Source: Paractinoplanes aksuensis (GTDB lineage: Bacteria > Actinomycetota > Actinomycetes > Mycobacteriales > Micromonosporaceae). From it: a stretch of 64,000 nt of DNA. A program made the position numbers and the translations under genes. The first letter of the stretch is position 1. Each line of letters opens with the position of its first letter. This document shows, piece by piece, positions 1 to 64,000 of the stretch. A model generated the notes under the pieces. It was not told the DNA's origin and did not search any database. It was given only the letters and a program-made list of their open reading frames with translations. The stretch spans positions 1-64,000 of the forward strand of contig NZ_JAMYJR010000021.1 in NCBI RefSeq assembly GCF_024137025.1, in the 5' to 3' direction.

Positions 1-203
1 CTCGACTCCATCGCCTGAGCCAAGCCCCGCACCCACCCCGCAATCAGGCGTTGCGGGCGGCCACAGCGATCAGGCGGCCAGCCACAGCGTCACGATCGAG
101 ACCAAGCCGCTGGGCGGTGCCGGCCTCGACTCCATCGCCTGAGCCAAGCCCCGCACCCACCCCGCAATCAGGCGTTGCGGGCGGCCACAGCGATCAGGCG
201 GTC
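1..203. repeat. Direct repeat of the 3' end of the ANTAR gene, period 124 bp
   Basis: Bases 1-77 are identical to 125-201 and similarity fades over the next 45 bases. Read on the minus strand, the inner copy is the last codons, stop and 3' flank of the GAF-ANTAR gene. The outer copy would encode nearly the same tail (TAQRLGLDRDAVAGRLIAVA and so on) followed by the same stop, but has no gene body. The repeat runs to the window edge, so more copies may lie beyond it. Confidence 0.9.
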
Positions 204-980
204 GGCTACGGCGTGGCGGTCGAGGCCGAGGCGCTGGGCGGTGTCGCGGAGGACGTCGTAGGCCTCTTGGACGCCGCAGCCGCGTTGGGCGATGATCACG
301 CCGATGGCTCGGTCCACGGCGGCGTCGGCGCTCTGGGTGTCGCGGCGGCGTAGTTCGTCGAGCAGGATCTCGGACTGGTTGGCCAGGGCCATCGCGGTGA
401 GCAGGTGGTCGGCGCCGGGGGCGTTCGGGGTGTCGAAGTAGAGGCTCAGCGCGCCCACGTCGGCTCGGGGCAGGTCGAGCGGGATGGCGGCCACGGCGTG
501 GATGCCCTCGGCGGCCGCGGCTTCGGTCAGTTCGGGCCAGCGGGCGTCGGTGGCCAGGTCGGGGGCGGTGACCATGGAGTGGGTACGGGCTGATTCAAGG
601 CCGGGGCCGGTGGTGCCGTTGGCGTACTGAATCTGGTCGACGGCGGCGCCGGGGAGGCCATGGCCGGCATGGGTCAGCGGGCCGCCCTCGCCGATCAGGA
701 CGATCGAGCAGCGCACTACGCCGGGGACCGCGCCCGTGGCGAAGACGGCCAGACGTTCCAGCGCCTGGGCGAACGAGTCGGCCGACAGCAGGCGGGCCGT
801 GAGTTCGTGCAGCAAGCCGGCCAGTTCGACGGGATGCGGGCCGAGCGGCTCCGCCGTCCGGGTCACGGAGCGGGTACGCCGAGGCCGGGTCACGACTCGG
901 GCAGGGCCACGTTCCGGGGAGGAAACCCGGCGATAAGGGACAGGCACGCCGCGCATCCTGTCATGACCATCGACGATCAC
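168..980 (-). CDS. GAF and ANTAR domain regulator
   Basis: Predicted sensory RNA-binding antiterminator. After a basic, Arg-rich N-terminus of about 45 residues, a GAF domain covers roughly residues 60-200 and a short ANTAR helical domain roughly 205-270 (motif AVDRAIGVIIAQRGCGVQEAY). ANTAR proteins bind paired hairpins in nascent RNA and block termination. The GAF part probably senses a small ligand or redox state, which is inference. The start is uncertain: the GTG used here has only a distant AGAGG, and a GTG at 866 would give a protein beginning just before the GAF domain. The last codons are duplicated downstream. A 67-residue orphan gene lies 15 bases upstream on the same strand. Confidence 0.85.
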   Translation of the reverse strand: MIVDGHDRMRGVPVPYRRVSSPERGPARVVTRPRRTRSVTRTAEPLGPHPVELAGLLHELTARLLSADSFAQALERLAVFATGAVPGVVRCSIVLIGEGGPLTHAGHGLPGAAVDQIQYANGTTGPGLESARTHSMVTAPDLATDARWPELTEAAAAEGIHAVAAIPLDLPRADVGALSLYFDTPNAPGADHLLTAMALANQSEILLDELRRRDTQSADAAVDRAIGVIIAQRGCGVQEAYDVLRDTAQRLGLDRHAVADRLIAVAARNA

Positions 981-995
981 GTAAGTCTTGTGCCT

Positions 996-1199
996 CTACC
1001 GAGTGGTTTCATCGGGGTCGGCCGTCTGATCCGAGCGCCGCCGCTCCAGGAACGAGTCCGGCGCGGCCTCGGGGTCGGCCTCACGTTCGTCCGACTCGGC
1101 CAGGATCGCCTCGGCCTGGGCCCGCGGATCCGCGCTGCCGGCCACCCGCTCCTCCGGAAGCAGATCCGCCGCCCGATGCCCGACCCGGTCATCACTCAT
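996..1199 (-). CDS. Small conserved actinobacterial protein, function unknown
   Basis: A 67-residue, charged, soluble protein starting MSDDRVGHRAADLLPEERVA. It is rich in Asp, Glu, Arg and Ala, with no membrane segment or cysteine. Proteins with this LLPEERxAGSADPxAQAEAIL pattern recur as short hypotheticals in Micromonosporaceae (recollection, not checked). It precedes the GAF-ANTAR gene by 15 bases on the same strand, so the two may be co-transcribed. No strong ribosome binding site is visible. I assign no function. Confidence 0.65.
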   Translation of the reverse strand: MSDDRVGHRAADLLPEERVAGSADPRAQAEAILAESDEREADPEAAPDSFLERRRSDQTADPDETTR

Positions 1200-1826
1200 A
1201 AGAGATCAACTACCCATCCGCCGCCTCGGGAAACCCACCTCCTCAAGCCGCCGCACCACCGAAACAAGCGGTAGGGCACAACGCGCGGCCCCCAGCCGGC
1301 GCATACGTCTCCAACGCCGGTAGCTGTTCATCTTCGTGATCGCCTTCATGAGCGCTGCCCTCACCCCGGTTCTGCACGAAGTAGCGCGGGCGACTCCGAG
1401 GAGCGGACGCAGCCCGGCAGGGCACAGCCCTCAAGACGAGACGCACAGGCGGGGCGGGCCGCCGCGCAGGGCGTGCGCGAGACGGAGCTGAAATCGAAGC
1501 GCGGACGCGATCGGGGCTGCTGCGTAAGGCTCGGGCGAGGAATCTGGATCAGACGCGGTGGCGCGATACCGGAGGCGCGGCTGAAGCGCTGAGACGTCGC
1601 GCAGGGGCGCATCAGGGTGTGCGGACTGCGGGCGAAAAGGGTGCGCCGCCCTCGGCTGGGCCGGGGGCGGCGCGGGTGTCGGCGTGCAGGTCGCCTCGCG
1701 GCGAAAGGCTCAACACGGCTCCAGCCGGACGGTATTCCGTGAAGGCAAAGGGTGAGGCCCGGGGACACTGGGCACGCTGACATCTGTTCTCAACGGTCGG
1801 ACGGGGGCCGGGATTCCGGCAGAACA
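1200..1826. other. Intergenic stretch without a recognisable gene
   Basis: Several long open frames exist on the minus strand, but all are Arg/Pro/Ser-rich and look like GC-driven shadows with no domain or convincing start. I see no RNA gene. The right end leads into the CRP-type palindrome in front of the next small gene. Confidence 0.6.
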
Positions 1827-1842
1827 TGTGACGGGGGTCACA
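1827..1842. promoter_or_regulatory. CRP/GlxR-type operator (exact TGTGA-N6-TCACA)
   Basis: TGTGACGGGGGTCACA matches the CRP-family consensus exactly, and the dyad extends one more base on each side (ATGTGAC-GGGG-GTCACAT, 1826-1843). A -10-like TAGTTT follows at 1843, and the next gene starts 37-49 bases downstream. This places the site at about -35, typical for a repressor or a class II activator. It is the only perfect match I noticed in the window. Confidence 0.65.
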
Positions 1843-1879
1843 TAGTTTGGGCGAGGGTGGGTCGGGTAGCCCGGAGGCC

Positions 1880-2080
1880 GTGAGCGATGAGATGCGAGAG
1901 CTGGACGGCTTTCTCGAGGACGCGTTCGATGGGCAGGAGCGGCTCAGCAGCGCGGATCTGCAGCGGCGGGCCGTCGCTTCCGGATTGTCGGCGCTGGCGC
2001 TGACCCGGGTCGACGCACTGCCTGAGGGTGAGTACGCGCAGGACGAGGCGGCTGAGGCCGTGCGGGCGCTCGAAGTCTGA
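1880..2080 (+). CDS. Small acidic hypothetical protein
   Basis: About 66 residues, from VSDEMRELDGFLEDAFDG to the C-terminal ALEV, acidic and predicted mostly helical, without membrane segment. GTG at 1880 is only 2 bases after GGAGG (1873-1877); an in-frame ATG at 1892 is a reasonable alternative (62 residues). It follows the CRP-type palindrome and precedes a second small acidic gene by 23 bases, so the two probably form one operon. I do not recognise the family. Confidence 0.6.
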   Translation: MSDEMRELDGFLEDAFDGQERLSSADLQRRAVASGLSALALTRVDALPEGEYAQDEAAEAVRALEV

Positions 2081-2103
2081 CCACTGGAAGGAGAGCTGCA
2101 CTC

Positions 2104-2259
2104 ATGGAACCGATCGGTGATCCGGACGAGCAGGAAGACTTCGCCGGCGAGCACGAGGGCACGGCTGTGGACGAGGACATCACCGCGGGACGCGACGATG
2201 ACTCCGAGCCCGAGGCGCCGGAGGGCTGGTCGGGGCTCGACCGCGACGGCCCACCCTGA
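2104..2259 (+). CDS. 51-residue acidic hypothetical protein
   Basis: A short frame beginning MEPIGDPDEQEDFAGEHEG and ending in a Trp-containing tail (PEGWSGLDRDGPP). A good ribosome binding site, AAGGAGAG, lies 9 bases before the ATG. The composition is strongly acidic and probably disordered. It is followed directly by a strong hairpin terminator, which supports it as the last gene of a two-gene unit with the preceding small gene. Function unknown. Confidence 0.6.
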   Translation: MEPIGDPDEQEDFAGEHEGTAVDEDITAGRDDDSEPEAPEGWSGLDRDGPP

Positions 2260-2306
2260 CGACATCGCGACAGCCCGTCGGACGACGCCGCTCTGACGAC
2301 GAGAAC

Positions 2307-2339
2307 GAGGCCCGCCCGGCGGTGAGCGGGGCGGGCCTC
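2307..2339. terminator. Bidirectional hairpin terminator
   Basis: A perfect 11-bp inverted repeat, GAGGCCCGCCC and its complement, with an 11-base loop. It lies between two convergent units (the small acidic genes on plus and the DUF1360 gene on minus). There is no long T-run, as is common in actinomycetes. Confidence 0.8.
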
Positions 2340-2361
2340 ATTGCGTACGGGGGAAGGGTTT

Positions 2362-2886
2362 TTAGTCGCCCTCGGCGGCCTTCTTGGCGGCGTCATAGCC
2401 GAGCTGGAGGAAGTCCGAGACGGCGGTGGCGGTCAGGGCGACCGCGGCCAGGCGGGTCAGGCGCGGGGCCAGCACGAGACCGCCGGTCAGGGCCGTCGCG
2501 ACCCACACGGCCAGGCAGAACGGGCAGCTGATGAGTTCGCCGGCGCCGTGCTTGAACGTGTTGTCGTGATCGCGGACCTCTTCGTTGAGTTCGGCCGCTC
2601 CGGCCGGTTCCGCATAGCGCATGAACGGGGCTCGCAGTGGGCTCGTCACCGAGTCTTTCGCGATCAACCGGCTCAGCTTGTGCGTGGCCAGCGACAACAG
2701 AACCACGTCGGCCGCCGAGGGGCGTTCGGGGGCCGGCTTTCCGGTGATCTTGGCCGTGGCGGCCAGGGCTGCGGCCAGCGCGGTGAATCCGCCCATCGCC
2801 GCCAGGTAGCCGCCCAGGGGGCGATGATCGTGGGGGGCGTACGACTGCCCGACGCGCGTCAGACGCGCGCGCAGCGACTCGATCAA
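2362..2886 (-). CDS. DUF1360 family membrane protein
   Basis: A 174-residue protein with hydrophobic stretches near residues 25-50, 60-75, 120-140 and 145-165. It shows the DUF1360 signature: a helix reading DVVLLSLATHKLSRLIAKD, then SPLRAPF, and a late SCPFCLAVW motif with two close cysteines. The family includes Bacillus spore-coat-related YjcA-like proteins, but its function in actinomycetes is unknown. It follows the DUF6158-like gene with an 8-base gap, so the two are probably co-transcribed. The assignment rests on motif recognition. Confidence 0.8.
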   Translation of the reverse strand: MIESLRARLTRVGQSYAPHDHRPLGGYLAAMGGFTALAAALAATAKITGKPAPERPSAADVVLLSLATHKLSRLIAKDSVTSPLRAPFMRYAEPAGAAELNEEVRDHDNTFKHGAGELISCPFCLAVWVATALTGGLVLAPRLTRLAAVALTATAVSDFLQLGYDAAKKAAEGD

Positions 2887-2894
2887 GATTCTCC

Positions 2895-3137
2895 TCAGAA
2901 CGCCTGGGTGAGCCGGTCGGGGTCGACCTCGCGGCTGGGGTAGCGGGTGATGTACTCCGTCTCGAGCTCGGCCGTCCGCTTGAAGTGGTTGGACAGTGCG
3001 GCGTCGGGGCCGTGGCGGAGGGTCTCGAGCCGGGTGCGGTAGAGGCTGCTGAGTTCGCGGAAGAGGTCCTCGTCGCTCAGCGTGCCGGGGTCGATCCCGG
3101 TTTCCATCAGCGGTGAGTCACCACGGGCGTCGGTCAT
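2895..3137 (-). CDS. DUF6158-like small protein
   Basis: An 80-residue soluble protein. The pattern [20 protein letters not shown], then TRLETLRHG, then a C-terminal [17 protein letters not shown] matches short actinobacterial proteins I recall as DUF6158; the exact family number is from memory. The start has a suitable GGAGGTGCACG just upstream. It is the first gene of a pair with the DUF1360 membrane protein. No enzymatic residues are apparent and function is unknown. Confidence 0.7.
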
Positions 3138-3244
3138 CGTGCACCTCCAGTCATTTCAGGCCAGAACGGCCGGGCCGGCCAACCGCGGGGCGAGCCGAAC
3201 GTCAGGACGGTTGCCCGTGCGGGCCGCCGCCAAACACCCGCCGG

Positions 3245-3250
3245 TACGCT
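3245..3250 (+). promoter_or_regulatory. Leaderless promoter -10 (TACGCT)
   Basis: TACGCT lies 8 bases before the ATG at 3259 and no ribosome binding site is present, the typical arrangement of actinobacterial leaderless transcripts. Confidence 0.5.
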
Positions 3251-3258
3251 TGGTGGCC

Positions 3259-3672
3259 ATGAAGGGCCTGTGGACACCGGCGTGGATCGTCCGGCATGTC
3301 CTGGCGGTCGTGCTGACCGTGGGCTGCCTGGTTCTGGGCTGGTGGCAGTTCAGCCGGGCCCAGGAGGGCAACGCGATCAGCTGGGGCTACATGTTCGAGT
3401 GGCCGGTGTTCGCGGCCTTCGTCGTCTTTCTCTGGTACCGCGAGGTCCAACTGGCGCGCCGCAAGCCGCAAAAGGAAGCGCCGCCGCCGGAAAAGCAGGA
3501 AAAGCAGGAAGAGAAAGAGCTCCCAGGTACGGCTGTTACCGTCGGCCGGCCGGTCCGTGTGGCCGTCCGCTCCGCGCCGGAGGCCGACGACCCCGAACTG
3601 GTCGCCTACAACGACTATCTCGCCTGGCTCAACGCCCACCCGGGCGCCCGCCCCGGCGACTATCCCGGATAG
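3259..3672 (+). CDS. Two-helix membrane protein preceding DUF3817 gene
   Basis: 137 residues with two membrane helices (about residues 12-32 and 47-64) and a charged cytoplasmic tail containing the coiled, Glu/Lys/Gln-rich [10 protein letters not shown] segment. It ends in a conserved-looking [20 protein letters not shown]. The first helix carries the VLGWWQF pattern seen in actinobacterial proteins often auto-annotated as glucitol-operon regulators, but no DNA-binding motif is visible here. The ATG was chosen over the upstream open extension because of the leaderless -10 box. It is probably an operon with the DUF3817 gene 12 bases downstream. Confidence 0.75.
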
Positions 3673-3684
3673 GACAGAAGCAAA

Positions 3685-4005
3685 GTGCAGGGTGCCCTGA
3701 CCCGCTACCGGATCATCGCGTGGATCGTCGGCGTCTGCCTGCTCGCGCTCGTCGTGGTGGGCATGCCGCTGAAATATCTCGCGGACAACCCGGTCGTGGT
3801 CGCGGCCGTCGGGCCCGCGCACGGCTTCCTCTTCATGCTCTATCTGGTGGCCACGTTCGATCTGTCGCGCCGGGCCCAGTGGTCGTTCGGCCGCATGATC
3901 CTGGTGATGTTGAGCGGCACGATCCCGTTCCTGTCGTTCTGGGCCGAGCGTAAGGTGACCAAGGAATGGGTGCCCGTCGCCGAGTTGGCGAAAAGTCCCG
4001 TTTGA
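3685..4005 (+). CDS. DUF3817 family membrane protein
   Basis: 106 residues with three predicted membrane helices. The DUF3817 features are visible: an early YRIIAWIVGVCLL helix, the central GPAHGFLFMLYLVATFDL motif with its conserved His, and an F-x-S-F-W-x-E-R-K end before the cytosolic tail. These proteins are common in actinobacteria and their role is unknown. The start is GTG, 12 bases after the stop of the preceding two-helix membrane protein, so the two genes very likely form one transcription unit. Confidence 0.85.
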   Translation: MQGALTRYRIIAWIVGVCLLALVVVGMPLKYLADNPVVVAAVGPAHGFLFMLYLVATFDLSRRAQWSFGRMILVMLSGTIPFLSFWAERKVTKEWVPVAELAKSPV

Positions 4006-4101
4006 CAGCCCGGCCGCACGCATCGCGGTCACCGAATCACTTGCTGTTATCGGGATCATTAACGCGTATCGGGCTATTGTCTTAAATCACTCTGTGAGCC
4101 C

Positions 4102-4129
4102 TTGCTTTTGATGATCCCGCCGATAAGTT
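4102..4129 (+). promoter_or_regulatory. Candidate promoter for the riboswitch/NlpC transcript
   Basis: TTGCTT (4102-4107) and TAAGTT (4124-4129) are separated by 16 bases in a locally AT-rich stretch just before the riboswitch. Start-site position is inferred. Confidence 0.4.
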
Positions 4130-4142
4130 AATGCGGTTGGTT

Positions 4143-4318
4143 CGGTCCGCAGCCACTCCCCCTCCCGTGGCGCCGGCCAACGCCGCCGAATTTTCGTGGC
4201 GCCACGAGCGTCGCGAAGAACCGGGGAACCGCGTTACCGGGGCGAATCCGCGCGAGCGGAAGGGTGTTCTTCCCACCCGAGCCCGTCAGCTAACCCGGTA
4301 GGCGGCCGAGCGGAAGAA
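4143..4318 (+). promoter_or_regulatory. c-di-AMP riboswitch (ydaO/yuaA type)
   Basis: The leader of the NlpC/P60 gene carries the conserved blocks of this class: ACCGGGGAACC (4220-4230), GGGGCGAATCC (4239-4249), then CCCGAGCCCGTCAGCTAACC (4276-4295) followed by CGGTAGGCGGC. In actinobacteria this riboswitch commonly precedes wall-hydrolase genes (Rpf, NlpC/P60) and turns expression off when c-di-AMP is high. The outer boundaries are approximate because I could not fold the whole element. Confidence 0.88.
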
Positions 4319-4331
4319 AGGCCACTGACCG

Positions 4332-5297
4332 GTGCCCCACCCCCGTACGAGGCTTCGGGTCCTCGTCGTCGCGGCCCTAACCGTCGCGATCACCGGCTCG
4401 CTGGGGACAGTCGCGCACGCGGCTCCGTCCGCCACCGAGCTGAAGAAGCAGATCGAGACGGCGTCCAACAAGCTCGAGGACGTCACCGAGGCGTACAACG
4501 CGATGCGGGTCAACCTGAAGAAGACCCAGACCGACCAGGTCAAGCTCCAGGCGTCCCTCAAGCCCGCTCAGGCGAAGCTGAAGGCCGCCAGCGCCCAGGT
4601 CGGCAACCTGGCCAGCACGTCCTACAAGCAGGGCCGGGTCGGGCCGATGAGCGCGCTGCTCACCGGCGGCGGCCAGGACAGCATGATGGACCGGATGGCC
4701 TACCTGGACCTGATCACCAAGTCCAACCAGCGCGACATCGACACGTTCACCGAGGCCACGAAGGGCTTCGCCGACCGTCAGGCCGCGCTCAAGACGACCC
4801 AGGCCAAGCAGACGGCCCAGGCCAACGCGCTCAACGCGCAGAAGGCGTCGATCCAGAAGGACCTCAAGAAGCTGATCGCGATGCGCGAGGCGGCATTCGG
4901 CCAGGGCCAGGAGACCGGCGGCAAGTACACGGGCAAGATTCCGCAGATCTCCGGCAGTGCCGGCGTGGCGGTCACGTACGCGTACAACCAGATCGGCAAG
5001 CCGTACCTGTTCGGCGCGGACGGTCCGGGCAGCTTCGACTGCTCCGGTCTGACCTCGGCCGCGTGGGGCAAGGCGGGCAAGTCGCTGACCCACCAGACCA
5101 AGTCGCAGTGGGCCGAGACGACCCGGATCAGCCGGAGTCAGCTGCAGCCGGGTGACCTGGTGTTCTATCGAAGTCTCGGGCACGTCGCGCTCTACGTGGG
5201 CGACGGCCAGATCATCGACGCCCCGCACTCGGGCACGGTGGTCAAGAAACGGACCATGGACATCATGACGCCGTACGGCTACGGGCGCGTCTCGTAG
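4332..5297 (+). CDS. Secreted NlpC/P60 peptidoglycan endopeptidase
   Basis: A 321-residue exported wall hydrolase that probably cuts peptide stems between D-Glu and the diamino acid. It has a signal peptide ending near HAA (residue 30), a long coiled-coil region (about 33-195) and a C-terminal NlpC/P60 domain. Catalytic residues fit Cys237 (FDCSG), His284 (GHVALY) and His299 (DAPHSG). The coiled-coil plus NlpC arrangement resembles RipA-like and CwlO-like enzymes, where the coil inhibits or docks the enzyme. The GTG start has AGAAAGG 10 bases upstream. It is controlled by the c-di-AMP riboswitch and ended by a strong terminator. Confidence 0.92.
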   Translation: MPHPRTRLRVLVVAALTVAITGSLGTVAHAAPSATELKKQIETASNKLEDVTEAYNAMRVNLKKTQTDQVKLQASLKPAQAKLKAASAQVGNLASTSYKQGRVGPMSALLTGGGQDSMMDRMAYLDLITKSNQRDIDTFTEATKGFADRQAALKTTQAKQTAQANALNAQKASIQKDLKKLIAMREAAFGQGQETGGKYTGKIPQISGSAGVAVTYAYNQIGKPYLFGADGPGSFDCSGLTSAAWGKAGKSLTHQTKSQWAETTRISRSQLQPGDLVFYRSLGHVALYVGDGQIIDAPHSGTVVKKRTMDIMTPYGYGRVS

Positions 5298-5310
5298 GCA
5301 GGCAACACAG

Positions 5311-5345
5311 AAGGCCGGTACCCGAATCGGGTACCGGCCTTTTTT
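5311..5345 (+). terminator. Rho-independent terminator
   Basis: A near-perfect hairpin: AAGGCCGGTACCCGA pairs with TCGGGTACCGGCCTT around a single-base centre, and a run of seven T follows. It ends the NlpC/P60 transcript and may also stop readthrough from the convergent sigma-factor gene. Confidence 0.95.
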
Positions 5346-5376
5346 GTTCGGTAACGGGGGGAAGCAGCGGGAGGGG

Positions 5377-6381
5377 TCAGGCGGCCTGGAGGCCCTCGGC
5401 CCGGGCCAGCTCACGGAGCCGGCCGAGCGCCTGGATCTCGAGCTGACGGATGCGCTCACGGCTCAGCGAGAAGCGTGACGCGACCTCGGTGAGCGAGTGC
5501 TCGCGACCGTCCTCGAGACCGTATCGGGCCCGCATGATGCCGGCCGACCGGTCGTCGAGGTGGTTGAGCAGACCCTCGATGCGCTGGCGCTCGAGCGCGG
5601 TCAGCACGATCTCTTCCGGCGAGGGGGCGTCGCTGTCGGCGACCAGGTCGCCGAGGTTGGTGTCGCCGTCGTCGCCGACCGGGGTGTCGAGGGAAACCGT
5701 GTCCTGAGCCCAGCGGGTGAGCTCGTTGACCCGCTCGACGGTCACGCCGAGAGCGGCCGCGACCTGCTCGGGCTCGGGGTCACTGCCGAGCTCGCGGACG
5801 AGCTGGCGGGTGACGTTGCGCATCCTGTTCACGTCTTCGACCAGGTGGACCGGGAGGCGCACGGTGCGCTCCTGCTGGGCGATGGCCCGGCTGATGGCCT
5901 GGCGCACCCACCACGTGGCGTACGTCGAGAACTTGTAGCCGCGCTCGTAGTCGAACTTCTCGACGGCGCGGACCAGGCCGGTGTTGCCCTCCTGGATCAG
6001 GTCGAGCATCGGCATGCCGGAGCGCACGTAGCGCCGGGCGATCGACACGACCAGCCGCAGGTTGGCCCGGATGAACAGGTCTTTCGCCTTGCGCCCCTCG
6101 GACACGAGGCGCTCCAGCTCCTCCCGGCTCACACCGCGCCGGACCTCGCCCGTCTCGAGCAGGTGCTCGGCATAGAGGCCCGCCTCGATTGCCTTGGAGA
6201 GCTCGACCTCGCGTGCGGCGTCCAGCAACGGCGTCCGGGAGATCTCGTGCAGGTAGACGCCGACGAGATCGCGCTCCTCGGCGACCTGGTCAGTACGCAT
6301 CACGGTGTTCTTCTCCACGTTGCCCACGGTCCCCTCATTGCTGTCACTACTAACCCCGTTACGGGTGATCCCTGTATCCAT
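5377..6381 (-). CDS. Principal-like group 2 RNA polymerase sigma factor
   Basis: 334 residues. Regions in order: 1.2 (DLVGVYLHEI), 2.1-2.4 (FIRANLRLVVSIARRYV, then YKFSTYATWWVRQAISRAI), 3 (VEDVNRMR onward) and 4.2 (LTEVASRFSLSRERIRQLE). It lacks the long acidic region 1.1 of the essential HrdB/SigA, so a group 2 factor (HrdA/HrdD/SigB-like) is more likely. It directs core polymerase to HrdB-like promoters, probably in stationary phase or stress. The start is fixed by GGGGAGGAA 4 bases before ATG. It is monocistronic; the family is sure, the exact ortholog is not. Confidence 0.93.
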   Translation of the reverse strand: MDTGITRNGVSSDSNEGTVGNVEKNTVMRTDQVAEERDLVGVYLHEISRTPLLDAAREVELSKAIEAGLYAEHLLETGEVRRGVSREELERLVSEGRKAKDLFIRANLRLVVSIARRYVRSGMPMLDLIQEGNTGLVRAVEKFDYERGYKFSTYATWWVRQAISRAIAQQERTVRLPVHLVEDVNRMRNVTRQLVRELGSDPEPEQVAAALGVTVERVNELTRWAQDTVSLDTPVGDDGDTNLGDLVADSDAPSPEEIVLTALERQRIEGLLNHLDDRSAGIMRARYGLEDGREHSLTEVASRFSLSRERIRQLEIQALGRLRELARAEGLQAA

Positions 6382-6951
6382 CAGTTCCTCCCCGTAACGT
6401 CCGCAGTTCGCACATTGCGGTTACTGGCATCTACACAACAAATGGCTGGCTGCACTGATTCCGGCTGGTGGGTCGAAAGTGTCACGAATGCCTGGGTGAC
6501 AGCTGAGAGCCGAGTGCGTAGTTGCTGAACAGGGCTCCTGCGGGTCGGCATTCGGCCCCGCGACAGGTGCGTCGCGCAGACAGACTCATACCCGTCGTTC
6601 GCTTCATGACACCATCGGCCCCTCGTCCCTCACAGCGACGCCCATCACCAAAGACCTTGGGACGTCCGTCACCACCCAGTACGTTCCCGGGGCGCGCCAG
6701 GTTCACCGTGCTGGATCGGCAGATGCGGAACAGGGTTGAAACAAAAGCACCACCAAAAAGATCCCGCACTTCACCGAACGGGACCACCTGCCACAATGCG
6801 GCACGCGGCCGTGCAGTTCACTAGCCCGTCCGGGTGACATCCCTGGGGATGACGTCCCCTCTGACAACGGTTCGGAGCCGGCCCGCCATCCGGTTGGCGA
6901 GGTGACGAATCCCACAGTGGCGACCGGGTGGGCCGGGGCACGATGGTCGGC
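6382..6951. other. Intergenic region between divergent genes
   Basis: About 570 bases between the sigma-factor gene and the dehydrogenase. I find no coding frame with a credible start or domain. A small palindrome, GGGGATGACGTCCCC, lies near 6845-6859. The long leader suggests regulated expression of the sigma factor, but I could not place a promoter with confidence. Confidence 0.5.
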
Positions 6952-7641
6952 ATGTCTGGTGGGCGCACGGCTCTGATCACGGGTGGAACGGGTGGCCTCG
7001 GCGCCGCCACGGTGGCGGCTTTCGTCGCGGACGGGTGGCGGGTGGTGGCTCCGGTGCGGCCGGGGCGGGCCGACGGGCTGCCCAAGGGGGCGGTGCCGGT
7101 TGACGGGGACATGTCGAATGAGAGCGACGTCACGGCGGCGGTGGCGGTGGCGGCGGGTGATTCCGAGGCGCCGCTGCGGGCGGTGGTCAACCTGATCGGG
7201 GGGTTCGCGAGCGGGCCGCTGGTCGGCGAGACGCCGTGGAGCGATTTCGAGGCGCAGCTGCTGACCAATCTGCGGCCGACCTATCTGGTCACGGCGGCGG
7301 CGTTGCCCCATCTGGTCGCGGCGGGTGGCGGCAGCGTGGTCTCGGTTTCTTCCCGTACGGCGTTGTCGCCGTTCCCGGGGTCGGCCGGCTACTCGACCTC
7401 GAAGGCGGCGGTGATCGCGTTCGCCAATTCCGTGGCGGTGGACTACCGGAAGCAGAATGTGCGCTCCAACACGGTCGTGCCGAGCGTGATCGACACACCG
7501 GCCAATCGGGTGGCCATGCCGGACGCGGACTTCAGCCGCTGGGTGCGGCCCGAGCGGATCGCTCCGACGATCCTGTTCCTGGCCTCGGACGCGTCGGCCC
7601 CCACGAGCGGCGCGCAGATCCCGGTGTACGGGCGGGCTTAG
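6952..7641 (+). CDS. Short-chain dehydrogenase/reductase (SDR)
   Basis: 229 residues forming a single Rossmann domain. The cofactor motif TGGTGGLG (residues 11-18), the NLIGG equivalent of NNAG, the catalytic Ser (VSVSSR) and the YSTSK Tyr-Lys pair are all present, so it is likely active. Arg in VAPVRPGR after strand 2 hints at NADP(H), which is inference. The substrate is unknown. The ATG is favoured because a CACGAT box stands 7 bases upstream, suggesting a leaderless transcript. It stands alone, convergent with the thymidylate-kinase-like gene. Confidence 0.88.
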   Translation: MSGGRTALITGGTGGLGAATVAAFVADGWRVVAPVRPGRADGLPKGAVPVDGDMSNESDVTAAVAVAAGDSEAPLRAVVNLIGGFASGPLVGETPWSDFEAQLLTNLRPTYLVTAAALPHLVAAGGGSVVSVSSRTALSPFPGSAGYSTSKAAVIAFANSVAVDYRKQNVRSNTVVPSVIDTPANRVAMPDADFSRWVRPERIAPTILFLASDASAPTSGAQIPVYGRA

Positions 7642-7803
7642 CACGCCGGGGGCCGGGTACCGACGGGCCCGCCGGCCGCCGTGGAGCGCCGCTCGGTCGC
7701 GGGTGGCTTCACGACATGGGCGCCCGCTGCGCAGCGTGCGCTGCCCGGCGGGGCGCTGGTCGGCGGGAGCGGTCAGGCGCTGCGGGGCGGGCGCTGGTCG
7801 GGG

Positions 7804-8511
7804 TTACAGCGTCTCGGCGAGTTGGTAGCCGGCGGTGGCCAGGGCGGCCACGACGGGGCCGCCGGCCAGGATCAGGCTGCGGCCCAGGGCGCTGCGTACC
7901 GGCTCGGGCAGGTCGGCGCGGCGGCGGAGCTCGGCGTGCAGGGCGGCCGAGACCTCGTCGGGGGTGCCGTTGGCGTCGATCACCACGAAGTCGGCGAACT
8001 CGGGCAGCGAGAGGTAGGCGGCCCGGGCCGATTCGAGGTAGTCCATCGATTCGCTGTCGTAGCCGCGGGCCTCGATCCGCTCGTGGGCGACCTTGGGGTC
8101 GACGTCGAGCAGGAACGTGAGGTCGGGCTTCGGGAAGAAGTGGTAGGCCCAGCGGGCGCGACGCTCGGCGGCCGGAGCGGCGTGGCGGGCCCGCAGGCTG
8201 GCGTACTGACAGAAGGCGTAGCGGTCCATGACCACGGTGCCACCGGTGAAGCGACGGCGGACCAGGGTGCGCAGGATCGCCAGCCAGCGCAGCACCGACT
8301 CGACGAACAGCGTGCCGCGGCGGCCCAGCAGGTCTTCGGCGTCGCGTTTGCCGAGCCGGACGGCCAGCTTGCCGAACCAGTGGCGGCCGCCGGCGTTGCG
8401 GCGGTAGGACACGCGCAGACCCGCCGCGCTGAGCTCATCGGCCAGGCGGTGGGCCTGTGTCGTTTTGCCCGAGCCGTCCATGCCGACGAGCGCGATCGTG
8501 CGAAGGGTCAT
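7804..8511 (-). CDS. Thymidylate-kinase-like P-loop kinase
   Basis: About 235 residues. It has the Walker A motif GMDGSGKTT near the N-terminus, a DRYAFCQYASLRA segment corresponding to the DR(Y/F) motif of dTMP kinases, and a later ERIEARGYDSESMDY lid-like region. It would phosphorylate dTMP or a related nucleoside monophosphate. It ends in a hydrophobic 35-residue extension (SLILAGGPVVAALATAGYQL) not usual in Tmk, so it may be a paralog rather than the housekeeping enzyme. Upstream lies a long intergenic repeat array. TTG at 8520 is a possible earlier start. Confidence 0.8.
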   Translation of the reverse strand: MTLRTIALVGMDGSGKTTQAHRLADELSAAGLRVSYRRNAGGRHWFGKLAVRLGKRDAEDLLGRRGTLFVESVLRWLAILRTLVRRRFTGGTVVMDRYAFCQYASLRARHAAPAAERRARWAYHFFPKPDLTFLLDVDPKVAHERIEARGYDSESMDYLESARAAYLSLPEFADFVVIDANGTPDEVSAALHAELRRRADLPEPVRSALGRSLILAGGPVVAALATAGYQLAETL

Positions 8512-8629
8512 ACCAACCAACGGTAACCGCCGGGTGCACGCAAGGGCTCCGCCGAACGTCGCGTCATTCCGAGGTCGGTGCGCGTGACTCCCCGGGGTGC
8601 AGCACGTGATTTGAGGGCTGCGCGTGTCA

Positions 8630-8876
8630 CTCCGCGGGCGGCGCCGCGAGACGAGACGGGCCGTCTCACGATAGGGGCGCTGGAACTCCGCGGGCAGCGT
8701 CGCGAAACGAGACGGGCCGTCTCACGATAGGGGCGCTGGAACTCCGCGGGCAGCGTCGCGAAACGAGACGTGCCGTCTCACGATAGGGGCGCTGGAACTC
8801 CGCGGGCAGCGTCGCGAAACGAGACGTGCCGTCTTGCGATGGGTGCGCTGGGACTCCGGGGGCGTTGCGCGCGATT
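8630..8876. repeat. 56-bp tandem repeat array with internal palindrome
   Basis: Units start at 8653, 8709, 8765 and 8821, with a partial copy before the first. The first three are almost identical and the fourth decays. Each unit begins with GAGACGGGCCGTCTC or the T variant, a 6-bp-arm palindrome. The period is not a multiple of three and no frame crosses the array sensibly, so it is not coding. The rest of the roughly 590-base gap between the kinase-like gene and the nucleotidyltransferase gene shows nothing else recognisable. Confidence 0.9.
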
Positions 8877-9098
8877 CCGGGTACGGGGCGGGGTCGGTCG
8901 GGGGCGGGGCCGGGGTTCGGAGAGGCGGGGACGGGGTCGACCGGTCGGCACCGCGTTTTCCGGCGGCGGATCGCGCCGCGTACCAAAATGGGTTTTGCAG
9001 TGGGTTTGCCCGGTGTCTCGTCCGTGCGGCGATTCAATGACAGGCGTCACGGGTAGTCGTATCCGACACATCGAACCGACGTCGACAGGGGGAACGTC

Positions 9099-9674
9099 AT
9101 GCCGCACCGCGTGGACGAAGGCCTGGCCACCACGCTCAAGAAGGTCGCCTCGACTCTGAAGTCCGCCGGCATACCGTTCGCGCTCGGCGGGAGCTTCGCG
9201 GTCTACGCGCACGGCGGGCACTCCAGCGACCACGACGTGGACTTCCTGCTGCGCGAGGAGGACCGCGATCAGGCGCTCGCCGAGCTGGCCGAGGTCGGTT
9301 TCCGCACGGAGATGCCGCCCGAGGACTGGCTGGTCAAGGTCTATGACGAGGACCGGATGGTCGATCTGATCTATCGGCCGGTGGAGACGCCGGTGACGAT
9401 GGAGACGCTGGCCGACACCGAGCAGATCTCGGTCGAGGCCATCTATATGCCGGTGCTCTCGGCGACCCAGCTGATGGTGCACAAGCTGCTCAGCTACAGC
9501 CAGCACTATTGCGACTTCGCGACCGGACTGCCGGTGGCCCGTTCGCTGCGCGAGCAGATCGACTGGGCCCGGGTGCGTCGCGAGACTGAGAAATCGCCGT
9601 ACGCGGAAGCCTTCCTCATCCTCCTGGACCGGCTGGACGTCGTGCCGGCCGAGGTGGAACTGGCCCAGAACTAG
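9099..9674 (+). CDS. Nucleotidyltransferase-fold protein
   Basis: 191 residues with the minimal-nucleotidyltransferase core: Gly30-Gly31-Ser32 (ALGGSFAVYAHG), then Asp46 and Asp48 in SDHDVDFLL, which would bind metal and nucleotide, and a third acidic residue likely in DLIYRP. Such proteins are often annotated as nucleotidyl transferase AbiEii/MNT-like. The substrate is unknown. The start has AGGGGGAACGTC just upstream. It begins a tight operon with a BON protein (12-base gap) and a metallophosphoesterase (4-base overlap), suggesting linked nucleotide chemistry. Confidence 0.82.
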   Translation: MPHRVDEGLATTLKKVASTLKSAGIPFALGGSFAVYAHGGHSSDHDVDFLLREEDRDQALAELAEVGFRTEMPPEDWLVKVYDEDRMVDLIYRPVETPVTMETLADTEQISVEAIYMPVLSATQLMVHKLLSYSQHYCDFATGLPVARSLREQIDWARVRRETEKSPYAEAFLILLDRLDVVPAEVELAQN

Positions 9675-9686
9675 TAGGGGGTTGGG

Positions 9687-9935
9687 ATGACGAACGACAC
9701 CGATCTCGAGGCCGAGATCCAGCGGCTGCTCACCGAGCACGACCGGATAGCCGAGCAGGGCATCACCGTGCAGCGCCGCGACCACCTGGTCGTGCTGGGC
9801 GGCGAGGTGGAGAGCGCGCAGCGCCGCGACGAGATCTGCCGGCAGATCTCGTCGCACTTCCCGGAGCTCGAGATCACTTGTGACATCGGGATCACCCGGG
9901 CCCAGGCGCCCAGCGAGGTGGAGGAGATTTCATGA
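9687..9935 (+). CDS. BON-domain-like small protein
   Basis: 82 residues with no signal peptide. The central segment, GITVQRRDHLVVLGGEVESAQRRDEI, follows the BON alpha/beta pattern with its conserved Gly in LGGEV. BON domains usually bind phospholipid or interfacial surfaces, but cytosolic versions exist. The ATG has AGGGGGTTGGG directly upstream. Its stop overlaps the start of the phosphoesterase gene (ATGA), indicating translational coupling. The assignment rests on pattern only. Confidence 0.7.
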   Translation: MTNDTDLEAEIQRLLTEHDRIAEQGITVQRRDHLVVLGGEVESAQRRDEICRQISSHFPELEITCDIGITRAQAPSEVEEIS

Positions 9936-10678
9936 TCCGGATCGCCGCCGTGGGCGACGTCCACGTGGACAAGGACGTGGTGGGCCGCTACCGGCCCGCC
10001 CTCGAGGAGCTGCCGGACCGGGCCGACGCCCTGCTGATCGCCGGCGACCTGACCCGGCACGGCACCGTCGACGAGGCCAAGTGCTTCGCCCAGGAGTTCG
10101 GCGGGCTGGGCGTGCCGGTCGTGGTGGTGCTGGGCAACCACGACCACCAGAGCGACCAGCAGGACGAGGTGACCAAGACGATCGAGGACGCCGGGATCAC
10201 CGTGCTCGAGGGCGCGGCGACCGTCCTCGAGATCCGCGGGCACCGGCTCGGCGTCGCCGGCACCAAGGGCTTCGGCGGCGGGTTCGCCGGGGCCTGCGCC
10301 AGCAACTTCGGCGAGCGCGAGATGAAGGACTTCGTGGGCACCGCCGAGCGTTACGCGGCCGACCTGGAACGGGCGCTGAAATCGGTGGAGTGCGACGCCC
10401 TGGTGGCGCTCACCCACTACGCCCCGGTGCCCGAGACGCTGGTCGGCGAGCCGCTCGAGATCTACGCCTTCCTGGGCTGCTACCAGCTCGGACGCTCGAT
10501 CGACGCGGCCGGGGCGGCGCTGGCCCTGCACGGCCACGCCCACCACGGGTCGGAGCGCGGGCGGACCCCGGGCGGGGTCCCCGTGCGCAACGTCGCGCAC
10601 CCGGTGATCAAGCAGGCGTACAACGTGTACCAGCTGCTGTCCGAAGAGGTCGACACCACTTTGATCGGTGCTCGATAG
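9932..10678 (+). CDS. Calcineurin-like metallophosphoesterase
   Basis: 248 residues. All metal-binding blocks of the family are visible: Asp9-x-His11 (GDVH), Gly38-Asp39 (IAGDLT), Gly68-Asn-His-Asp71 (GNHDH), a histidine in LTHYAP and GHAHHG near the C-terminus. It should hydrolyse phosphomono- or diesters with two metal ions. The substrate is unknown, and the nearby nucleotidyltransferase suggests nucleotide products (inference). It is the last gene of a three-gene operon, translationally coupled to the BON gene. Confidence 0.9.
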   Translation: MIRIAAVGDVHVDKDVVGRYRPALEELPDRADALLIAGDLTRHGTVDEAKCFAQEFGGLGVPVVVVLGNHDHQSDQQDEVTKTIEDAGITVLEGAATVLEIRGHRLGVAGTKGFGGGFAGACASNFGEREMKDFVGTAERYAADLERALKSVECDALVALTHYAPVPETLVGEPLEIYAFLGCYQLGRSIDAAGAALALHGHAHHGSERGRTPGGVPVRNVAHPVIKQAYNVYQLLSEEVDTTLIGAR

Positions 10679-10717
10679 GCAGGTTTTCGATTCGGGGCCC
10701 TCGGGTATCCGATGTTC

Positions 10718-10861
10718 ATGGACCTAATTCTTTGGATCATCGCAGTAATCCTGGTGGTCGCCGGCATCCTCGCGCTCTTCCGGCGGCAGTTGCTCTGGGG
10801 CATCGTGCTGATCGTCGTCGGCCTCCTGGTCGGCCCCGGCGGCGTCAGCATCTTCACCTGA
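10718..10861 (+). CDS. GPGG-motif small membrane protein
   Basis: A 47-residue protein with two hydrophobic helices separated by a basic turn (ALFRRQLLWG) and ending in LVGPGGVSIFT. The GPGG motif after a second helix is the hallmark of a small actinobacterial membrane protein family of unknown role. An in-frame ATG two codons earlier is equally possible. It stands alone between the phosphoesterase gene and a strong terminator. Confidence 0.72.
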   Translation: MDLILWIIAVILVVAGILALFRRQLLWGIVLIVVGLLVGPGGVSIFT

Positions 10862-10903
10862 TCGGTAACGAGGCTCTCCACGACTCCATCCCCCACGTCC
10901 GAA

Positions 10904-10934
10904 AACCGGGCCACCCCTAAAGGGTGGCCCGGTT
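10904..10934 (+). terminator. Rho-independent terminator
   Basis: AACCGGGCCACCC pairs perfectly with GGGTGGCCCGGTT (13 bp) around a 5-base loop, followed by a T-rich stretch. It ends the GPGG-protein unit. Confidence 0.92.
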
Positions 10935-11036
10935 CTGTTTGTCCGGGTTGCCGCACTCGCGGTGCGACGGACACGTGACGTGAAGTGACTGAATCACTCG
11001 CGGAAATTCTTCGATCTTTCTCCGCGAGGGGTCCCG

Positions 11037-11912
11037 GTGGCCGAGGTTCATCACTTCACGTACGGCGCGTTCAACCCGATCGCCGCCTTCCTGCTCGCCT
11101 TTCTGGGGTCGTTCTTCGGCCTGCTCAGCACGGCCCGGGCCCGCGGCGCCCGCACCAAGGGCCGGCGCAACCGCTGGCTGCTGATCGGCGCCTTCGCCAT
11201 CGGCGGCGGCGCCATCTGGCTCATGCACTTCGCCGCGATGCTCGGCTTCGAGGTGCCGGCCAGCCCCGTACGCTTCGACGTCCCGATGACGTTGGCCAGC
11301 CTCGCCTTCGCGGTGTTCGCCGTGGGGGCCGGCCTGCTGATCGTCGGTCACGGCCGGCGCAGCCTGCCCAAGACCCTGGTGGCCGGCGGGCTCACCGGCG
11401 GCGGGGTGCTGGCCATGCACTACACCGGCATGCTGGCCATGCACGTGGCCGGCGACATCCAGTACAACCTGGCCCTGGTCGTCGCCTCGGCCGTCATCGC
11501 GGTGGTGGCGTCCACGATCGCCCTGTGGTTCACCGTCTCGGTGCGCGGCTGGGCGCCGATCAGCGGGGCCGCGGCCATCATGGCCATCGCGGTCTGCGGC
11601 ATGCACTACACCGGGATGGCCGCCCTGTCGGTGCATCTCGAGGCGGGCGCGCTCGACCGGGTGGTCGGGTTCCGGCCGCTCACGCTGATCCTGCCGATCA
11701 CGCTGATCACCGCCGCGACCATCATCGGGGTGGCCCTGAGCGCGCTCCAGGCCATGACCGAGGAGGAGTTCACCGACGGTGCCGGCACCCCGCGCCGGGG
11801 TGCGCACGCCGAGGCGGGCAACCCGTGGTCGCTCAAGCAGGCGACGATCGCGACGGCCGGCCGGCGGCCCTCGCCCCGCCCGGTTCCGATGCGCTCACCC
11901 ACCAACGGCTGA
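11037..11912 (+). CDS. MHYT-domain integral membrane sensor
   Basis: About 291 residues with seven predicted membrane helices. The MHYT repeat signature appears three times: LMHFAAM, AMHYTGMLAMH and GMHYTGMAAL. These His/Met positions are thought to hold a copper ion that could sense O2, CO or NO (a prediction for the family, not shown). No output domain (GGDEF, EAL, kinase) is attached; the tail of about 60 residues is basic and disordered. The start is GTG after GCGAGGGG. A second MHYT protein of the same layout lies near 55 kb. Confidence 0.88.
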   Translation: MAEVHHFTYGAFNPIAAFLLAFLGSFFGLLSTARARGARTKGRRNRWLLIGAFAIGGGAIWLMHFAAMLGFEVPASPVRFDVPMTLASLAFAVFAVGAGLLIVGHGRRSLPKTLVAGGLTGGGVLAMHYTGMLAMHVAGDIQYNLALVVASAVIAVVASTIALWFTVSVRGWAPISGAAAIMAIAVCGMHYTGMAALSVHLEAGALDRVVGFRPLTLILPITLITAATIIGVALSALQAMTEEEFTDGAGTPRRGAHAEAGNPWSLKQATIATAGRRPSPRPVPMRSPTNG

Positions 11913-11920
11913 GGCTCCGG

Positions 11921-11926
11921 TACGTT
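11921..11926 (+). promoter_or_regulatory. Leaderless promoter -10 (TACGTT)
   Basis: TACGTT stands 6 bases before the ATG of the HD hydrolase gene, which lacks a ribosome binding site. Confidence 0.5.
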
Positions 11927-11932
11927 CTCGGC

Positions 11933-12649
11933 ATGGCGCCACGGATGCTGCTGTCGATGCCGTTGCACGCGATCACCGAGGTGTACGGCGAGGCGGGGCT
12001 GCGGGAGCGGTTCCTGCTCGAGCTCGAGACCTTCCCCGAGGCCGAGCGCAAGCAGTTGATCGAGGCGCTCGACCTGGCCGCGCGGCTGCACGCCGGGGAC
12101 CGCCGGGTGCGTGAGCCCTACCTCAACCACCTGTTGCGGGTGGCCATCCGGATCATCAAGTACTACGGCGTACGCGATGTCGACGTGCTCACCGCGGCCC
12201 TGCTGCACGATGCGGTCGAGGACCATCCGGACGAGCTGGCCGGCACCAGCCAGGGCTCGTACACCGAGCTGACCGAGCTGGCCGTGGCCGAGCTGGCCGC
12301 CCGCTTCGGGCCCCGGGTGGCCGAGCTGGTGCGGTCGGTCACCAATCCCGAGTACGACCCCGAGCGCGACCGCCACGAGCAGTACCGCGCGCACGTGGCG
12401 GCCAGCCTCGACCGCGACCCGTGGGCCCGGGTGATCAAGGTCTCGGACTTCACCGACAACGGGGTCGGGGTGGTCCACACGACCCCGGAGAAGGCGCTCT
12501 CGGCCGCCCGCAAGTACCGCCCGCTCGTGCCGAAACTGCGCGAGCTGGTCGGCCGCCCGGACACGCCGTTGTCGATCGCCGCCAAGGACCACATCCTCGA
12601 CCAGCTCGACCTGGCCGAGGAACGTTTCGCCTGCATCCTCGACGGTTAG
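11933..12649 (+). CDS. Stand-alone Rel/Mesh1-like HD hydrolase
   Basis: 238 residues with one HD domain. Every residue known to matter in the (p)ppGpp hydrolase site of Rel enzymes has a counterpart: His66, His92-Asp93 (LLHDAVED), Glu96-Asp97, and Asp172 with Asn176 (KVSDFTDN). No synthetase, TGS or ACT domain is attached, as in small alarmone hydrolases such as Mesh1. The predicted reaction is removal of the 3' pyrophosphate from (p)ppGpp or a similar nucleotide. Substrate is inferred. The stop codon lies inside the -10 box of the next gene. Confidence 0.78.
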   Translation: MAPRMLLSMPLHAITEVYGEAGLRERFLLELETFPEAERKQLIEALDLAARLHAGDRRVREPYLNHLLRVAIRIIKYYGVRDVDVLTAALLHDAVEDHPDELAGTSQGSYTELTELAVAELAARFGPRVAELVRSVTNPEYDPERDRHEQYRAHVAASLDRDPWARVIKVSDFTDNGVGVVHTTPEKALSAARKYRPLVPKLRELVGRPDTPLSIAAKDHILDQLDLAEERFACILDG

Positions 12650-12652
12650 CCT
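12647..12652 (+). promoter_or_regulatory. Leaderless promoter -10 (TAGCCT) overlapping a stop codon
   Basis: TAGCCT is 7 bases before the ATG of the alpha-glucosidase gene, and its first three bases are the TAG stop of the HD hydrolase gene. Confidence 0.5.
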
Positions 12653-12659
12653 GGGGGTC

Positions 12660-14261
12660 ATGGTCCACACCGACGCTTGGTGGCGCGACGCCGTCATCTA
12701 CCAGGTCTATCCCCGCTCGTTCGCCGACAGTGACGGCGACGGGATGGGTGACCTGCCCGGCATCACCGGGCGCCTGCACCACCTGAAAGAGCTCGGCATC
12801 GACGCCGTGTGGCTCTCCCCGTTCTATCCCTCGCCGCAGCACGACGCCGGCTACGACGTGGCCGACTACCGCGGGGTCGACCCGCGCTTCGGCGCGCTCG
12901 GCGACGCCGACAAGCTGATCGCCGAGGCGCACGGCCTGGGCATCAAGGTCATCGTCGACCTGGTGCCCAACCACACCTCGAACGAGCACGAGTGGTTCCG
13001 GGCCGCGCTGGCCGCCGGGCCGGGCAGCCCGGAGCGCGAGCGGTACATCTTCCGTTCCGGTGACCAGCCGCCGAACTCGTGGAAGAGCGTCTTCGGGGGC
13101 AGCGCCTGGGAGCGGCTGCCCGACGGGGACTGGTACCTGCACCTGTTCGACGTGAGCCAGCCCGACCTCAACTGGGACAACCCCGAGGTGCGGGCCGAGT
13201 TCCTCGACGTGCTGCGGTTCTGGCTCGACCGCGGGGTCGACGGTTTCCGCGTCGACGTCGCCCACGGGCTGGTCAAGGAGGCCAACCTGACCGACTGGAC
13301 GACGGCCAGCACGATCCTGGGCGGTCTCGACCCGGCCGGCCCGCCGCCGCCCATGTGGGACCAGGAGGGCGTGCACGAGATCTACCGGTCGTGGCGCAAG
13401 GTGCTCGACGAGTACCCGGGCGGGCGGATCCTGGTCGCCGAGGCGTGGGTGGCGCCGGCGTCGCGGCTGGCCCGCTACGTGCGCCCGGACGAGATGCACC
13501 AGGCGTTCAACTTCCCCTACCTGGACGCGCCGTGGAAGCCCGCCGAGCTGCGGGCCGTGATCGACGAGACGCTCGCGGCCAACAACGAGGTGGGCGCGAC
13601 CACCACCTGGGTGCTGTCGAACCACGACGTGGTGCGGCACGCCTCACGGCTGGGCTTCCCGGCCGGCACACCGCGGATGCCCGGCATCGGGGCCGAGGAC
13701 CCGCAACCCGACTCCGCGCTCGGTCTGCGCCGGGCCCGGGCGGCCACGCTCCTGATGCTCGGGCTGCCGGGTTCGGCCTACCTGTACCAGGGCGAGGAGC
13801 TGGGCCTGCCCGAGCACACCACGATGCCCGACGAGTTCCGGGAGGACCCGGCCTGGGAGCGCTCGGGGCACGCGGAGCGCGGGCGGGACGGCTGCCGGGT
13901 GCCGCTGCCGTGGGAGGCCGACGCGCCGTCGTACGGCTTCGGCCCGGCCGACGCGTCCTGGCTGCCGCAGCCGGCCACCTGGGCCGAGTACGCGCTCGAC
14001 CGCCAGCAGGGTGTGCCCGGCTCGACCTGGGAGCTCTACCGCTCCGCGCTGGAGCTGCGTCGTGAGCACGGTCTGGGTAGCGGTTCCGTGGTGTGGCAGG
14101 ACGGCGGGTTCGCCTTCCGCAACGGCGACGTGCTGGTGCTGACCAACTTCGGCCCGGACGCGGTGGCGCTACCGGCCGGCGCCCGGGTCCTGCTGAGCAG
14201 CGAGCCCCTCGACGGCGACGGGCGGGTCCCCACCGACGTCACCGTGTGGGCCGCCCTCTAG
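12660..14261 (+). CDS. GH13 alpha-glucosidase
   Basis: 533 residues, cytosolic, with the GH13 (alpha/beta)8 barrel. The catalytic triad is Asp199 (GFRVD, nucleophile), Glu261 (VAEAW, acid/base) and Asp323 (SNHD). The N-terminal WWRDAVIYQVYPRSFADSDGDGMGD and the calcium-site-like DSDGDG are typical of oligo-1,6-glucosidases and alpha-glucosidases that release glucose from short alpha-glucans, maltose or isomaltose. No signal peptide is seen. The last 93 bases overlap the convergent MFS gene. The exact linkage specificity cannot be told. Confidence 0.92.
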   Translation: MVHTDAWWRDAVIYQVYPRSFADSDGDGMGDLPGITGRLHHLKELGIDAVWLSPFYPSPQHDAGYDVADYRGVDPRFGALGDADKLIAEAHGLGIKVIVDLVPNHTSNEHEWFRAALAAGPGSPERERYIFRSGDQPPNSWKSVFGGSAWERLPDGDWYLHLFDVSQPDLNWDNPEVRAEFLDVLRFWLDRGVDGFRVDVAHGLVKEANLTDWTTASTILGGLDPAGPPPPMWDQEGVHEIYRSWRKVLDEYPGGRILVAEAWVAPASRLARYVRPDEMHQAFNFPYLDAPWKPAELRAVIDETLAANNEVGATTTWVLSNHDVVRHASRLGFPAGTPRMPGIGAEDPQPDSALGLRRARAATLLMLGLPGSAYLYQGEELGLPEHTTMPDEFREDPAWERSGHAERGRDGCRVPLPWEADAPSYGFGPADASWLPQPATWAEYALDRQQGVPGSTWELYRSALELRREHGLGSGSVVWQDGGFAFRNGDVLVLTNFGPDAVALPAGARVLLSSEPLDGDGRVPTDVTVWAAL

Positions 14262-15635
14262 CCGAGCGGCCCGGGCCAGCAGGGCGGCGTGCGTGTCCTC
14301 CATGTCACGCGCGACCGTCTTGCTGGCCAGCCAGAACATGACGCCGGTGGGCACCCAGAAGAGCTGGAAGGCGGCCAGGCCGACCGCGTAGTTGAGCGGC
14401 GGCGGGAAGGCCCCGGCCAGGCCGCGGAAGGCTGCCGCGACCATGATGTTGCCGCCGGCCCGGCCGAAACCGTTGACCAGGTTGCCCAGGCTGTAGACGG
14501 TGCCGCGGTGCTCGGGCGGGTTGACGTCGGCGATCAGGGCGAACCAGTTGGGCGAGTTGGCCGAGGTCAGCATCAGCGCGAACACGGCGACGGCCAGGCA
14601 CAGGCCGACGGTGGGCTCGGTGAAGACGTCGGCCAGCACGGCCTGGATGATCCCGCCCGTGCTCGCCCCGTCGGGCACGTCGATGCGCATCGGCACGAAG
14701 AAGAGCACCACGTAGAACGGCACAGCGGCGAGCACGCCGACGGCCGCGACCAGGGACCGGCCCCGGGGTGTGCGGCGTTGCAGGCGGTCGCCGACCAGGC
14801 CGCCCAGGATGGACAGCGCGCCGCCGGCCTGGAACAGCGTGGCGAACACGCTGCCGATCACGATCGCGGTGCCGGCCGAATAGCCCTGGTCCTCGGCCCG
14901 GGCCTGGAACAGCACGGGCAGCCAGACCAGCGAGCCCAGCGCGATCTGGGCCGTGCTGCCCTGCAGGATCAGCCAGATGTTGGTGCGCCGGCGCAGGATC
15001 AGCGGCAGATGGTCGTGGTGGATGCGCTCGTCGTACTCGACCCCGGCCAGTTCGGGCTGGCTGTCGCCACGCGGCACGTTGTAGGTGAACAGGTAGGCCA
15101 CGGTGGCGACGGCGCCGATAACGGCCGTGATCAGGAACGGCCGGCGCCAGTCGGCGTGGCCGAGCAGGCCCCCGACCAGGGTGCCGGCCAGCGTGCCGAC
15201 GCCCTGGGACAGGCCCCAGAAGCTCATCACCAGGCCCCGGCGCCGGGGTGAGATGAGATCGCTGACCACGGCGAAGCTGACCGAGGCGACGGCGCCCAGG
15301 CCGAACGCGGCGACGATCTGGCTGATCAGGAAGCTCGGGTAGCTGCCCGAGAAGCCGGACCAGGCGGTGCCGGCGATCCAGATCAGCGTGCCCGCGATGA
15401 GCACCGGCTTGCGGTCGGTGCGGTCGCCGGCGTACGCGAACCCGATCGCCGCCACCGCGCTGATCAGGAACATGATCGTGGTGGAGAGCGCGATGTGGCC
15501 CGAGCCGACCCCGAGGGAGTCGCCGATGCTGCTGTAGAGCGGTGGCACCAGGCCGATCGCGACGTTGTCGAGCGAGGCGAGGACCACGAACACCACGACG
15601 CTGTACGCGCGGTGGGCGGATCCTCCCCTTCTCAC
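14169..15635 (-). CDS. MFS transporter, last gene of the xyl unit
   Basis: 488 residues with about 12 membrane helices and MFS loop motifs (GDRTDRKP between helices 2 and 3, SPRRRGLVMSFWG in the middle). The N-terminus resembles Spinster-type and other drug or metabolite transporters. It begins 9 bases after the xylB stop, so it is probably co-transcribed with xylA-xylB and may move a pentose or derived product. That role rests on position only. The start is uncertain: a GGGGAGG lies inside the first codons. The 3' end overlaps the convergent GH13 gene by 93 bases. Confidence 0.82.
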   Translation of the reverse strand: MRRGGSAHRAYSVVVFVVLASLDNVAIGLVPPLYSSIGDSLGVGSGHIALSTTIMFLISAVAAIGFAYAGDRTDRKPVLIAGTLIWIAGTAWSGFSGSYPSFLISQIVAAFGLGAVASVSFAVVSDLISPRRRGLVMSFWGLSQGVGTLAGTLVGGLLGHADWRRPFLITAVIGAVATVAYLFTYNVPRGDSQPELAGVEYDERIHHDHLPLILRRRTNIWLILQGSTAQIALGSLVWLPVLFQARAEDQGYSAGTAIVIGSVFATLFQAGGALSILGGLVGDRLQRRTPRGRSLVAAVGVLAAVPFYVVLFFVPMRIDVPDGASTGGIIQAVLADVFTEPTVGLCLAVAVFALMLTSANSPNWFALIADVNPPEHRGTVYSLGNLVNGFGRAGGNIMVAAAFRGLAGAFPPPLNYAVGLAAFQLFWVPTGVMFWLASKTVARDMEDTHAALLARAARLEGGPHGDVGGDPPVAVEGLAAQQDPGAGR

Positions 15636-15644
15636 CCCGAAAGG

Positions 15645-17045
15645 TTAGCGGGGCTTATCGACGACGAGACTTTGCGCCGCCGCGTACTGCTCGCGAATGA
15701 TCGGCGCGCTCTCGGCCTCGTACGTCTCGGGGGCCGCGGCCGACCACACCGGAGGCTGCTCGCTGCCGGTGGCGACCCACGCGGCCTGGCGGGCGGCGCC
15801 GTCGGCCACGTACTCGCCGGGCGGCGGCACCAGCACCGGCAGGCCGAACAGCTCGGGCGCGATCCGGCGGACGGCCTCGCTGCGGGCGCCCCCGCCGACC
15901 AGCACGATGCGGTTGGCCGTGGCGCCGTTGGTGACCAGCGCGTCGAGCCCGTCGGCGAGCGCGCACAGCATGCCCTCGACGGCGGCCCGGGCCAGGTGGG
16001 CCGGGTCGGAGGTCTTGAGCGTGAGGCCGTGGACGGCGCCGGTGGCATCCGGGCGGTTCGGGGTGCGCTCGCCCTCCAGGTACGGGACGAGGACGAGACC
16101 GTCGGCCCCGGCCGGCGCGCTCAGGGCGAGCCGGGACAGCTCCTCGTGGTCGACGCCCAGCAGCTTGCCGGCCGCGTCGAGCACCCGGGCCGCGTTCAGC
16201 GTGACCACGATGGGCAGGAACCGGCCGGTGGTGTCGGCGAACCCGGCCACCGTGCCGGTCGGGTCGTTGGGCGAGACGTCGGACGAGACGAAGACCGTGC
16301 CCGAGGTGCCGATCGAGACGATCACGTCGCCCGTGCCGGCCCCGGTGCCGAATGCGGCCGAGGCGTTGTCGCCCGCGCCCGGGCCGAGCGGGGCGCCGTT
16401 GGGCAGGCGCCCGGCGATCCCCTTCGGGCCGAGCACCTCGGGGGTGCCGATCAGGCGGCCGAAGCCCAGCTCGAGCAGGTCGGGGCGGTATTCGTTGGTC
16501 TTGGCCGACCAGTAGAGCGTGCCGCTGGCGTCGCTGCGGTCGGTCTTGATCGTGCTGATGTCGGTCGACCCGGAGAGCTTCCAGGTCAGCCAGTCGTGCG
16601 GCAGGCAGACGGCCGCCACTCGCGCCGCGTTCTGCGGCTCGTTGCGGGCCAGCCAGCGCAGCTTGGTCAGGGTGAAGCTGGCGACCGGCACGATGCCGAC
16701 CGCGTCGGCCCACTTGTCGCCGCCGCCGAGCTCCTGGATGAGGTCGGCGGCCGCGCCGGCGCTGCGGGTGTCGTTCCACAACAGCGCCGGGCGGACCACT
16801 TCGCCGTTCTCGTCGAGCACCACCATGCCGTGCTGCTGGCCGGCCACCGAGGCGGCGGCCACGTCGTCGAGACCGCCGGCCTCGTCGATCGCCTGTTGCA
16901 GCGCGGCCCACCAGGCATCCGGATGCACCTCGGTGCCGTCCGGGTGACCGGCCCGGCCCTGCCGGACCAGTTCACCGGTCTCCGCGTCGCGGATGACCAC
17001 CTTGCAGGATTGGGTGGAGCTGTCGATCCCGGCGACAAGCGTCAT
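15645..17045 (-). CDS. xylB: Xylulokinase
   Basis: 466 residues of the FGGY carbohydrate kinase family, phosphorylating D-xylulose to xylulose 5-phosphate, which enters the pentose phosphate pathway. Visible signs: N-terminal phosphate loop [14 protein letters not shown], the xylulokinase-typical [16 protein letters not shown] and CLPHDWLTW, and a C-terminal [15 protein letters not shown] adenosine-site motif. Length is normal. It follows xylA by 12 bases and precedes the MFS gene by 9, so the three form one operon, with the divergent ROK protein as the probable repressor. Confidence 0.95.
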
Positions 17046-17057
17046 GTCAGTGAGTCC

Positions 17058-18245
17058 TCAGTTGGCTCGGAGAACGTGGTCGATCATCAGCTGGTGGAGC
17101 TTCACGAAACCGTAGCCCTGGGCCCCGGCCGCGTCGACATCGAAGTCTTCCCACGCGCTCTTGTCGTTGAGCAGGTCCTGGTAGGTCTCGCCCGGGTTGA
17201 GGGTCGGGGTCTCCAGGTCGAGCACCTTGCTGGCCCGCAGCGCCTCCTGCACCACCGGGTCGGCCCGGAACGCCTGCGCGCGCTCCTTGAGCAGCAGGTA
17301 CATGCGCATGTTGGCCTTGGCCGACTCCCACACGCCGTCGATGTTCTCGGTGCGGGACGGCTTGTAGTCGAAGTGGCGCGGGCCGTCGTACTTGGGGCCG
17401 CCGCCGATCGGGCCGTTCTCGAGCAGGTCGACCAGCGAGAACGCGTTGAGCAGGTCGCCGTGGCCGAACACCAGGTCCTGGTCGAACTTCACGCTGTGCT
17501 GGCCGTTGAGGTCGATGTGGAAGAGCTTCTTCTGCCACAGCGCCTGGGCGATGCCCTGGGTGAAGTTGAGGTTGGACATCTGCTCGTGCCCGACCTCGGG
17601 GTTGATGCCGAACAGCTCGGGGCGCTCGAGCTCGTAGGTGAACGCGATGGCGTGACCCAGGGTCGGCAGCAGGATGTCGCCGCGGGGCTCGTTGGGCTTG
17701 GGCTCGATCGCGAAACGCAGGCCGTAGTTCTTGTCCTCGCTGTACTGCGCGACCAGGTTGAGGCCCTCGCGGTAGCGGTCGAGGGCGGCGTTGATGTCCT
17801 TGGCCGCGTCGTACTCGGCGCCCTCACGGCCGCCCCAGAGCACGAACGTCTCGGCGCCGAGCTCGGCCGCGAGGTCGACCTGGCGCAGCACCTTGCGCAG
17901 CGCGTAGCGGCGGACCGAGCGGTCGTTGCTGGTGAACGCGCCGTCCTTGAACACCGGGTGGCTGAAGGTGTTGGTGGTGACCATCGGGATCTTGATGCCG
18001 GTCTCGTCCAGCGCCTTCTTGAAGCCGCTGAGGATGCCGTCACGGGTCTGCGCGTCGGAGCCGAAGGGCACCAGGTCGTCGTCGTGGAACGTGAGGCCGT
18101 AGGCGCCGAGCTCGGCCAGCTTGTGCACCGCCTCGATCGGGTCGAGCACCGGACGGGTGGCCGAGCCGAACGCGTCCTGGGCCTGCCACCCGATGGTCCA
18201 CAGGCCGAACGAGAACTTGTCTTCGCGGGTGGGTTGGACCGCCAC
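17058..18245 (-). CDS. xylA: Xylose isomerase
   Basis: 395 residues, interconverting D-xylose and D-xylulose. It is the short, actinobacterial (class I) type. Typical motifs: LTFHDDD (His/Asp active site), [21 protein letters not shown] (metal ligands), VGHEQM and [10 protein letters not shown]. The GTG start gives VAVQPTRED and is preferred over a GTG 12 bases earlier because GGAGG sits 5 bases before it, inside the longer alternative. It is the first gene of xylA-xylB-MFS and is transcribed divergently from the ROK regulator. Confidence 0.96.
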
Positions 18246-18257
18246 GGTTACCTCCAC

Positions 18258-18300
18258 GTAACAGCTGGGATTTGTTTATTGGTTGAATTATTTGGCCGCC
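18258..18300. promoter_or_regulatory. xylA/xylR divergent promoter-operator region
   Basis: A strikingly AT-rich island (TTTGTTTATTGGTTGAATTA, then TTTGG) in an otherwise GC-rich 75-base gap between xylA and the ROK regulator. ROK-type XylR proteins bind AT-rich operators in such gaps and release them with xylose. The inverted symmetry is imperfect, so the exact operator is not defined. Confidence 0.5.
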
Positions 18301-18319
18301 GTGTGGCATTGTCAAGGCC

Positions 18320-19444
18320 GTGAACGGCCGCTTGATGAATGCTTCCCGCAGCCCCGTCCGGCAATCGAGCGTGCGTGCCCACAATCTCGCGCTCGTGTTG
18401 CAGACAGTGGCGAACAGCGCAGATCGCCCATCCCGGGCGGCCATCTCGGCCTCGACCGGGCTCACCCGGGCCACCGTGTCGGCCCTGGTCGACGATCTCA
18501 TCGCGGGGCATCTGCTCACCGAGCTCGACCCGGCGCCGCGGACGGGGGCCGGCCGTCCCGCCGCCGGCCTGGCCCTCACCCCCGACGGCCCGGGCGGGCT
18601 CGGCCTCGAGATCAACGTCGACTACCTGGCCGCGTGCGTGGTCGACCTGACCGGCGCGGTCCGGCACCGCTTCGTCACCCGGGCCGACCAGCGCCTGCTG
18701 CCGCCCGCGGCCGCCCTGGCCGAGTTGGGCGCGCTGGCCGCGCAGGCACAGGCGGCGGCCGGCGCCGACGGAATCGAGCTGGCCGGGGCCGCGCTGGCCG
18801 TGCCGGGCCTGGTCGCGGCGGACGGTCTGGTGCGGGTCGCGCCCAACCTGGGCTGGTCCGACGTCGACGTGCCGGCCCTGCTCAACCTGGGCCTGCCGCT
18901 GACCGTCGACAACGAGGCCAACCTGGCCGCCCTGGGCGAGCTGCGGACCGACGGCGGCCCGCCGACCTTCTTGTACGTCTCGGGTGAGATCGGCATCGGC
19001 GCCGGCATCGTGCTCGACGGCGAGCTGTACCGCGGCGGCCGGGGCTGGAGCGGCGAGATCGGGCACGTCACCGTGTATCCCGACGGCCGCCCGTGCCGCT
19101 GCGGCGCCAACGGCTGTCTCGAGCAGTACGCGGGTCAGGAGGCGGTCGCGGCCGATCCCGACCTGGCCGCGGCCGCCCTCGGCATCGCGCTGTCGGCCGT
19201 GGTCAACCTGCTCGACCTGGGCGTGATCGTGCTCGGTGGCGGTTACGCGCCCGAGTTCGACCGGCTGCGCGACGGCATCGACGCCGAGCTGAGCCGCCGG
19301 GTGCTCACGGCCGGCCTGGCCCCGGTGACGCTGCGGGCAGCCACGCTCGGCGCCGACGCGGCCATGCGCGGCGCGGCCGACGTGGTGATCAGCGGCGTGC
19401 GGGACGATCCGGCCAGTTGGCTGGCTCGCCCTCAGGCGGTCTGA
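18320..19444 (+). CDS. xylR: ROK-family transcriptional regulator, probable xylose repressor
   Basis: 374 residues with an N-terminal winged helix-turn-helix (about 20-80, SRAAISASTGLTRATVSALV) and a ROK sugar-binding domain. The ROK zinc motif CRCGANGCLE and the sugar-site GEIGHV with its His are present. Divergence from xylA and the AT-rich gap point to repression of xylA-xylB-MFS in the absence of xylose. The phosphate loop of active sugar kinases is weak, as in regulators. The start is GTG with no clear ribosome binding site. The specificity is inferred from position. Confidence 0.88.
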   Translation: MNGRLMNASRSPVRQSSVRAHNLALVLQTVANSADRPSRAAISASTGLTRATVSALVDDLIAGHLLTELDPAPRTGAGRPAAGLALTPDGPGGLGLEINVDYLAACVVDLTGAVRHRFVTRADQRLLPPAAALAELGALAAQAQAAAGADGIELAGAALAVPGLVAADGLVRVAPNLGWSDVDVPALLNLGLPLTVDNEANLAALGELRTDGGPPTFLYVSGEIGIGAGIVLDGELYRGGRGWSGEIGHVTVYPDGRPCRCGANGCLEQYAGQEAVAADPDLAAAALGIALSAVVNLLDLGVIVLGGGYAPEFDRLRDGIDAELSRRVLTAGLAPVTLRAATLGADAAMRGAADVVISGVRDDPASWLARPQAV

Positions 19445-19914
19445 GCCGACGAGGCGGATTCGCCGTTCTCGCCGGCCGCGGCCGCGAACTCGCTGAGCCC
19501 CCGCAGCAGGGCGGCCCGGCCGCCGGACGACATTTTTTCGAGTACGCCGGTGAGCGCGCGGCGCCGGATGCGGCGCAGCTCGCCCAGCAGGGTGCGCGAG
19601 GCCGGGGTGAGATAGAGCGCGATCTCGCGCCGGTCGGCCCGGCCGGGCACCCGTTCGACCATGCCCGAGGCGACCAGCCGGTCGCACAAGCGGCTGGCCG
19701 ACGAGAGCAGCATGCCCAGTTCGGCCGCGAGACCGCCCAGATTTATGCCTTCGCTGCGCTCGACGGCCAGCAATGCGTTCAACTGGACCGAGGAGATGCG
19801 CGGCGTCACCTGCTCGCGGGCCGTGTCCCACGCGAGCAGCAAGGATTTCGCGGCGTCGTCGATCGCCGCGGTCTGCATGGGGTCCGGCCCGTCCGGCCCA
19901 TGGTGAATGGCCAT
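19432..19914 (-). CDS. MarR-family transcriptional regulator
   Basis: About 160 residues. The winged helix is recognised from ISSVQLNALLAVERSEGINL, then LGMLLSSASRLCDRLVASGM (recognition helix) and RVPGRADRREIALYLT (wing). The N-terminal helix provides dimerisation. Its ligand is unknown. The start is uncertain: ATG at 19914 is used here, while ATG at 19965 would overlap the start of the divergent PP2C gene and ATG at 19878 would shorten it. It is divergent from, and may control, the PP2C phosphatase. It overlaps the 3' end of xylR by 13 bases. Confidence 0.85.
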   Translation of the reverse strand: MAIHHGPDGPDPMQTAAIDDAAKSLLLAWDTAREQVTPRISSVQLNALLAVERSEGINLGGLAAELGMLLSSASRLCDRLVASGMVERVPGRADRREIALYLTPASRTLLGELRRIRRRALTGVLEKMSSGGRAALLRGLSEFAAAAGENGESASSAQTA

Positions 19915-19964
19915 GGTGCAGGAGAGACTACTCGTACGGCCGGATCTGTTCGAGGAGGTCGCCA

Positions 19965-21119
19965 TTGATCGACAGGCTACTGGTGCTCCGGCGGATTCTC
20001 ACTGATGCCGCCGCCGATGCCGTTCCGGATCGTCTGGCCGAGGCCCTGGCCGCACCGTTCGGGCTCACCCGCACCGAGTTGTACCTGGTCGATTACCGTC
20101 TGGCCGCCCTCGTGCCGCTCTTCGGCGAGGTCGCGCGCACTCATCCGGGTGATCCGGCCTGGCGCTGCTTCGACCACCAGAACCCGGTGAACGAAAAAGG
20201 TGTGATGTTCGTGCCGGTCTCGTCGCGGGGCGACCGGCTGGGCGTGCTGGCCTGCGAACCGGCCCCCGACAGCCCCGAGGCGGCAGCCGAACTGGCCGAG
20301 GTCGCCGTGGCCCTGGCCCACGAGCTGCAGGCCGCGGCGGCCGGCACCGACCGCTATCAGGGGGCGGCCCGCACCCGCCGGCTCACCCTGGCCGCCGAGA
20401 TGCAGTGGGAGCTGCTGCCCGGGCGCAGCCGCATCCGGCCCGCGTTCGGCCTGGCCGGGCAGCTCGAACCGTCGTACAACGTCCGTGGCGACAGCTTCGA
20501 CTGGGCCGACCAGGAGGGCAGACTCACGCTGAGCGTGCTCAACGGGATGGGTGAGGGCGTGTCGGCCGCCCTGCTCTCCTCGCTCGCCACCTTCGCGCTG
20601 CGCAACGCGCGCCGGGCCGGCATCCCGCTGGCCGATCAGGCGGCGCTGGCCGACCAGGCGGTCTATGCCGAGCACCGGGGGCACGCCCACGTGTCGGCCC
20701 TGCTGCTCGAACTCGACCTGACCAGCGGCGAGGTGCTGGTGGTGGACGCGGGCTCGCCCCGGCTGTTGCTGCTGCGCGACGGCACGGTGCAGGAACTGAA
20801 GCTGCGCAAGGAGTTCCCGCTCGGCATGTTCGACGAGACCGACTACCAGGTGCAGAGCTTCCGTCTGCAGCCCGGCGACCGGCTCATGCTGGCCAGCGAC
20901 GGCGTCTACGAGGCGCTGGCGGCGTCCGGACGGTACGGGGACGCGGCGCTGGCCCGTTTCGTGCGGCGGACGAAGGCCCTGGCCCCGTTGCAGGCGGTGC
21001 GGTCGTTGCTGGGCGACCTGCGCGCGTTCGTGGGCGACGCCGACCTCGACGACGACGCCGTCGCGGTGTGCCTCGACTTCCACGGCATGGAAAAGGCCGC
21101 CACCCCCGATCCGGGGTGA
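19965..21119 (+). CDS. PP2C/SpoIIE-type serine phosphatase
   Basis: 384 residues. The N-terminal half looks GAF-like and the C-terminal part is a SpoIIE/RsbU-type PP2C domain (about residues 145-380). Metal-binding acidic positions fit RGDSFDWAD, LMLASDGVYEAL and DLDDDAVAVCLD. The usual DGxG motif reads NGMGEG here, so one metal ligand may be altered. Such proteins dephosphorylate anti-sigma-factor antagonists in partner-switching systems, but no partner lies nearby. TTG is the start because GGAGG is 7 bases before it. Confidence 0.85.
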   Translation: MIDRLLVLRRILTDAAADAVPDRLAEALAAPFGLTRTELYLVDYRLAALVPLFGEVARTHPGDPAWRCFDHQNPVNEKGVMFVPVSSRGDRLGVLACEPAPDSPEAAAELAEVAVALAHELQAAAAGTDRYQGAARTRRLTLAAEMQWELLPGRSRIRPAFGLAGQLEPSYNVRGDSFDWADQEGRLTLSVLNGMGEGVSAALLSSLATFALRNARRAGIPLADQAALADQAVYAEHRGHAHVSALLLELDLTSGEVLVVDAGSPRLLLLRDGTVQELKLRKEFPLGMFDETDYQVQSFRLQPGDRLMLASDGVYEALAASGRYGDAALARFVRRTKALAPLQAVRSLLGDLRAFVGDADLDDDAVAVCLDFHGMEKAATPDPG

Positions 21120-21127
21120 CGGCCTTT
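21092..21127. terminator. Terminator overlapping the PP2C stop codon
   Basis: AAAGGCCG-C-CACCCC pairs with GGGGTG-A-CGGCCTTT around a short loop. The PP2C stop codon lies in the descending arm. It separates the convergent PP2C and VWA genes. Confidence 0.8.
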
Positions 21128-21144
21128 CCCGCGTACGCGGTGGG

Positions 21145-22935
21145 TCAGCCGCCGCTGGCGCCGGTGCGCCGGCCGATCGCCTCGACGAAGATCGAGCTCA
21201 TCTTCGCCGGGTCCTTGGTGATGAAGACGCCACCCGCGGGGGTCGCCTTCACGATCGTCTGGAGCTCGGTCTCGCTGACCGTGTCGCCGATGCCGATGAT
21301 GACCAGGCGGACCGGCTTGCGGGCGTCGTTCAGCCGCTTCAGCTCACTGAGCAGCTTCTCGATCTTGATGCCGTCGTCGTTCTCGTTCTTGCCGTCGGTG
21401 AAGAGGATGACGGAGTTGACCTTGCCGGGCTGCCAGGTCCTCTTCACCTCTTTGTACGCGTCGAGGACCGTGTCGTAGAGGCCGGTGTTGCCGTCCTCCT
21501 TGGGCACGATCTGACTGATCGACTCTTGCAGCGTGGGACGGCTGGTGGCCAGCGGGCTGATCGGCACGATCTGCTTCCACGGCTGCTTGCCCACCATCTC
21601 GGTGGAGAACAGCCGCACGCCGACGGCCCACTTGTCGCTGAACATGGCCAGGCCGGCCGCGGCCGCCTTGCGGGTCACCTCGGCCCGGGTCTGGTTGTTG
21701 GCCGTCGGCACCTTGATGTTCATCGAGCCCGAGACGTCGAACACGGCAAGCACCCGGCCGGGCTGGGTGATGGCGGTCCAGCTGCCGATGACCTGGCTGA
21801 GCGAGCTGGCATCGATACCGGCCGCGGCCGTGCCACCGTTGTCACCGGCGCCGCCGACCGTGTTGCTGGCCGGCGGGGACGCGTCGGGCGCGCCCAGCGG
21901 ACGGGCGAAGCCGGCGCCGAACGAGCCGTCGGGCGAACGCAGGCCGGCCGCGCCCAGGGCGTTCTTGAACGTGGCGCTGGCGAGCTGGGCCCGCAGACCT
22001 GCGGCCGCCTTCTGCTTCTGCAGGTCGACCTCGGGCATGACCGCGTACGGGTAGTCGAGCGGCATCGGGCTCGGGTCGAGGTAGAGCGCGACCAGCGGCA
22101 CCGGCGGCTTGGCCGCGTTGTACGAGACGACGTTCTCCTCGGAGACCGGCGCCGCGCTGAGACTCTGACCGATGTCGTTGGGGTCGTTCGACCGCGGGAA
22201 CCGCTCGAGCAGTTCCTGCCGCAGGGAGGAGGCGCTCTCGGCCAGGGCCGTGATCGCCTTGACCTTGGTGCCCTGCGCCTTCTCACCGGCGCCGGCCGCC
22301 TGACCGATCGCCAGCAGGCTGGCCAGACCGGTCGCGTCGCGCGTCGGGCTGGCGATGCTGGTGTTCAGGGTCGTGCTGGTCTGCATGAGCTGCAGCAACT
22401 GGGCCCAGCTGAGCTTCTTGTTGGGCCAGCCCACCTGCTCGGCGACCGGCTTGGGCATGGCGAGCACGACCGGGCTCTGCGCGATCGGCTTGTTGTCGGA
22501 GGGCACGAAGCCGGGCGCCTCGGACTTCAGCCGCAGCAACCAGGCCGACGAGTCCGGAACCCAGATGTCCGGCACCTTGACGGCCTCGGGGGCTTTGCCC
22601 AGACCGGCCAGGGTCACCTGATGCTCACCGGCCACGGCCGCGGCCATGGTGGAGGAGTTGACGGTCGAGACCGTGACGGCGACACAGGTGCCGTCGACGT
22701 TCGCGCCCTCCTGCACCCACCGCTGGGCGACCTGGTCGATGGACGGGGCGACCTCACTGGTCGCGGCGAGGGTCAGCCGGATGGAACCGGTGCAACCGTC
22801 GTCGGCGAGCTGTTGGTATCCGTAATAGGACCCACCCATGACGACGACGATCGCCATCGCAGCTCCGACGACGCCCGCTCCCCTGAGATTGAAGTTTCTA
22901 CGATGGCGGCCAGACACGCGCTCTATAGTGCGCAT
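21145..22935 (-). CDS. Membrane-anchored solute-binding and VWA domain protein
   Basis: 596 residues. A single N-terminal membrane helix (about 21-42) is followed by an extracellular solute-binding-like domain (LRLTLAATSEVAPSIDQVAQ type, about 50-330), a Gly/Ala-rich linker and a C-terminal von Willebrand A domain. The VWA MIDAS is complete: DVSGSM, a conserved Thr region (EDGNTGLYD) and LFTDGKNEND. It probably binds a ligand or protein partner outside the cell; no transporter gene is adjacent. It stands alone, with a terminator after the convergent PP2C gene. Confidence 0.85.
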   Translation of the reverse strand: MRTIERVSGRHRRNFNLRGAGVVGAAMAIVVVMGGSYYGYQQLADDGCTGSIRLTLAATSEVAPSIDQVAQRWVQEGANVDGTCVAVTVSTVNSSTMAAAVAGEHQVTLAGLGKAPEAVKVPDIWVPDSSAWLLRLKSEAPGFVPSDNKPIAQSPVVLAMPKPVAEQVGWPNKKLSWAQLLQLMQTSTTLNTSIASPTRDATGLASLLAIGQAAGAGEKAQGTKVKAITALAESASSLRQELLERFPRSNDPNDIGQSLSAAPVSEENVVSYNAAKPPVPLVALYLDPSPMPLDYPYAVMPEVDLQKQKAAAGLRAQLASATFKNALGAAGLRSPDGSFGAGFARPLGAPDASPPASNTVGGAGDNGGTAAAGIDASSLSQVIGSWTAITQPGRVLAVFDVSGSMNIKVPTANNQTRAEVTRKAAAAGLAMFSDKWAVGVRLFSTEMVGKQPWKQIVPISPLATSRPTLQESISQIVPKEDGNTGLYDTVLDAYKEVKRTWQPGKVNSVILFTDGKNENDDGIKIEKLLSELKRLNDARKPVRLVIIGIGDTVSETELQTIVKATPAGGVFITKDPAKMSSIFVEAIGRRTGASGG

Positions 22936-23096
22936 CCTCGAACCTGAATGCCATATACGTTCGGTCGAAAGTTACTCGGATTGGGATTCTTGGCATCTTG
23001 CGTGACCAACCGTAGTGACGCCATCTCGATCAGTGGCGACCGCTGCCCGTTTTGCGGCCCACCGTGCCCAGACGGTCATCAATGCCGTTCCGTGCC

Positions 23097-24149
23097 TCAG
23101 CTGAGGCCGCTGACGTTCCAGCGCAGCAGACTTGTCGGAGTCGGCTCCGACGCGGGCCCACCCAGCAGCGCGGGCACTCCGGTTTCCGGGTCCACCCGCA
23201 TGGTCGTCACGCTCTGTGATCGCTGATTGGTTACGTAGAGGTGATCGTCAATGAGGATCATGTGGCGTGGCCAGTCACCTTCGGTGGGCGTCTCGGCCAG
23301 CAGGGTCGCTTTCTCGCCGTCCCAGCCGAAGGTCGCGACCGAGTTCGGGCCCCGGTTGGCGACGTAGACGAACCGGCCGCCGGGGCCCACCACGATCTCG
23401 GACGGGTAGTTCTCGCCGGCCGTCGTCGTGGTCGCGGCCCGGCCGCCCGGGGTCAGGGCGCCGTCGGCCGCCGGGCGCCACCACGAGAGGTCTCCGCTCA
23501 GCTCGCCGACGACGAACAGGGTGCCGTCGGGCGCGAACCGCACGTGCCGCGGGCCGGTGCCGGGCTCGGCCGTCACCGCCGCCCCGAGCAGCGTCAGGCG
23601 GCTCGAGGTGGGGTCGAGGCGGGCCCGCCACACCTTGTCCGAGCCGAGGTCGGCGATCAGCACCTCGTCGCGTACGGGAAAGACCATGTGGGCGTGGGGG
23701 CCGGCCTGGCGGTCGGTCACCGGGCCGCTGCCCCGCAGGTCGAGGCGGTCGGAGCGCTCGCCCGGGGCGCCCTCGGCGTCGAGCGGGAAGACGGCGACCG
23801 AACCGGTGCCGTAGTTGGCCACCAGCAGGTGCCGGCCGTCGGGCGTGACCGCCAGGTGGGCCGGGTCGCTGCCACCGGTCGGGCGGCTCGACAGCGAGGT
23901 GAGGGAACCGTCGGCGGCGACCGCGAAGGCGGTGACCGTGCCGTCGGGGTCGAGCTCGTTCACCGCGTACAGAACGGGAAGTTCCGGATGGCGGGCGAGG
24001 AACGAGGGGCTGGGCGTGCGCGCGACGACCCCGGACCGGGAGAGGACCCCGGTCGACGCGTCGCGGGTCAGCCGGACGATGCCCTCGCCGTCACCGCCCT
24101 TGTCCACCGTGTAGCCACCGACAAAAACGAATTCCTCGCTCGCGCCCAT
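23097..24149 (-). CDS. Lactonase-family beta-propeller protein
   Basis: 350 residues, cytosolic, with repeated propeller blades. Typical family phrases are VFVGGYT near the N-terminus, PSFLARHPELPVLYAVNE, DPAHLAVTPDGRHLLVANYG, GPHAHMVFP, GPRHVRFAPDGTLFVVGE and a last DWPRHMILID. It belongs to the YbhE/6-phosphogluconolactonase-like family, which includes carboxy-cis,cis-muconate cyclase relatives. The substrate is not certain; hydrolysis of 6-phosphogluconolactone is one option. It is single, with a GC-rich hairpin between it and the next gene. Confidence 0.87.
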   Translation of the reverse strand: MGASEEFVFVGGYTVDKGGDGEGIVRLTRDASTGVLSRSGVVARTPSPSFLARHPELPVLYAVNELDPDGTVTAFAVAADGSLTSLSSRPTGGSDPAHLAVTPDGRHLLVANYGTGSVAVFPLDAEGAPGERSDRLDLRGSGPVTDRQAGPHAHMVFPVRDEVLIADLGSDKVWRARLDPTSSRLTLLGAAVTAEPGTGPRHVRFAPDGTLFVVGELSGDLSWWRPAADGALTPGGRAATTTTAGENYPSEIVVGPGGRFVYVANRGPNSVATFGWDGEKATLLAETPTEGDWPRHMILIDDHLYVTNQRSQSVTTMRVDPETGVPALLGGPASEPTPTSLLRWNVSGLS

Positions 24150-24171
24150 GGGGAGATCCCATCACACCGGT

Positions 24172-24210
24172 GGCCGGGGCGCGGACCCCCGTCGGTCCCG
24201 CGCCCCGGCC
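24172..24210 (-). terminator. GC-rich hairpin terminator
   Basis: GGCCGGGGCGCGG pairs perfectly with CCGCGCCCCGGCC (13 bp, 13-base loop) just after the lipoprotein stop codon on the minus strand. No T-run. Confidence 0.7.
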
Positions 24211-24223
24211 CCGCCGCCGGTGG

Positions 24224-25012
24224 TCAGCTGTTCAGCAGGTCGTAGACGACCGGGGTGGCCTTCTGCTGCTCGGCCGCGGCCGGCGCGACCGGTGTCTCCG
24301 TCGTGCCGAAGCCGGTGTAGCGGACGTGGTAGGTCGCCGCCTTCGCCTTCCCGGCGGCCGGAATCCGGACGAGCAACGAGGTCAGGCGCCCGTCCCCGTC
24401 GACGTCGGCCTCGAACGGCACCGCCTTGGCCTTCGGCCCCAGGGCCTTCAACCGGGCGTCGGTCACGATCTCGGCCTCGGTCGAGGCGGTGAGGTCGGTG
24501 GTGCCGGTGTAGTGGCCGTGGCCGGTGCCGGCCACGGCCGCCGCGCCCTTCAGCACCAGCCCCGCGTAACCGGGATCGGTGTCGCCGTCGTAGCCGGACG
24601 GCGCGACCTCCGGGTCCGTGACCCGGGCCGGGTCGACGACCAGCCACTTGCGCGGAACGCGGGGGAGTCCCGGCACGTCGGCCGGCTCGAACAGGATCTT
24701 CATCCAGGCCTTGTCCCGCACGGTGAGCGCATACATGGTCATCGAGAAGCCGGCGTCCGGCTCGGACTGCTTGACCTGCACCCGGAACGTCTCGCGCGGG
24801 GCGTCGAGCACGCCGGAGATCGGCGTGACGCCGCCCTTGATGTCGAAGGCGAAGGCCGGCGTCTTCTCGTCCGGCACGGCCCGGAGCAGTTGTTCGCGCG
24901 GCGTGATCACCGGCTCGGTCTTTCCGGCGGGGGCGGTGGCCTTGTCGACGAGGCCGCAGCCCGCCGTGGTGGTGAGGACAAGAAGGACAGTGATTCCGGC
25001 CAGGCGCTTCAT
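24224..25012 (-). CDS. Lipoprotein, LppX/LprG-like layout
   Basis: 262 residues. The signal peptide ends in the lipobox TTAGC, making Cys19 the lipidated residue. The mature part is a beta-rich domain with SMTMYALTVRDKAWMKI and YTGTTDLTASTEAEIV, a layout seen in actinobacterial LppX/LprG-like or outer-surface lipoproteins that carry lipids. The internal VDGDGRLTSLLVRI phrase is common in that group. Assignment to a carrier role is tentative. ATG has GGAGGAAGAGAG about 11 bases upstream. It is divergent from the SARP gene. Confidence 0.78.
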   Translation of the reverse strand: MKRLAGITVLLVLTTTAGCGLVDKATAPAGKTEPVITPREQLLRAVPDEKTPAFAFDIKGGVTPISGVLDAPRETFRVQVKQSEPDAGFSMTMYALTVRDKAWMKILFEPADVPGLPRVPRKWLVVDPARVTDPEVAPSGYDGDTDPGYAGLVLKGAAAVAGTGHGHYTGTTDLTASTEAEIVTDARLKALGPKAKAVPFEADVDGDGRLTSLLVRIPAAGKAKAATYHVRYTGFGTTETPVAPAAAEQQKATPVVYDLLNS

Positions 25013-25157
25013 GATGGTTCTCTCTTCCTCCCGTGATGGGGCGTCGGAGAGCACGCTGCCGGGCCTCGCTGCCATCGCTCTGCGGCTATGCTGCTGCCGC
25101 TGCCGCCGCGCTTCCGTTTCTCTGTTTGCGCAGGTCGGCGTCCTGGAAGGATTTTTC

Positions 25158-26285
25158 GTGCGGTTCGAGATGCTCGGCGAGGTGCGTGTTCTGCGCGACG
25201 GGGCGCCGGTCGACCTCGGCCCGGCCAAGCAGCGCGCGGTGCTCGCCGTGCTGCTGGTCAACGCCGGCCGAGCGGTGCCGACGCATCAGATCGTCGACGC
25301 GGTCTGGGGTGACGAGCCGCCCGGGAACGGGGCGAACGTCGTGCAGAAGCACATCGCCGGGCTGCGCCGGGTGCTCGACCCCGACCGGGCGCCGCGCACG
25401 CCGGGCGAACTCGTCGCGCTCACCCCGGCCGGCTACGTGCTGCGCCTCGAGGGACACACCGTGGACGCCCACGAGTTCACCGAGGCGGCCACCCGGGCCC
25501 CGACGGCCGAGCTCGTGCGGGCCGGACTGGCCCTGTGGCGGGGTGAGGCGCTGGCCGGGCTCACCGGGCCGTTCTTCGACTCGGCGCGGGCCCGCCTGGC
25601 CGAGGGACACGCGACCGCGTGGGAGCGCTGGGCCGAGCTCGAGCTCGGGCGTGGGCGGGACGCCGCGCTGGTGCCCGAGCTGGCCCGGCTGGTCGAGCAG
25701 TTCCCGCTGCGGGAGGGTCTGCGGGCGCATCTGATGATCGCGCTCGCCCGCAGCGGGCGGCAGGCCGAGGCCCTGGCCGCCTTCCGCAGCGCGCGGGACT
25801 ATCTGGTCGAGCAGTTCGGCACCGAGCCGGGTGAGCTGCTGCAGGCCACGCACCGGCGGATCCTCCGGGGCGATCAGGCGCCACTTCCTCCGCCGGCGGC
25901 GCCGGCGTTGCCGTATGCGGACCCGCCGCCGGTGCGCCTGCGCATCCCGTACGTCGAAGTGTTGTTCGCCGTGCTGACTCCGCTCGTCACCTTCGCCACC
26001 GGGGCGCGGATCTACTTCGTCTACGCCGCGGCGCACCACCGCGACCGCCGGCTCTTCGTAGCCGCCGCGGTCTACGCCGGCCTGGTGGTGACCGGCTTCG
26101 TCTTCATGGTCGTCGACCCGTCGCCGCTCGACGACGGCGACGACGTCAGCGGGGCCGAGGCCGCCGGCATCTCGATCTTCCTGGCCAGCGCGCTGCTGGC
26201 CGCGATCCACGGCGCGGTCGTGGCCACGCACCAGGCCGGCGTGGCCGCCCTGGCTGCTGCCTCAGCGCGAGGCCGCGGTCGCTAG
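25158..26285 (+). CDS. SARP-type regulator with membrane C-terminus
   Basis: 375 residues in three parts: a winged-helix OmpR/SARP DNA-binding domain (about 1-95, QRAVLAVLLVNAGRAVPTHQIVDAVW), a bacterial transcriptional activation domain (about 100-245, ending FGTEPGELLQATHRRIL), then three or four membrane helices (about 262-370). SARP proteins usually activate secondary-metabolite genes from direct heptamer repeats and are soluble; the membrane tail here is unusual. The GTG start has GAAGGA 7 bases upstream. It converges on, and overlaps by 24 bases, the last conservon gene. Confidence 0.85.
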   Translation: MRFEMLGEVRVLRDGAPVDLGPAKQRAVLAVLLVNAGRAVPTHQIVDAVWGDEPPGNGANVVQKHIAGLRRVLDPDRAPRTPGELVALTPAGYVLRLEGHTVDAHEFTEAATRAPTAELVRAGLALWRGEALAGLTGPFFDSARARLAEGHATAWERWAELELGRGRDAALVPELARLVEQFPLREGLRAHLMIALARSGRQAEALAAFRSARDYLVEQFGTEPGELLQATHRRILRGDQAPLPPPAAPALPYADPPPVRLRIPYVEVLFAVLTPLVTFATGARIYFVYAAAHHRDRRLFVAAAVYAGLVVTGFVFMVVDPSPLDDGDDVSGAEAAGISIFLASALLAAIHGAVVATHQAGVAALAAASARGRGR

Positions 26286-26861
26286 CTGGCGGCGAGCCAC
26301 GTACTCGACCAGTTCGATCAGGACGTTGCGGGCGCCGAGAGGCTCGCGGGCGTCGAACAGCACCACCGGGACGCCCGGGTCGAGGTCGAGGGCCCGGCCC
26401 ACCGCGTCGGCGCCGAAGCGCTGATCGGGGTCGAAGCAGTTGACCGCGACGACGAACGGGGTGCCGCGCTGTTCGAAGTAGTCGATCGACGGGAAGCAGT
26501 CGGCCAGGCGACGGGTGTCGGCCAGCACGACCGCGCCCAGCGCGCCCTCGGACAGCTCGTCCCAGAGGAACCAGAACCTGTCCTGCCCGGGCGTGCCGAA
26601 CAGGTAGAGCTGCAGGTCCTCGGTGATCGTGATGCGGCCGAAGTCCATGGTCACGGTCGTCGTGGTCTTGCCCTCGACGCCGCCGGTGTCGTCGGCGCCC
26701 TCGACGCCGGTGAGCACCTCTTCGGTCTGCAGCGGCCGGATCTCGCTGACCGAGCCGACCATCGTGGTCTTGCCGGCGCCGAAGCCGCCCGCGATCAGGA
26801 TCTTGAGCGCGACCGGGATGCGCGACGACGCGCCGTTGCGGTCAGAGCGCACGGAGTCCAT
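26262..26861 (-). CDS. cvnD: Conservon GTP-binding protein (CvnD)
   Basis: 199 residues, a small Ras-like GTPase of the conservon type. It shows P-loop GGFGAGKTT, switch Thr in EGKTTTTVTMDFGR, the G3 equivalent GTPGQDR, and NCFD at the position of NKxD. The conservon GTPase works with a roadblock protein and a membrane sensor kinase in a G-protein-like relay controlling development or metabolism. The start overlaps the end of the DUF742 gene by 20 bases. Longer frames upstream are out of context and ignored. Confidence 0.93.
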   Translation of the reverse strand: MDSVRSDRNGASSRIPVALKILIAGGFGAGKTTMVGSVSEIRPLQTEEVLTGVEGADDTGGVEGKTTTTVTMDFGRITITEDLQLYLFGTPGQDRFWFLWDELSEGALGAVVLADTRRLADCFPSIDYFEQRGTPFVVAVNCFDPDQRFGADAVGRALDLDPGVPVVLFDAREPLGARNVLIELVEYVARRQLATAASR

Positions 26862-27228
26862 TGACAACCGCCTTGAGTACGTCGACATCGTGCGGCTGGG
26901 ACGCCGCCGGGGGTTCGTACAGCGAGATGAGTCCCGCCGAGCGTAGATCACCGAGCAGAACGCGGACGACACCGATCGACAGGTCGAGCGCGGACGCCAG
27001 CTCGACCACCGAGATCGGTTCCCAGGACGCGGCCACGATGGCGTGGTGCTCCGGTTGCAGCGTCTCGGGGCCGGAATCCTCGGCCGGCGTGGCCACGACG
27101 AAGGCGACGAGATCGAACTCGTTGCCGTCGGCCGCCACCCGGCCCTGGGTCATCGCGTACGGCCGGACCACCGGGCCCGCGTCGTGGTCGAGCCAGTCGT
27201 GCGCCACGCGCTGCGGGTCAGCCGGCAT
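26842..27228 (-). CDS. cvnC: Conservon DUF742 protein (CvnC)
   Basis: 128 residues matching DUF742: VRPYAMTQGR near the N-terminus, then HHAIVAASWEPISVVELASALDLSIGVVRVLLGDL, a winged-helix-like fold, and a C-terminal GLISLYEP. In conservons this is the third gene and is thought to act as an adaptor or regulator in the relay. It overlaps cvnB by 11 bases and cvnD by 20, so translation of the block is coupled. Confidence 0.93.
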   Translation of the reverse strand: MPADPQRVAHDWLDHDAGPVVRPYAMTQGRVAADGNEFDLVAFVVATPAEDSGPETLQPEHHAIVAASWEPISVVELASALDLSIGVVRVLLGDLRSAGLISLYEPPAASQPHDVDVLKAVVNGLRAL

Positions 27229-27640
27229 CGGAGGGCATCACCGCGGAGCGCCCGGGTGCGCTCATGTTCTGGCCGACCCGGGTGACGAGCATCGCCATCT
27301 CGTACGCGATGAGCCCCAGATCGGCGTCGCTCGAGGCGACCACGGCCAGGCAGGCGCCCTGGCCGGCCGCCGTGACGAAGAGGAAGGCCGACTCCATCTC
27401 GACCACGGTCTGGCGCACCGGGCCGGCCCGGAAGTGCCGGCTCGCCCCCTTGGCCAGGCTCTGGAAACCGGCCGCCATCGCCGACAGGTGCTCGGCGTCC
27501 TCCCGGTTCAGCCCGGCCGACGATCCCATCAGGAGCCCGTCGGCGGAAAGCACGACCGCCTGCTGCGCCGTGGGCACCCGCTCCACCAGATCGTCGAGGA
27601 GCCAGGTGAGGTGCGCGCGCTGGTTCGTCGTCTGTGTCAC
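27218..27640 (-). CDS. cvnB: Conservon roadblock/LC7 protein (CvnB)
   Basis: 140 residues with the roadblock/LC7 fold: LTWLLDDLVERVPTAQQAVVLSADGLLMGSS and a following LSAMAAGFQSLAKGAS. Homologues (MglB-like) act as partners or GTPase-activating proteins of small G proteins such as CvnD. The GTG start is immediately next to the TAA of the sensor-kinase gene, and its end overlaps cvnC. Confidence 0.94.
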   Translation of the reverse strand: MTQTTNQRAHLTWLLDDLVERVPTAQQAVVLSADGLLMGSSAGLNREDAEHLSAMAAGFQSLAKGASRHFRAGPVRQTVVEMESAFLFVTAAGQGACLAVVASSDADLGLIAYEMAMLVTRVGQNMSAPGRSAVMPSDAG

Positions 27641-30457
27641 TTATGCGTCCTCTTCCGGCCTGGTGACGTTTTCGCCCCCGGAGTCGATGGCACGGTGCCC
27701 CCTCGCATCGTGCCCGCCCCCGGTTGATGCCTCGTCCCGCGCGAGCGTCTCAGTGACGATCGCCGGGAAACTGACGGTAGCCGTATCGGCAAAGTTTCCG
27801 CGGCTCGGTCGAACATCAATGTCCGTGTCATCCGCATTGGACCTATCTTCAGATGCGGAATGCGTGAGTTGGCTAACGTTCTCACTGCGCTTTCCGTCGC
27901 CGGTCGCGCTGGGGACATTACTCTGCGCTGTCGGCTCCCCCTCCGCAAGGTAGCGAGCCGCGTCAATGCGTCCGCGGGTGGTGCCGCTCTGCAGCGCGCT
28001 CATGATGCTGCGGACCTGTTCGGGCGAGCGGAGCTGGGCCGGCTGCTCCTCGCGGGGCTCGCCGGCCGGGCGGCGCAGCTGCGGGACCAGGCTGGCCTGA
28101 CGTACCCGGCGGGGCAGACCGTCCTCAGTGGCCGGGTCGGCGACCGGCATCCCGGTCGGCCCGGGCGACAGTGCCGGCGCCGGCGCCGAATTGCGGGGCA
28201 CGGCGCGTTGAGCCGGGATCGGCGGCAGGGGCAGCTCTTCCGTCGGGTCCGGCTCCGGTTCCCGCCGTACGCGCCGGCGCTGCACCAGGCCCTCGTCGCT
28301 GAGGCCGGCGGCGACCGAGCTCGGCGACGGGCCGCTGACGCCGAGCGGCGCCCGGTGCTGGCCGCTGGTGACCGCGCCGCGCACCGGGTGCGGTTCCTCG
28401 GACGCCGCGGCGCCGTCGACGATCGGGCGACCCGACGCCGTGACCTGCTGGAGCTCCTCGGTGCCCTGCCACTGCAACGCGGCCAGCGAGGGCCGGGACG
28501 GGTCGTCCGAACCCGACCCGACCAGCGGGCGCTCGCCGGTGGACGAACCGGACGGCAGCGCGGCCACCGGGGCGGCCGCGATCAGCTCGCCCGGCACCAG
28601 CACGATCGCGGTGACCCCGGCGTACGCGGAAGCCCGCAACGACACCCGGATGCCGTGCCGGTGGGCCAGCTGGGCCACCACGAACAGGCCCAGGCGGGCG
28701 CTGTCGGCCGGGTCGAAGTCGGGCGGCTCGGCCAGGCGGCGGTTCGCCTCGTCGATCGCCTCGGGGGTCATGCCCAGGCCGCGGTCCTCGATCTCGATGC
28801 CGTACCCGTGGGGCAACGCCTGCCCGGAGACCTCGACCCGGGTCTGCGGCGGCGAGAACGACGCCGCGTTCTCGAGCAGCTCGGCCAGCAGGTGGATGAC
28901 GTCGCCGACCGCGCGGCCCAGCACCGAGGCCGACTCGACCGAACGGATGTCGACCCGCTTGTAGTCCTCGACCTCGCTGATCGCGCCGCGGACGACGTCG
29001 ATCACCGGGACCGGGTTGCGCCAGCCCCGGCCGGGCGCGGCGCCGGCCAGGATGACGAGGTCCTCCGCGTGGCGGCGCATGCGGGTGGCGAGGTGGTCGA
29101 CGCGGTAGAGATCCTCGAGCTCCTGCGGCTCGGTCTCGCGGCGCTCCATGCGGTCGAGCAGGGCCAGCTGGCGGTGCAGCAGGGTCTGGCTGCGCCGGGC
29201 GATGTTGAGGAACACCTCGTTGAGACCGCGGCGGACGTTCGCCTCTTCGACCGCCGACTGCAGGGCCGTGCGCTGCACCTCGTTGAAGGCCTGACCGAGC
29301 TGGCCGATCTCGTCGCGTCCGTACTCGAGCGGCGGGGTCTCGACGTCGACGTCCACCTGTTCGCCGCGCTGCAGCCGGCGGACCACGGTGGGCAGCCGTT
29401 CGGCCGCCATCTCGCGGGCCTCACCGTGCAGGCGGCGCAGACGGCCGACGAGGGAACGCCCCACCCGTACGGAGAGATAGAGCGAAGCGGCCAGGGCCGC
29501 CAGCCCGAGGATGCCGGCCAGGCCGAGCCGGACCAGCACCCGCTCGGCCACGGGCCGGGCCCGGTCGGTGAGCGAGTCGGTGGCCTCGACCTCGAACGTG
29601 CGCAGCTCCTGGGCCACGGCGACGTAGGACGGCCGGAACTGCGCGCTGCTGACCGGGGTGGCCACGCCGTCGCGGCTCTGCTGCACGAGCTGATCGAGCA
29701 GGCTGTCGAGCCGGTCGTAGGCGGTGCCGCTGCGCAGCTGAGCGAACGCGGTGCGGTCGTTCTCGGCCATGTCCTCGACGCCGCGCTCGAGCAGGAAGCG
29801 GGCCGTGCCCACGTCCTGGATGAGCTGGCCGCGGACCTCGGGCGTGAAGCGGCCGGCGGCGGTGGACGCGCCGACCAGGGCGTCGACCCGGCTCAGGTAT
29901 TCCTGGCCGTGCCCGACCGTGGTCAGCGCGCGCAGCTCGCCGTCGATCCGCTGGTCGTTGAAGGTGGCGGTGGCCGCGAACGTCTGGAAGCCGGCGCCGA
30001 TCACGCTGTTGAACAGGCCCTGGGCGCCGATCGTGTCCATCGCCCGGCGGTCGATGTGGCCGCGGTTGCCGGTCAGGCTGGCCAGCTGGGTCAGGAACAG
30101 GTTGATGCGGGCGCGCAGCTCGTCGCTCGTCGCGCCCCGGGCCTCGCCACCCTCGGCCAGCCGGCGGAAGTTCGCGATCGACCGGTCGGTGGCGGTGCGC
30201 TGGGCCAGCAGGGCCTGCGAGGGCGGGCCGGTCGCGGACAGGTACTCCACGCTGAACAGGCGCTCGCGCTGCAGCTGGCCGACCAGCTCGATGCCGGGGT
30301 TGCCGACGTTGTCCAGCACCGTGCGGGCGGACAGCAGGTTGAACGCCGGGCCGGCGGTGAGCGTCGTCGCGAAGAGCCACAGAGCCAGCACCGCCGTCAA
30401 GGGGACGGCCGCGAGGACGATGATCTTCGAACGGATCGACCAGTAACGCTTCTTCAT
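27641..30457 (-). CDS. cvnA: Conservon sensor histidine kinase-like protein (CvnA)
   Basis: 938 residues: membrane helix near 12-32, an extracellular NIT (nitrate/sulfate-sensing) helical domain (about 50-290), second helix (about 310-330), HAMP, and an ATPase domain with N-box LAELLENAASFSPP and G-box EDRGLGMT. The dimerisation region (LLHRQLALLDRMERRE) lacks a canonical H-E-x-x-T/P phosphoacceptor. The last 250 residues are Pro/Ser/Arg-rich and disordered. It is the first gene of the cvnABCD operon, with GGAG 6 bases before ATG, and is divergent from the 30.7-kb membrane gene. Confidence 0.94.
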   Translation of the reverse strand: MKKRYWSIRSKIIVLAAVPLTAVLALWLFATTLTAGPAFNLLSARTVLDNVGNPGIELVGQLQRERLFSVEYLSATGPPSQALLAQRTATDRSIANFRRLAEGGEARGATSDELRARINLFLTQLASLTGNRGHIDRRAMDTIGAQGLFNSVIGAGFQTFAATATFNDQRIDGELRALTTVGHGQEYLSRVDALVGASTAAGRFTPEVRGQLIQDVGTARFLLERGVEDMAENDRTAFAQLRSGTAYDRLDSLLDQLVQQSRDGVATPVSSAQFRPSYVAVAQELRTFEVEATDSLTDRARPVAERVLVRLGLAGILGLAALAASLYLSVRVGRSLVGRLRRLHGEAREMAAERLPTVVRRLQRGEQVDVDVETPPLEYGRDEIGQLGQAFNEVQRTALQSAVEEANVRRGLNEVFLNIARRSQTLLHRQLALLDRMERRETEPQELEDLYRVDHLATRMRRHAEDLVILAGAAPGRGWRNPVPVIDVVRGAISEVEDYKRVDIRSVESASVLGRAVGDVIHLLAELLENAASFSPPQTRVEVSGQALPHGYGIEIEDRGLGMTPEAIDEANRRLAEPPDFDPADSARLGLFVVAQLAHRHGIRVSLRASAYAGVTAIVLVPGELIAAAPVAALPSGSSTGERPLVGSGSDDPSRPSLAALQWQGTEELQQVTASGRPIVDGAAASEEPHPVRGAVTSGQHRAPLGVSGPSPSSVAAGLSDEGLVQRRRVRREPEPDPTEELPLPPIPAQRAVPRNSAPAPALSPGPTGMPVADPATEDGLPRRVRQASLVPQLRRPAGEPREEQPAQLRSPEQVRSIMSALQSGTTRGRIDAARYLAEGEPTAQSNVPSATGDGKRSENVSQLTHSASEDRSNADDTDIDVRPSRGNFADTATVSFPAIVTETLARDEASTGGGHDARGHRAIDSGGENVTRPEEDA

Positions 30458-30568
30458 CAGGCTCCGCTCTTCCGGCGTACGCCTTCGGGAGAATACGGAA
30501 CACCGGCCGGGTGAGCCACCGCCGGGGCGTACCTAAAGATTCGGTTAAGTCCTTTTTGGCGGTTCAGA

Positions 30569-30598
30569 TTGGCACGGCTTGTCGCGTCGGCCTTATGA
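30569..30598 (+). promoter_or_regulatory. Candidate promoter for the membrane-protein pair
   Basis: TTGGCA and TTATGA with an 18-base spacer in the 245-base gap between cvnA and the plus-strand membrane gene. Weak, sequence-only evidence. Confidence 0.3.
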
Positions 30599-30702
30599 CA
30601 CTGTGACCAGGCGATTACTCGAAGGAGCGAAACCAGCACGCGCGAACGGGATTGACGGGACACCCCGGATGGGAATAGCGGACGTTGATAGGAGGAGGCC
30701 CC

Positions 30703-31347
30703 ATGTCCCCCACTGCCACGGTCGTCCTGATCGTCGTCGTCCTCATCGTCATCGCCGCCGTCGTGTACGGCATCCAAGTCATGCGTCGCAAGCAACTGCA
30801 GAACACCTTCGGGCCCGAGTACGACCGGGTGGTCGCCGACTCCGGCAGCCGCACCGAGGCCGAGAAGGAACTTCGCGAACGTGAGAAGCGCCACGCCTCA
30901 CTCGAGCTGAAGCCGCTGTCGGCCGAGGCCCAGGCCACCTACTCGGCGAACTGGGAGGAAGTCCAGATCCAGTTCGTGGACGACCCCGAGCGCGCCGTCA
31001 CCGCGGCCGACGAGCTGGTCACCCGGCTGATCGCCGACCGTGGCTACCCGACCGGCGAGTACGACGAGCGGCTGGCCAACCTCTCCGTCGAGCACGCCCG
31101 CACGCTCGAGCACTACCGCCAGGCGCACGAGATCTCGCAGCGCAACACAGCGGGCGAGGCCAACACCGAGGATCTGCGGCAGGCGCTGGTGCACTACCGG
31201 GCGCTTTTCGCGGACCTGCTCGGCACCGATCCGGTGCCTTCAACTGGTACTACTACTGCTACACCCGAGTCCACATCGGAGGGCACGGCGCCCGCTCCGC
31301 GCGCCGCCGCCGACGACGAGTCCCCTGCCCGCGACACCAGCCGCTAG
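30703..31347 (+). CDS. Membrane-anchored protein with shared C-terminal helical domain
   Basis: 214 residues: one N-terminal membrane helix (residues 5-25), a basic/acidic linker (REREKRHASLELKPLSAEA), a helical domain with WEEVQIQFVDDPERAVTAADELVTRLI, and a Ser/Thr/Ala-rich tail. The phrase (W/F)xxxQ(I/L)xFVD(D/E)PxxA recurs in the next gene. ATG is preceded at 4 bases by GGAGGAGG. It is the first of a two-gene unit ending in a strong terminator. I recognise it as a recurrent actinobacterial hypothetical but know no function. Confidence 0.8.
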   Translation: MSPTATVVLIVVVLIVIAAVVYGIQVMRRKQLQNTFGPEYDRVVADSGSRTEAEKELREREKRHASLELKPLSAEAQATYSANWEEVQIQFVDDPERAVTAADELVTRLIADRGYPTGEYDERLANLSVEHARTLEHYRQAHEISQRNTAGEANTEDLRQALVHYRALFADLLGTDPVPSTGTTTATPESTSEGTAPAPRAAADDESPARDTSR

Positions 31348-31359
31348 GAGCCACCGCTC

Positions 31360-32235
31360 ATGAAGTTCTTCTCGAACGAGAAAGAGACCGAGACCGAGAC
31401 CGAGCCCCAGGCCGACCCGGACCGTACGCAGCCCGTGGCCGTGCCGCCGCAACGGGCGGGGTCGCCGTGGAGCGACGCGCCGCGCGACGCCTCCTCACCC
31501 TCCTCGTCCTCTTCCGACCCCGATGTCGTCGAGGACAAGACCGTCACGTCGACGACGTACGGGCCGGACGGGTCGGTCGTCGAGGACGACAACTACCGGG
31601 TCACGAACTCGGACAAGCCGCGGGACGACTCGCCGGTCGACCTGCCGCTCACCGACTCCGACACGCGGCCGGCCGAGGAGCAGGCGATCAAGGACGACGG
31701 GACGTTCGACAGCCCCAAGGCGGTCGACCCGGCCACTGGCGACAAGCTCGACGAGACGGATAAATCTGACTCATCCGCCGCCGACAGCTCTGACAAGGTC
31801 AACAACACTGACCTTTCCGAAGCCACCGACCGAGCGGACCGGGCCGACCGGGCCGACCGGCTCGACAGCGAGGACTTCCAGCGGGCCTCGGACACGCCGG
31901 CGTCGCCGGTCGCCGAGACGGCCGCGGTGCCGGTGGCCGCCGCTGCTCCGGCCACTCCCGCCCCGGCTGCGGGGACCAAGAGCACCGGGGACAAATTGCT
32001 GCCGGACGGGGACTCGTTCGCCGAGCGGTTCCGCGACATCCAGCTGCGCTTCGTGGACGAGCCCAAGGAGGCCACCGCCGAGGCGGCCACGCTCGTCGGC
32101 GACGCGGTCGACAAGCTGACCAGCGCCCTCAAGGCCCAGCGGGACGGCCTGGCCGGCAACTCCGACGACACCGAGAAGCTGCGGGTCGAACTGCGGGCGT
32201 ACCGGGAGATTCTGAACCGGCTGCTCGCGCTCTGA
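31360..32235 (+). CDS. Acidic, Asp/Ser/Thr-rich protein sharing the QxxFVD domain
   Basis: 291 residues. The first 210 are low-complexity: acidic and Ser/Thr-rich (ETETETEPQ repeats, SSPSSSSSDPD, and DRADRADRAD near 155-165). A C-terminal helical domain (about 220-290) contains FRDIQLRFVDEPKEATAEAA, clearly related to the preceding gene. It has no signal peptide. It starts 12 bases after its neighbour and ends just before a hairpin terminator. Possibly the two proteins associate; function unknown. Confidence 0.78.
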   Translation: MKFFSNEKETETETEPQADPDRTQPVAVPPQRAGSPWSDAPRDASSPSSSSSDPDVVEDKTVTSTTYGPDGSVVEDDNYRVTNSDKPRDDSPVDLPLTDSDTRPAEEQAIKDDGTFDSPKAVDPATGDKLDETDKSDSSAADSSDKVNNTDLSEATDRADRADRADRLDSEDFQRASDTPASPVAETAAVPVAAAAPATPAPAAGTKSTGDKLLPDGDSFAERFRDIQLRFVDEPKEATAEAATLVGDAVDKLTSALKAQRDGLAGNSDDTEKLRVELRAYREILNRLLAL

Positions 32236-32250
32236 ACCACCGGACCACAC

Positions 32251-32277
32251 GAAGGGGAGCCCATCGGGCTCCCCTTC
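32251..32277 (+). terminator. Hairpin terminator
   Basis: GAAGGGGAGCCC pairs perfectly with GGGCTCCCCTTC around a 3-base loop, closing the preceding two-gene unit. Confidence 0.9.
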
Positions 32278-32282
32278 GGCGT

Positions 32283-32288
32283 TAGCGT
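32283..32288 (+). promoter_or_regulatory. Leaderless promoter -10 (TAGCGT)
   Basis: TAGCGT lies 6 bases before the ATG of the WYL regulator gene; no ribosome binding site is present. Confidence 0.55.
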
Positions 32289-32294
32289 TCGGTC

Positions 32295-33272
32295 ATGCGC
32301 GCCGACCGTCTGCTCTCCCTGCTGCTGCTCTTGCAGACCCGCGGGCGGATGACGGCGCAGGGACTCGCCGACGAGCTGGAGGTCTCGGTCCGCACGGTGT
32401 ACCGGGACATCGAGTCGCTGGGCGCAGCCGGGGTGCCGGTGTACGCGGACCGCGGGCCGGCCGGCGGCTACCAGCTGCTCGACGGCTATCGGACCCGGCT
32501 CACCGGCCTGACCACGGACGAGGCGGGCACGATCTTCCTGGCCGGGATGCCCGGGCCGGCGACCGAGCTCGGCCTGGGCTCGGTGCTGGCGGCGGCGCAG
32601 CTCAAACTGCGGGCGTCGCTCCCGGGTGAACTGGCCGACCGGGCCGACCGCGTACGGGAAAGATTTCATCTGGACGCGCCCGGCTGGTTCCGGGCCGACG
32701 AGCCGGTGCCGTACCTCTCGACAGTGGCCGACGCGGTGTGGAGCGGGCGCCGGATCGAGGTGCGGTACCGGCGCTGGAAGGCTCCGCGCGAGGTGACCCG
32801 CACTCTGCACCCGCTGGGCGTGGTGCTGAAGGCGGGCCGCTGGTATCTCGTGGCGGCGACGGAGACCCGCACGACGGCCTACCGGGTGGCCAACATCCTG
32901 GACGCCGAACTGCTGGACGAAACGGCCGAGCGGCCCGAGGGTTTCGAGCTGGCCGCCTTCTGGGCCGAGTGGACCGAACGGTACGAGCAGAGCGTCTACA
33001 CCGCCTCAGCCACGGTGCGGATGACGGTGGCGGCGCTCGACCGGATGGCCTTCATCTTCCCGCCGGAGATGTCCCGGGTCGCGCGGGCCGAGGCCGGCGA
33101 ACCCGACGAGACCGGCCACCTGATCACTCGAGTGCCGATCGAGTCCGTCCGGCACGGGCACATCGAGCTGCTCAAACTGGGCGCCGAGGCCGAGGTCCTG
33201 GAGCCGCCCGAGCTGCGGGCCGTCTTCACCGAGACGGCCCGGGCCATGGCCGCCACCTACAACACGCCGTAG
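32295..33272 (+). CDS. WYL-domain transcriptional regulator
   Basis: 325 residues: N-terminal winged helix-turn-helix (LLQTRGRMTAQGLADELEVSVRTVYRDIESL), a YAD-like linker with GPAGGYQLLDGYRT, and a WYL domain (about 135-320) with RYRRWKAP, WYLVAAT and a C-terminal WCX-like extension. These proteins sense ligands such as nucleic-acid fragments or nucleotides and control DNA-damage, phage-defence or metabolic genes. It stands alone after a terminator, and its target is unknown. The leaderless -10 fixes the ATG. Confidence 0.9.
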   Translation: MRADRLLSLLLLLQTRGRMTAQGLADELEVSVRTVYRDIESLGAAGVPVYADRGPAGGYQLLDGYRTRLTGLTTDEAGTIFLAGMPGPATELGLGSVLAAAQLKLRASLPGELADRADRVRERFHLDAPGWFRADEPVPYLSTVADAVWSGRRIEVRYRRWKAPREVTRTLHPLGVVLKAGRWYLVAATETRTTAYRVANILDAELLDETAERPEGFELAAFWAEWTERYEQSVYTASATVRMTVAALDRMAFIFPPEMSRVARAEAGEPDETGHLITRVPIESVRHGHIELLKLGAEAEVLEPPELRAVFTETARAMAATYNTP

Positions 33273-33331
33273 GCCCGGCTCGGCGCGGTCGCCCGGGCGC
33301 GGTCACCCGGCCCGCACAGTTGGCGCTCGCT

Positions 33332-33390
33332 CGGCGTGCTCAGCCGGCGTGCTCAGCCGACGTGCTCAGCCGACGTGCTCAGCCGGCGTG
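33332..33390. repeat. 13-bp tandem repeat starting at a gene's stop codon
   Basis: Four and a half copies of CGGCGTGCTCAGC or CGACGTGCTCAGC. Read on minus, the first copy holds the last codons and TGA of the Pro/Thr-rich protein, and the array continues beyond that stop into the gap before the convergent WYL gene. Confidence 0.88.
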
Positions 33391-33921
33391 TGACGAGATC
33401 AGGTCGCCGGTCGTGGCGTCGGACGGCGAGGGGTCGTCGTCGGACCAGTCGTTGTCCGACGGGTCGTCGGTCGGATCGCCGGACTCGTCGTCGACCGGCG
33501 GCGTGGTGACGTCGGTCGGATCGGGGTCCGGGAGGGTGGTCGACTCGGGCGGGGCGGTAGTGCCGGGGTCGGCCGGAGTGGCCGGGTCGGTCGGGTCGGT
33601 GGTGGTCCGGGTCGGGTCGGGTTGGGGCGAGGTGGTGGACTCGGACGGCTCCGGGACGGGGCTGGGCGAGGTCTTGACCTTCGGTGAGGTGGTCAGCGGC
33701 AGAACGTTGCCGCGCGGGGCGGGGTCGCCGCTCGACTCCTCGCCGGCGCCGGATCCACCCAGCAGCTGCCCGGCCTTCTCGGCCCCCTGCTCGCCGACCA
33801 CAGCGGGCGGCCGCACCGGATTCGACGGCGAAGTCGGCCCGATCTGAACCCCGATCCACAGTGCAGGCCCGAGCCCGACCGCGATGATCGCTCCGAAGAG
33901 CGCCAACGGCCCCCGCTCCAT
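33379..33921 (-). CDS. Membrane-anchored Pro/Thr/Ser/Asp-rich protein
   Basis: 180 residues with one N-terminal membrane helix (about 5-27) and a long extracellular, disordered region rich in Thr, Pro, Ser and Asp (TSPSPVPEPSESTTSPQPDP style). The latter is probably a glycosylated stalk or spacer in the wall. No folded domain is visible. GGGGGAGG lies about 9 bases before the ATG. Its stop codon begins a 13-bp tandem array. Function unknown. Confidence 0.72.
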   Translation of the reverse strand: MERGPLALFGAIIAVGLGPALWIGVQIGPTSPSNPVRPPAVVGEQGAEKAGQLLGGSGAGEESSGDPAPRGNVLPLTTSPKVKTSPSPVPEPSESTTSPQPDPTRTTTDPTDPATPADPGTTAPPESTTLPDPDPTDVTTPPVDDESGDPTDDPSDNDWSDDDPSPSDATTGDLISSHAG

Positions 33922-34550
33922 AACTGGCCTCCCCCGCCTCGATGGGATCGTCCCGTCGCTTCCAGGAACTTCCCTACCCGTTATCGGAAGCGATAAAGCG
34001 AACGTTCCGCAAGCCCATTGTGACTTGGCGTAACAGTGCGTTCACTCGTTAGTCGTTCATGCGACCCGTCCTGCCTGGTAGCACGGGTCGTCCTCATAGG
34101 AAGTTCACCCAGCGTGTTGCCGCTTTCCGCGCAATCTGCAACCGCGCCGTCACGCAAGATCCACCCCTCATCCGGCCCCGACCCCGGAATCAGCACCGTG
34201 ACCTGCGATAACCGCTCCATCGCGCGGACACCGGCAACCCCGGCCGGACCCACCGAAAAGACAGAACGCCCATCACCTTGTAACCAAATTGAAAGGCGGC
34301 ACCCGATGCCCCGGCAAGGCCTTCACCCAGCTCAGCACCCCCACCGGGTGAGCAACAACACGGTCGAACGAACCAGCGGAAGAATGCCCGCCGTCACCCG
34401 ACACCTCCACCTTCCGCGCCACTGCGCGCCCTCGAGAGGCACGTCCGTCTCACATAGACGGTTACGTCACGGCGGAGCGGCCGCACGAGTGCGGCCTAGC
34501 CCGAACGGGCGAGGGGAGGCGCCGCGAACGGGCGCGGTGGCGGGCCCGAC
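33922..34550. other. Gene-poor stretch before the repeat tract
   Basis: About 630 bases with somewhat lower GC near 33960-34050. Open frames here are short, Arg/Pro/Ser-rich and lack ribosome binding sites or recognisable domains. I see no RNA gene. Confidence 0.5.
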
Positions 34551-34972
34551 GGCCGTGGGCGGGCACGCACGACTGTGGGCGGGCACGCACGACTGGTGGG
34601 CGGGCACGCACGACTGGTGGGCGGGCACGCACGACTGGTGGGCGGGCACGCACGACTGTGGGCGGGCACGCACGACTGTGGCCGGGCACGGCAGCGGGCA
34701 CGGACGGCCGTGGGCAGGCACGCCAGCGGGCGCAGGCCGGCACGCACGGCCGTGGGCAGGCGCGGGCCGGCACACACGGCCGTGAGCCCGGCACGCACGG
34801 CCGTGGGCGGGCACGGGCCGGCACACACGGCCGTGGGCGGGCACGGGCCGGCACGCACGGCCGTGGGCCGCACACACGGCTGCGGGCCGCACACACGGCT
34901 GTGGGCCCGTCACACACGGTCGTGGGTGGGCGCGGGCGGGCACGCACGGCCGTGGGTCGGCACGCTGGCGGG
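34551..34972. repeat. Minisatellite-like GC-rich tandem repeat tract
   Basis: The first part has about six copies of a 20-21-base unit (GGGCGGGCACGCACGACTGT, GGT variants). It then changes to a 16-30-base pattern built from ACGGCCGTGGGC and GGGCCGGCACACACGG. Several frames stay open because the units contain no stops, giving false proteins such as repeated GTHDWWA. It lies directly downstream of the M48 protease gene's 3' end. It is not a CRISPR array: there are no unique spacers of constant length. Confidence 0.88.
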
Positions 34973-34995
34973 CGCGGGTCGCTCTGCGCTTGCTT

Positions 34996-37281
34996 TCAGC
35001 GGGTGCGGGTCAGGAAGGCCACGGCGTCGTCGAGGGCGGCCCAGCCGCCGGGGAGTTCTTCGCTGTCGAGGGTGGTGCGGACGTTCAGGGTGGCGCCGTC
35101 GTGGAGGTTGATCGCCCAGGAGCGGCGGCCGTTGCGGGTGGCCGAGGCTGTGGCCACGTCGGCGAAGGGGACGAAGCGGCTGCCCGCGGTTGTGGGATCG
35201 GGTGGGTTGGGGGCAGTGGGTGCGGTTGCGGCGAAAGTGCGGGACCGATCGGCGGCAGCGGGATCCGAACTGATGCCGGCTGGGTCGGCAGCCGCCGAGC
35301 CGGATGAAGGAGAGCCGGGGGAGCCAGAGGCAGGCGAACCCGAGACGGGCGGGCCCGAGACGGGCGGGCCGGCGGCAGGCAGGCCGGCGGCAGGCGAACC
35401 GGAGACGGGCGAGGCAAGGCCGGATGAGCCGAGGTTGGTGGCGGCTGCGGGGACCAGGTCGGGAGTGGCTGCGGCGGGTGGGGGCGCGGTGGAAGGAGCG
35501 GCCGGGGCGGGCTGGGCGGTGGGGAGGATGCCGTCGGCGGCGAGGCGGGTCAGGCGGCGTTTGGCCTCGTGGTGGCGGGAGCGGGGCAGGCCGGGGACCA
35601 GGAACAAGCCCGTTTCCAGGACCAGCAGGTCGGTGCGGGCGCCGTCGACCTGGACGCCGACCACGCCGCCCAGGACGGGGACTCGGGTGGAGTGGTGGCG
35701 GGAGGTGTCGGCGGCGGCCGTCAGGTCCACGCCGATGGCGGTCAGCCAGTTCCGGACCTCAGCGACTGTGGTGGGGTCGCCGGCCATTTCGGCGGGGGCC
35801 TGCAGCTCGAGGTAGGAGCCGTCCATGGCGACCAGCTCGGCCGTTCCGGTCCAGCTGTGGCGCCAGCGGGCCACGCCGCTGTGCAGGGCGGCCAACGCCA
35901 GCAGCAGGGCGATCAGGTCGGTGATGCGGGCGGCCACGTCGTCGGGTGGCAGGTCGGCGAAGACCTTTTCGGCCAGCGGGCGCAGGTTGCCCTGGGCCGA
36001 GAGCTCCAGGACGTCGGCGGCGCCGGTCACAGGGGTGCCGGCGGCTCGGGACAGGGCGCGCAGGGAGGCGTCGGCCTCGCGTTCCATCTCGGCCAGGCGG
36101 GCCACGCCGAAGAACTCGTCCCAGCTGACGACCGCGCGACCGCCGACCGGGAAGGCGACCGCCTGCAACGCGCGGCCCAGGCCGGGCAGGTCGGGCACCA
36201 GGTCGCCGGCCGGTTTCCCGGCGGGCTCGGGGCCCTCGGGGGTGAGCGTGGCCAGGGCGGCCAGGCGGGTGGCCGAAGGGGGATGCGGATCCCACGGGCC
36301 GGGTGGCTCGGGCTCCCGGGAGCGCAGGGCGGTCATGTCTTCGCTGCGGGCGGCCAGGACGCGCAACAGGCCGCCGAAGACGTCATCCGGAATCAAGCCG
36401 GTCTGCCAGCCGGGGCTGAGGTATTCGGCGTGGAAGAGCTGTTGCATGCCTTCCAGGGCGGGGCGGTCGCGCAGCACCGCGGCCGCGGCCCGGGGGCCGG
36501 CGAACGTGGCGGCCACGCGGTCGGCGGCCAGCTCTTGGGCGTGGCTGTACGGCGTGTCGGCGCGCAGGTAGAACCGGGCGAACGCGCGTAGCAGGGGGCC
36601 GGCGGGGCTGCGGGCCGGGATGCGCGGCACGATGCGGCCCAGGGCGAACCGGCCGCGGTGAGCCAGCGGGGCGAACCGGCCGCCGAGCGCGGGGGAACCG
36701 TGGGCGAGTTCGTGGGCGACAGCGGCGCGCAGGCGCGACTCGTCCCACGCCTGCAGCAGGGGCAGGCCGAGGTAAAGCTCGCGGCGGCCGCCCAGCAGAC
36801 CGCCCAGACGCAGGGGCTGGACGACGGTGACGGTGGCGCCGGCCACGACGGTGACGCCGTCGGGCGGCTTGACCCCGGCCGCGGCGGACGCGTCGTCGAG
36901 CATCGTCCACAGGGCGGGGGCGTGCTGGCGCAGCACTGGCACACCGGCCGGAGCGGAACGACGCAGGCGCAGCGCGCGCACGGTGGCCCACCAGAGCAGG
37001 CCGGCCACGGCGATGACCAGCGGCACGGCGACGCCGAGGGCCAGCGAACCGGGCAGCGGCTCGACGATCAGCAGCACGACCAGCAGGACGACGACCACCT
37101 GGAGCCAGGCCAGACCCAGGAAGCCGAGCAGCATCGCCGCCGACCGCCCGGCGGACCCGGCGCAGGCCGCGGGTGAACCGGGCGGCGCGGCGGGATCGGG
37201 CGCGCTCGCATCGTCGTACGCCTGGGAACCTGACGCCCCCGCACTCGGCCGCACCTGAACCTCCGGTCTCTCGCGTACCAC
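34996..37281 (-). CDS. Membrane M48-type zinc protease with disordered linker
   Basis: 761 residues. Two membrane helices lie near residues 50-75 and 80-100. The M48-like catalytic motif is His190-Glu-Leu-Ala-His194 (VAHELAHG), and the downstream glutamate fits ELAADRVAA. Long predicted cytoplasmic regions follow, with a low-complexity Pro/Ser/Gly linker (about 595-670, SGSPAAG and PPVSGPPVSG type) encoded by short DNA repeats, then a final folded 70-residue domain. HtpX-like enzymes degrade damaged membrane proteins; the extra domains make this a distant member. It is single and divergent from the P450 gene. Confidence 0.82.
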   Translation of the reverse strand: MVRERPEVQVRPSAGASGSQAYDDASAPDPAAPPGSPAACAGSAGRSAAMLLGFLGLAWLQVVVVLLVVLLIVEPLPGSLALGVAVPLVIAVAGLLWWATVRALRLRRSAPAGVPVLRQHAPALWTMLDDASAAAGVKPPDGVTVVAGATVTVVQPLRLGGLLGGRRELYLGLPLLQAWDESRLRAAVAHELAHGSPALGGRFAPLAHRGRFALGRIVPRIPARSPAGPLLRAFARFYLRADTPYSHAQELAADRVAATFAGPRAAAAVLRDRPALEGMQQLFHAEYLSPGWQTGLIPDDVFGGLLRVLAARSEDMTALRSREPEPPGPWDPHPPSATRLAALATLTPEGPEPAGKPAGDLVPDLPGLGRALQAVAFPVGGRAVVSWDEFFGVARLAEMEREADASLRALSRAAGTPVTGAADVLELSAQGNLRPLAEKVFADLPPDDVAARITDLIALLLALAALHSGVARWRHSWTGTAELVAMDGSYLELQAPAEMAGDPTTVAEVRNWLTAIGVDLTAAADTSRHHSTRVPVLGGVVGVQVDGARTDLLVLETGLFLVPGLPRSRHHEAKRRLTRLAADGILPTAQPAPAAPSTAPPPAAATPDLVPAAATNLGSSGLASPVSGSPAAGLPAAGPPVSGPPVSGSPASGSPGSPSSGSAAADPAGISSDPAAADRSRTFAATAPTAPNPPDPTTAGSRFVPFADVATASATRNGRRSWAINLHDGATLNVRTTLDSEELPGGWAALDDAVAFLTRTR

Positions 37282-37405
37282 TGGAATGCGCCCAGACTAG
37301 GTCGGCCCTCCGACAGAAACCCCAGACGGTCAGTCCGCCGGAGGGAAAAATAAGGAAGATTTTCGAGCCGGTTTCGCGCCGTCACCGAAGGGGATACGGA
37401 CTGCC

Positions 37406-38608
37406 ATGGCGTTCGCTGACCAGACCTTGCCGTTCGCGACCAAGGGGTACGCCTGGCTCCCCGACCTCCGCCGCCGAAGTCACCGGCGCCCGATCCCGAT
37501 GCGGTTCGGCGGGCAGCGCGCGGTGGCGATCACCGGTCCCGACGCCGCCCGGTTCTTCTACGACGGTGACCTCGAGCGGCACGACGCCCTGCCCGCCCCG
37601 GTGATCGACACTCTGTTCGGCCGGGGCGTGCACACGCTCGACGACCAGGCTCATCTGGTCCGCAAGGCCCTGTTCGTGTCGCTGCTGATGCATGAGGACG
37701 GCGTGGACACGCTGGCCACGCTGACCGGCAAGGTGTTCGACGAGGCGGCCGGTGGCTGGCGCGGTGACGACCCGGTGTCGCTGTTCGACGGGACGGCCCG
37801 CGTGCTCGCGGACGCGGTGTCGCGCTGGACCGGCGTACCGGAGAACGATTTCGACCTGACCGCGCTGACCGTCGACCTGGTGGCGATGGTCGACGGCTTC
37901 GCGACGCTGGGGCCGCGGCACGTGCGGGCCCGGGTCGCGCGACGGCGTCTCGAGCGCAAGTTCGAGCAGATCATCGAAGCCGTACGGCGGCAGGAGCCCA
38001 CCGACACGCCGGTGTCCCGCCTCGCCCACCACCTCGAGGACGGTTACCTGCTCGACGCGCGCACCGCCGCGGTCGAACTGATCAACATCCTCCGGCCCAC
38101 GACGGCCGTCGCCTGGTACGTCGCCTTCGCCGGGCACGCGCTCGACCGCCGGCCCGGCACCCGCGCCCGGTTGCGGGCCGGCGACGACGACTACACCCTG
38201 GCCTTCGTCCACGAACTGCGCCGCTTCTATCCGTTCGTGCCGTTCCTGGGCGCCCGGGCCCGCCGCGACCTGACCTTCCAGCGCACGAGCATCCCGCGGG
38301 GCACCCTGGTGCTGCTCGACGTCCACGGCCAGCACCACGACGAGCGGGTCTGGCCCGAGCCGTACGAGTTCCGGCCGGAACGCTTCCTGGGCCGCCCGGC
38401 CGGAGCGTTCGAGTTGATCCCGCAGGGCGGCGGCGATCCTCGCACCGGTCATCGCTGCCCCGGCGAGAAGATCACCGTCGCCGTCCTCGGCACCCTGGTG
38501 CAGCGGCTGGCCCAGCTCGACTACTACGTGCCGCCGCAGAACACCACGATCGACCTGAGCCGGGTGCCCGCCCGCGTCCGCAGCGGGCCCCGGATCGTGG
38601 TGCCCTAA
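37406..38608 (+). CDS. CYP152-type cytochrome P450 peroxygenase
   Basis: 400 residues. The heme loop reads LIPQGGGDPRTGHRCPGE with axial Cys351. The I-helix region has Arg230-Pro231 (NILRPTTAVAW) in place of the usual acid-alcohol pair, which is the hallmark of CYP152 (BSbeta, SPalpha, OleT) enzymes. These use hydrogen peroxide directly to hydroxylate fatty acids at the alpha or beta carbon, or decarboxylate them. The N-terminal LPFATKGYAWLPD also fits. No redox partner lies nearby, as expected. It shares three stop-region bases with the convergent GH20 gene. Confidence 0.92.
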   Translation: MAFADQTLPFATKGYAWLPDLRRRSHRRPIPMRFGGQRAVAITGPDAARFFYDGDLERHDALPAPVIDTLFGRGVHTLDDQAHLVRKALFVSLLMHEDGVDTLATLTGKVFDEAAGGWRGDDPVSLFDGTARVLADAVSRWTGVPENDFDLTALTVDLVAMVDGFATLGPRHVRARVARRRLERKFEQIIEAVRRQEPTDTPVSRLAHHLEDGYLLDARTAAVELINILRPTTAVAWYVAFAGHALDRRPGTRARLRAGDDDYTLAFVHELRRFYPFVPFLGARARRDLTFQRTSIPRGTLVLLDVHGQHHDERVWPEPYEFRPERFLGRPAGAFELIPQGGGDPRTGHRCPGEKITVAVLGTLVQRLAQLDYYVPPQNTTIDLSRVPARVRSGPRIVVP

Positions 38609-40089
38609 CTCCAGTCGATCTCGGCCGAGCGGTGGTAGTTGATGCCCTGGGCCTCGAAGCGTGGGCCGAACGCGGCCAGCCGCTCGCGGAACGACGTCCA
38701 GTCGCGGGCGGCCCGGGGCGTCCAGCCGATCTCGGCGATGGCGAGCAGCCGCGGGAACACCATGAACTCGACGTCGGCCAGGCTGCGCAGGGTCTCGGAC
38801 CACAGCGGGGCCTCGACGCCGAGCAGCGACTCCTCCCCCACGCCGGGCAGGCGGTCGGCGGGCTCCCAGTCGTACGACCGCTCCACGCTGACCAGGCCGG
38901 CCCAGTCGAGGCCGAGCGGGGTCGACTCGTCGTACTTCATGTCGAGGTAGCTGCGGTCGGCCGGTGACATGATCACCTGGTGGCCGGCCGCGGCGGCCCG
39001 GGCCACGCCGTCGTCGGTGGGCTCGATCCGCCAGTACTGCGGGATCGCGGTGGCCGGCAGGTCGACGGCGGCCATCTCGTGCCAGCCGATCGCGCGCTTG
39101 CCGTACTTGCCGGGCATCGGCAGCACCCGCGACATGAACGTGCGGTAGTCCTCGGCGGTGGTGCTGAGCGCCTCGTCGCCGCCGATGTGCAGGTACGGCC
39201 CGGGGGTGAGCGCGGCGACCGTACGGATGACGTCCTCGACGAACTCGTACGTCACCTCTTTGCTCGCGCACAGCGAGCTGTAGCCGACCTCGGGGTCGGT
39301 CCGCGGCTGCACGGGCTCGCCGTCACAGGTCAGTTCCGGGTACGCGACCTGGGCCGCGTTGACATGGCCGGGCAGGTCGATCTCGGGCACGACCGTGATG
39401 TGCCGACTGGCGGCATAGGCGACCAGCTCGGAGTATTCGTGGGCGGTGAGGAAGCCCGGCCCGGCGCCGTCGATCCCGGTGCCCTCGCCCCCGCTGACCT
39501 CGGTCAGCCGCGGCCAGCCGTCGATCTCGAGGCGCCAGCCCTGGTCGTCGGTGAGGTGCAGGTGCAGGTGGTTGATCTTGAATTGGGCGATCGTGTCGAT
39601 GTAGGACCGGATGTCGGCCGGCCGGTAGAAGTGCCGGGCCAGGTCGAGCATCGTGCCGCGGTAGGCGAACCGCGGCTCGTCGTCGATGCGGCCACCGGGC
39701 AGCACGACCTCGCCCTTGAGCGGCAGCAGCTGCCGGAACGTCTGCAGGCCGGCGAAGAGCCCCTGCTCGGTGGGCGCGCCCAGAGTGACGCCGTCGGCGG
39801 TGATGGCGAGCCGGTAGGACTCGGGCGACCGGTCCGGGTGGTCGTCGAGCTCGAGGCGGATCGCCCCGCCGGCCGACCGCGGGACCGGGAAACCGGTCAC
39901 CTCGCGCAAAAGGTCGGCCAGTTCGTCGGCCACGGCGGTGGCGGCCGCGGTGGCGCTCACCGACACGTCGGCCGGGACGCGGAAGTCCGCGGCGGGGTCG
40001 GGCCGGACCGAAGCCGGCAGCGGAATGACGTCGCCGAGGTGTTTCACTGTGGGAGCGTGCACGCGGAAAACAATAAACTGTCTTTCCAT
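38605..40089 (-). CDS. GH20 beta-N-acetylhexosaminidase
   Basis: About 494 residues. A GH20b small domain (about 20-135) is followed by the barrel, with RGTMLDLARHFY, HLHLTDDQGWRLEI and catalytic Asp305-Glu306 (HIGGDEAL) for substrate-assisted cleavage. It releases terminal GlcNAc or GalNAc from chitobiose or wall fragments. No signal peptide is visible, so a cytosolic role in amino-sugar recycling is likely. The start is uncertain: the ATG used overlaps the divergent GNAT start, and GTG at 40062 or 40047 may be real. Confidence 0.92.
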   Translation of the reverse strand: MERQFIVFRVHAPTVKHLGDVIPLPASVRPDPAADFRVPADVSVSATAAATAVADELADLLREVTGFPVPRSAGGAIRLELDDHPDRSPESYRLAITADGVTLGAPTEQGLFAGLQTFRQLLPLKGEVVLPGGRIDDEPRFAYRGTMLDLARHFYRPADIRSYIDTIAQFKINHLHLHLTDDQGWRLEIDGWPRLTEVSGGEGTGIDGAGPGFLTAHEYSELVAYAASRHITVVPEIDLPGHVNAAQVAYPELTCDGEPVQPRTDPEVGYSSLCASKEVTYEFVEDVIRTVAALTPGPYLHIGGDEALSTTAEDYRTFMSRVLPMPGKYGKRAIGWHEMAAVDLPATAIPQYWRIEPTDDGVARAAAAGHQVIMSPADRSYLDMKYDESTPLGLDWAGLVSVERSYDWEPADRLPGVGEESLLGVEAPLWSETLRSLADVEFMVFPRLLAIAEIGWTPRAARDWTSFRERLAAFGPRFEAQGINYHRSAEIDWS

Positions 40090-40621
40090 GTCGATCACGA
40101 CCCGTCACGCCGAGCTTGCCGACACCGAACTGCTGCACGATCTGGCCGAACGGACCTTCGGCCTGGCCTGTCCGCCCGGCACCAGCCAGGCCGACATCGA
40201 TGATTTCGTCGCCACCCACCTGTCCGAGGCGAGCTTCCGCGGCTATCTGGCCGACCCGCAGCGGGTGGTGTTGCTGCTGCACGACGACGGGGTGCCGCTG
40301 GGCTATTCGATGCTGGTCAGTGGCACGATCAAGGACCCGGACGTGGCGGCCGTGGTCGACAGCGAGGTCAGCGTCGAGCTCAGCAAGTTCTATCTGGCGC
40401 CGGACAGGCACGGCTCGGGGGCGGCGGCCACGCTGATGGACGGCACGCTGGCCGCGGCTGCGGCGACCGGGGCCGCGTTCTGCTGGCTGGGGGTCAACCA
40501 GCAGAACGTACGGGCGGCCAAGTTCTACGCCAAACACGGCTTCGAGGTGATCGGCGTGAAGCGGTTCCGGGTCGGCGCCGAGTGGCACGACGACCACATC
40601 CGCCTGCGCGCCCTCGCGTGA
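40088..40621 (+). CDS. GNAT-family N-acetyltransferase
   Basis: 177 residues with the GNAT fold: VELSKFYLAPDRHGSGAAATLMD contains the acetyl-CoA pyrophosphate loop (RHGSGAA replacing Q/RxxGxG/A), followed by WLGVNQQNVRAAKFYAKHGF, the typical C-terminal motif. Such proteins acetylate amines or protein N-termini; the substrate is unknown. It is divergent from the GH20 gene, with overlapping start codons in an AT-rich spot, so the two may be co-regulated. Confidence 0.9.
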   Translation: MSITTRHAELADTELLHDLAERTFGLACPPGTSQADIDDFVATHLSEASFRGYLADPQRVVLLLHDDGVPLGYSMLVSGTIKDPDVAAVVDSEVSVELSKFYLAPDRHGSGAAATLMDGTLAAAAATGAAFCWLGVNQQNVRAAKFYAKHGFEVIGVKRFRVGAEWHDDHIRLRALA

Positions 40622-40694
40622 CGCCGGCCCTGCCGCCCGACGCCGGCACGACCCGCGTCACGCCGGCAATGCAGACGCGGACGCGCCGGTGGGG

Positions 40695-41453
40695 TCAGGC
40701 CGGGTTGATGGCGACCCAGTCGACGAACTTGCCGGTGCGGTTGTCGCCCGACGAGAGCCCCCGCACCCGGCGGTTGAGCCACGGCAGCACGTGTTCGCGG
40801 TAGTAGCGGGCCTCGGCCAGCACCCGGCGGCTCTCGCGGGGCCCCGGGTCGATCATGTGGGCCGCGCCCTCGTGGCCGAGCGCGCTCAGCACCAGGCCGG
40901 CCACCCGGCGGTGACCGGCCGCGTTGAGGTGCAGACGGTCGGGCGACCAGTAGCCGGCCCGGCGGATCTCGACGTCGTGGAAGACGTCGACGAACGTGAT
41001 GTCGTAGCGCTTGGCCAGGTCGATGGCCGACTGGGTGAGTGCCTCGCCCTTGCGACGCATCATGCCGCCCAGCGGCAGCCGGTCGGAAGGGTCGCCCCCG
41101 CTGAGCAGCACCATGCGCACGCCGGCCTCGGTGCAGCGCTGGATGGCCCGCTCGGTGAGCTCGGCCAGGCGCAGCATGTCACTGCCGGGACGCAGCATGT
41201 CGTTGCCGCCACCGTTGAGCGTGAGGATCGTGGGCGGTGGCGTGAGGGCCAGGGCCGCCGGGAGCTGCTCATTGACGATCGGGTCGAGCAGCCGGCCCCG
41301 GATGGCCAGGTTGGCGTACTGCACCGTCTCGCCCTCGCCGGCCGCCAGCCCGGCCGCGACCAGGTCTGTCCACCCGCGAACCGAGCCGTCGGGCAGTTCG
41401 TCGCCGACGCCCTCGGTGAAGCTGTCCCCGATCGCCACGTACCGCGTTGTCAC
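40695..41453 (-). CDS. SGNH/GDSL-type hydrolase
   Basis: 252 residues. SGNH blocks are visible: block I AIGDSFTEG (catalytic Ser), block II Gly, block III NGGGND (Asn, oxyanion hole) and block V SPDRLHLNAAGH with the Asp-x-x-His pair. It is probably a cytosolic esterase or lipase with unknown substrate; there is no signal peptide. The start is GTG with GGGGGACGG upstream. It is a single gene, convergent with the GNAT gene. Confidence 0.9.
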   Translation of the reverse strand: MTTRYVAIGDSFTEGVGDELPDGSVRGWTDLVAAGLAAGEGETVQYANLAIRGRLLDPIVNEQLPAALALTPPPTILTLNGGGNDMLRPGSDMLRLAELTERAIQRCTEAGVRMVLLSGGDPSDRLPLGGMMRRKGEALTQSAIDLAKRYDITFVDVFHDVEIRRAGYWSPDRLHLNAAGHRRVAGLVLSALGHEGAAHMIDPGPRESRRVLAEARYYREHVLPWLNRRVRGLSSGDNRTGKFVDWVAINPA

Positions 41454-41562
41454 CGTGATCCGTCCCCCGTCTTTCTCATAATCCGGTCTCGGCGCAGGCT
41501 AACCGACGGCGCGCGAGGCAGTCCCGGTTCCGCGACCAGCGTCATACCCGGCGGGCGCCCGC

Positions 41563-42393
41563 TCAGGCCAGCAGCGGCTTGATCTCTTCGGCCACCCAGC
41601 GCACGTAGGCCTCGGGGTCTTCACCGGCGACCGTCTGCAGGATCAGCTTGCCGGCGCCGGCCGCGACGAACTCCTGGAGCCCGGCAGCGATCTCGGCCGG
41701 GCTGCCCCACAGGCCGGGCCAGTCGGCCCCGTATTTCGCCATGTCGGCCACGAGCTTGGCCTCGGCCCCCGGGCCGGTCATGGCCGGGACGAACACGGTG
41801 ATCCCCGCGTCGGTGATCGCCTGGGCCGCCGCGGCCACCTTGGCCGGTGAGGTGCCGCCGGCCAGCACGACCTGGTCGCCGACCTCGCCGGCCAGCGCGA
41901 TCGTCTTGGGCCCGCCGGCCGCGACCGAGAGCACCGGCGGCACCGCGGGCGGCCAATCCAGCCGGACGTTGTCGAGTTTGACGTATTTGCCGTCGACCGT
42001 GACCGATTCGCCCCGGAGCAGGGACTGCAGCGCCGTCGCGTACTCGCGGAGCAGCGTGAGGGGCGACGCGGCCCGGGCCCCGACCTGGCCCATCCAGTCC
42101 TGGACGCCGTGGCCGATGCCGGGCAGAGCGCGGTCGCCGAACATGCGGCCGAGGGTGGCGAGTTCCATCGCCAGCGAGGCGACGTTGCGGAACGGGACCG
42201 GCATGATGCCGATGCCGACGCGCAAGTTCTCGGTCCAGGCGAGGGCGGCGGTGGCCGCGGTGAGCCCGCCGTTGAGAAAACAGTCTTCCCAGATCCACAG
42301 CTCTTCGAGGCCGGCCTGATCGGCCGCCTGGGCGACGGAGCGCAGGGACTCGGGCGGGTTCGAGGGCAGGAAGATCGCACCGATCGTGGTCAT
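41563..42393 (-). CDS. LLM-class flavin-dependent oxidoreductase
   Basis: 276 residues of the luciferase-like TIM barrel: GAIFLPSNPPESLRSVAQAADQAGLEELWIWED, then RVGIGIMPVPFRNVASLAMELATL and IGHGVQDWMGQVGA. Such enzymes use F420 or FMN; F420 is more common in actinomycetes (inference). The substrate is unknown. The ATG gives the normal N-terminal beta strand, and longer upstream reading is composition-only. It is preceded by an AT-rich promoter-like stretch (TATATAA near 42578). Confidence 0.88.
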   Translation of the reverse strand: MTTIGAIFLPSNPPESLRSVAQAADQAGLEELWIWEDCFLNGGLTAATAALAWTENLRVGIGIMPVPFRNVASLAMELATLGRMFGDRALPGIGHGVQDWMGQVGARAASPLTLLREYATALQSLLRGESVTVDGKYVKLDNVRLDWPPAVPPVLSVAAGGPKTIALAGEVGDQVVLAGGTSPAKVAAAAQAITDAGITVFVPAMTGPGAEAKLVADMAKYGADWPGLWGSPAEIAAGLQEFVAAGAGKLILQTVAGEDPEAYVRWVAEEIKPLLA

Positions 42394-42546
42394 GGCCCGA
42401 TTCTGCCCGCCACCCCCGACATTTTCCGGCCGCCCCGCGATCTTCACCGGCTGCGGGCCGGCCCGCAGCGCATCGAACTGCGCCGCACGATCGGTCGCGG
42501 GCCGGAGGGCCGAGGCTTGCCTCGAGACACTGAGCACTTTAGACGT

Positions 42547-42570
42547 TCGGGGCGAATCGGTTCGCCCCGA
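42547..42570. other. Perfect hairpin in the intergenic region
   Basis: TCGGGGCGAA pairs with TTCGCCCCGA around TCGG (10-bp stem, tetraloop), next to an AT-rich TTTTATATAAG box. It could be an operator or an RNA hairpin in the leader of the LLM oxidoreductase gene. Confidence 0.55.
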
Positions 42571-42648
42571 CATCAGTTGAGTTTTATATAAGTACTTCCT
42601 TAGATGGGCGCGAAAACTGTCGGAGGGCGCCGATAGGTTTCTTCTTGC

Positions 42649-42675
42649 GGATCGGCGCCACGGGGGCGCCGATCC
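42649..42675 (-). terminator. Hairpin terminator of the WYL gene
   Basis: GGATCGGCGCC pairs perfectly with GGCGCCGATCC (11 bp, 5-base loop), 11 bases beyond the WYL stop codon on minus. No T-run. Confidence 0.7.
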
Positions 42676-42686
42676 GTCCATAAAGG

Positions 42687-43640
42687 TCAAGCGGCGCCCC
42701 GGCGCAGGGTGTCGGCGGTTTCGAGCACGCGCTCGCGCAGTTCGGGCGGCGACTCGATGGTGAACGGGACGGCCAGCACGCCGAGCACCATCACCGGCCA
42801 GCCGAGGTCGTCGGTGTTCATCCGCATGCGGCACGAGCCGGCGGTCAGCACCTCGGTCGTGCCGTAGTGGCCGATGAAGGCCTGCACCGCGGGGGCGGCG
42901 GCCTCGAAGACGACCGAGACGTCGTACCGGGCCGGGATCCGCGTCATGCGCGAGCGCAACCAGGCCGCGGGGTCGCCACCGGGGATCTCGCGCGGGCGGA
43001 AGCGGGCGCCGGTCAGGGCGGGCGCCACGAGCCGGTCGACGCGGAAGCTGCGCCAGTCACCACGGTCGAGGTCCCACGCCACCAGGTACCAGCGCCGGCC
43101 GAGCGGCACCAGGCGGTGCGGCTCGACGAAGCGGGGCATCGTCTCGCCGTCGCGTGGGGTGTAGTCGAAGCGCAGCCGCTCCTCGCCCCGGCAGGCCATC
43201 GCGATCGTCGTCAGCACGGTCGCGTCGAGGGTGGGACCACCGCCCAGGACGCCGGGCGCGGTCACCTCGCGCAGGGCGTCGATGCGCCGCCGCAAGCGGG
43301 GCGGCAGCAGCTGGATGACCTTGGCGAGGGCCCGTACGGAAGTCTCCTCGAACCCGGCCACCGCGCCCGCCGCCGCCGTCCGCAGCCCGATGGCGATCGC
43401 GACCGCCTCTTCGTCGTCGAGCAGCAGGGGCGGCACGGCCGCGCCGGCCTGCAGCTGGTAGCCGCCGGCCACGCCGCGACTGGCGTCGACCGGGTAGCCC
43501 AGGTCGCGCAGCCGGTCGACGTCGCGGCGCAGGGTGCGGGGGCTGACCTCGAGCCGGCCGGCGAGTTCGGACCCCGGCCAGTAGCGGTGAGTCTGCAGCA
43601 GGGAGAGCAGTCGCAGCATCCGGGCACTCGTGTTCGCCAT
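42687..43640 (-). CDS. WYL-domain regulator divergent from ABC exporter
   Basis: 317 residues: winged helix (MLRLLSLLQTHRYWPGSELAGRLEVSPRTLRRDVDRL), then GVAGGYQLQAGAAVPPLLLDDEEAVAIA, and a WYL domain with RFVEPHRLVPLGRRWYLVAWD. Only 62 bases separate it from the divergent ABC exporter pair, so control of that exporter is the simplest reading. The ATG gives MANTSARMLRLL; there is no strong ribosome binding site. The ligand is unknown. Confidence 0.92.
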   Translation of the reverse strand: MANTSARMLRLLSLLQTHRYWPGSELAGRLEVSPRTLRRDVDRLRDLGYPVDASRGVAGGYQLQAGAAVPPLLLDDEEAVAIAIGLRTAAAGAVAGFEETSVRALAKVIQLLPPRLRRRIDALREVTAPGVLGGGPTLDATVLTTIAMACRGEERLRFDYTPRDGETMPRFVEPHRLVPLGRRWYLVAWDLDRGDWRSFRVDRLVAPALTGARFRPREIPGGDPAAWLRSRMTRIPARYDVSVVFEAAAPAVQAFIGHYGTTEVLTAGSCRMRMNTDDLGWPVMVLGVLAVPFTIESPPELRERVLETADTLRRGAA

Positions 43641-43689
43641 GAATCCAGACTCCGCCGCATTGAGGTCAGAAAGTGTCCGCAACTGACCC

Positions 43690-43695
43690 TAGCGT
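43690..43695 (+). promoter_or_regulatory. Leaderless promoter -10 (TAGCGT)
   Basis: TAGCGT lies 7 bases before the ATG of the ABC ATPase gene, in the short gap shared with the WYL regulator. Confidence 0.55.
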
Positions 43696-43702
43696 GGGTT
43701 TC

Positions 43703-44662
43703 ATGATTGAGACACAGGGGCTGACCAAGCACTTCAAGGACGTGCGGGCCGTCGACGGCATCGACCTCGCCGTCGCCCCGGGCGAGCTGGTCGCGCTGCT
43801 CGGGCCGAACGGCGCCGGCAAGTCCACGACGCTGCGCATGCTGACGACGCTGATCCCGCCGACCTCGGGGACGGCCCGGGTGGCCGGCTTCGATGTGGTG
43901 CGGCAGCAGCGCGAGGTGCGTCTGCGCATCGGCTACATCGGCCAGGGCAACGGCGCGGGCCACAGCCAGCGCGGCCGGGACGAGCTGATCAGCCAGGGCC
44001 GAGCGTACGGGCTGGGGGTCAAGGACGCCCGGGCCCGCGCGGCCACCCTGATCGAGTCGCTGGGGCTGGGCGAGGTGGCCGACCGCCGCGTCTCGAGCCT
44101 GTCCGGGGGCCAGCGCCGCCGGCTGGACATCGCGATGGGCCTGATCCATGCGCCCGACCTGCTCTTCCTGGACGAGCCGTCGACCGGCCTCGACCCGCAG
44201 AACCGGGCCAATCTGCAGGAGCACATCGTCGACCTGCGGTCCCGGCACGAGACGACGATCGTGCTGACCACGCACTACCTCGACGAGGCGGACTCGATGG
44301 CCGAGCGGGTGATCGTGGTCGACCACGGCCGGATCATCGCCGATGACAGCCCGGCCCGGCTCAAGGCCGAGCATGTCGGGGATCACATCAAGCTGGGCTT
44401 CGACCATGAGGCGGACGCCGCGAGCGCGGCCTCGACGTTGGCCGGGCTTTCTCCCGTACGGGAAGGAAATCGGCTCTTGATCTCGACCCAGGACGCCCCG
44501 AGGCGGGTCACCGGGGTGCTCGACGACCTGCGGATCAGCGGCACGCCCGCGGCCGAGGTCGAGGTGAAGCGCCCGACCCTGGACGACGTTTTTCTCAAGC
44601 TCACCGGGCGCAGCCTGCGCGAAGGCGGCGCTGCCCAGGACCGCGAACTGGTGGAGGTCTGA
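43703..44662 (+). CDS. ABC exporter ATP-binding protein, DrrA-like
   Basis: 319 residues: Walker A GPNGAGKST, signature LSGGQRRR, Walker B LLFLDEPS and H-loop TTHYLDEAD. The C-terminal domain with PTLDDVFLKLTGRSLRE is typical of the daunorubicin-resistance (DrrA) group. It powers export of a drug or lipid by the partner membrane protein encoded 3 bases downstream. The N-terminal part before MIETQGLTKHFKDV is excluded because of the leaderless -10. Confidence 0.95.
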   Translation: MIETQGLTKHFKDVRAVDGIDLAVAPGELVALLGPNGAGKSTTLRMLTTLIPPTSGTARVAGFDVVRQQREVRLRIGYIGQGNGAGHSQRGRDELISQGRAYGLGVKDARARAATLIESLGLGEVADRRVSSLSGGQRRRLDIAMGLIHAPDLLFLDEPSTGLDPQNRANLQEHIVDLRSRHETTIVLTTHYLDEADSMAERVIVVDHGRIIADDSPARLKAEHVGDHIKLGFDHEADAASAASTLAGLSPVREGNRLLISTQDAPRRVTGVLDDLRISGTPAAEVEVKRPTLDDVFLKLTGRSLREGGAAQDRELVEV

Positions 44663-44665
44663 GAC

Positions 44666-45400
44666 ATGACAACCCTGATCACCGACACGAGCACCGTCTT
44701 CAGCCGGGAGCTGCGCCCGCTGCTGCGCGACCCGTTCACGATCATCTTCTCGATGGTGCAGCCGCTCGTCTTCCTGGCCCTGTTCGCGCCGCTGCTGCCG
44801 GACAACTCGCTGCAGTGGTTCGTGCCCGGCATCATTGTCATGTCGTGCCTGTTCGCGTGCTCGATGACCGGGTCGAACCTGCTGTTCGAGATCCAGACCG
44901 GGTCGCACGAGCGGATGCTGGTGACCCCGCTGCGGCGGCCGGCCCTGCTGATCGGGCGCGCGCTCAAAGAGATCGTCCCCATGTTCGCGCAGGCGGCGCT
45001 GATCATCGCCGTGTGCGTGCCGTTCGGGTTCCGGTTCGAGCTCGCGGGCGCGGTGATCGGGCTGATCATCCTGGCCGCGTTCTGCATCGGGCTCGGCGCT
45101 CTCTCGTACACCCTGGCCCTGGCCTCGAAGAACCAGGAGTGGCTGTTCTGGACCGTGCAGCAGACGCTGCTCTTCCCGTTGCTGCTGCTGGCCGGCGTGC
45201 TGCTACCGATCGAGAACGGGCCGGGCTGGCTACAGGCCCTGGCCAAAGGCAACCCGCTGAGCTACGTGGTGGACGCCGAGCGGTCGCTGTTCAACGGTGA
45301 CATCTTCACCTCGGCCACCCTCGGGGGCTTGATCGCCGCAGCAGCCGTGGCCGCCCTCGGGCTGTGGGCCGGCGTGCGCGCCATGCGCCGGTCGGACTGA
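44666..45400 (+). CDS. ABC-2 type exporter permease, DrrB-like
   Basis: 244 residues with six predicted membrane helices and the ABC-2 features: N-terminal FSRELRPLLRDPFTIIFSMVQPLVFLALF, then SNLLFEIQTGSHERMLVTPLRRPALLIGRALKE, and a late LAGVLLPIENGPGWLQALAKGNPLSYVVDA. Together with the preceding ATPase it forms a DrrAB-like exporter. The substrate is unknown and no toxin or biosynthetic gene is adjacent. Confidence 0.93.
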   Translation: MTTLITDTSTVFSRELRPLLRDPFTIIFSMVQPLVFLALFAPLLPDNSLQWFVPGIIVMSCLFACSMTGSNLLFEIQTGSHERMLVTPLRRPALLIGRALKEIVPMFAQAALIIAVCVPFGFRFELAGAVIGLIILAAFCIGLGALSYTLALASKNQEWLFWTVQQTLLFPLLLLAGVLLPIENGPGWLQALAKGNPLSYVVDAERSLFNGDIFTSATLGGLIAAAAVAALGLWAGVRAMRRSD

Positions 45401-45415
45401 GTCGCCCGCGGCCGA

Positions 45416-45421
45416 TACCGT
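45416..45421 (+). promoter_or_regulatory. Leaderless promoter -10 (TACCGT)
   Basis: TACCGT lies 6 bases before the GTG of the CorA gene, which lacks a ribosome binding site. Confidence 0.5.
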
Positions 45422-45427
45422 CGTCGC

Positions 45428-46474
45428 GTGTTCAAGCTTCTGGGCCGGCTCGTCCTGCCACGGCCGGCACCCCTCGAACCGGCGACGCGGCGGCGCAATC
45501 CGGACGCCGTTGTTGATTGCGCCGTCTATCAGAGTGGACGGCGCAAACCCGGCACAGTGCACTACGCCTCGGCGCACAAGCGCCGGGGCGAGTTCCTGTG
45601 GCTGGGGTTGCACGAGCCCGACGTGGCCACGATGCGCACGGTGGCCAAGACCTTCGGCCTGCACGAGCTGATCGTGGAGCAGACCACCGAGGGCGGCGGG
45701 CACCGGCCCCTGGTCGAGACCATCGGCGACGTGACCCGGCTCGTGCTGCGGACCGCCCGCTACGTCGAGCACGACGAGCTGACGGCGACCAGTGAGGTGA
45801 TCGACACCGGGGACGTGACGCTGCTGATCGGACCGTGGTTCGTCATCACCGTACGTCATGGGCCGGCGGGCGCGCTGTGGCAGGTGCGGCAGGACGTGCA
45901 GAAGCGGCCGGAGCTCTTGCGGGCCGGACCGTGGGCGGTCGCCTATGCCGTGGCCGACCATCTCGTCGACGACTACCTGGATGTGTCGCTCCGGGTCGAG
46001 CACGACCTCGAGCGGCTGGAGGAAGAGACGTTCGCCACTCGCCGCCCGGCCGACGTGGCGCACTTCTACCAGCTCAAGCGCGAGATGGTCGAGCTCAAGC
46101 GGGCCGTGCTGCCGCTGCAGGAGCCGCTGGCCCGGCTGGCCGGGGCGCCGCCGGCGCTGCATCCCTACTTCGAGGACGTCCGCGGACGTCTGGCCCGGGC
46201 CGTCGACCGGGTCACCGGCTTCGACGACCTGCTCAACTCGATCCTGCAGGCCCGGCTCACGCAGGTCACGCTCGAACAGAACAACGACATGCGGATGATC
46301 GCCGCCTGGGCCGCCATCGCCGCCATCCCGACCGTGGGCGCCGGAATTTATGGGATGAACTTCTCAAATATGCCCGGTATCGACTCCCGATACGGGTTCT
46401 CGGCCACGATTGTGATAGTTGTTCTCGTCTGTAGCGGCCTCTTCTGGCGTTTCAAACGAGCGGGTTGGTTGTGA
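45428..46474 (+). CDS. corA: CorA-like magnesium/cobalt transporter
   Basis: 348 residues. A cytosolic funnel domain (FLWLGLHEPDVATMRTVAKTFGLHEL, then DVTLLIGPWFVITVRHG) is followed by a long stalk helix and two C-terminal membrane helices. The selectivity signature GMNF lies between them (GAGIYGMNFSNMPG), with a cytosolic basic end. It is a pentameric Mg2+ channel. The start is GTG (leaderless). It stands alone after the ABC exporter. Confidence 0.94.
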   Translation: MFKLLGRLVLPRPAPLEPATRRRNPDAVVDCAVYQSGRRKPGTVHYASAHKRRGEFLWLGLHEPDVATMRTVAKTFGLHELIVEQTTEGGGHRPLVETIGDVTRLVLRTARYVEHDELTATSEVIDTGDVTLLIGPWFVITVRHGPAGALWQVRQDVQKRPELLRAGPWAVAYAVADHLVDDYLDVSLRVEHDLERLEEETFATRRPADVAHFYQLKREMVELKRAVLPLQEPLARLAGAPPALHPYFEDVRGRLARAVDRVTGFDDLLNSILQARLTQVTLEQNNDMRMIAAWAAIAAIPTVGAGIYGMNFSNMPGIDSRYGFSATIVIVVLVCSGLFWRFKRAGWL

Positions 46475-46640
46475 TGATCCACGTCACCTGGAGTGACCGA
46501 GAATCGACCGAACGGCCACCTGGATCCGCCACTTCATTGATCGTCCACACCGGACGGTACGCAAAGCGTCGGCCGCTCTCCCGTAGCACCCGAAACCGAC
46601 GAGTAACTACCCTTTCATCGTCGTTCCGTGGGGAGGCTGT

Positions 46641-49259
46641 GTGACCGCGACCGAGGTCAGGGCACCGCAAGACTCGGTGCCAAAACCGGCCAAACGCCGT
46701 AGCAGCATCATTACCGCCCTCAAAGGGCACGTCGACCTGTTCCTGAACGCGGGTTCGCTGATCGCCACCACGGCGATCACCTCGCTGTTCGGGTTCGCGT
46801 TCTGGTGGGTCGCGGCCCGCTCGGCCGCGCCCGAGGCGGTGGGCCAGGCGTCGGCCGCGGTGTCCGCGATGACGCTGATCGGCACCATCGGCATGTTCGG
46901 CATGGGCACCATGCTGATCTCCGACCTGTCGCAGCTGCGCGGGCCCAAGTGGCAGCTGATCACCACCTGTCTGCTCGTGGCCGGCAGCGCCGCGACGGTC
47001 GGCGGCATCATCTATGTGATCGTCGCCCAGCTGTGGATCCCGGGACTGCAAGAGGCGCTCGGCGGCACCTTCGGCACCGTCCTGCTGGTCATCGGCATCG
47101 CGCTCAACGCGGTCACCCTGGTGCTCGACGAAGCCCTGGTCGGCCTGCTCAAGGGCCCGCTGCAGCTGATGCGCAACGCCTGGTTCTCGGTGATCAAGCT
47201 GGTGCTGCTGGGCGGTCTCGCCCTCGCGCCGATCACCCTGACCGGCAACGAGCTGCTGCTGACCTGGGTCGCCGGCATCGTGCTGTCGACCGCCATCCTC
47301 AGCGGGGCGCTGCGCCGCCGCCGGATCATCGACTCCGCCCGCCCCAACTTCTCGCTGCTCAAGGGACGCGGCAAGTCGACCTTCGACCACAACCTGCTCA
47401 ACCTGGCGACCTACCTGCCGCGCGCGGCGCTGCCGCTGGTCGTCACCGCGGTGCTGTCGGCCGAGGCCAATGCTTCGTTCTACACCGCTTTCATGGTGCT
47501 GTCGTTCCTCGCGATGGTGCCCGGCAACGTGGCCCTCACGCTGTTCGCGGTGGCCAGCGGCGACAAGCGGGCGCTGACCTCCAAGGTGCGGGTCGGCCTG
47601 ATGATCTGCCTCGGCGGCGGCCTGCCGGTCGCGGCGGCAGTTTTCTTCCTGGCCAACCCGATCATGTCGGTCTTCGGCGCCCAGTACGCCGAGACGGCCG
47701 GCGAAGCGCTGCGCCTGCTCGCGCTGACGTATGTGCCGTTCGTCTTCCTGCACTTCTTCATGGCGATCAGCCGCGTGCAGGACAAGGTGCGCGGGGCCGG
47801 CATCTTCGCCCTCTTCGCGGGCATGGCCGAGCTGGGCGCGGCCTGGTACGGCGGCAGCACCGGCGGCCTGAACGACCTGGTGATGTGGGTCGTCATCGTG
47901 ATGGGCGTCGAGGCCGTGCTGGTCGCGCCGGTCGTGCTGCGGGTCGTCTTCGGTGGCGCCAAGCGCCGGGGCGACAGCGCGAACACCACTGTCATGACGC
48001 TGCACGAGCGGGCCTGGCTGCCGCTCGAATACATCCGGACCGTGGGCCCGCTGTACGGCGTGACCGTGGACGGCGTACGCCGGGCTCTGATCGGTCTGCA
48101 CGCGGCCGACCCCAAGCACCGGGCCGTCTCGAGGCTCGACCGCGTCGGCGCCCGCTGGGAACACCTGGACGGGGCCGAGTTCGCCCAGTTCGTGCATCGC
48201 GCCGTGCAGGACTCCGGTGACTGGTCGCTCGACATGGACGGCATGACCCGCAAGCTGCAGTCCGAACCGCGTGGGGTGCACCCGATCCGCATCCTCGTGG
48301 GCGCCGGCTACATCGCGATCAAGGTCTCCCACGCGTACGGCGATGCCGGCCCGGTTAATTCCCTGGTGCACGAGCTGGTGCTCGCGGCCAGCCAGGGCCG
48401 GGCCGCGGTGATCCCGCCGCTCGAGCGGAACCGGATGGCGCTGCCCAAGGCCTGGTGGAAGCAGTTCGGCACCAAGCCGGCGCGCTGGAAGGAGGGCATC
48501 AGCTTCGCCCGCCCGCCGGAGCCCGAAGAGACCCGCATGCGCAAGTGGCAGCCCAACCTGACGGTCCGCTCGGCCCGCTCGGCGACGACGCTCAAGCTGA
48601 TGCGCAAGTGGCGCGACGAGTACTCGCCCGGCGTGACCACGTCGGCCATCACGTTCGCGGCCTTCACCGCGGCGCTGCACCAGCTGGGCCTCAAGCCCGA
48701 CACCGGCGGCGCGACGTTCCTGGCCGACGGCCGGCGGTTCCTCGACAAGGACACCCGTATCGACAGCAACTTCTGCATGGGGCCCTACCTGTCCCCGCAG
48801 AACATGATGGACCCGGCGTCGATCAACACGACGATCAAGAACGAGCTGGCCACCGGCCGCATCCTCACCATGATGGTGCTGCGCGAGGGCAAGATCGCTC
48901 TGGACGGCGCGCCCGGCATGCCCGACCCCTACCCGTCGGAGCTGGCCATCCCGCCCCGGCCCCGGCTGACCTTCAGCAACCAGGGCCGCCACGACCTGCT
49001 CGGCGACCTGCCGTGGTCGGTCGGCCCGGAATGGCGGGTCAACCTGAGCGTGCCCACGCTCAACAGCCCCGAGGGCGTCACGCTGACCACCAGCGAGATG
49101 AACGGCGTGCTCCACCTCGAGGCGACGTTCCACGGGTCGACCTTCGACCCCAACCTGATCTCGAAGGCGATGGAAATGGTCCTGACCGACCCGTCGGCCC
49201 TGATCATGAACGCGCGGCGAGAGTCCGAGGAGCAGACCCAGATCCTGTCCCGGGTCTAG
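46641..49259 (+). CDS. Polysaccharide flippase fused to condensation-like acyltransferase
   Basis: 872 residues in two parts. Residues about 30-450 form a MATE/Wzx-like flippase with 12 or more membrane helices (LFLNAGSLIATTAITSLFGFAFWW at the start). Residues about 465-870 look like a CoA-dependent acyltransferase/condensation fold: His564-x-x-x-Asp568 (SHAYGDAG, the HHxxxDG-type catalytic motif), SITFAAFTAALHQLGL-like core, and WRVNLSVP near the end. The fusion suggests lipid-linked glycan export combined with acylation. It has a GTG start after GGGGAGG and a clean terminator. The acyltransferase identity rests on motif and length only. Confidence 0.8.
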   Translation: MTATEVRAPQDSVPKPAKRRSSIITALKGHVDLFLNAGSLIATTAITSLFGFAFWWVAARSAAPEAVGQASAAVSAMTLIGTIGMFGMGTMLISDLSQLRGPKWQLITTCLLVAGSAATVGGIIYVIVAQLWIPGLQEALGGTFGTVLLVIGIALNAVTLVLDEALVGLLKGPLQLMRNAWFSVIKLVLLGGLALAPITLTGNELLLTWVAGIVLSTAILSGALRRRRIIDSARPNFSLLKGRGKSTFDHNLLNLATYLPRAALPLVVTAVLSAEANASFYTAFMVLSFLAMVPGNVALTLFAVASGDKRALTSKVRVGLMICLGGGLPVAAAVFFLANPIMSVFGAQYAETAGEALRLLALTYVPFVFLHFFMAISRVQDKVRGAGIFALFAGMAELGAAWYGGSTGGLNDLVMWVVIVMGVEAVLVAPVVLRVVFGGAKRRGDSANTTVMTLHERAWLPLEYIRTVGPLYGVTVDGVRRALIGLHAADPKHRAVSRLDRVGARWEHLDGAEFAQFVHRAVQDSGDWSLDMDGMTRKLQSEPRGVHPIRILVGAGYIAIKVSHAYGDAGPVNSLVHELVLAASQGRAAVIPPLERNRMALPKAWWKQFGTKPARWKEGISFARPPEPEETRMRKWQPNLTVRSARSATTLKLMRKWRDEYSPGVTTSAITFAAFTAALHQLGLKPDTGGATFLADGRRFLDKDTRIDSNFCMGPYLSPQNMMDPASINTTIKNELATGRILTMMVLREGKIALDGAPGMPDPYPSELAIPPRPRLTFSNQGRHDLLGDLPWSVGPEWRVNLSVPTLNSPEGVTLTTSEMNGVLHLEATFHGSTFDPNLISKAMEMVLTDPSALIMNARRESEEQTQILSRV

Positions 49260-49264
49260 TACGA

Positions 49265-49293
49265 GCGCCCGGCCAGTTCCGCTGGCCGGGCGC
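49265..49293 (+). terminator. Hairpin terminator
   Basis: GCGCCCGGCCAG pairs perfectly with CTGGCCGGGCGC around a 5-base loop, 6 bases after the fusion gene's stop codon. Confidence 0.9.
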
Positions 49294-49403
49294 ATCTATG
49301 TCCGGCGAGAACCGCCGCTCGTGTCTGGCGGGCCTGAGCCGCCCCCGTTCATCCGGCGCCAACGACGGCGCCCGCTATGTTCCGACGCTGAGCGCCGCTT
49401 GCC

Positions 49404-49934
49404 TCAGCTCCGCACGGGGAGCATCAGGGTGGTGTCTTTCGATCGCGCGGGCGCGTTCCGCCCGCAATCGGTGAAGCTGATCCGGGCCTCGAGCAGGGCC
49501 CACGAGCTGCGGTCGTAATCGGCCTCGACCCGGAACGCGGTGAAGTCGGTCTTGCCCTTACCGAGCGAGTCGCCGCGCGAGAACGAGGTGAACTCACGGT
49601 CGCCCGGGTAGTTGATCTCGACCTCGTCGTCGCCCCAGACCACGACCTTGACGTCACAGATGCGACGGTCGGTCTTCCAGCGCACCCGCACCCACTGCGA
49701 CTCCCCCGAGTCGATCGGCTGGAGCATGCGGGTGACCGGGCGGGGGCCCTTCGGCGCCTTGCGGGCCTCGGCAGCGGTGGTGCTGTTGCTTCCGCTCACG
49801 GCGCTTGTGCTTCCGCCCACGGAGCTTGTGCTCGCGACTTCGGCCTGGGCCGGCGTTGCCGAAGCTACGGACACCATGGTCATCGCCGCGGCCAAGGCGG
49901 TGGCGGCAGATCCGAATCGGCGGCCCGTTCTCAT
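49404..49934 (-). CDS. Secreted beta-rich protein, paralog of the next gene
   Basis: 176 residues. A signal peptide ends near PAQA (about residue 31), followed by a Ser/Thr-rich spacer and a domain of about 115 residues: VRVRWKTDRRICDVKVVVWG, then INYPGDREFTSFSRGDSLGKGKTDFTAF and ARISFTDCG. Two cysteines probably form a disulfide. The same domain recurs in the gene at 50.4-51.2 kb. Its role is unknown; a binding or wall function is possible. GGAGGG stands 9 bases before the ATG. Confidence 0.8.
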   Translation of the reverse strand: MRTGRRFGSAATALAAAMTMVSVASATPAQAEVASTSSVGGSTSAVSGSNSTTAAEARKAPKGPRPVTRMLQPIDSGESQWVRVRWKTDRRICDVKVVVWGDDEVEINYPGDREFTSFSRGDSLGKGKTDFTAFRVEADYDRSSWALLEARISFTDCGRNAPARSKDTTLMLPVRS

Positions 49935-50029
49935 GTCGCTTTCCCTCCGTCGCCCGGCCGTTTCCCCGTGTGACCGGCGCGACGATCATGCTATAGCGCT
50001 GATTTCGGATTAAGGGCCTATTTCGTACG

Positions 50030-50335
50030 GGTAGGGTGCGCTTCGTTCGGGCGAGGTGCGGTCCACACGCGCGAGGCGGCGTCTCGTGCGAGCGAGGCGC
50101 GCTTCGTTGCGAGCGGCGCACGCTTCGCTTGGGTCAAAACGCGATCCACACGAGTTAGGCGCGCTCCGTGCGAACGAAACGTGCTTGCGCCAGCGAGGCG
50201 TGCTTTGTGCGAGCGAAGCGCACTCACCGCAACAGGGAGGCGCCGACCTTCCAGCAGTCCTCGCCTCGGCAGCCCGCTCCTGGGGCGACGTGCGCTTCTC
50301 GTGAGCGCGGCGTGCTTCGTCCGGGGTCGAGGCGC
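50030..50335. repeat. Degenerate repeats built on GCGCTTCGT...GCGAG
   Basis: The gap between the two secreted-protein genes has many imperfect copies of a 20-25-base pattern (TGCGCTTCGTTCGGGCGAGG, CGTCTCGTGCGAGCGAGGCG, GCGCTTCGTTGCGAGCGGCG and others). Spacing is irregular, so it reads as a decayed minisatellite. No coding frame here is credible. Confidence 0.6.
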
Positions 50336-50405
50336 GCGTGCACGAATCCCGGCTCACCGACTCAATCGATGGCCCCGGGACCCGCGGCACGGGGATGTGG
50401 GTTGC

Positions 50406-51155
50406 TTACCGCGTCGACGGGCTGGTCGACGGCGACGGGTTCACGGTCGAGGGCTGCGTGCGGTGGTCGCCCCAGTTGCCGCCGTTGTTGTGGCCGCCGT
50501 TGTTGTTGCCACCATTGCTGTGGCCACCGTTGTTGTTGCCACCATTGCTGTGGCCACCGTTGCTGTGGCCACCGTTGCTGTGGCCACCGTTGCTGTGGCC
50601 ACCGTTGTTGCCGCCGTTGCTGTGGCCGCCATTCGGGCGACCGTCGCCGGGACGGCCGTCACCGGGGCGGCCGTCGCCCGGGCGGCCCGGGCCGGTGTGG
50701 TGGCCGTTGTTGCGCAGGACCGGCAGGGAGAGCGCGAACGACTTGTACTGGGTGCGGTCGCGGCGTCCGCACAGGTCGTACGAGATCGTGGCGCGCAGGC
50801 GGGCGACGCCGGCCCGGTCGTAGTCGGGGTTCACCTCGAACGCGGTGAAGTCCGTGCGGCCCGGACGCAGCGTGTCGCCGCGGGTGAAGGACGTGAAGCG
50901 CTTGCGGCCCGGGTAGTCGACGTCCACGTCGCGACCGCCGCTGACCCGCACCTCGACGTCGCAGATGGTCCGGTCCGTACGCCAATTGATCTTTACCCAG
51001 CTGTCCGCGTTGGCCCGGACCGCGCCGAGCCAGTTGGAGACCGGCTGGGGTCCACGGACGGGAGCGGCCGAAGCAGGCGCCGCTGCCATGCCGGCCATGC
51101 CGACCGCCGCGGTAGCCATGGCCACGAGCGCTCCGACGCGCCGATTGTTCTTCAT
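50406..51155 (-). CDS. Secreted protein with HSNGG repeat tail
   Basis: 249 residues: signal peptide ending near ASA (about 30), the same domain as the 49.4-kb protein (VKINWRTDRTICDVEVRVSG, then VDYPGRKRFTSFTRGDTLRPGRTDFTAF), and a C-terminal repeat region of about 85 residues. The repeats are GRPGDGRPGDGRPGDG, then many NGGHSNGG or NGGNN units. The tail is encoded by DNA repeats (about 50460-50700). GGAGG lies 7 bases before ATG, fixing this start. The His/Asn-rich tail could bind metal or tether to the surface. Confidence 0.82.
   Translation of the reverse strand: MKNNRRVGALVAMATAAVGMAGMAAAPASAAPVRGPQPVSNWLGAVRANADSWVKINWRTDRTICDVEVRVSGGRDVDVDYPGRKRFTSFTRGDTLRPGRTDFTAFEVNPDYDRAGVARLRATISYDLCGRRDRTQYKSFALSLPVLRNNGHHTGPGRPGDGRPGDGRPGDGRPNGGHSNGGNNGGHSNGGHSNGGHSNGGHSNGGNNNGGHSNGGNNNGGHNNGGNWGDHRTQPSTVNPSPSTSPSTR
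50460..50700. repeat. Coding repeats for the Gly/His/Asn/Ser tail
   Basis: In-frame copies of 15-18-base units (CCACCGTTGCTGTGG, with CCATTGCTGTGGCC and GTTGTTGCC variants) encode the NGGHS repeats of the secreted protein. Next to them, GGCGGCCGTCACCGG-type units encode GDGRP. Confidence 0.9.
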
Positions 51156-51981
51156 CGAAATTCCTCCAGTAACTGATGGTTGCCCGGCGGAGTGGCCAAC
51201 CGACAAAACGGACACTATGTCGACCAACTGATCCTGACCCGACTTAGCTGCGCCTTTCCGGAGGAATTCCTCTTTCTTGTACTAAATGTTTAGCCCGGAT
51301 CGACCGAAAAGCCGATGCCGATCCCCCGTTCGTCAATCCGAATAAACGTACTGGTTCTTCGCATTAACAAGATCGAAATTGCGCTTACCAGTACGTATAG
51401 ACAATTCCAAGAATATTGAGCGGCGGTGGAGGCGAAGGTGTCACGCGAGTAGCTCGGCCGGGCGGGCCGGCCGGACCGCCACCGAGCCGCTCGCCTCGAT
51501 CGACCCGACATGACCGTCGACTGCCCCGGGTCACCGCGACCGGAGTGTCGCCACGCCGACCGCAGCGCGGCCAGGAAGCGCAGCGGCGCGGGCAGCGCGA
51601 CTTGAGGATCGAGTTGTCGAGCATCTCGAACAGGAACACCGCGCGATCGCACCGCCCGGCACCACATGTTCCGCGGCGTGCACAGGGGCGGTGCGGGGAT
51701 TGCGCGTGCAGGCCCGGTCGAGGTCGAAGCAGATCCGCACGCGCCGCTCGACAGCCACAAAACATGGCCCGCCCACCCTTGGGGGCGGCCCTGGGGTCAG
51801 TGTGACGGGATTTGCTGATCTTTGTTGGTGGCCGAAGGCGCGGCTGTGGACGGGAGGAGATTGTGGATAACTCCTGGGGTGGATCCAGCCCTTGCGGGAG
51901 TGGTGTTTCGGGCCGACTCGACCTCCCCCGGCGTTCGTATGCAGGACGATGAGAGACGCTCGATCAGGATGGGAGTCAGTG
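51156..51981. other. Gene-less stretch, possibly with decayed coding sequence
   Basis: About 825 bases between the HSNGG-repeat gene and the DUF2750 gene. The left 270 bases are unusually AT-rich for this genome and probably carry the promoter of the secreted-protein gene. The right part has open frames on both strands (51290-51800) but none with a start, domain or consistent frame. Phrases such as FEMLDNSILKSR on minus could be remnants of an older gene. Confidence 0.4.
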
Positions 51982-52368
51982 ATGTCGCTCAGCGGGGCGC
52001 ACCGGGCCGCTTTCCGGCGGGAGGCCGCGCGGGAGGGGCGGGTCTTCTCGATCCGTGATCCTCAGGGGATGCCGGCTCCGGCGGGGGACGACGGGCGGCG
52101 GGCGGTTCCGTTCTGGTCGAAGCCGACGCGTGCCGGCCGGGTGGTTGACCAGGTCCCGGCGTACGGCGGCTTCGAAGTTCTCGCGGTCGACGTCGACGAA
52201 TGGCTGCTGGGGTGGCTGCCGCGGCTCGAGAAGGACGGGATGCTGATCGGGGTCAACTGGTCGGGTACCCGTGCCACCGGCTACGACCTGACTCCGGCGC
52301 AGGTGAGGCAGTGGTTCGCCGACGAGCCGGCCGAGGATGCCGAATTGGAACTGCCCGGGCGTGGTTGA
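51982..52368 (+). CDS. DUF2750 family protein
   Basis: 128 residues, soluble. The family pattern is clear: an N-terminal RVFSIRDPQGMPAP, then VPFWSKPTRA, GGFEVLAVDVDEWLLGWLPRLEKDGMLIGVNWSG and a C-terminal DLTPAQVRQWF. DUF2750 proteins are small bacterial proteins of unknown role. ATG has GGGAG 7 bases upstream. It precedes the response-regulator gene by about 50 bases on the same strand. Confidence 0.85.
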   Translation: MSLSGAHRAAFRREAAREGRVFSIRDPQGMPAPAGDDGRRAVPFWSKPTRAGRVVDQVPAYGGFEVLAVDVDEWLLGWLPRLEKDGMLIGVNWSGTRATGYDLTPAQVRQWFADEPAEDAELELPGRG

Positions 52369-52417
52369 GGCTCGTCCATGCCCCTATGCTTGCGGCACAG
52401 CAACCAAAGGGGCCCTT

Positions 52418-52855
52418 GTGCGCAGCCTGCAGATCCTCGTCGTCGACGACGATGACGCCGATGCCCTCATGATTTCGGAGGCGTTGGAGAACGCGGACAC
52501 GCACGCGAGCGTCGACCGGGTCGCCGATGGGCGCGAGGCCCTGGACTATCTGCGTCGCGAGGGTGCGTACGCCCAGGCGAACCGGCCCGATCTGATTCTG
52601 CTCGACCTCAACATGCCGCGGATGGACGGGCGCGAGACGCTGGCCGCCATCAAGACCGACGACCGGCTCAAGGCCATCCCCGTCGTGATCCTGACGACCT
52701 CGGGCGCGGCGCCGGACATCGTGGCCAGCTATCAGCACCGGGCCAACGCGTACGTGACGAAGCCGTTCGGCCTCGACGAGTTCGAGACGACCGTACGCCA
52801 GATCAACCGCTTCTACCGCGAGATCGCCACGCTGCCCGCCGACCGCGAAGCATAA
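52418..52855 (+). CDS. Single-domain response regulator, Rcp1-like
   Basis: 145 residues forming only a receiver domain. The acidic pocket Asp10-Asp11-Asp12, phospho-acceptor Asp63 (LILLDLNMPRMDG), the Thr in ILTTSG and the Lys in YVTKPF are all present, so it should be phosphorylated. There is no output domain. Its closest layout is the Rcp1/phytochrome-linked type, with long loops (EGAYAQANRPD). The partner kinase is not encoded nearby. The start is GTG after AAAGGGG. Confidence 0.92.
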   Translation: MRSLQILVVDDDDADALMISEALENADTHASVDRVADGREALDYLRREGAYAQANRPDLILLDLNMPRMDGRETLAAIKTDDRLKAIPVVILTTSGAAPDIVASYQHRANAYVTKPFGLDEFETTVRQINRFYREIATLPADREA

Positions 52856-52885
52856 GCGGCCCCACCTGGGGGTACTGCGGGAGCC

Positions 52886-53236
52886 ATGACCCAGAACGAA
52901 GCTCCCGAGGATCTCGGCGCGCCGGTCGCCTATCTCGTGCTGAAGGACGGCACACCCGTGTACGACGAGTCGGGCGCGCGGGCCGGCGAGGTCGAGCACG
53001 TGCTGGACGACGAGCAGTCGGACGTCTTCCACGGGCTGATCGTGAAGACCCCGCAGGGACACCGGTTCGCCCCGGCCGACAAGGTCAGCGGCCTGTTCGA
53101 GCACGGCGTGATCCTGACCGTGCCGGGCGCCGCCCTGCCCGAGCCGAGTGAGGACCCGGCGGCCCAGGCCGCCGACGACGCCGGCCTGCAGGACAAGCTC
53201 AAGCGGGCCTGGAACTGGCTGATCCAGCCGCGATAG
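52886..53236 (+). CDS. PRC-barrel-like small protein
   Basis: 116 residues. PVAYLVLKDGTPVYDESGARAGEVEHVLDDEQSDVFHGLIVKTPQGHRFAPADKV fits the PRC-barrel pattern of six beta strands, with an acidic tail and a final amphipathic KLKRAWNWLIQPR. PRC-barrels bind RNA or protein partners in photosynthesis and RNA metabolism; here the function is unknown. Its last codons are the first unit of a 28-bp tandem array. Confidence 0.72.
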   Translation: MTQNEAPEDLGAPVAYLVLKDGTPVYDESGARAGEVEHVLDDEQSDVFHGLIVKTPQGHRFAPADKVSGLFEHGVILTVPGAALPEPSEDPAAQAADDAGLQDKLKRAWNWLIQPR

Positions 53237-53332
53237 AAGCCGGACCAGGATCCAGCCGCGATAGAAGCCGGACCAGGATCCAGCCGCGACGGAAGCCGGA
53301 CCAGGATCCGGCCGCGGTAGAAGCCGGACCCG
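53221..53332. repeat. 28-bp tandem repeat beginning in a gene's last codons
   Basis: Four units start at 53221, 53249, 53277 and 53305 (GATCCAGCCGCGATAGAAGC then CGGACCAG). Units 1 and 2 are identical; units 3 and 4 have two to four changes. Unit 1 holds the last four codons and the TAG of the PRC-barrel-like gene. Confidence 0.93.
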
Positions 53333-53387
53333 GAACGGAACAGCGGCGCGCCGCTCAGGGAGCAGCGCGCCGCCAGATGAACTTGCG

Positions 53388-54386
53388 TCAGCGACGCGGG
53401 GTGCCGCCCCAGCGCATCAGGGACGCGCCGACCGACATGCCCCCGCCGAAGCCGGCCATGAGCACGATGTCGCCGTCCTTGAGCGCGCCCTTGCGGGCCG
53501 CCTCGTCCAGCGTGACCGGCACCGAGGCGCTGCCCACGTTGCCGTAGCGGTCGAGCGTCAGGTGGGTGGTGGCCTCGGACAGCCCCGCCTTGTCGACCAG
53601 CTCGGCCAGCATGATGCCGTTGGCCTGGTGCGGCACGAAGTGGGTGACGTCCTCGACGGCGACGTCGGCCCGCTTGAGCAGGGCCTCGAGCGCGGGCGGG
53701 ACACCGATGTTGACGAAGTCGCGGACGCCGCGGCCGTTCATCTTGAAGTAGTGGTCGCCGTTGGCCACGGTCTCGGCCGAGGCCGGCAGCCGGCTGCCGC
53801 CACCGGGCACGTGGATGAGCTCGCTCGCCTCACCGCGCGACACCAGCTCCATGTCGAGGAAGCCGTAGCCGTCGGCCACCTTGCCCACGACCGCCGCGCC
53901 CGCGCCGTCGCCGAACAGAACGGCCGTGCGGCGGTCGCCGAAGTCGAGGATGCGCGAGTAGATGTCGGACGCGATCACCAGCACCTTGGCCGTCGGATTC
54001 ATCGACACCAGGCTGTTGGCCAGCGCGACCCCGAAGACGAAGCCGGCGCAGACGACGTTGATGTCGAAGCAGGCGGCCCCGTTGGCGCCGATCTTGTGCT
54101 GCACCAGCGTGGAGGTCGGCGGTTGCGGAGAGTCACCGGTGGAGGTCGAGACGATGAGGTAGTCGATGTCGACGGCCTCGAGCCCGGCGTTGGCCAGAGC
54201 CTCGCGGGCGGCCTCGGCGGCGAGGTCGGACGCGGCCTCGTGGGGGGCCGCGAAACGACGGGCCTGGATCATCGTCTTGCGGCTGACCCACTCGGGATCA
54301 GCATCCGGCACGAGACGCACCAGGTCGTCGTTGGTGACCACCTCGGCCGGCAGGTACGAGCCGGTACCCAGGATGCCCACGCTCAT
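53388..54386 (-). CDS. 3-oxoacyl-ACP synthase III (KAS III) family protein
   Basis: 332 residues of the FabH/KAS III thiolase fold. The catalytic triad is visible: Cys113 (FDINVVCAGF), His in VPHQANGIML and Asn in YGNVGSASVP. It condenses acyl-CoA with malonyl-ACP, starting fatty acid or polyketide chains. No other fatty-acid gene is adjacent, so it may be a paralog of FabH with special substrate use. The ATG is supported by GGGGGCGAA. It is single, after a promoter region with a dyad. Confidence 0.92.
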   Translation of the reverse strand: MSVGILGTGSYLPAEVVTNDDLVRLVPDADPEWVSRKTMIQARRFAAPHEAASDLAAEAAREALANAGLEAVDIDYLIVSTSTGDSPQPPTSTLVQHKIGANGAACFDINVVCAGFVFGVALANSLVSMNPTAKVLVIASDIYSRILDFGDRRTAVLFGDGAGAAVVGKVADGYGFLDMELVSRGEASELIHVPGGGSRLPASAETVANGDHYFKMNGRGVRDFVNIGVPPALEALLKRADVAVEDVTHFVPHQANGIMLAELVDKAGLSEATTHLTLDRYGNVGSASVPVTLDEAARKGALKDGDIVLMAGFGGGMSVGASLMRWGGTPRR

Positions 54387-54682
54387 TTCGCCCCCACTTT
54401 TGATCGAACTCGCCCACTCCCTGAGGAAAGAGGCTATCGGGTTTAGGCTATGACAGGCAGACAAGATCGGACGACCGGGCGGTCCTCGCCGATAGGCCGA
54501 TCGGCCCACCCGTGAAGCCGCCGGAAACGGGTCGGTAACAAGTGGAGACCAAATACACCTCGGTCGTTCGCTGCGTTGAAGACACAGATACGCAGCGTCA
54601 CCAGTAGTGGGGTATTTCCGGCCCGGGAACGCGGTTTCGGCTTCTTCAGATAGTGAAATCGTTTCGAGGGCGCGCAACAACG
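54387..54682. other. KAS III promoter region with a dyad
   Basis: Contains an inverted repeat CGCTGCGT (54569-54576) and ACGCAGCG (54590-54597) with a 13-base spacer, suitable for a dimeric repressor. No gene is seen. Confidence 0.5.
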
Positions 54683-54715
54683 AAGAGGGGCCGGCCGTAG
54701 TGGCCGACCCCTCTT
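54683..54715. terminator. Hairpin terminator
   Basis: AAGAGGGGCCGGCC pairs with GGCCGACCCCTCTT (one mismatch) around a short loop. It lies 14 bases beyond the MHYT stop codon on minus. Confidence 0.85.
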
Positions 54716-54728
54716 TGTTAAATGCGTC

Positions 54729-55598
54729 TCAACGAGGCGAACGGTCCCGGTCGCGGTAGGTCCAGGCGCCCGAGGCGAGGCTGCCCGGCGTGGGCGGGGC
54801 GGCCTGCCGGGGGACCCGGGCGGCGGCCTCCTCGCGGCGCTGGGCCAGGTAGGCCGTGGCCGCGCGGTCCTCCTCGGTCGGGGCCGACATCAGGGCGTAC
54901 GCGAGACCGATGATGCCGAAGACGACGGCCACTCCGATCGGCACGATCATGCCGGCGGCGGTCGCGCCCGGAAGCTGAGCCGTCGACGGGTCGGCGTCGA
55001 CCGACATGGCGGTCATGCCGGTGAAGTGCATGCCGTTGACGGCGACACCCATCACGAGAGCCGCAGCGAAGACGATCAGCGGGCGACGAACCGTGACGGC
55101 GAGCCAGAGCGCGACCGCCGCCGCGACCACGGCGATGCCGACCGAGAGGCCGACCCGGGTCATCGAGTACGACACGTCGCCGTGCAACTCCATGGCCGCC
55201 ATGCCGGTGTAGTGCATCGCCGCGACGCCCAGCCCGGCGATGACTCCACCGGCCACGATGCGGAGGTTCTGCCCGCCCTGGCCGAGCAGCGCGATGGCCA
55301 GGCCGACCCCGACCGCGGCGACCGCGATGATCGCGCTGGCGAAGGTGAGGCCGATGTCGTAGCGGATGGGCGTGCCGGTCACGCTGAAGCCCATCATCGC
55401 GACGAAGTGCATGCTCCAGATCGCGGTGCCGCCGATCGAGACCGACGCCAGCACCAGCCACCAGACGCGTTCACCGCGCCCGGCGGCACTCCGGAACCGG
55501 ATGGCACACGTGAGTCCCAGCATCGAGCCCAGAACCGACAGGACGTAGCTGATGGTGGGGGTGATCCACCCATGGTCGAAGTGATGGATCTGCGCCAT
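54729..55598 (-). CDS. Second MHYT-domain membrane sensor
   Basis: 289 residues with seven membrane helices and three MHYT motifs: SMHFVAM, AMHYTGMAAM and GMHFTGMTAM. The layout, length and tail (disordered, Arg/Ala/Pro-rich) match the MHYT protein near 11 kb. There is no signalling output domain. AAGGAG precedes the ATG by 6 bases and fixes it at MAQIHHFDHG. It probably senses oxygen, CO or NO through bound copper (family prediction). It ends at a hairpin terminator. Confidence 0.9.
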   Translation of the reverse strand: MAQIHHFDHGWITPTISYVLSVLGSMLGLTCAIRFRSAAGRGERVWWLVLASVSIGGTAIWSMHFVAMMGFSVTGTPIRYDIGLTFASAIIAVAAVGVGLAIALLGQGGQNLRIVAGGVIAGLGVAAMHYTGMAAMELHGDVSYSMTRVGLSVGIAVVAAAVALWLAVTVRRPLIVFAAALVMGVAVNGMHFTGMTAMSVDADPSTAQLPGATAAGMIVPIGVAVVFGIIGLAYALMSAPTEEDRAATAYLAQRREEAAARVPRQAAPPTPGSLASGAWTYRDRDRSPR

Positions 55599-55660
55599 CG
55601 CGGTCTCCTTAGATCTATCCCGCTCCGGTAGTGCATCCTGCATTGCCAAACGTGGATGCG

Positions 55661-55721
55661 GGCCGGATCGTGACCAACTTGTGTCACGATCCGGCCGCTG
55701 AGCGTCATCGACGTTCAGCGG
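55661..55721 (-). terminator. Double hairpin terminator
   Basis: Two adjoining hairpins. GGCCGGATCGTGAC/GTCACGATCCGGCC is a perfect 14-bp stem with an 8-base loop, and CCGCTGA-CGTC/GACG-TCAGCGG spans 55695-55721. They follow the small lipoprotein gene on minus. Confidence 0.75.
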
Positions 55722-55760
55722 CTGGCCGCACGATTAGAACTCCGGCCGGCGATTAAGTGA

Positions 55761-56165
55761 TCATCCGACGGTCTGCAGCCCGCTGTCCGAACAGACAGTC
55801 GACATGTCCGAGGCGGCAGCTCCGACCGCGGCCACGGCGTCCGGCTCATTGTCTTCACCGGCGGCGGCCACGGCCGAGGCGTACGCGGCGGCCAGGCGCT
55901 CGGCGGCGTCCGCGACCGGGGCGTCGGCCGTCACGGCGGCGGCCCTGATCCCGTCGGCGATCCCCGGCGTCATGAGCGAGGAGTCGGTGATCGCCTCGGC
56001 CAGGGCGGCGCAGGTGCGGGTGCCGGGCGGGTCGTCCTCCGGCAGTTCCGACGGCGCGGCCGCACTCGTCGGGGGCGCGGGCGGAGGCGGCACCGGCTGC
56101 TCCTCAGCACCGCTGCAGCCCGACAACACCAAGAAGACCAGGATCAAAGGTACGAATCGGAACAC
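55761..56165 (-). CDS. Small lipoprotein of unknown function
   Basis: 134 residues. A signal peptide with lipobox LSGC makes Cys17 the lipidated residue. A Pro-rich spacer (PVPPPPAPPTSAAAP) is followed by an Ala-rich helical domain with two cysteines (RTCAALAEAI, STVCSDSG) that may form a disulfide. The family is not recognised. It is a single gene, closed by a double hairpin and separated from the L,D-transpeptidase gene by a terminator. Confidence 0.8.
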   Translation of the reverse strand: MFRFVPLILVFLVLSGCSGAEEQPVPPPPAPPTSAAAPSELPEDDPPGTRTCAALAEAITDSSLMTPGIADGIRAAAVTADAPVADAAERLAAAYASAVAAAGEDNEPDAVAAVGAAASDMSTVCSDSGLQTVG

Positions 56166-56204
56166 CTGGTCAGGCTAGGCGGGGCTCACTGCGTACGCAC
56201 GCAA

Positions 56205-56232
56205 AAGGCCCGGTCGTTACCGACCGGGCCTT
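56205..56232. terminator. Hairpin terminator
   Basis: AAGGCCCGGTCG pairs perfectly with CGACCGGGCCTT (12 bp, 4-base loop), 9 bases beyond the downstream L,D-transpeptidase stop. Confidence 0.92.
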
Positions 56233-56241
56233 CGCCGACGC

Positions 56242-57459
56242 TCAGAGGTAAGAGCCCTTTTTGTACTCTTCCCAGCTCATGTTCCAGTCGGTCCAGCCGT
56301 TGCCGTTCTTCAGCTTCTCCTCGGTGCCCGAGACCGTGATCGGGTCGCCCATCATGGTGCGGTCGAAAAGCCAGGCGCCCATCTTCTCGCTGACGTTGAC
56401 GCAGCCGTGCGAGACGTTGACCTTGCCCTGCTTGCCCTCGGACCACGGCGCGGCGTGGATGAACTGGCCGCTCCAGGTGATCCGCTGGGCGAAGTCGATC
56501 GGGGTCTTGTAACCCTCGCCCGCGGGCAGCTCGTCGGTCGTGTCGAAGATCGTGTGCTTCTTCTTCTCGATGACGACCATCGTGCCGCTGGACGACGGGG
56601 TGCTCTTCTTGCCCAGGCTGACCGGGATGGTCTTGATGACCTTGCCGTTCTGCTTGACCGTCATCTGCTTGGTCTTGTTCGAGACCGTCATGATGAACTC
56701 GCGACCGATCTTGAGGTCGACGGTGAGGTCGGACCGGCCGTAGTAGCCGTTGCCCAGCGGGACGCCGGCCAGCGCGACCTTGTAGAAGACCTTGGAGTTG
56801 GCCTTCCAGTAGACCTTAGTGCGGTAGTGCACCTCGGTCGGGCTGGTCCAGTGCCAGGTGCCCTCCTGGGCCGGGGTCGCGGTGACCTTCATGCGGCGCT
56901 CGACGTCGTCGCGGAAGTCCTCGGGGATCGCGCGGCCGAACCGGATGATCAGCGGCATGCCCACGCCGACCGTCTGGCCGTCACCCATGAAGCTCGAGAC
57001 CCGGATCAACTTGGCCGGCTTCGCCATCGTGGTGAAGGTGCTGGTGGCGGTGTTGGTCTTGCCGTCGGCCTCAGGGCCGGTGACGGTCACCGTGAACTTG
57101 GTGCCCCACGCGAGCGCCTTGGCCGGGGTGAACGTCTTCCCGTCCTTGTCGAGCGTGCCCTCGACCTCGTTGCCCTTGGCGTCGGTCACCTTGACAGTAG
57201 TGTCGTCCGGGCTCTCGCTCTCGTACTTGATCGGAGCGATCGCCTGCACGTTCTTGGCCTCGGCGGCCGGCGAGGACACCGCGACGGTGCTCGGCAGCGT
57301 CTCGGGCGTCGTGGCCTCGCCGTTCGGCGCGGCACTGCTGCCCGGCTGACCGCCGCCCTCCCAGGACGACTTCTTGTCGCCGTCACCACAGCCCGAGGCG
57401 AGCAGAACGCTCGCGGCGACCAGCGCGATCGCGGCCTTCTTGATTCCCCAGGTCTTCAT
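56242..57459 (-). CDS. L,D-transpeptidase lipoprotein (first of two)
   Basis: 405 residues. Lipobox LASGC (Cys24), then a spacer, two Ig-like domains (about 65-155 and 160-265) and a YkuD catalytic domain with HAAPW and SHGCVNVS (Cys353). This is the Ldt(Mt2)-type layout, making 3-3 cross-links in peptidoglycan that resist many beta-lactams. GAGGGGACC precedes the ATG. It is the downstream gene of a tandem paralog pair and ends in a strong terminator. Confidence 0.94.
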   Translation of the reverse strand: MKTWGIKKAAIALVAASVLLASGCGDGDKKSSWEGGGQPGSSAAPNGEATTPETLPSTVAVSSPAAEAKNVQAIAPIKYESESPDDTTVKVTDAKGNEVEGTLDKDGKTFTPAKALAWGTKFTVTVTGPEADGKTNTATSTFTTMAKPAKLIRVSSFMGDGQTVGVGMPLIIRFGRAIPEDFRDDVERRMKVTATPAQEGTWHWTSPTEVHYRTKVYWKANSKVFYKVALAGVPLGNGYYGRSDLTVDLKIGREFIMTVSNKTKQMTVKQNGKVIKTIPVSLGKKSTPSSSGTMVVIEKKKHTIFDTTDELPAGEGYKTPIDFAQRITWSGQFIHAAPWSEGKQGKVNVSHGCVNVSEKMGAWLFDRTMMGDPITVSGTEEKLKNGNGWTDWNMSWEEYKKGSYL

Positions 57460-57593
57460 GGTCCCCTCACGGCATCGGTCGTCCCGGCGCCCAATACTGC
57501 CTTTTACTTTCCCGCGCACCAATCCCGGAATCGTGCCGCTCGGCCTTTTCCGTCGTGCGTTTCAGGACGATTTGGACTCATTCGCCACATTGG

Positions 57594-58835
57594 TCACTTG
57601 AGATTCGCGGGCACCGGGAGAGCGCTGCCCTTGATGAACTCCGACCAGGGCTTGTCCCACGGCGTCCAGCCGTTGCCGTACGAAAGTTTGTCCCCGGTGC
57701 CCTTCACGGTCACCGGGTCGCCGATCAGCGTGCGGTCGAACAGCCAGCGCGCGTTACCGGGCGCCACATTCACACAACCGTGGGACACATTGCGACGGCC
57801 CTGGTCGCCGACCGACCACGGAGCGGAGTGGATGTACTGCCCGCTCCAGGTCAACCGCTGGGCGAACTCGATGTCGGTGACGTAACCGTCGGCGCCGTCG
57901 GTGTCCGTGGTGTCGAAGACGGTCGCCTCCTTCTTCTCCATGACGACCATCACGCCGCTGGACGACGGCGTGCCCTTCTTGCCCAGGCTCACCGGCATCG
58001 TCTTGATCGTCTTGCCGTCCTGCAGCACGGTCATCTTCTTGGTCCGGTTGTCGACCTTCATCTCGAAGCTGCGGCCGATCTTCGCGGTGGCCGCCCGGTC
58101 GCGGTCGCCGTAACGCCCGCCGCCGGTCGGCAGGCCGCCGACCGCGATGCGGACCTTGAGCTCGGTGCCCGACTTCCAGAACTCGGGCCCGCGGTAGTAG
58201 GCCTGGGTGCCGTTCGGCGTCCACGACCACACACCGGGCTGAGCCGGCGTGGTGGTGACGAACATCCGCTTCTGCACGGCGGCGCGGTCGGCCTTCTTGA
58301 CGCCCGGGCTGAACTCGACGACCACGGGCATGGCCACCCCGTACGTACGGTCGTCGAAGAGGTAGAGGCCGGTGCCGGTCTTCTTGCCGGGCTTGCCCAT
58401 CGTGGTGAAGGAGGTGGCGGCGGTCTTGGTGCTGCCGTCGTCGGCGGTGGCGACGACGCTGGCCGTGTACTTCTGCTTGGTCTTGAGGGGCGCGCTGGGC
58501 ACCCAGGCCGAACCGTCCTCACGCAGGGTGCCGGCAACGGCCTTCCCCGCGGAATCCTTCATCGTGACGGTGGTCACCTTGCCGCCGGCCAGCTTGAAGC
58601 CGATCTCGGCACTGACCGGCACGTCGGTCTTGCCCGTGGCCGGGGTGACGGCGAGGCTGATCGGCACGGTGGCCGACTCCTCCCGCGAGGAGTCCGCGCC
58701 GGCGCTCGCGCTGGCCCCGGCCGACGGCGTGCTCATCCAGGCATTGGCGCCCTTGTCGTCGTCCTTGCCGCACGCCGCCAGCGCGACCGGCGTGATCACC
58801 GCCATCGCCATGACTGCCACGAGCGTGCGCCGCAT
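57594..58835 (-). CDS. L,D-transpeptidase lipoprotein (second of two)
   Basis: 413 residues with the same layout as its neighbour: signal peptide with lipobox LAAC (Cys22), Ig-like domains and a YkuD domain with HSAPW and SHGCVNVA (Cys354). The sequences are closely related along their whole lengths, pointing to a tandem duplication. ATG at 58835 gives a normal signal peptide; an ATG 14 codons upstream has a better GAGG and is possible. It probably forms 3-3 cross-links in the wall. Confidence 0.93.
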   Translation of the reverse strand: MRRTLVAVMAMAVITPVALAACGKDDDKGANAWMSTPSAGASASAGADSSREESATVPISLAVTPATGKTDVPVSAEIGFKLAGGKVTTVTMKDSAGKAVAGTLREDGSAWVPSAPLKTKQKYTASVVATADDGSTKTAATSFTTMGKPGKKTGTGLYLFDDRTYGVAMPVVVEFSPGVKKADRAAVQKRMFVTTTPAQPGVWSWTPNGTQAYYRGPEFWKSGTELKVRIAVGGLPTGGGRYGDRDRAATAKIGRSFEMKVDNRTKKMTVLQDGKTIKTMPVSLGKKGTPSSSGVMVVMEKKEATVFDTTDTDGADGYVTDIEFAQRLTWSGQYIHSAPWSVGDQGRRNVSHGCVNVAPGNARWLFDRTLIGDPVTVKGTGDKLSYGNGWTPWDKPWSEFIKGSALPVPANLK

Positions 58836-59004
58836 GCTGATCGTCCGTCCGTCCCGTTGTGAAGTTGCGGAGGACATCCTGCCTCATGAATGCAAGAGAT
58901 CGAGTCCTCCGTCCGGGTGGCCACCCTCGTCCGCGGGTCCCCCGGCCACCCCCGATTTCCAAGATCACGGAGGGCCGTGCTAACGTTTTCGTCGTTGCCA
59001 CCGA

Positions 59005-59077
59005 GCGCCGCTAGCTCAACTGGCAGAGCAGCGGACTCTTAATCCGCGGGTTGTAGGTTCAAGTCCTACGCGGCGCA
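59005..59077 (+). tRNA. tRNA-Lys (anticodon CTT)
   Basis: A complete 73-base cloverleaf without encoded CCA: acceptor GCGCCGC/GCGGCGC, D arm GCTC/GAGC, anticodon stem GCGGA/TCCGC with loop CTCTTAA (anticodon CTT), T arm GTAGG-TTCAAGT-CCTAC and discriminator A. It is followed by a strong terminator. Confidence 0.97.
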
Positions 59078-59086
59078 CAGGTAATT

Positions 59087-59125
59087 ATGGCCCTGACCAG
59101 GTCTTATATATCTGGTCAGGGCCAT
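59087..59125 (+). terminator. tRNA terminator hairpin
   Basis: ATGGCCCTGACCAG pairs perfectly with CTGGTCAGGGCCAT (14 bp) around an AT-rich loop, 9 bases after the tRNA. Confidence 0.93.
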
Positions 59126-59484
59126 CTTCCGTTTCAGGTCGACGAATGCGTGATCCCGACCCGCTGCCACCCGGCGAATGGCCGGTGCTCACCACCGGCG
59201 AGTTCGTGGATTCGCCAGGTAGCTGCAGTCCGTTTGCAGCCGGCCGCGTGCCGGCGAAGGGTCCGGTGTCACCAAATCTCGAACCTCGTCGGCTTCGGCG
59301 GTTGCCGTCCGCATCCCGGTCCGAACCCACGGCGTGGTCCGGGCCGAAGGGGTCAGCCGGCGGCCCCCTGCTCGCGAAGAGCGATGGGCAGGGGGCCGGG
59401 GCTCGGGTCCGGCGCGGTGGTTCGGGCCGGAGCGCCGCTACGTCACCGCGAATTGCTCGTCGCAGACTGCGGGCCCGGCCTGGC
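59126..59484. other. Intergenic stretch, nothing recognised
   Basis: About 360 bases between the tRNA terminator and the secreted-protein gene. Open frames on both strands lack a start signal or domain. Confidence 0.5.
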
Positions 59485-59997
59485 TCAGGCGAACGGAATA
59501 AGCATGAACGCGGAGTTTTCGCCGACCGGTCGGCAACCCTGATAGCCGGAGCTCGTCGAGGTGCCGTAGTAGAAGTCGACACACACATGGGCGCGGAACT
59601 CGATGGCCGTGGTCGCCGTGGTCCAGTGTGTCCGCTCGACGTCGAGGTTACGGACCAGCAGCGCGTTGTCGCAGTTCTGAACGGTCTTGGTGGTCGTCCA
59701 GACGCTTGCCCGCTTCAGGTCGAGGTACATGGTGACCCGGCAGCGCTTCGCGCTGGTCACGAACTTGCCGCCGGCCCGGACGGTGCTGATGCCGTCGATC
59801 GTGGTGCTGTTGACCCGACGCACACCCGCGCACAGGAAGAGCTCGTCGTCGTTGTTGTCGTTGCCGCCGGCGAGAAATACGCACTGCTGCGCCGTCTGTC
59901 CGGGTGCTGCCTGAGCCGGGTTGACGGAGGCAAGCACGAACAGCAGCGTCGCCGAGAGTGCCGCTGCGACCCTGATCAGGATTCGGTTCTTGGTCAC
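59485..59997 (-). CDS. Small secreted protein with paired cysteines
   Basis: 170 residues. A signal peptide ends near AQA (about residue 30). The mature part is beta-rich with about six cysteines (QQCVFLAGG, LFLCAGVRR, KRCRVTMYLD, VQNCDNAL, AHVCVDFYY, YQGCRPVG), which can form three disulfides. The GTG start has AAGGGGCCCG just upstream. I do not recognise the family. It is a single gene. Confidence 0.75.
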   Translation of the reverse strand: MTKNRILIRVAAALSATLLFVLASVNPAQAAPGQTAQQCVFLAGGNDNNDDELFLCAGVRRVNSTTIDGISTVRAGGKFVTSAKRCRVTMYLDLKRASVWTTTKTVQNCDNALLVRNLDVERTHWTTATTAIEFRAHVCVDFYYGTSTSSGYQGCRPVGENSAFMLIPFA

Positions 59998-60096
59998 CGG
60001 GCCCCTTCCTGGATTGGTTCTTGCAGACAGAAGTCACCGGCAATGGATCACTGAGCCGGTGGCCGGATCCGGACGGTACGCGATAAATCGGCGTTC

Positions 60097-60300
60097 ATGG
60101 GGGCAGCGCCGGCGGCCCAGGCGGCTGCCGCCATCACCGGACGGTTCCCCATGGCCGTCGTCGACCTGGTCACGCGGGAGCTCTGGGCTCGATTCGGCAC
60201 TACGATGCCCGGCATGTGGTGGAAGGCCGAAGTGATCGCGGCGGCGGCAACGCGGGTCCCGGTCGACGGGCAGCTCGGTCGAGAGCACTTGATCCCATGA
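60097..60300 (+). CDS. Possible small gene coupled to the next
   Basis: 67 residues, Ala-rich with two Trp (MPGMWWKAEVIAAAATRVPV). Third codon positions are strongly GC-biased, and the TGA overlaps the next start as ATGA, which supports coupling. There is no ribosome binding site. A TACGAT box at about 60201 suggests a leaderless start at ATG 60213 instead, giving a 28-residue leader. Low certainty. Confidence 0.35.
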   Translation: MGAAPAAQAAAAITGRFPMAVVDLVTRELWARFGTTMPGMWWKAEVIAAAATRVPVDGQLGREHLIP

Positions 60301-60824
60301 GCCCCGGCGGCACCGACGTGAGCCTGCTGCAGTTGGTGGTGGGTTTCTTCATCGCGGCCTCGTTCATCTCGGTGATCACGGTGATCCTGCGCCGTCGCGG
60401 TGGCCGGCAGGATCTGCTGGGCCATCAGGTGCGCGAGATGGAGGCTCGGGCCGCAGCCGCAGCGGCCCCGGGGGCGGACACCCGGCTGCGGGATGCAGCC
60501 ACCCGGGTCGCTGACGCCCGCCGGCAGGAAACAGCAGCCACTTCTGACGCGTCTGCGAAATCGCCCGGCGCGGGATTCCTGGATGCCACGGCGGAAGGCC
60601 CGTCGGCTCGGGACGCCACTGCCCCGCCGGACGGGTGGCCGGGTGGGAAGAACGACGCGATGGCCGACGCCTTCGCCTGGCTCCGGATCGCGGCGCTCGT
60701 CGACGCCGGGCAGCGCGAGCAGGCGATCGAGCTGCTCAGCACCACGATGAACATCTCGGCCGGCGAGGCGGAGATGCTCGTCGACGGCCTGAACGACGCG
60801 AATGGCGAGCGACGCCCCGACTGA
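60297..60824 (+). CDS. Membrane-anchored helical protein
   Basis: 175 residues: one N-terminal membrane helix (about 9-31), a basic stop-transfer RRRGGRQ, a probable coiled-coil/disordered Ala-rich middle and a C-terminal helical domain with MADAFAWLRIAALVDAGQREQAIELLSTTMNISAGEAEMLVDGL. The ATG overlaps the stop of a possible small upstream gene. Function unknown; no catalytic motif. Confidence 0.7.
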   Translation: MSPGGTDVSLLQLVVGFFIAASFISVITVILRRRGGRQDLLGHQVREMEARAAAAAAPGADTRLRDAATRVADARRQETAATSDASAKSPGAGFLDATAEGPSARDATAPPDGWPGGKNDAMADAFAWLRIAALVDAGQREQAIELLSTTMNISAGEAEMLVDGLNDANGERRPD

Positions 60825-60842
60825 CCGGGGGCGCGGCGAGCG

Positions 60843-61568
60843 TCAGCGGCCGGTGGGCAGGTCGGCCAGCTCGCAGGTGGGCAGCGCTATCCAACCCTCG
60901 ACCCGCGCGGCCTCCCGCTGCTCGGGCGTCGGCGGCTGGGTGTGGCCCAAGGCGGCCGCCCGGGTGGCCAGCGCCGCGATCACCGCGTCGAAAGCGTCGT
61001 GACTCCGGCGGCACAGAGCCTCGTGCGGCCCCAGGTCCAGCCACGGCGCGGCCGCGAGCAGCTCGTCGACCAGGGAGTCGCGGCCGGGCAGTTTGTAGCC
61101 GCGATGCGTCAGCCCCCACCGGCGCAGCGTCGCCGCCGGGTAGACCTCGACCACCAGGCCCGCGCCCGAGCGGTCGATGGGACCACCCAGCGCCGCCAGC
61201 AGGTTGGCGCCGCGAAAAGCCACATACGCGATGCGATCGGCGGAGACACTGAGCGGATTGAGCCCGGCCTCTTCCCGTACGAAAAGGTCGGTGACCCGAT
61301 AGGCCAAGCCCCGTCGCCAGGCCGCATCGGCGGGCACCGCCTGCCACTCCCCCGCACGCTGGGCCGCCACGAAGTCGGCGAACAGCGACGGCCAGCCCAG
61401 CGGACAATCCAGTCCCGCCTTGTCCGCACCGCGGATCGCGGCGATCAGCTCCTCGTCGGAGACGCCCAGGCGCAGGTCCCGGACGACGGCCCGGTCACCG
61501 GCCCAGGCGAGCAGCGCCGTCGCCGTACGCTCGTCGGCCGAGGCCAGATCGACGCCCAGAGTCAGCAC
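60843..61568 (-). CDS. DUF429 family protein (predicted nuclease fold)
   Basis: 241 residues. DUF429 proteins have an RNase H-like fold: LTLGVDLASADERTATALL at the N-terminus, GLDCPLGWPSLF and YRVTDLFVREEAGLNPLSVSADRIAY, and a late CRRSHDAFDAVIAAL with conserved His-Asp-Asp. The function is not known, though nuclease activity has been proposed. The start overlaps the 3' end of the protease gene by 74 bases, and a TATCGT box 7 bases upstream suggests it has its own leaderless promoter. Confidence 0.88.
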   Translation of the reverse strand: MLTLGVDLASADERTATALLAWAGDRAVVRDLRLGVSDEELIAAIRGADKAGLDCPLGWPSLFADFVAAQRAGEWQAVPADAAWRRGLAYRVTDLFVREEAGLNPLSVSADRIAYVAFRGANLLAALGGPIDRSGAGLVVEVYPAATLRRWGLTHRGYKLPGRDSLVDELLAAAPWLDLGPHEALCRRSHDAFDAVIAALATRAAALGHTQPPTPEQREAARVEGWIALPTCELADLPTGR

Positions 61569-62400
61569 GCGTACGACGATAGGCCCACACCAGCAGCCCG
61601 ACAGCGCCTACTCCAACGGCGGCCACTGCGGCCGGCCACCACTGGTAGGACCGCGAGCCCGAGGTGGTGGCGGTGATCCAGTCGCTGATGTTGTCGGTGC
61701 GGGCGCTGAAGTCGGGGCCGGTGTGCGGGCAGCCGGGGCCACCGCTGACCACGGCCACCAGCTCGGGCCCGGCATCGGTCGTACGGAAATAGGGGCCGCC
61801 CGAGTCGTGCGGGCAGGGGCTGGTGTCGTTCTGCGGGGCGACGCCGGACGTCTCGAGCAGGGAGTCGCCCACGGCGTCGACGGTGAACCGGCCGGTCTGC
61901 ATGCGCTGGGCCGGCTTCTGGTCGGCGGTCAGCCCGAACCCGGTCAGGCGCAGCGACTCGCCGCGCGACGGTGGGTAGGTCGCCACCCGCAGCGGGGTGA
62001 TGCCGGTGACCGGTTCGGCCAGTTCGGCCAGGGCCACATCCGTCGTCTCGGACTGTTTGACCGAAATCACTTCGAGGACGTGGCCGCCGGTGCCCTTGAC
62101 CTTCGTGCGCCCGATGGTGGCCGTCGTGCGCTCGGCCACCGTACGGCTGACCTTGCGGCCCTCGGCGTCGCGGAAGCAGTGACCGGCGGTGACGACCCAG
62201 GTCGGGGCGATCAGCGCTCCGGAGCAGGAGCTGTCGCGGGTGCCGCGGTCGGGCGTGGGCAGACCGGTCATCGTCAGCAGGACCGAGAAGCGGTAGGCGC
62301 CGTCGCGCGCGTTCTCCCCGTACGCGATGGCCGAGGCCGGGCTGGGCAGCCCCAGGACGACCAGCGCGGAAGCCGCCAGCGCGGCGAGAAGCTTGAACAC
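61495..62400 (-). CDS. Membrane-anchored trypsin-like serine protease
   Basis: 301 residues: signal peptide ending near ASA (about 24), an S1 protease domain with His74 (TAGHC), Asp121 (TTDVALAEL) and Ser200 (HDSGGP, where GDSGGP is usual), then a C-terminal membrane helix (about 252-272) and a basic cytosolic tail. Two or three disulfides are likely (SSCSG/GHC, SPCPH/PGCPH). It faces outward and probably processes secreted or wall proteins. The 3' end overlaps the DUF429 start. It is divergent from the histidine kinase. Confidence 0.9.
   Translation of the reverse strand: MFKLLAALAASALVVLGLPSPASAIAYGENARDGAYRFSVLLTMTGLPTPDRGTRDSSCSGALIAPTWVVTAGHCFRDAEGRKVSRTVAERTTATIGRTKVKGTGGHVLEVISVKQSETTDVALAELAEPVTGITPLRVATYPPSRGESLRLTGFGLTADQKPAQRMQTGRFTVDAVGDSLLETSGVAPQNDTSPCPHDSGGPYFRTTDAGPELVAVVSGGPGCPHTGPDFSARTDNISDWITATTSGSRSYQWWPAAVAAVGVGAVGLLVWAYRRTRADSGRRSGLGRRAYGDGAARLGR
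61576..61581 (-). promoter_or_regulatory. Leaderless promoter -10 (TATCGT)
   Basis: On minus, TATCGT lies 7 bases before the GTG of the DUF429 gene, inside the coding region of the protease gene. Confidence 0.45.
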
Positions 62401-62477
62401 ACGAACATCATTCGAAAACGGCCGTCGGGCCGGTGTCAGCGACGTCCTTATGACTTCTTTATCGCGGGTGTGTCAGC

Positions 62478-63557
62478 GTGGGGGACGTGAGGCGACGCAT
62501 TCTGCTGCTCTGCGCGGCCCTGCTCGTCGCCGGCTTCGTCGTGCGCCCGGTGGCCGAGACCCTGCTGTCGGTGTGGTGGGACATCAGCCCGGTCTGGTGC
62601 ACGCCCGGCCCCGACAGCACGAACATCATCTGTCGCCAGCTGTTCCGCCGGCCCAGCATCCCAATAATCCTGGCCATGGGTTTCGTGGTGCTGTTCCTGC
62701 TGGCCGCCAGCTATCCGGTGATCCGGTGGTGCCTGCGCCCGCTGCATGACCTGGTGCCGGTGATCGACAACGTCGGGCCGCAGAACCTGGGGCACCGGCT
62801 GCGGCCGGGCGACGGGCGGGACGAGCTGGCCGTCCTGGGCCGGTCGATCGACGGGATGATGGACCGGATAGCCGTCGGTTACGAGGCGCAGCGCCGGTTC
62901 GCGGCCGACGCCTCGCACGAGCTGCGCACCCCGCTCGCCGTGCAGCGGACGCTGATCGAGGTGGGTCTGGCCCGCACCCTCAAGGAGGGCCAGCTGGAGC
63001 TGCTCGCGGCGCAGCTGCTCGAGACCAACGAACGCAACGAACGCCTGATCGAGGGCCTGCTGGTGCTCAGTGAGAGCGATCGCGGGCTGGTTTCCCGTAC
63101 GCCGTTACGCCTCGACCGGATCACGGCCGGCGTCCTCGACGCGCACCGCACCCGGGCCGGCGAAGCGGGCGTGACGATCACGAGCGAGCTCGCCCCCCGC
63201 GTCGTGGCGGGCGAGCAGGTGCTGCTGGAACGGCTGGTCACCAACCTGGTCCAGAACGCGATCAAGTACAACCGGCCCGGCGGGACGATCGACGTCCGGG
63301 TCGGCGACGACCCCGCGCTGTCGGTGGTCAACACGGGCGACGACGTGCCGCCGGACGAGGTGCCGGCGCTGTTCGAGCCGTTCCGCCGGCTGCACGGCTC
63401 GCGCATCGACCACAGCGGCGGGGCCGGGCTCGGGCTGGCCATCGCCCGGTCGATCACCCGGGCCCACGACGGGATCATCGCGGCCTCCTCGACCGGCCGC
63501 GACGGTCTCAGCGTGCAGGTGTCGTTCCCCGCCCCGACGGCAGTCGCCGGTCGATGA
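62478..63557 (+). CDS. Sensor histidine kinase
   Basis: 359 residues: two N-terminal membrane helices (about 7-25 and 62-85) with a short extracellular loop that contains two cysteines, HAMP-like linker, then HisKA with His147 (DASHELRTPLAVQRT) and HATPase with N-box NLVQNAIKYN and G2 GAGLGLAIARSI. It belongs to the EnvZ-like group, with a short sensor loop. No response regulator follows; the partner is elsewhere. GTG at 62478 or 62487 could be the start. It overlaps the convergent MFS gene by 50 bases. Confidence 0.93.
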   Translation: MGDVRRRILLLCAALLVAGFVVRPVAETLLSVWWDISPVWCTPGPDSTNIICRQLFRRPSIPIILAMGFVVLFLLAASYPVIRWCLRPLHDLVPVIDNVGPQNLGHRLRPGDGRDELAVLGRSIDGMMDRIAVGYEAQRRFAADASHELRTPLAVQRTLIEVGLARTLKEGQLELLAAQLLETNERNERLIEGLLVLSESDRGLVSRTPLRLDRITAGVLDAHRTRAGEAGVTITSELAPRVVAGEQVLLERLVTNLVQNAIKYNRPGGTIDVRVGDDPALSVVNTGDDVPPDEVPALFEPFRRLHGSRIDHSGGAGLGLAIARSITRAHDGIIAASSTGRDGLSVQVSFPAPTAVAGR

Positions 63558-64000
63558 GGACTGCCGCCACGAAAGCCAGGATCGCCGCCGCGGCCCAGGC
63601 GACCCACGGCGTACGGCCGGTCGCCCCGGGCACGCCGGTCGTCGCCCCCGCCAGCAACAGCAACGCCGCCGTCCCGAGCGCGGTGCCCAGCTGAGCACTG
63701 GTGTTGGCCAGCCCGGCCGAGGTGGCCCGCGCCTGCTCCGGCACGTCGGTGGCCAGTGACGTGGTCGCCACCGAGGCCAGGCCCAGCCCGAACCCGGCCG
63801 CCGCCACCCCGGCCCCGATCAGCACCGGTGAGGCGGGGCCGAGCAGGGGCAGGGCGAGGCCGGCGCCGATCGTGAGCAGGCCGGCCGCGGCCACCCGTTC
63901 CGCGGGCCGGCGCACGATCAGCCGGGCCGCCAGCGCCGAGCCGGGGATCACCGCGAGGCTGAGCGGCAGCAGGGTGGCCGCGGCCTCCAGCGGCGTACGC
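63508..64000 (-). CDS. MFS transporter, truncated by window end
   Basis: At least 163 residues of the C-terminal half of an MFS protein of the DHA2/EmrB-like type: LIVRRPAERVAAAGLLTIGAGLALPLLG, then GLGLASVATTSLATDVPEQARATSAGLANTSAQLGTALG (the typical QLGxALG helix), and a final helix with LIDRRLPSGRG. The reading frame is open across the right edge, so the start lies beyond the window. Probably a drug-type efflux pump. The 3' end overlaps the histidine kinase gene. Confidence 0.85.
   Translation of the reverse strand, partial: RTPLEAAATLLPLSLAVIPGSALAARLIVRRPAERVAAAGLLTIGAGLALPLLGPASPVLIGAGVAAAGFGLGLASVATTSLATDVPEQARATSAGLANTSAQLGTALGTAALLLLAGATTGVPGATGRTPWVAWAAAAILAFVAAVLIDRRLPSGRGTTPAR

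What the first reader, a model, noticed from the sequence alone, without database searches (positions are those of the whole stretch)
46641..49259. Polysaccharide flippase fused to a condensation-like acyltransferase
One frame of 872 residues joins a 12-helix Wzx/MATE-like flippase to about 400 residues carrying a HxxxD acyltransferase motif (His564, Asp568). The two functions are normally separate: O-acylation of an exported glycan is usually by a separate membrane acyltransferase. A fused, probably cytosolic condensation-fold enzyme could acylate the lipid-linked glycan as it is flipped, or use a lipid as acyl donor. No glycosyltransferase is adjacent, so the product is unknown. The gene stands alone with its own start and terminator.
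Basis: partly seen in the sequence, partly recalled or inferred. Interest (0 to 1): 0.75.

Follow-up and report, generated by a model that had tools for sequence, protein, structure and literature searches.

The report
Sugar-lipid flippase fused to acyltransferase
One bacterial protein joins a membrane pump of the kind that flips lipid-linked sugars outward to an enzyme fold that normally attaches acyl groups, and its two halves are separate neighbours in sugar-polymer gene clusters of related genera, so it is probably a modify-and-flip machine for a surface polysaccharide.

Summary
One 872-codon frame (46641-49259, +) encodes a 12-helix MOP/Wzx-type flippase (about residues 1-437), a short linker and a ~415-residue domain with a confident condensation/BAHD/PapA-type fold (pLDDT 82.5; 294 PDB matches at E<=1e-3). 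No Pfam model matches that domain convincingly. His564 and Asp568 of its HxxxD motif are kept in 19 and 20 of 21 diverse relatives. All 35 public loci found (Actinoplanes and kin) are fused.

New point: in 8 of 200 genomes searched in the family the halves are separate genes 0.3-6.4 kb apart, in loci that all carry polysaccharide genes. Trees of both halves place the fused proteins beside those pairs. The fused gene lies where no glycosyltransferase was found. The same genome has a related cluster on another contig (two GT2, GH26, deacetylase, sulfotransferase) without a detected flippase.

Best reading: a flippase with a tethered cytosolic acyltransferase that acylates the lipid-linked repeat unit before export, as MprF does for phospholipids. 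Activity, donor and acceptor are untested. Against: some species keep only the acyl half; one fused protein lost His564.

The parts
46641..49259 (+). whole fused gene, 872 codons, GTG start, TAG stop
   Evidence: open in 35 of 35 public loci
46641..47951 (+). flippase half (residues 1-437): 12 membrane segments by my grouping, MOP/Wzx type
   Evidence: AlphaFold2 helices; of 13 family members 6 match Polysacc_synt PF01943 and 3 match MatE, the window member itself none; hhalign to Pfam-positive flippases 90%, over 69 columns
47952..47984 (+). linker (about residues 438-448)
   Evidence: pLDDT under 50 at residues 439-448; variable in alignment A1
47985..49211 (+). condensation/BAHD-fold acyltransferase-like domain
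   Evidence: profile match range; pLDDT 82.5, pTM 0.84; Foldseek
48330..48344 (+). HxxxD motif: His564 (48330-48332) to Asp568 (48342-48344)
   Evidence: hhalign sets it on the HHxxxD of this genome's own NRPS C domains, with a weak score
48726..48737 (+). DxRR motif: Asp696, Arg698, Arg699
   Evidence: 20 of 21 rows at each of the three positions
46630..46636 (+). GGGGAGG, likely ribosome-binding site
   Evidence: sequence; similar leaders in close relatives
49263..49296 (+). hairpin after the stop codon, possible terminator without a U tract
   Evidence: not a consensus intrinsic terminator

Best explanation
A Wzx/MOP-type flippase for a lipid-linked oligosaccharide carries a condensation-fold O-acyltransferase on its cytosolic C-terminus. 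The enzyme domain puts an acyl group (from an acyl-CoA or carrier-bound thioester) on the repeat unit, and the attached flippase then exports the modified unit for polymerisation. The gene arose by fusion of two neighbouring genes of a polysaccharide cluster and now lies elsewhere; its partners in this genome are most likely the cluster on contig C5. Shown by computation: the fold, the motif, the conserved fusion, split pairs in polysaccharide loci, no flippase detected in the C5 cluster. Inferred: activity, side of the membrane, donor, acceptor, order of acylation and flipping, and the link to C5.
For: Fold: Foldseek matches are led by condensation-type domains and related acyltransferases, among them the glycolipid acyltransferase PtMAC2p (8jos, 7.9e-14) and PapA5 (1q9j, 4.3e-12). 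Motif kept in a family down to 25% identity. Split pairs in 8 of 200 genomes of the family searched, 0.3-6.4 kb apart; by tblastn with L077 genes, GH26-like and DUF1616-like genes are in 8 of 8 of these loci, one GT2 in 7, the other GT2 in 6, the deacetylase in 6, and in none of the 35 fused loci or the window. Both trees set the fused proteins next to the split ones. In 7 loci of 6 genomes outside the family, an acyl-family gene lies near a Polysacc_synt flippase in 3 (L104, L107, L109) and beside a GT4, with a Wzy_C protein nearby, in a fourth (L110). The own C5 cluster's two GT2s are 71% and 80% identical to those of G028's cluster, and a whole-genome profile search found two flippases of this family, neither on C5. 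Purifying selection on both halves.
Against: No activity is known for any member. Four same-genus genomes (G143, G158, G176, G196) have acyl-half copies without the attached flippase; each has only a distant flippase relative (28-32%) elsewhere. L084, L085, L086 and the gapped L092 share flanking genes with the window locus, and L084/L085 still show dN/dS 0.31, so the domain persists without this flippase. L040 is fused but has Gly for His564 and a deletion. hhalign to NRPS C domains scores only 6.9%, and Foldseek TM-scores are moderate (0.40-0.57 by query length). Foldseek on the full model showed no membrane-half match among its 50 rows, and the domain arrangement is not fixed (pTM 0.51). 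In G028 the C5-like cluster has its own flippase- and acyl-type genes although a fused gene sits elsewhere, so pairing with C5 is not proven. The co-occurrence test could not be completed.
Confidence: 0.5

Rival explanations
1. The C-terminal domain is a catalytically weak or dead condensation-fold module that serves as a substrate sensor or docking platform for the flippase and its glycosyltransferases.
For: L040 lost His564 and the segment with the NF motif while its flippase half aligns in full; the family has one His where NRPS C domains have HHxxxD.
Against: His and Asp kept in 19 and 20 of 21 diverse members, D696/R698/R699 in 20 of 21; the acyl half evolves under purifying selection. 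PtMAC2p is active with a less complete motif (PMC10619693, abstract).
Confidence: 0.2
2. The domain acylates something other than the flipped glycan, for example a membrane lipid or a metabolite, and the flippase exports that product.
For: The fused gene lies away from glycosyltransferases; acyl-only copies persist at the same locus; in 2 of 7 loci outside the family (L105, and L108 by near-identical neighbours) the acyl-family gene sits between acyl-CoA carboxylase-type genes.
Against: The split genes lie in polysaccharide loci, and the flippase half groups with those loci's flippases.
Confidence: 0.18
3. The domain does another reaction of this fold, such as dehydration or a carrier-protein condensation.
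For: The best structural match is titled a dehydratase (AzeD, 8s6l, 2.5e-14), followed by many NRPS domains.
Against: Acyltransferases of glycolipids and alcohols score nearly as well (8jos, 3fp0); no carrier-protein or NRPS family appeared among the neighbouring genes that I scanned (part of each neighbourhood only).
Confidence: 0.1

Closest known systems
MprF (bifunctional aminoacyl-phospholipid synthase and flippase)
   Same: One protein with a flippase part and a separate domain that makes the modified cargo before translocation (PMC8131360, abstract).
   Different: MprF moves aminoacyl phospholipid; here the membrane part is MOP/Wzx type and the enzyme fold is condensation/BAHD. The comparison is of principle only; two searches returned no MprF-type family.
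PtMAC2p and PapA5 (condensation/BAHD-type acyltransferases)
   Same: Fold match; a catalytic His in an HxxxD-like motif. PtMAC2p acylates a glycolipid, and H158A cuts its activity more than 1,000-fold (PMC10619693, abstract).
   Different: Sequence identity in the structural alignment 12-16%; no flippase attached in those entries.
Wzx flippases of exopolysaccharide clusters, e.g. ImpC of Actinoplanes missouriensis
   Same: Same superfamily by Pfam matches of relatives. The imp cluster is needed for sporangium matrix production (PMC12691653, section 9).
   Different: ImpC is described there with a polysaccharide transport domain only. I made no sequence comparison with ImpC; the own C68 cluster resembles imp in gene content only.
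AT3 (acyltransferase-3) carbohydrate acylases
   Same: Membrane proteins that acylate carbohydrates (PMC9833829, start of abstract in the listing).
   Different: There the membrane domain is the acyltransferase; here the membrane part is a flippase and the enzyme has another, probably cytosolic, fold.

Membership tests
MOP/Wzx polysaccharide flippase | sequence homology to Polysacc_synt/MatE families | tested here: met
   Indirect: the window protein matches no such model, but of 13 homologues 6 match PF01943 (best 5.9e-6) and 3 match MatE; hhalign 90% over 69 columns.
MOP/Wzx polysaccharide flippase | 12-14 transmembrane helices (recalled) | tested here: met
   12 by my grouping of AlphaFold2 helices; hydropathy scan 10
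MOP/Wzx polysaccharide flippase | transport of a lipid-linked oligosaccharide | not testable with these tools
   needs a bench assay
condensation/BAHD/PapA (CoA-dependent acyltransferase) fold | two-lobed condensation fold | tested here: met
   585 PDB matches, 294 at E<=1e-3; the 50 listed are, by title, mainly NRPS condensation-type domains and related acyltransferases
condensation/BAHD/PapA (CoA-dependent acyltransferase) fold | HxxxD motif | tested here: met
   19 (His) and 20 (Asp) of 21 rows
NRPS condensation domain (PF00668) | Pfam match and HHxxxDG motif | tested here: not met
   PF00668 gave 26 matches in the own genome, none at the window gene; motif reads SHAYGDA, one His
BAHD acyltransferase | DFGWG motif (recalled) and Pfam Transferase PF02458 | tested here: not met
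   DFGWG absent from the translation; PF02458 hit 1 of 21 members, E 0.42
MprF | MprF flippase and aminoacyl synthase domains | tested here: not met
   no such Pfam or NCBIfam match at E<=10; likeness is functional only

The most novel reading that the evidence does not exclude
Acylation gates export: the flippase accepts only the unit that its own tethered acyltransferase has just acylated. This would be a polysaccharide counterpart of MprF, built from unrelated parts and encoded away from the cluster it serves, probably for an acylated, perhaps sulfated, surface polymer of sporangium-forming actinomycetes.
Probability: 0.25. Interest if true: 0.75.

Novelty: new variant of a known kind. Interest (0 to 1): 0.55.

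Why it matters
Glycan O-acylation is usually discussed for membrane acyltransferases. A flippase that carries a cytosolic acyltransferase of another fold would place the modification before export and suggest a way to check cargo identity. The work also points to an acyltransferase-like family without a Pfam model, found in polysaccharide loci of several genomes of the same family, order and class, and gives an orphan gene candidate partners on another contig, so that knock-outs and chemistry can be aimed.

Tried and rejected
Assembly error: rejected, 35 of 35 public loci are fused. Ordinary NRPS piece: rejected, no PF00668 match at the gene. Window KASIII (53388-54680) as ortholog of a gene in the split clusters: rejected; those genes are type III PKS-like (L077 scanned) and 24-27% identical to it. 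Own C68 cluster as the gene's home: it has its own flippase, and a profile found no acyl relative in the 35 kb taken. Literature: the listings showed no flippase-acyltransferase fusion of this kind by title and start of abstract; only those term sets in that open-access library were searched.

Full report
What is there. The frame at 46641-49259 (+) is 872 codons with a GTG start preceded by GGGGAGG. The window lies in a 10.0-Mb genome of 99 contigs; its nearest public relatives of this protein, 96% identical, are in Paractinoplanes. The full-length AlphaFold2 model (pLDDT 77.8, pTM 0.51) has helices up to residue 437 that I group into 12 membrane segments, a low-confidence linker, and a mixed alpha/beta domain. 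The placement of the two parts relative to each other is not fixed by this model.

The membrane half. The window protein matches no Pfam or NCBIfam model beyond one chance-level Pfam hit (E 4.7). Of 13 homologues, 6 match Polysacc_synt and 3 MatE, and a profile of the 13 matches Pfam-positive flippases at 90% probability, over 69 columns only. It is a divergent MOP/Wzx flippase.

The second half. Modelled alone from 33 sequences it reaches pLDDT 82.5 and pTM 0.84. Foldseek finds 585 PDB matches, 294 at E<=1e-3; the 50 listed are by title mainly NRPS C, Cy and E domains and related acyltransferases (PtMAC2p, TRI3, PapA5), led by the dehydratase AzeD. TM-scores are moderate (0.40-0.57 by query length, rmsd 6.9-10.4), so only the fold class is claimed. 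In 21 diverse members Pfam gave only single weak hits (best E 0.021), and the profile finds no condensation-type solved structure by sequence. Comparison with a profile of this genome's own NRPS C domains is weak (probability 6.9%, E 0.005), but the alignment places His564 and Asp568 on HHxxxD. His is kept in 19 of 21, Asp in 20 of 21; D696, R698 and R699 each in 20 of 21. The exceptions for His are L040 (Gly) and L086 (Ser; its Asp is missing too); both also lack the NF segment.

Distribution. A scan of public genome contigs gave 35 loci, all fused, in Actinoplanes and near genera. In 200 genomes drawn from the family, 68 had some match; by my count of the table 28 have both halves in one match, 27 of them among the 36 same-genus genomes listed with a match. 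Of the other 9 of those 36, four have acyl-half copies only (G143, G158, G176, G196) and five show only a distant flippase relative (at most 4 candidates per genome were scored). tblastn found no flippase in the fetched loci of the acyl-only copies. In 8 genomes of other genera (G021, G022, G040, G043, G050, G070, G086, G089) the halves are separate genes 0.3-6.4 kb apart; G115 showed the flippase only; more distant pairs occur in G028, G056 and G178, which also have a fused gene.

Split loci. In L077 the neighbours are four GT2s, DUF1616, GH26 and a polysaccharide deacetylase. By tblastn with L077 genes against the 8 split loci, the GH26-like and the DUF1616-like gene are present in 8, one GT2 in 7, the other GT2 in 6, the deacetylase in 6 and the large unassigned protein in 7; none of them is in the window or in the 35 fused loci. 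A type III PKS-like gene (Pfam in L077) has 68-88% identical counterparts in L075, L076 and L081, and in L075 it is followed by an enoyl-CoA hydratase-like gene; a source of an unusual acyl-CoA is a lead only. In 396 genomes drawn from the phylum, 7 including the own one matched the acyl profile. Of 7 loci in the other 6 genomes, three lie near a Polysacc_synt flippase (L104, L107, L109), one beside a GT4 with a Wzy_C protein nearby (L110), one beside a GH16 (L106), and two between acyl-CoA carboxylase-type genes (L105 scanned, L108 by near-identical neighbours).

History. In quick maximum-likelihood trees the fused flippases form one group (22 rows, SH-aLRT 95) and the split ones another (9 rows, 84). 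In the acyl tree the 22 fused and 4 acyl-only rows form one group (100), and the acyl-only rows nest inside it. The simplest reading is one fusion followed by repeated loss of the flippase half. Long branches make the order provisional. dN/dS is 0.15-0.40 (flippase) and 0.09-0.33 (acyl) in 8 fused pairs, and 0.31 for the acyl-only pair L084/L085.

Where its partners may be. GT2 and GT4 profiles found nothing among genes called in the window and the 35 loci; on the comparison set of called genes, which includes source sequences of theirs, they gave 26 and 8 hits. The neighbours of the fused gene are conserved but are not glycan-assembly genes: WYL regulator and CorA in 34 of 35 loci, GH20 in 34 of 35. 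In the same genome, contig C5 (about 81-92 kb) has a polysaccharide deacetylase, a GH26, a beta-helix protein, a protein with 16 hydrophobic segments and no Pfam match (possibly the polymerase), two GT2s and a sulfotransferase. The two GT2s are 71% and 80% identical to those of G028's cluster, and one is 69% identical to that of L077. No flippase was found there: a whole-genome profile search gave only the window gene and the C68 gene. In G028 a flippase-type match lies directly beside the GT2, where in C5 the 16-segment gene follows the GT2 after 39 bases by my gene calls. C68 has its own flippase, two GT4s and a glycosidase-like gene. This recalls the imp cluster of A. missouriensis, needed for the sporangium matrix (PMC12691653: passages, and section 9), by gene content only. 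Four further clusters of that species are described in PMC13390465 (abstract, passages, section 7, part 1 of section 17); I compared no sequences with them.

How it likely works. Condensation-fold acyltransferases use acyl-CoA or carrier thioesters, which are cytosolic (recalled). An even number of membrane segments and a basic stretch after the last one (9 K/R against 5 D/E in 60 residues) suggest that the domain is cytosolic too. So the acyl group would be added before flipping. MprF is the known precedent for synthesis and flipping in one chain (PMC8131360, abstract). The persistence of acyl-only copies says that coupling is not obligatory for the enzyme; L040 says that an intact motif is not obligatory for keeping the flippase.

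Limits. The co-occurrence test of the C5 cluster with the fused gene could not be completed (last attempt). No activity, donor, acceptor or polymer is known. Verdict: a real, conserved architecture, for which I saw no description in the searches made; a new variant of a known kind.

Noticed in passing
L120 (own contig C5), 3355-14411: Polysaccharide cluster with sulfotransferase, GH26, deacetylase and beta-helix protein but no flippase found; may make a sulfated polymer.
   Followed up: partly
L094 (own contig C68), 7665-16565: Glycosidase-like gene, two GT4s, a flippase and a 987-residue protein without Pfam match, reminiscent of the imp sporangium-matrix cluster by gene content.
   Followed up: partly
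L075 6888-8828; L076 15022-16110; L077 15811-16884; L081 6631-7698: Type III polyketide synthase-like gene near the split polysaccharide loci, with an enoyl-CoA hydratase-like gene after it in L075.
   Followed up: partly
window 49404-49934 and 50406-51227 (-): Two related small proteins without Pfam match, with tblastn matches in 28 and 29 of 35 fused loci (they may cross-match); the second has a Gly/His/Asn-rich repeat tail.
   Followed up: no
L105 7889-9112 and L108 8043-9278: Acyl-family gene only 61% identical between two genomes whose neighbouring genes are mostly 82-99% identical (two at 51 and 72%): fast change or replacement.
   Followed up: no
L083 8834-10522: Second acyl-only copy in genome G176, in a different neighbourhood, with about 150 extra N-terminal residues in my mechanical gene call.
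   Followed up: no
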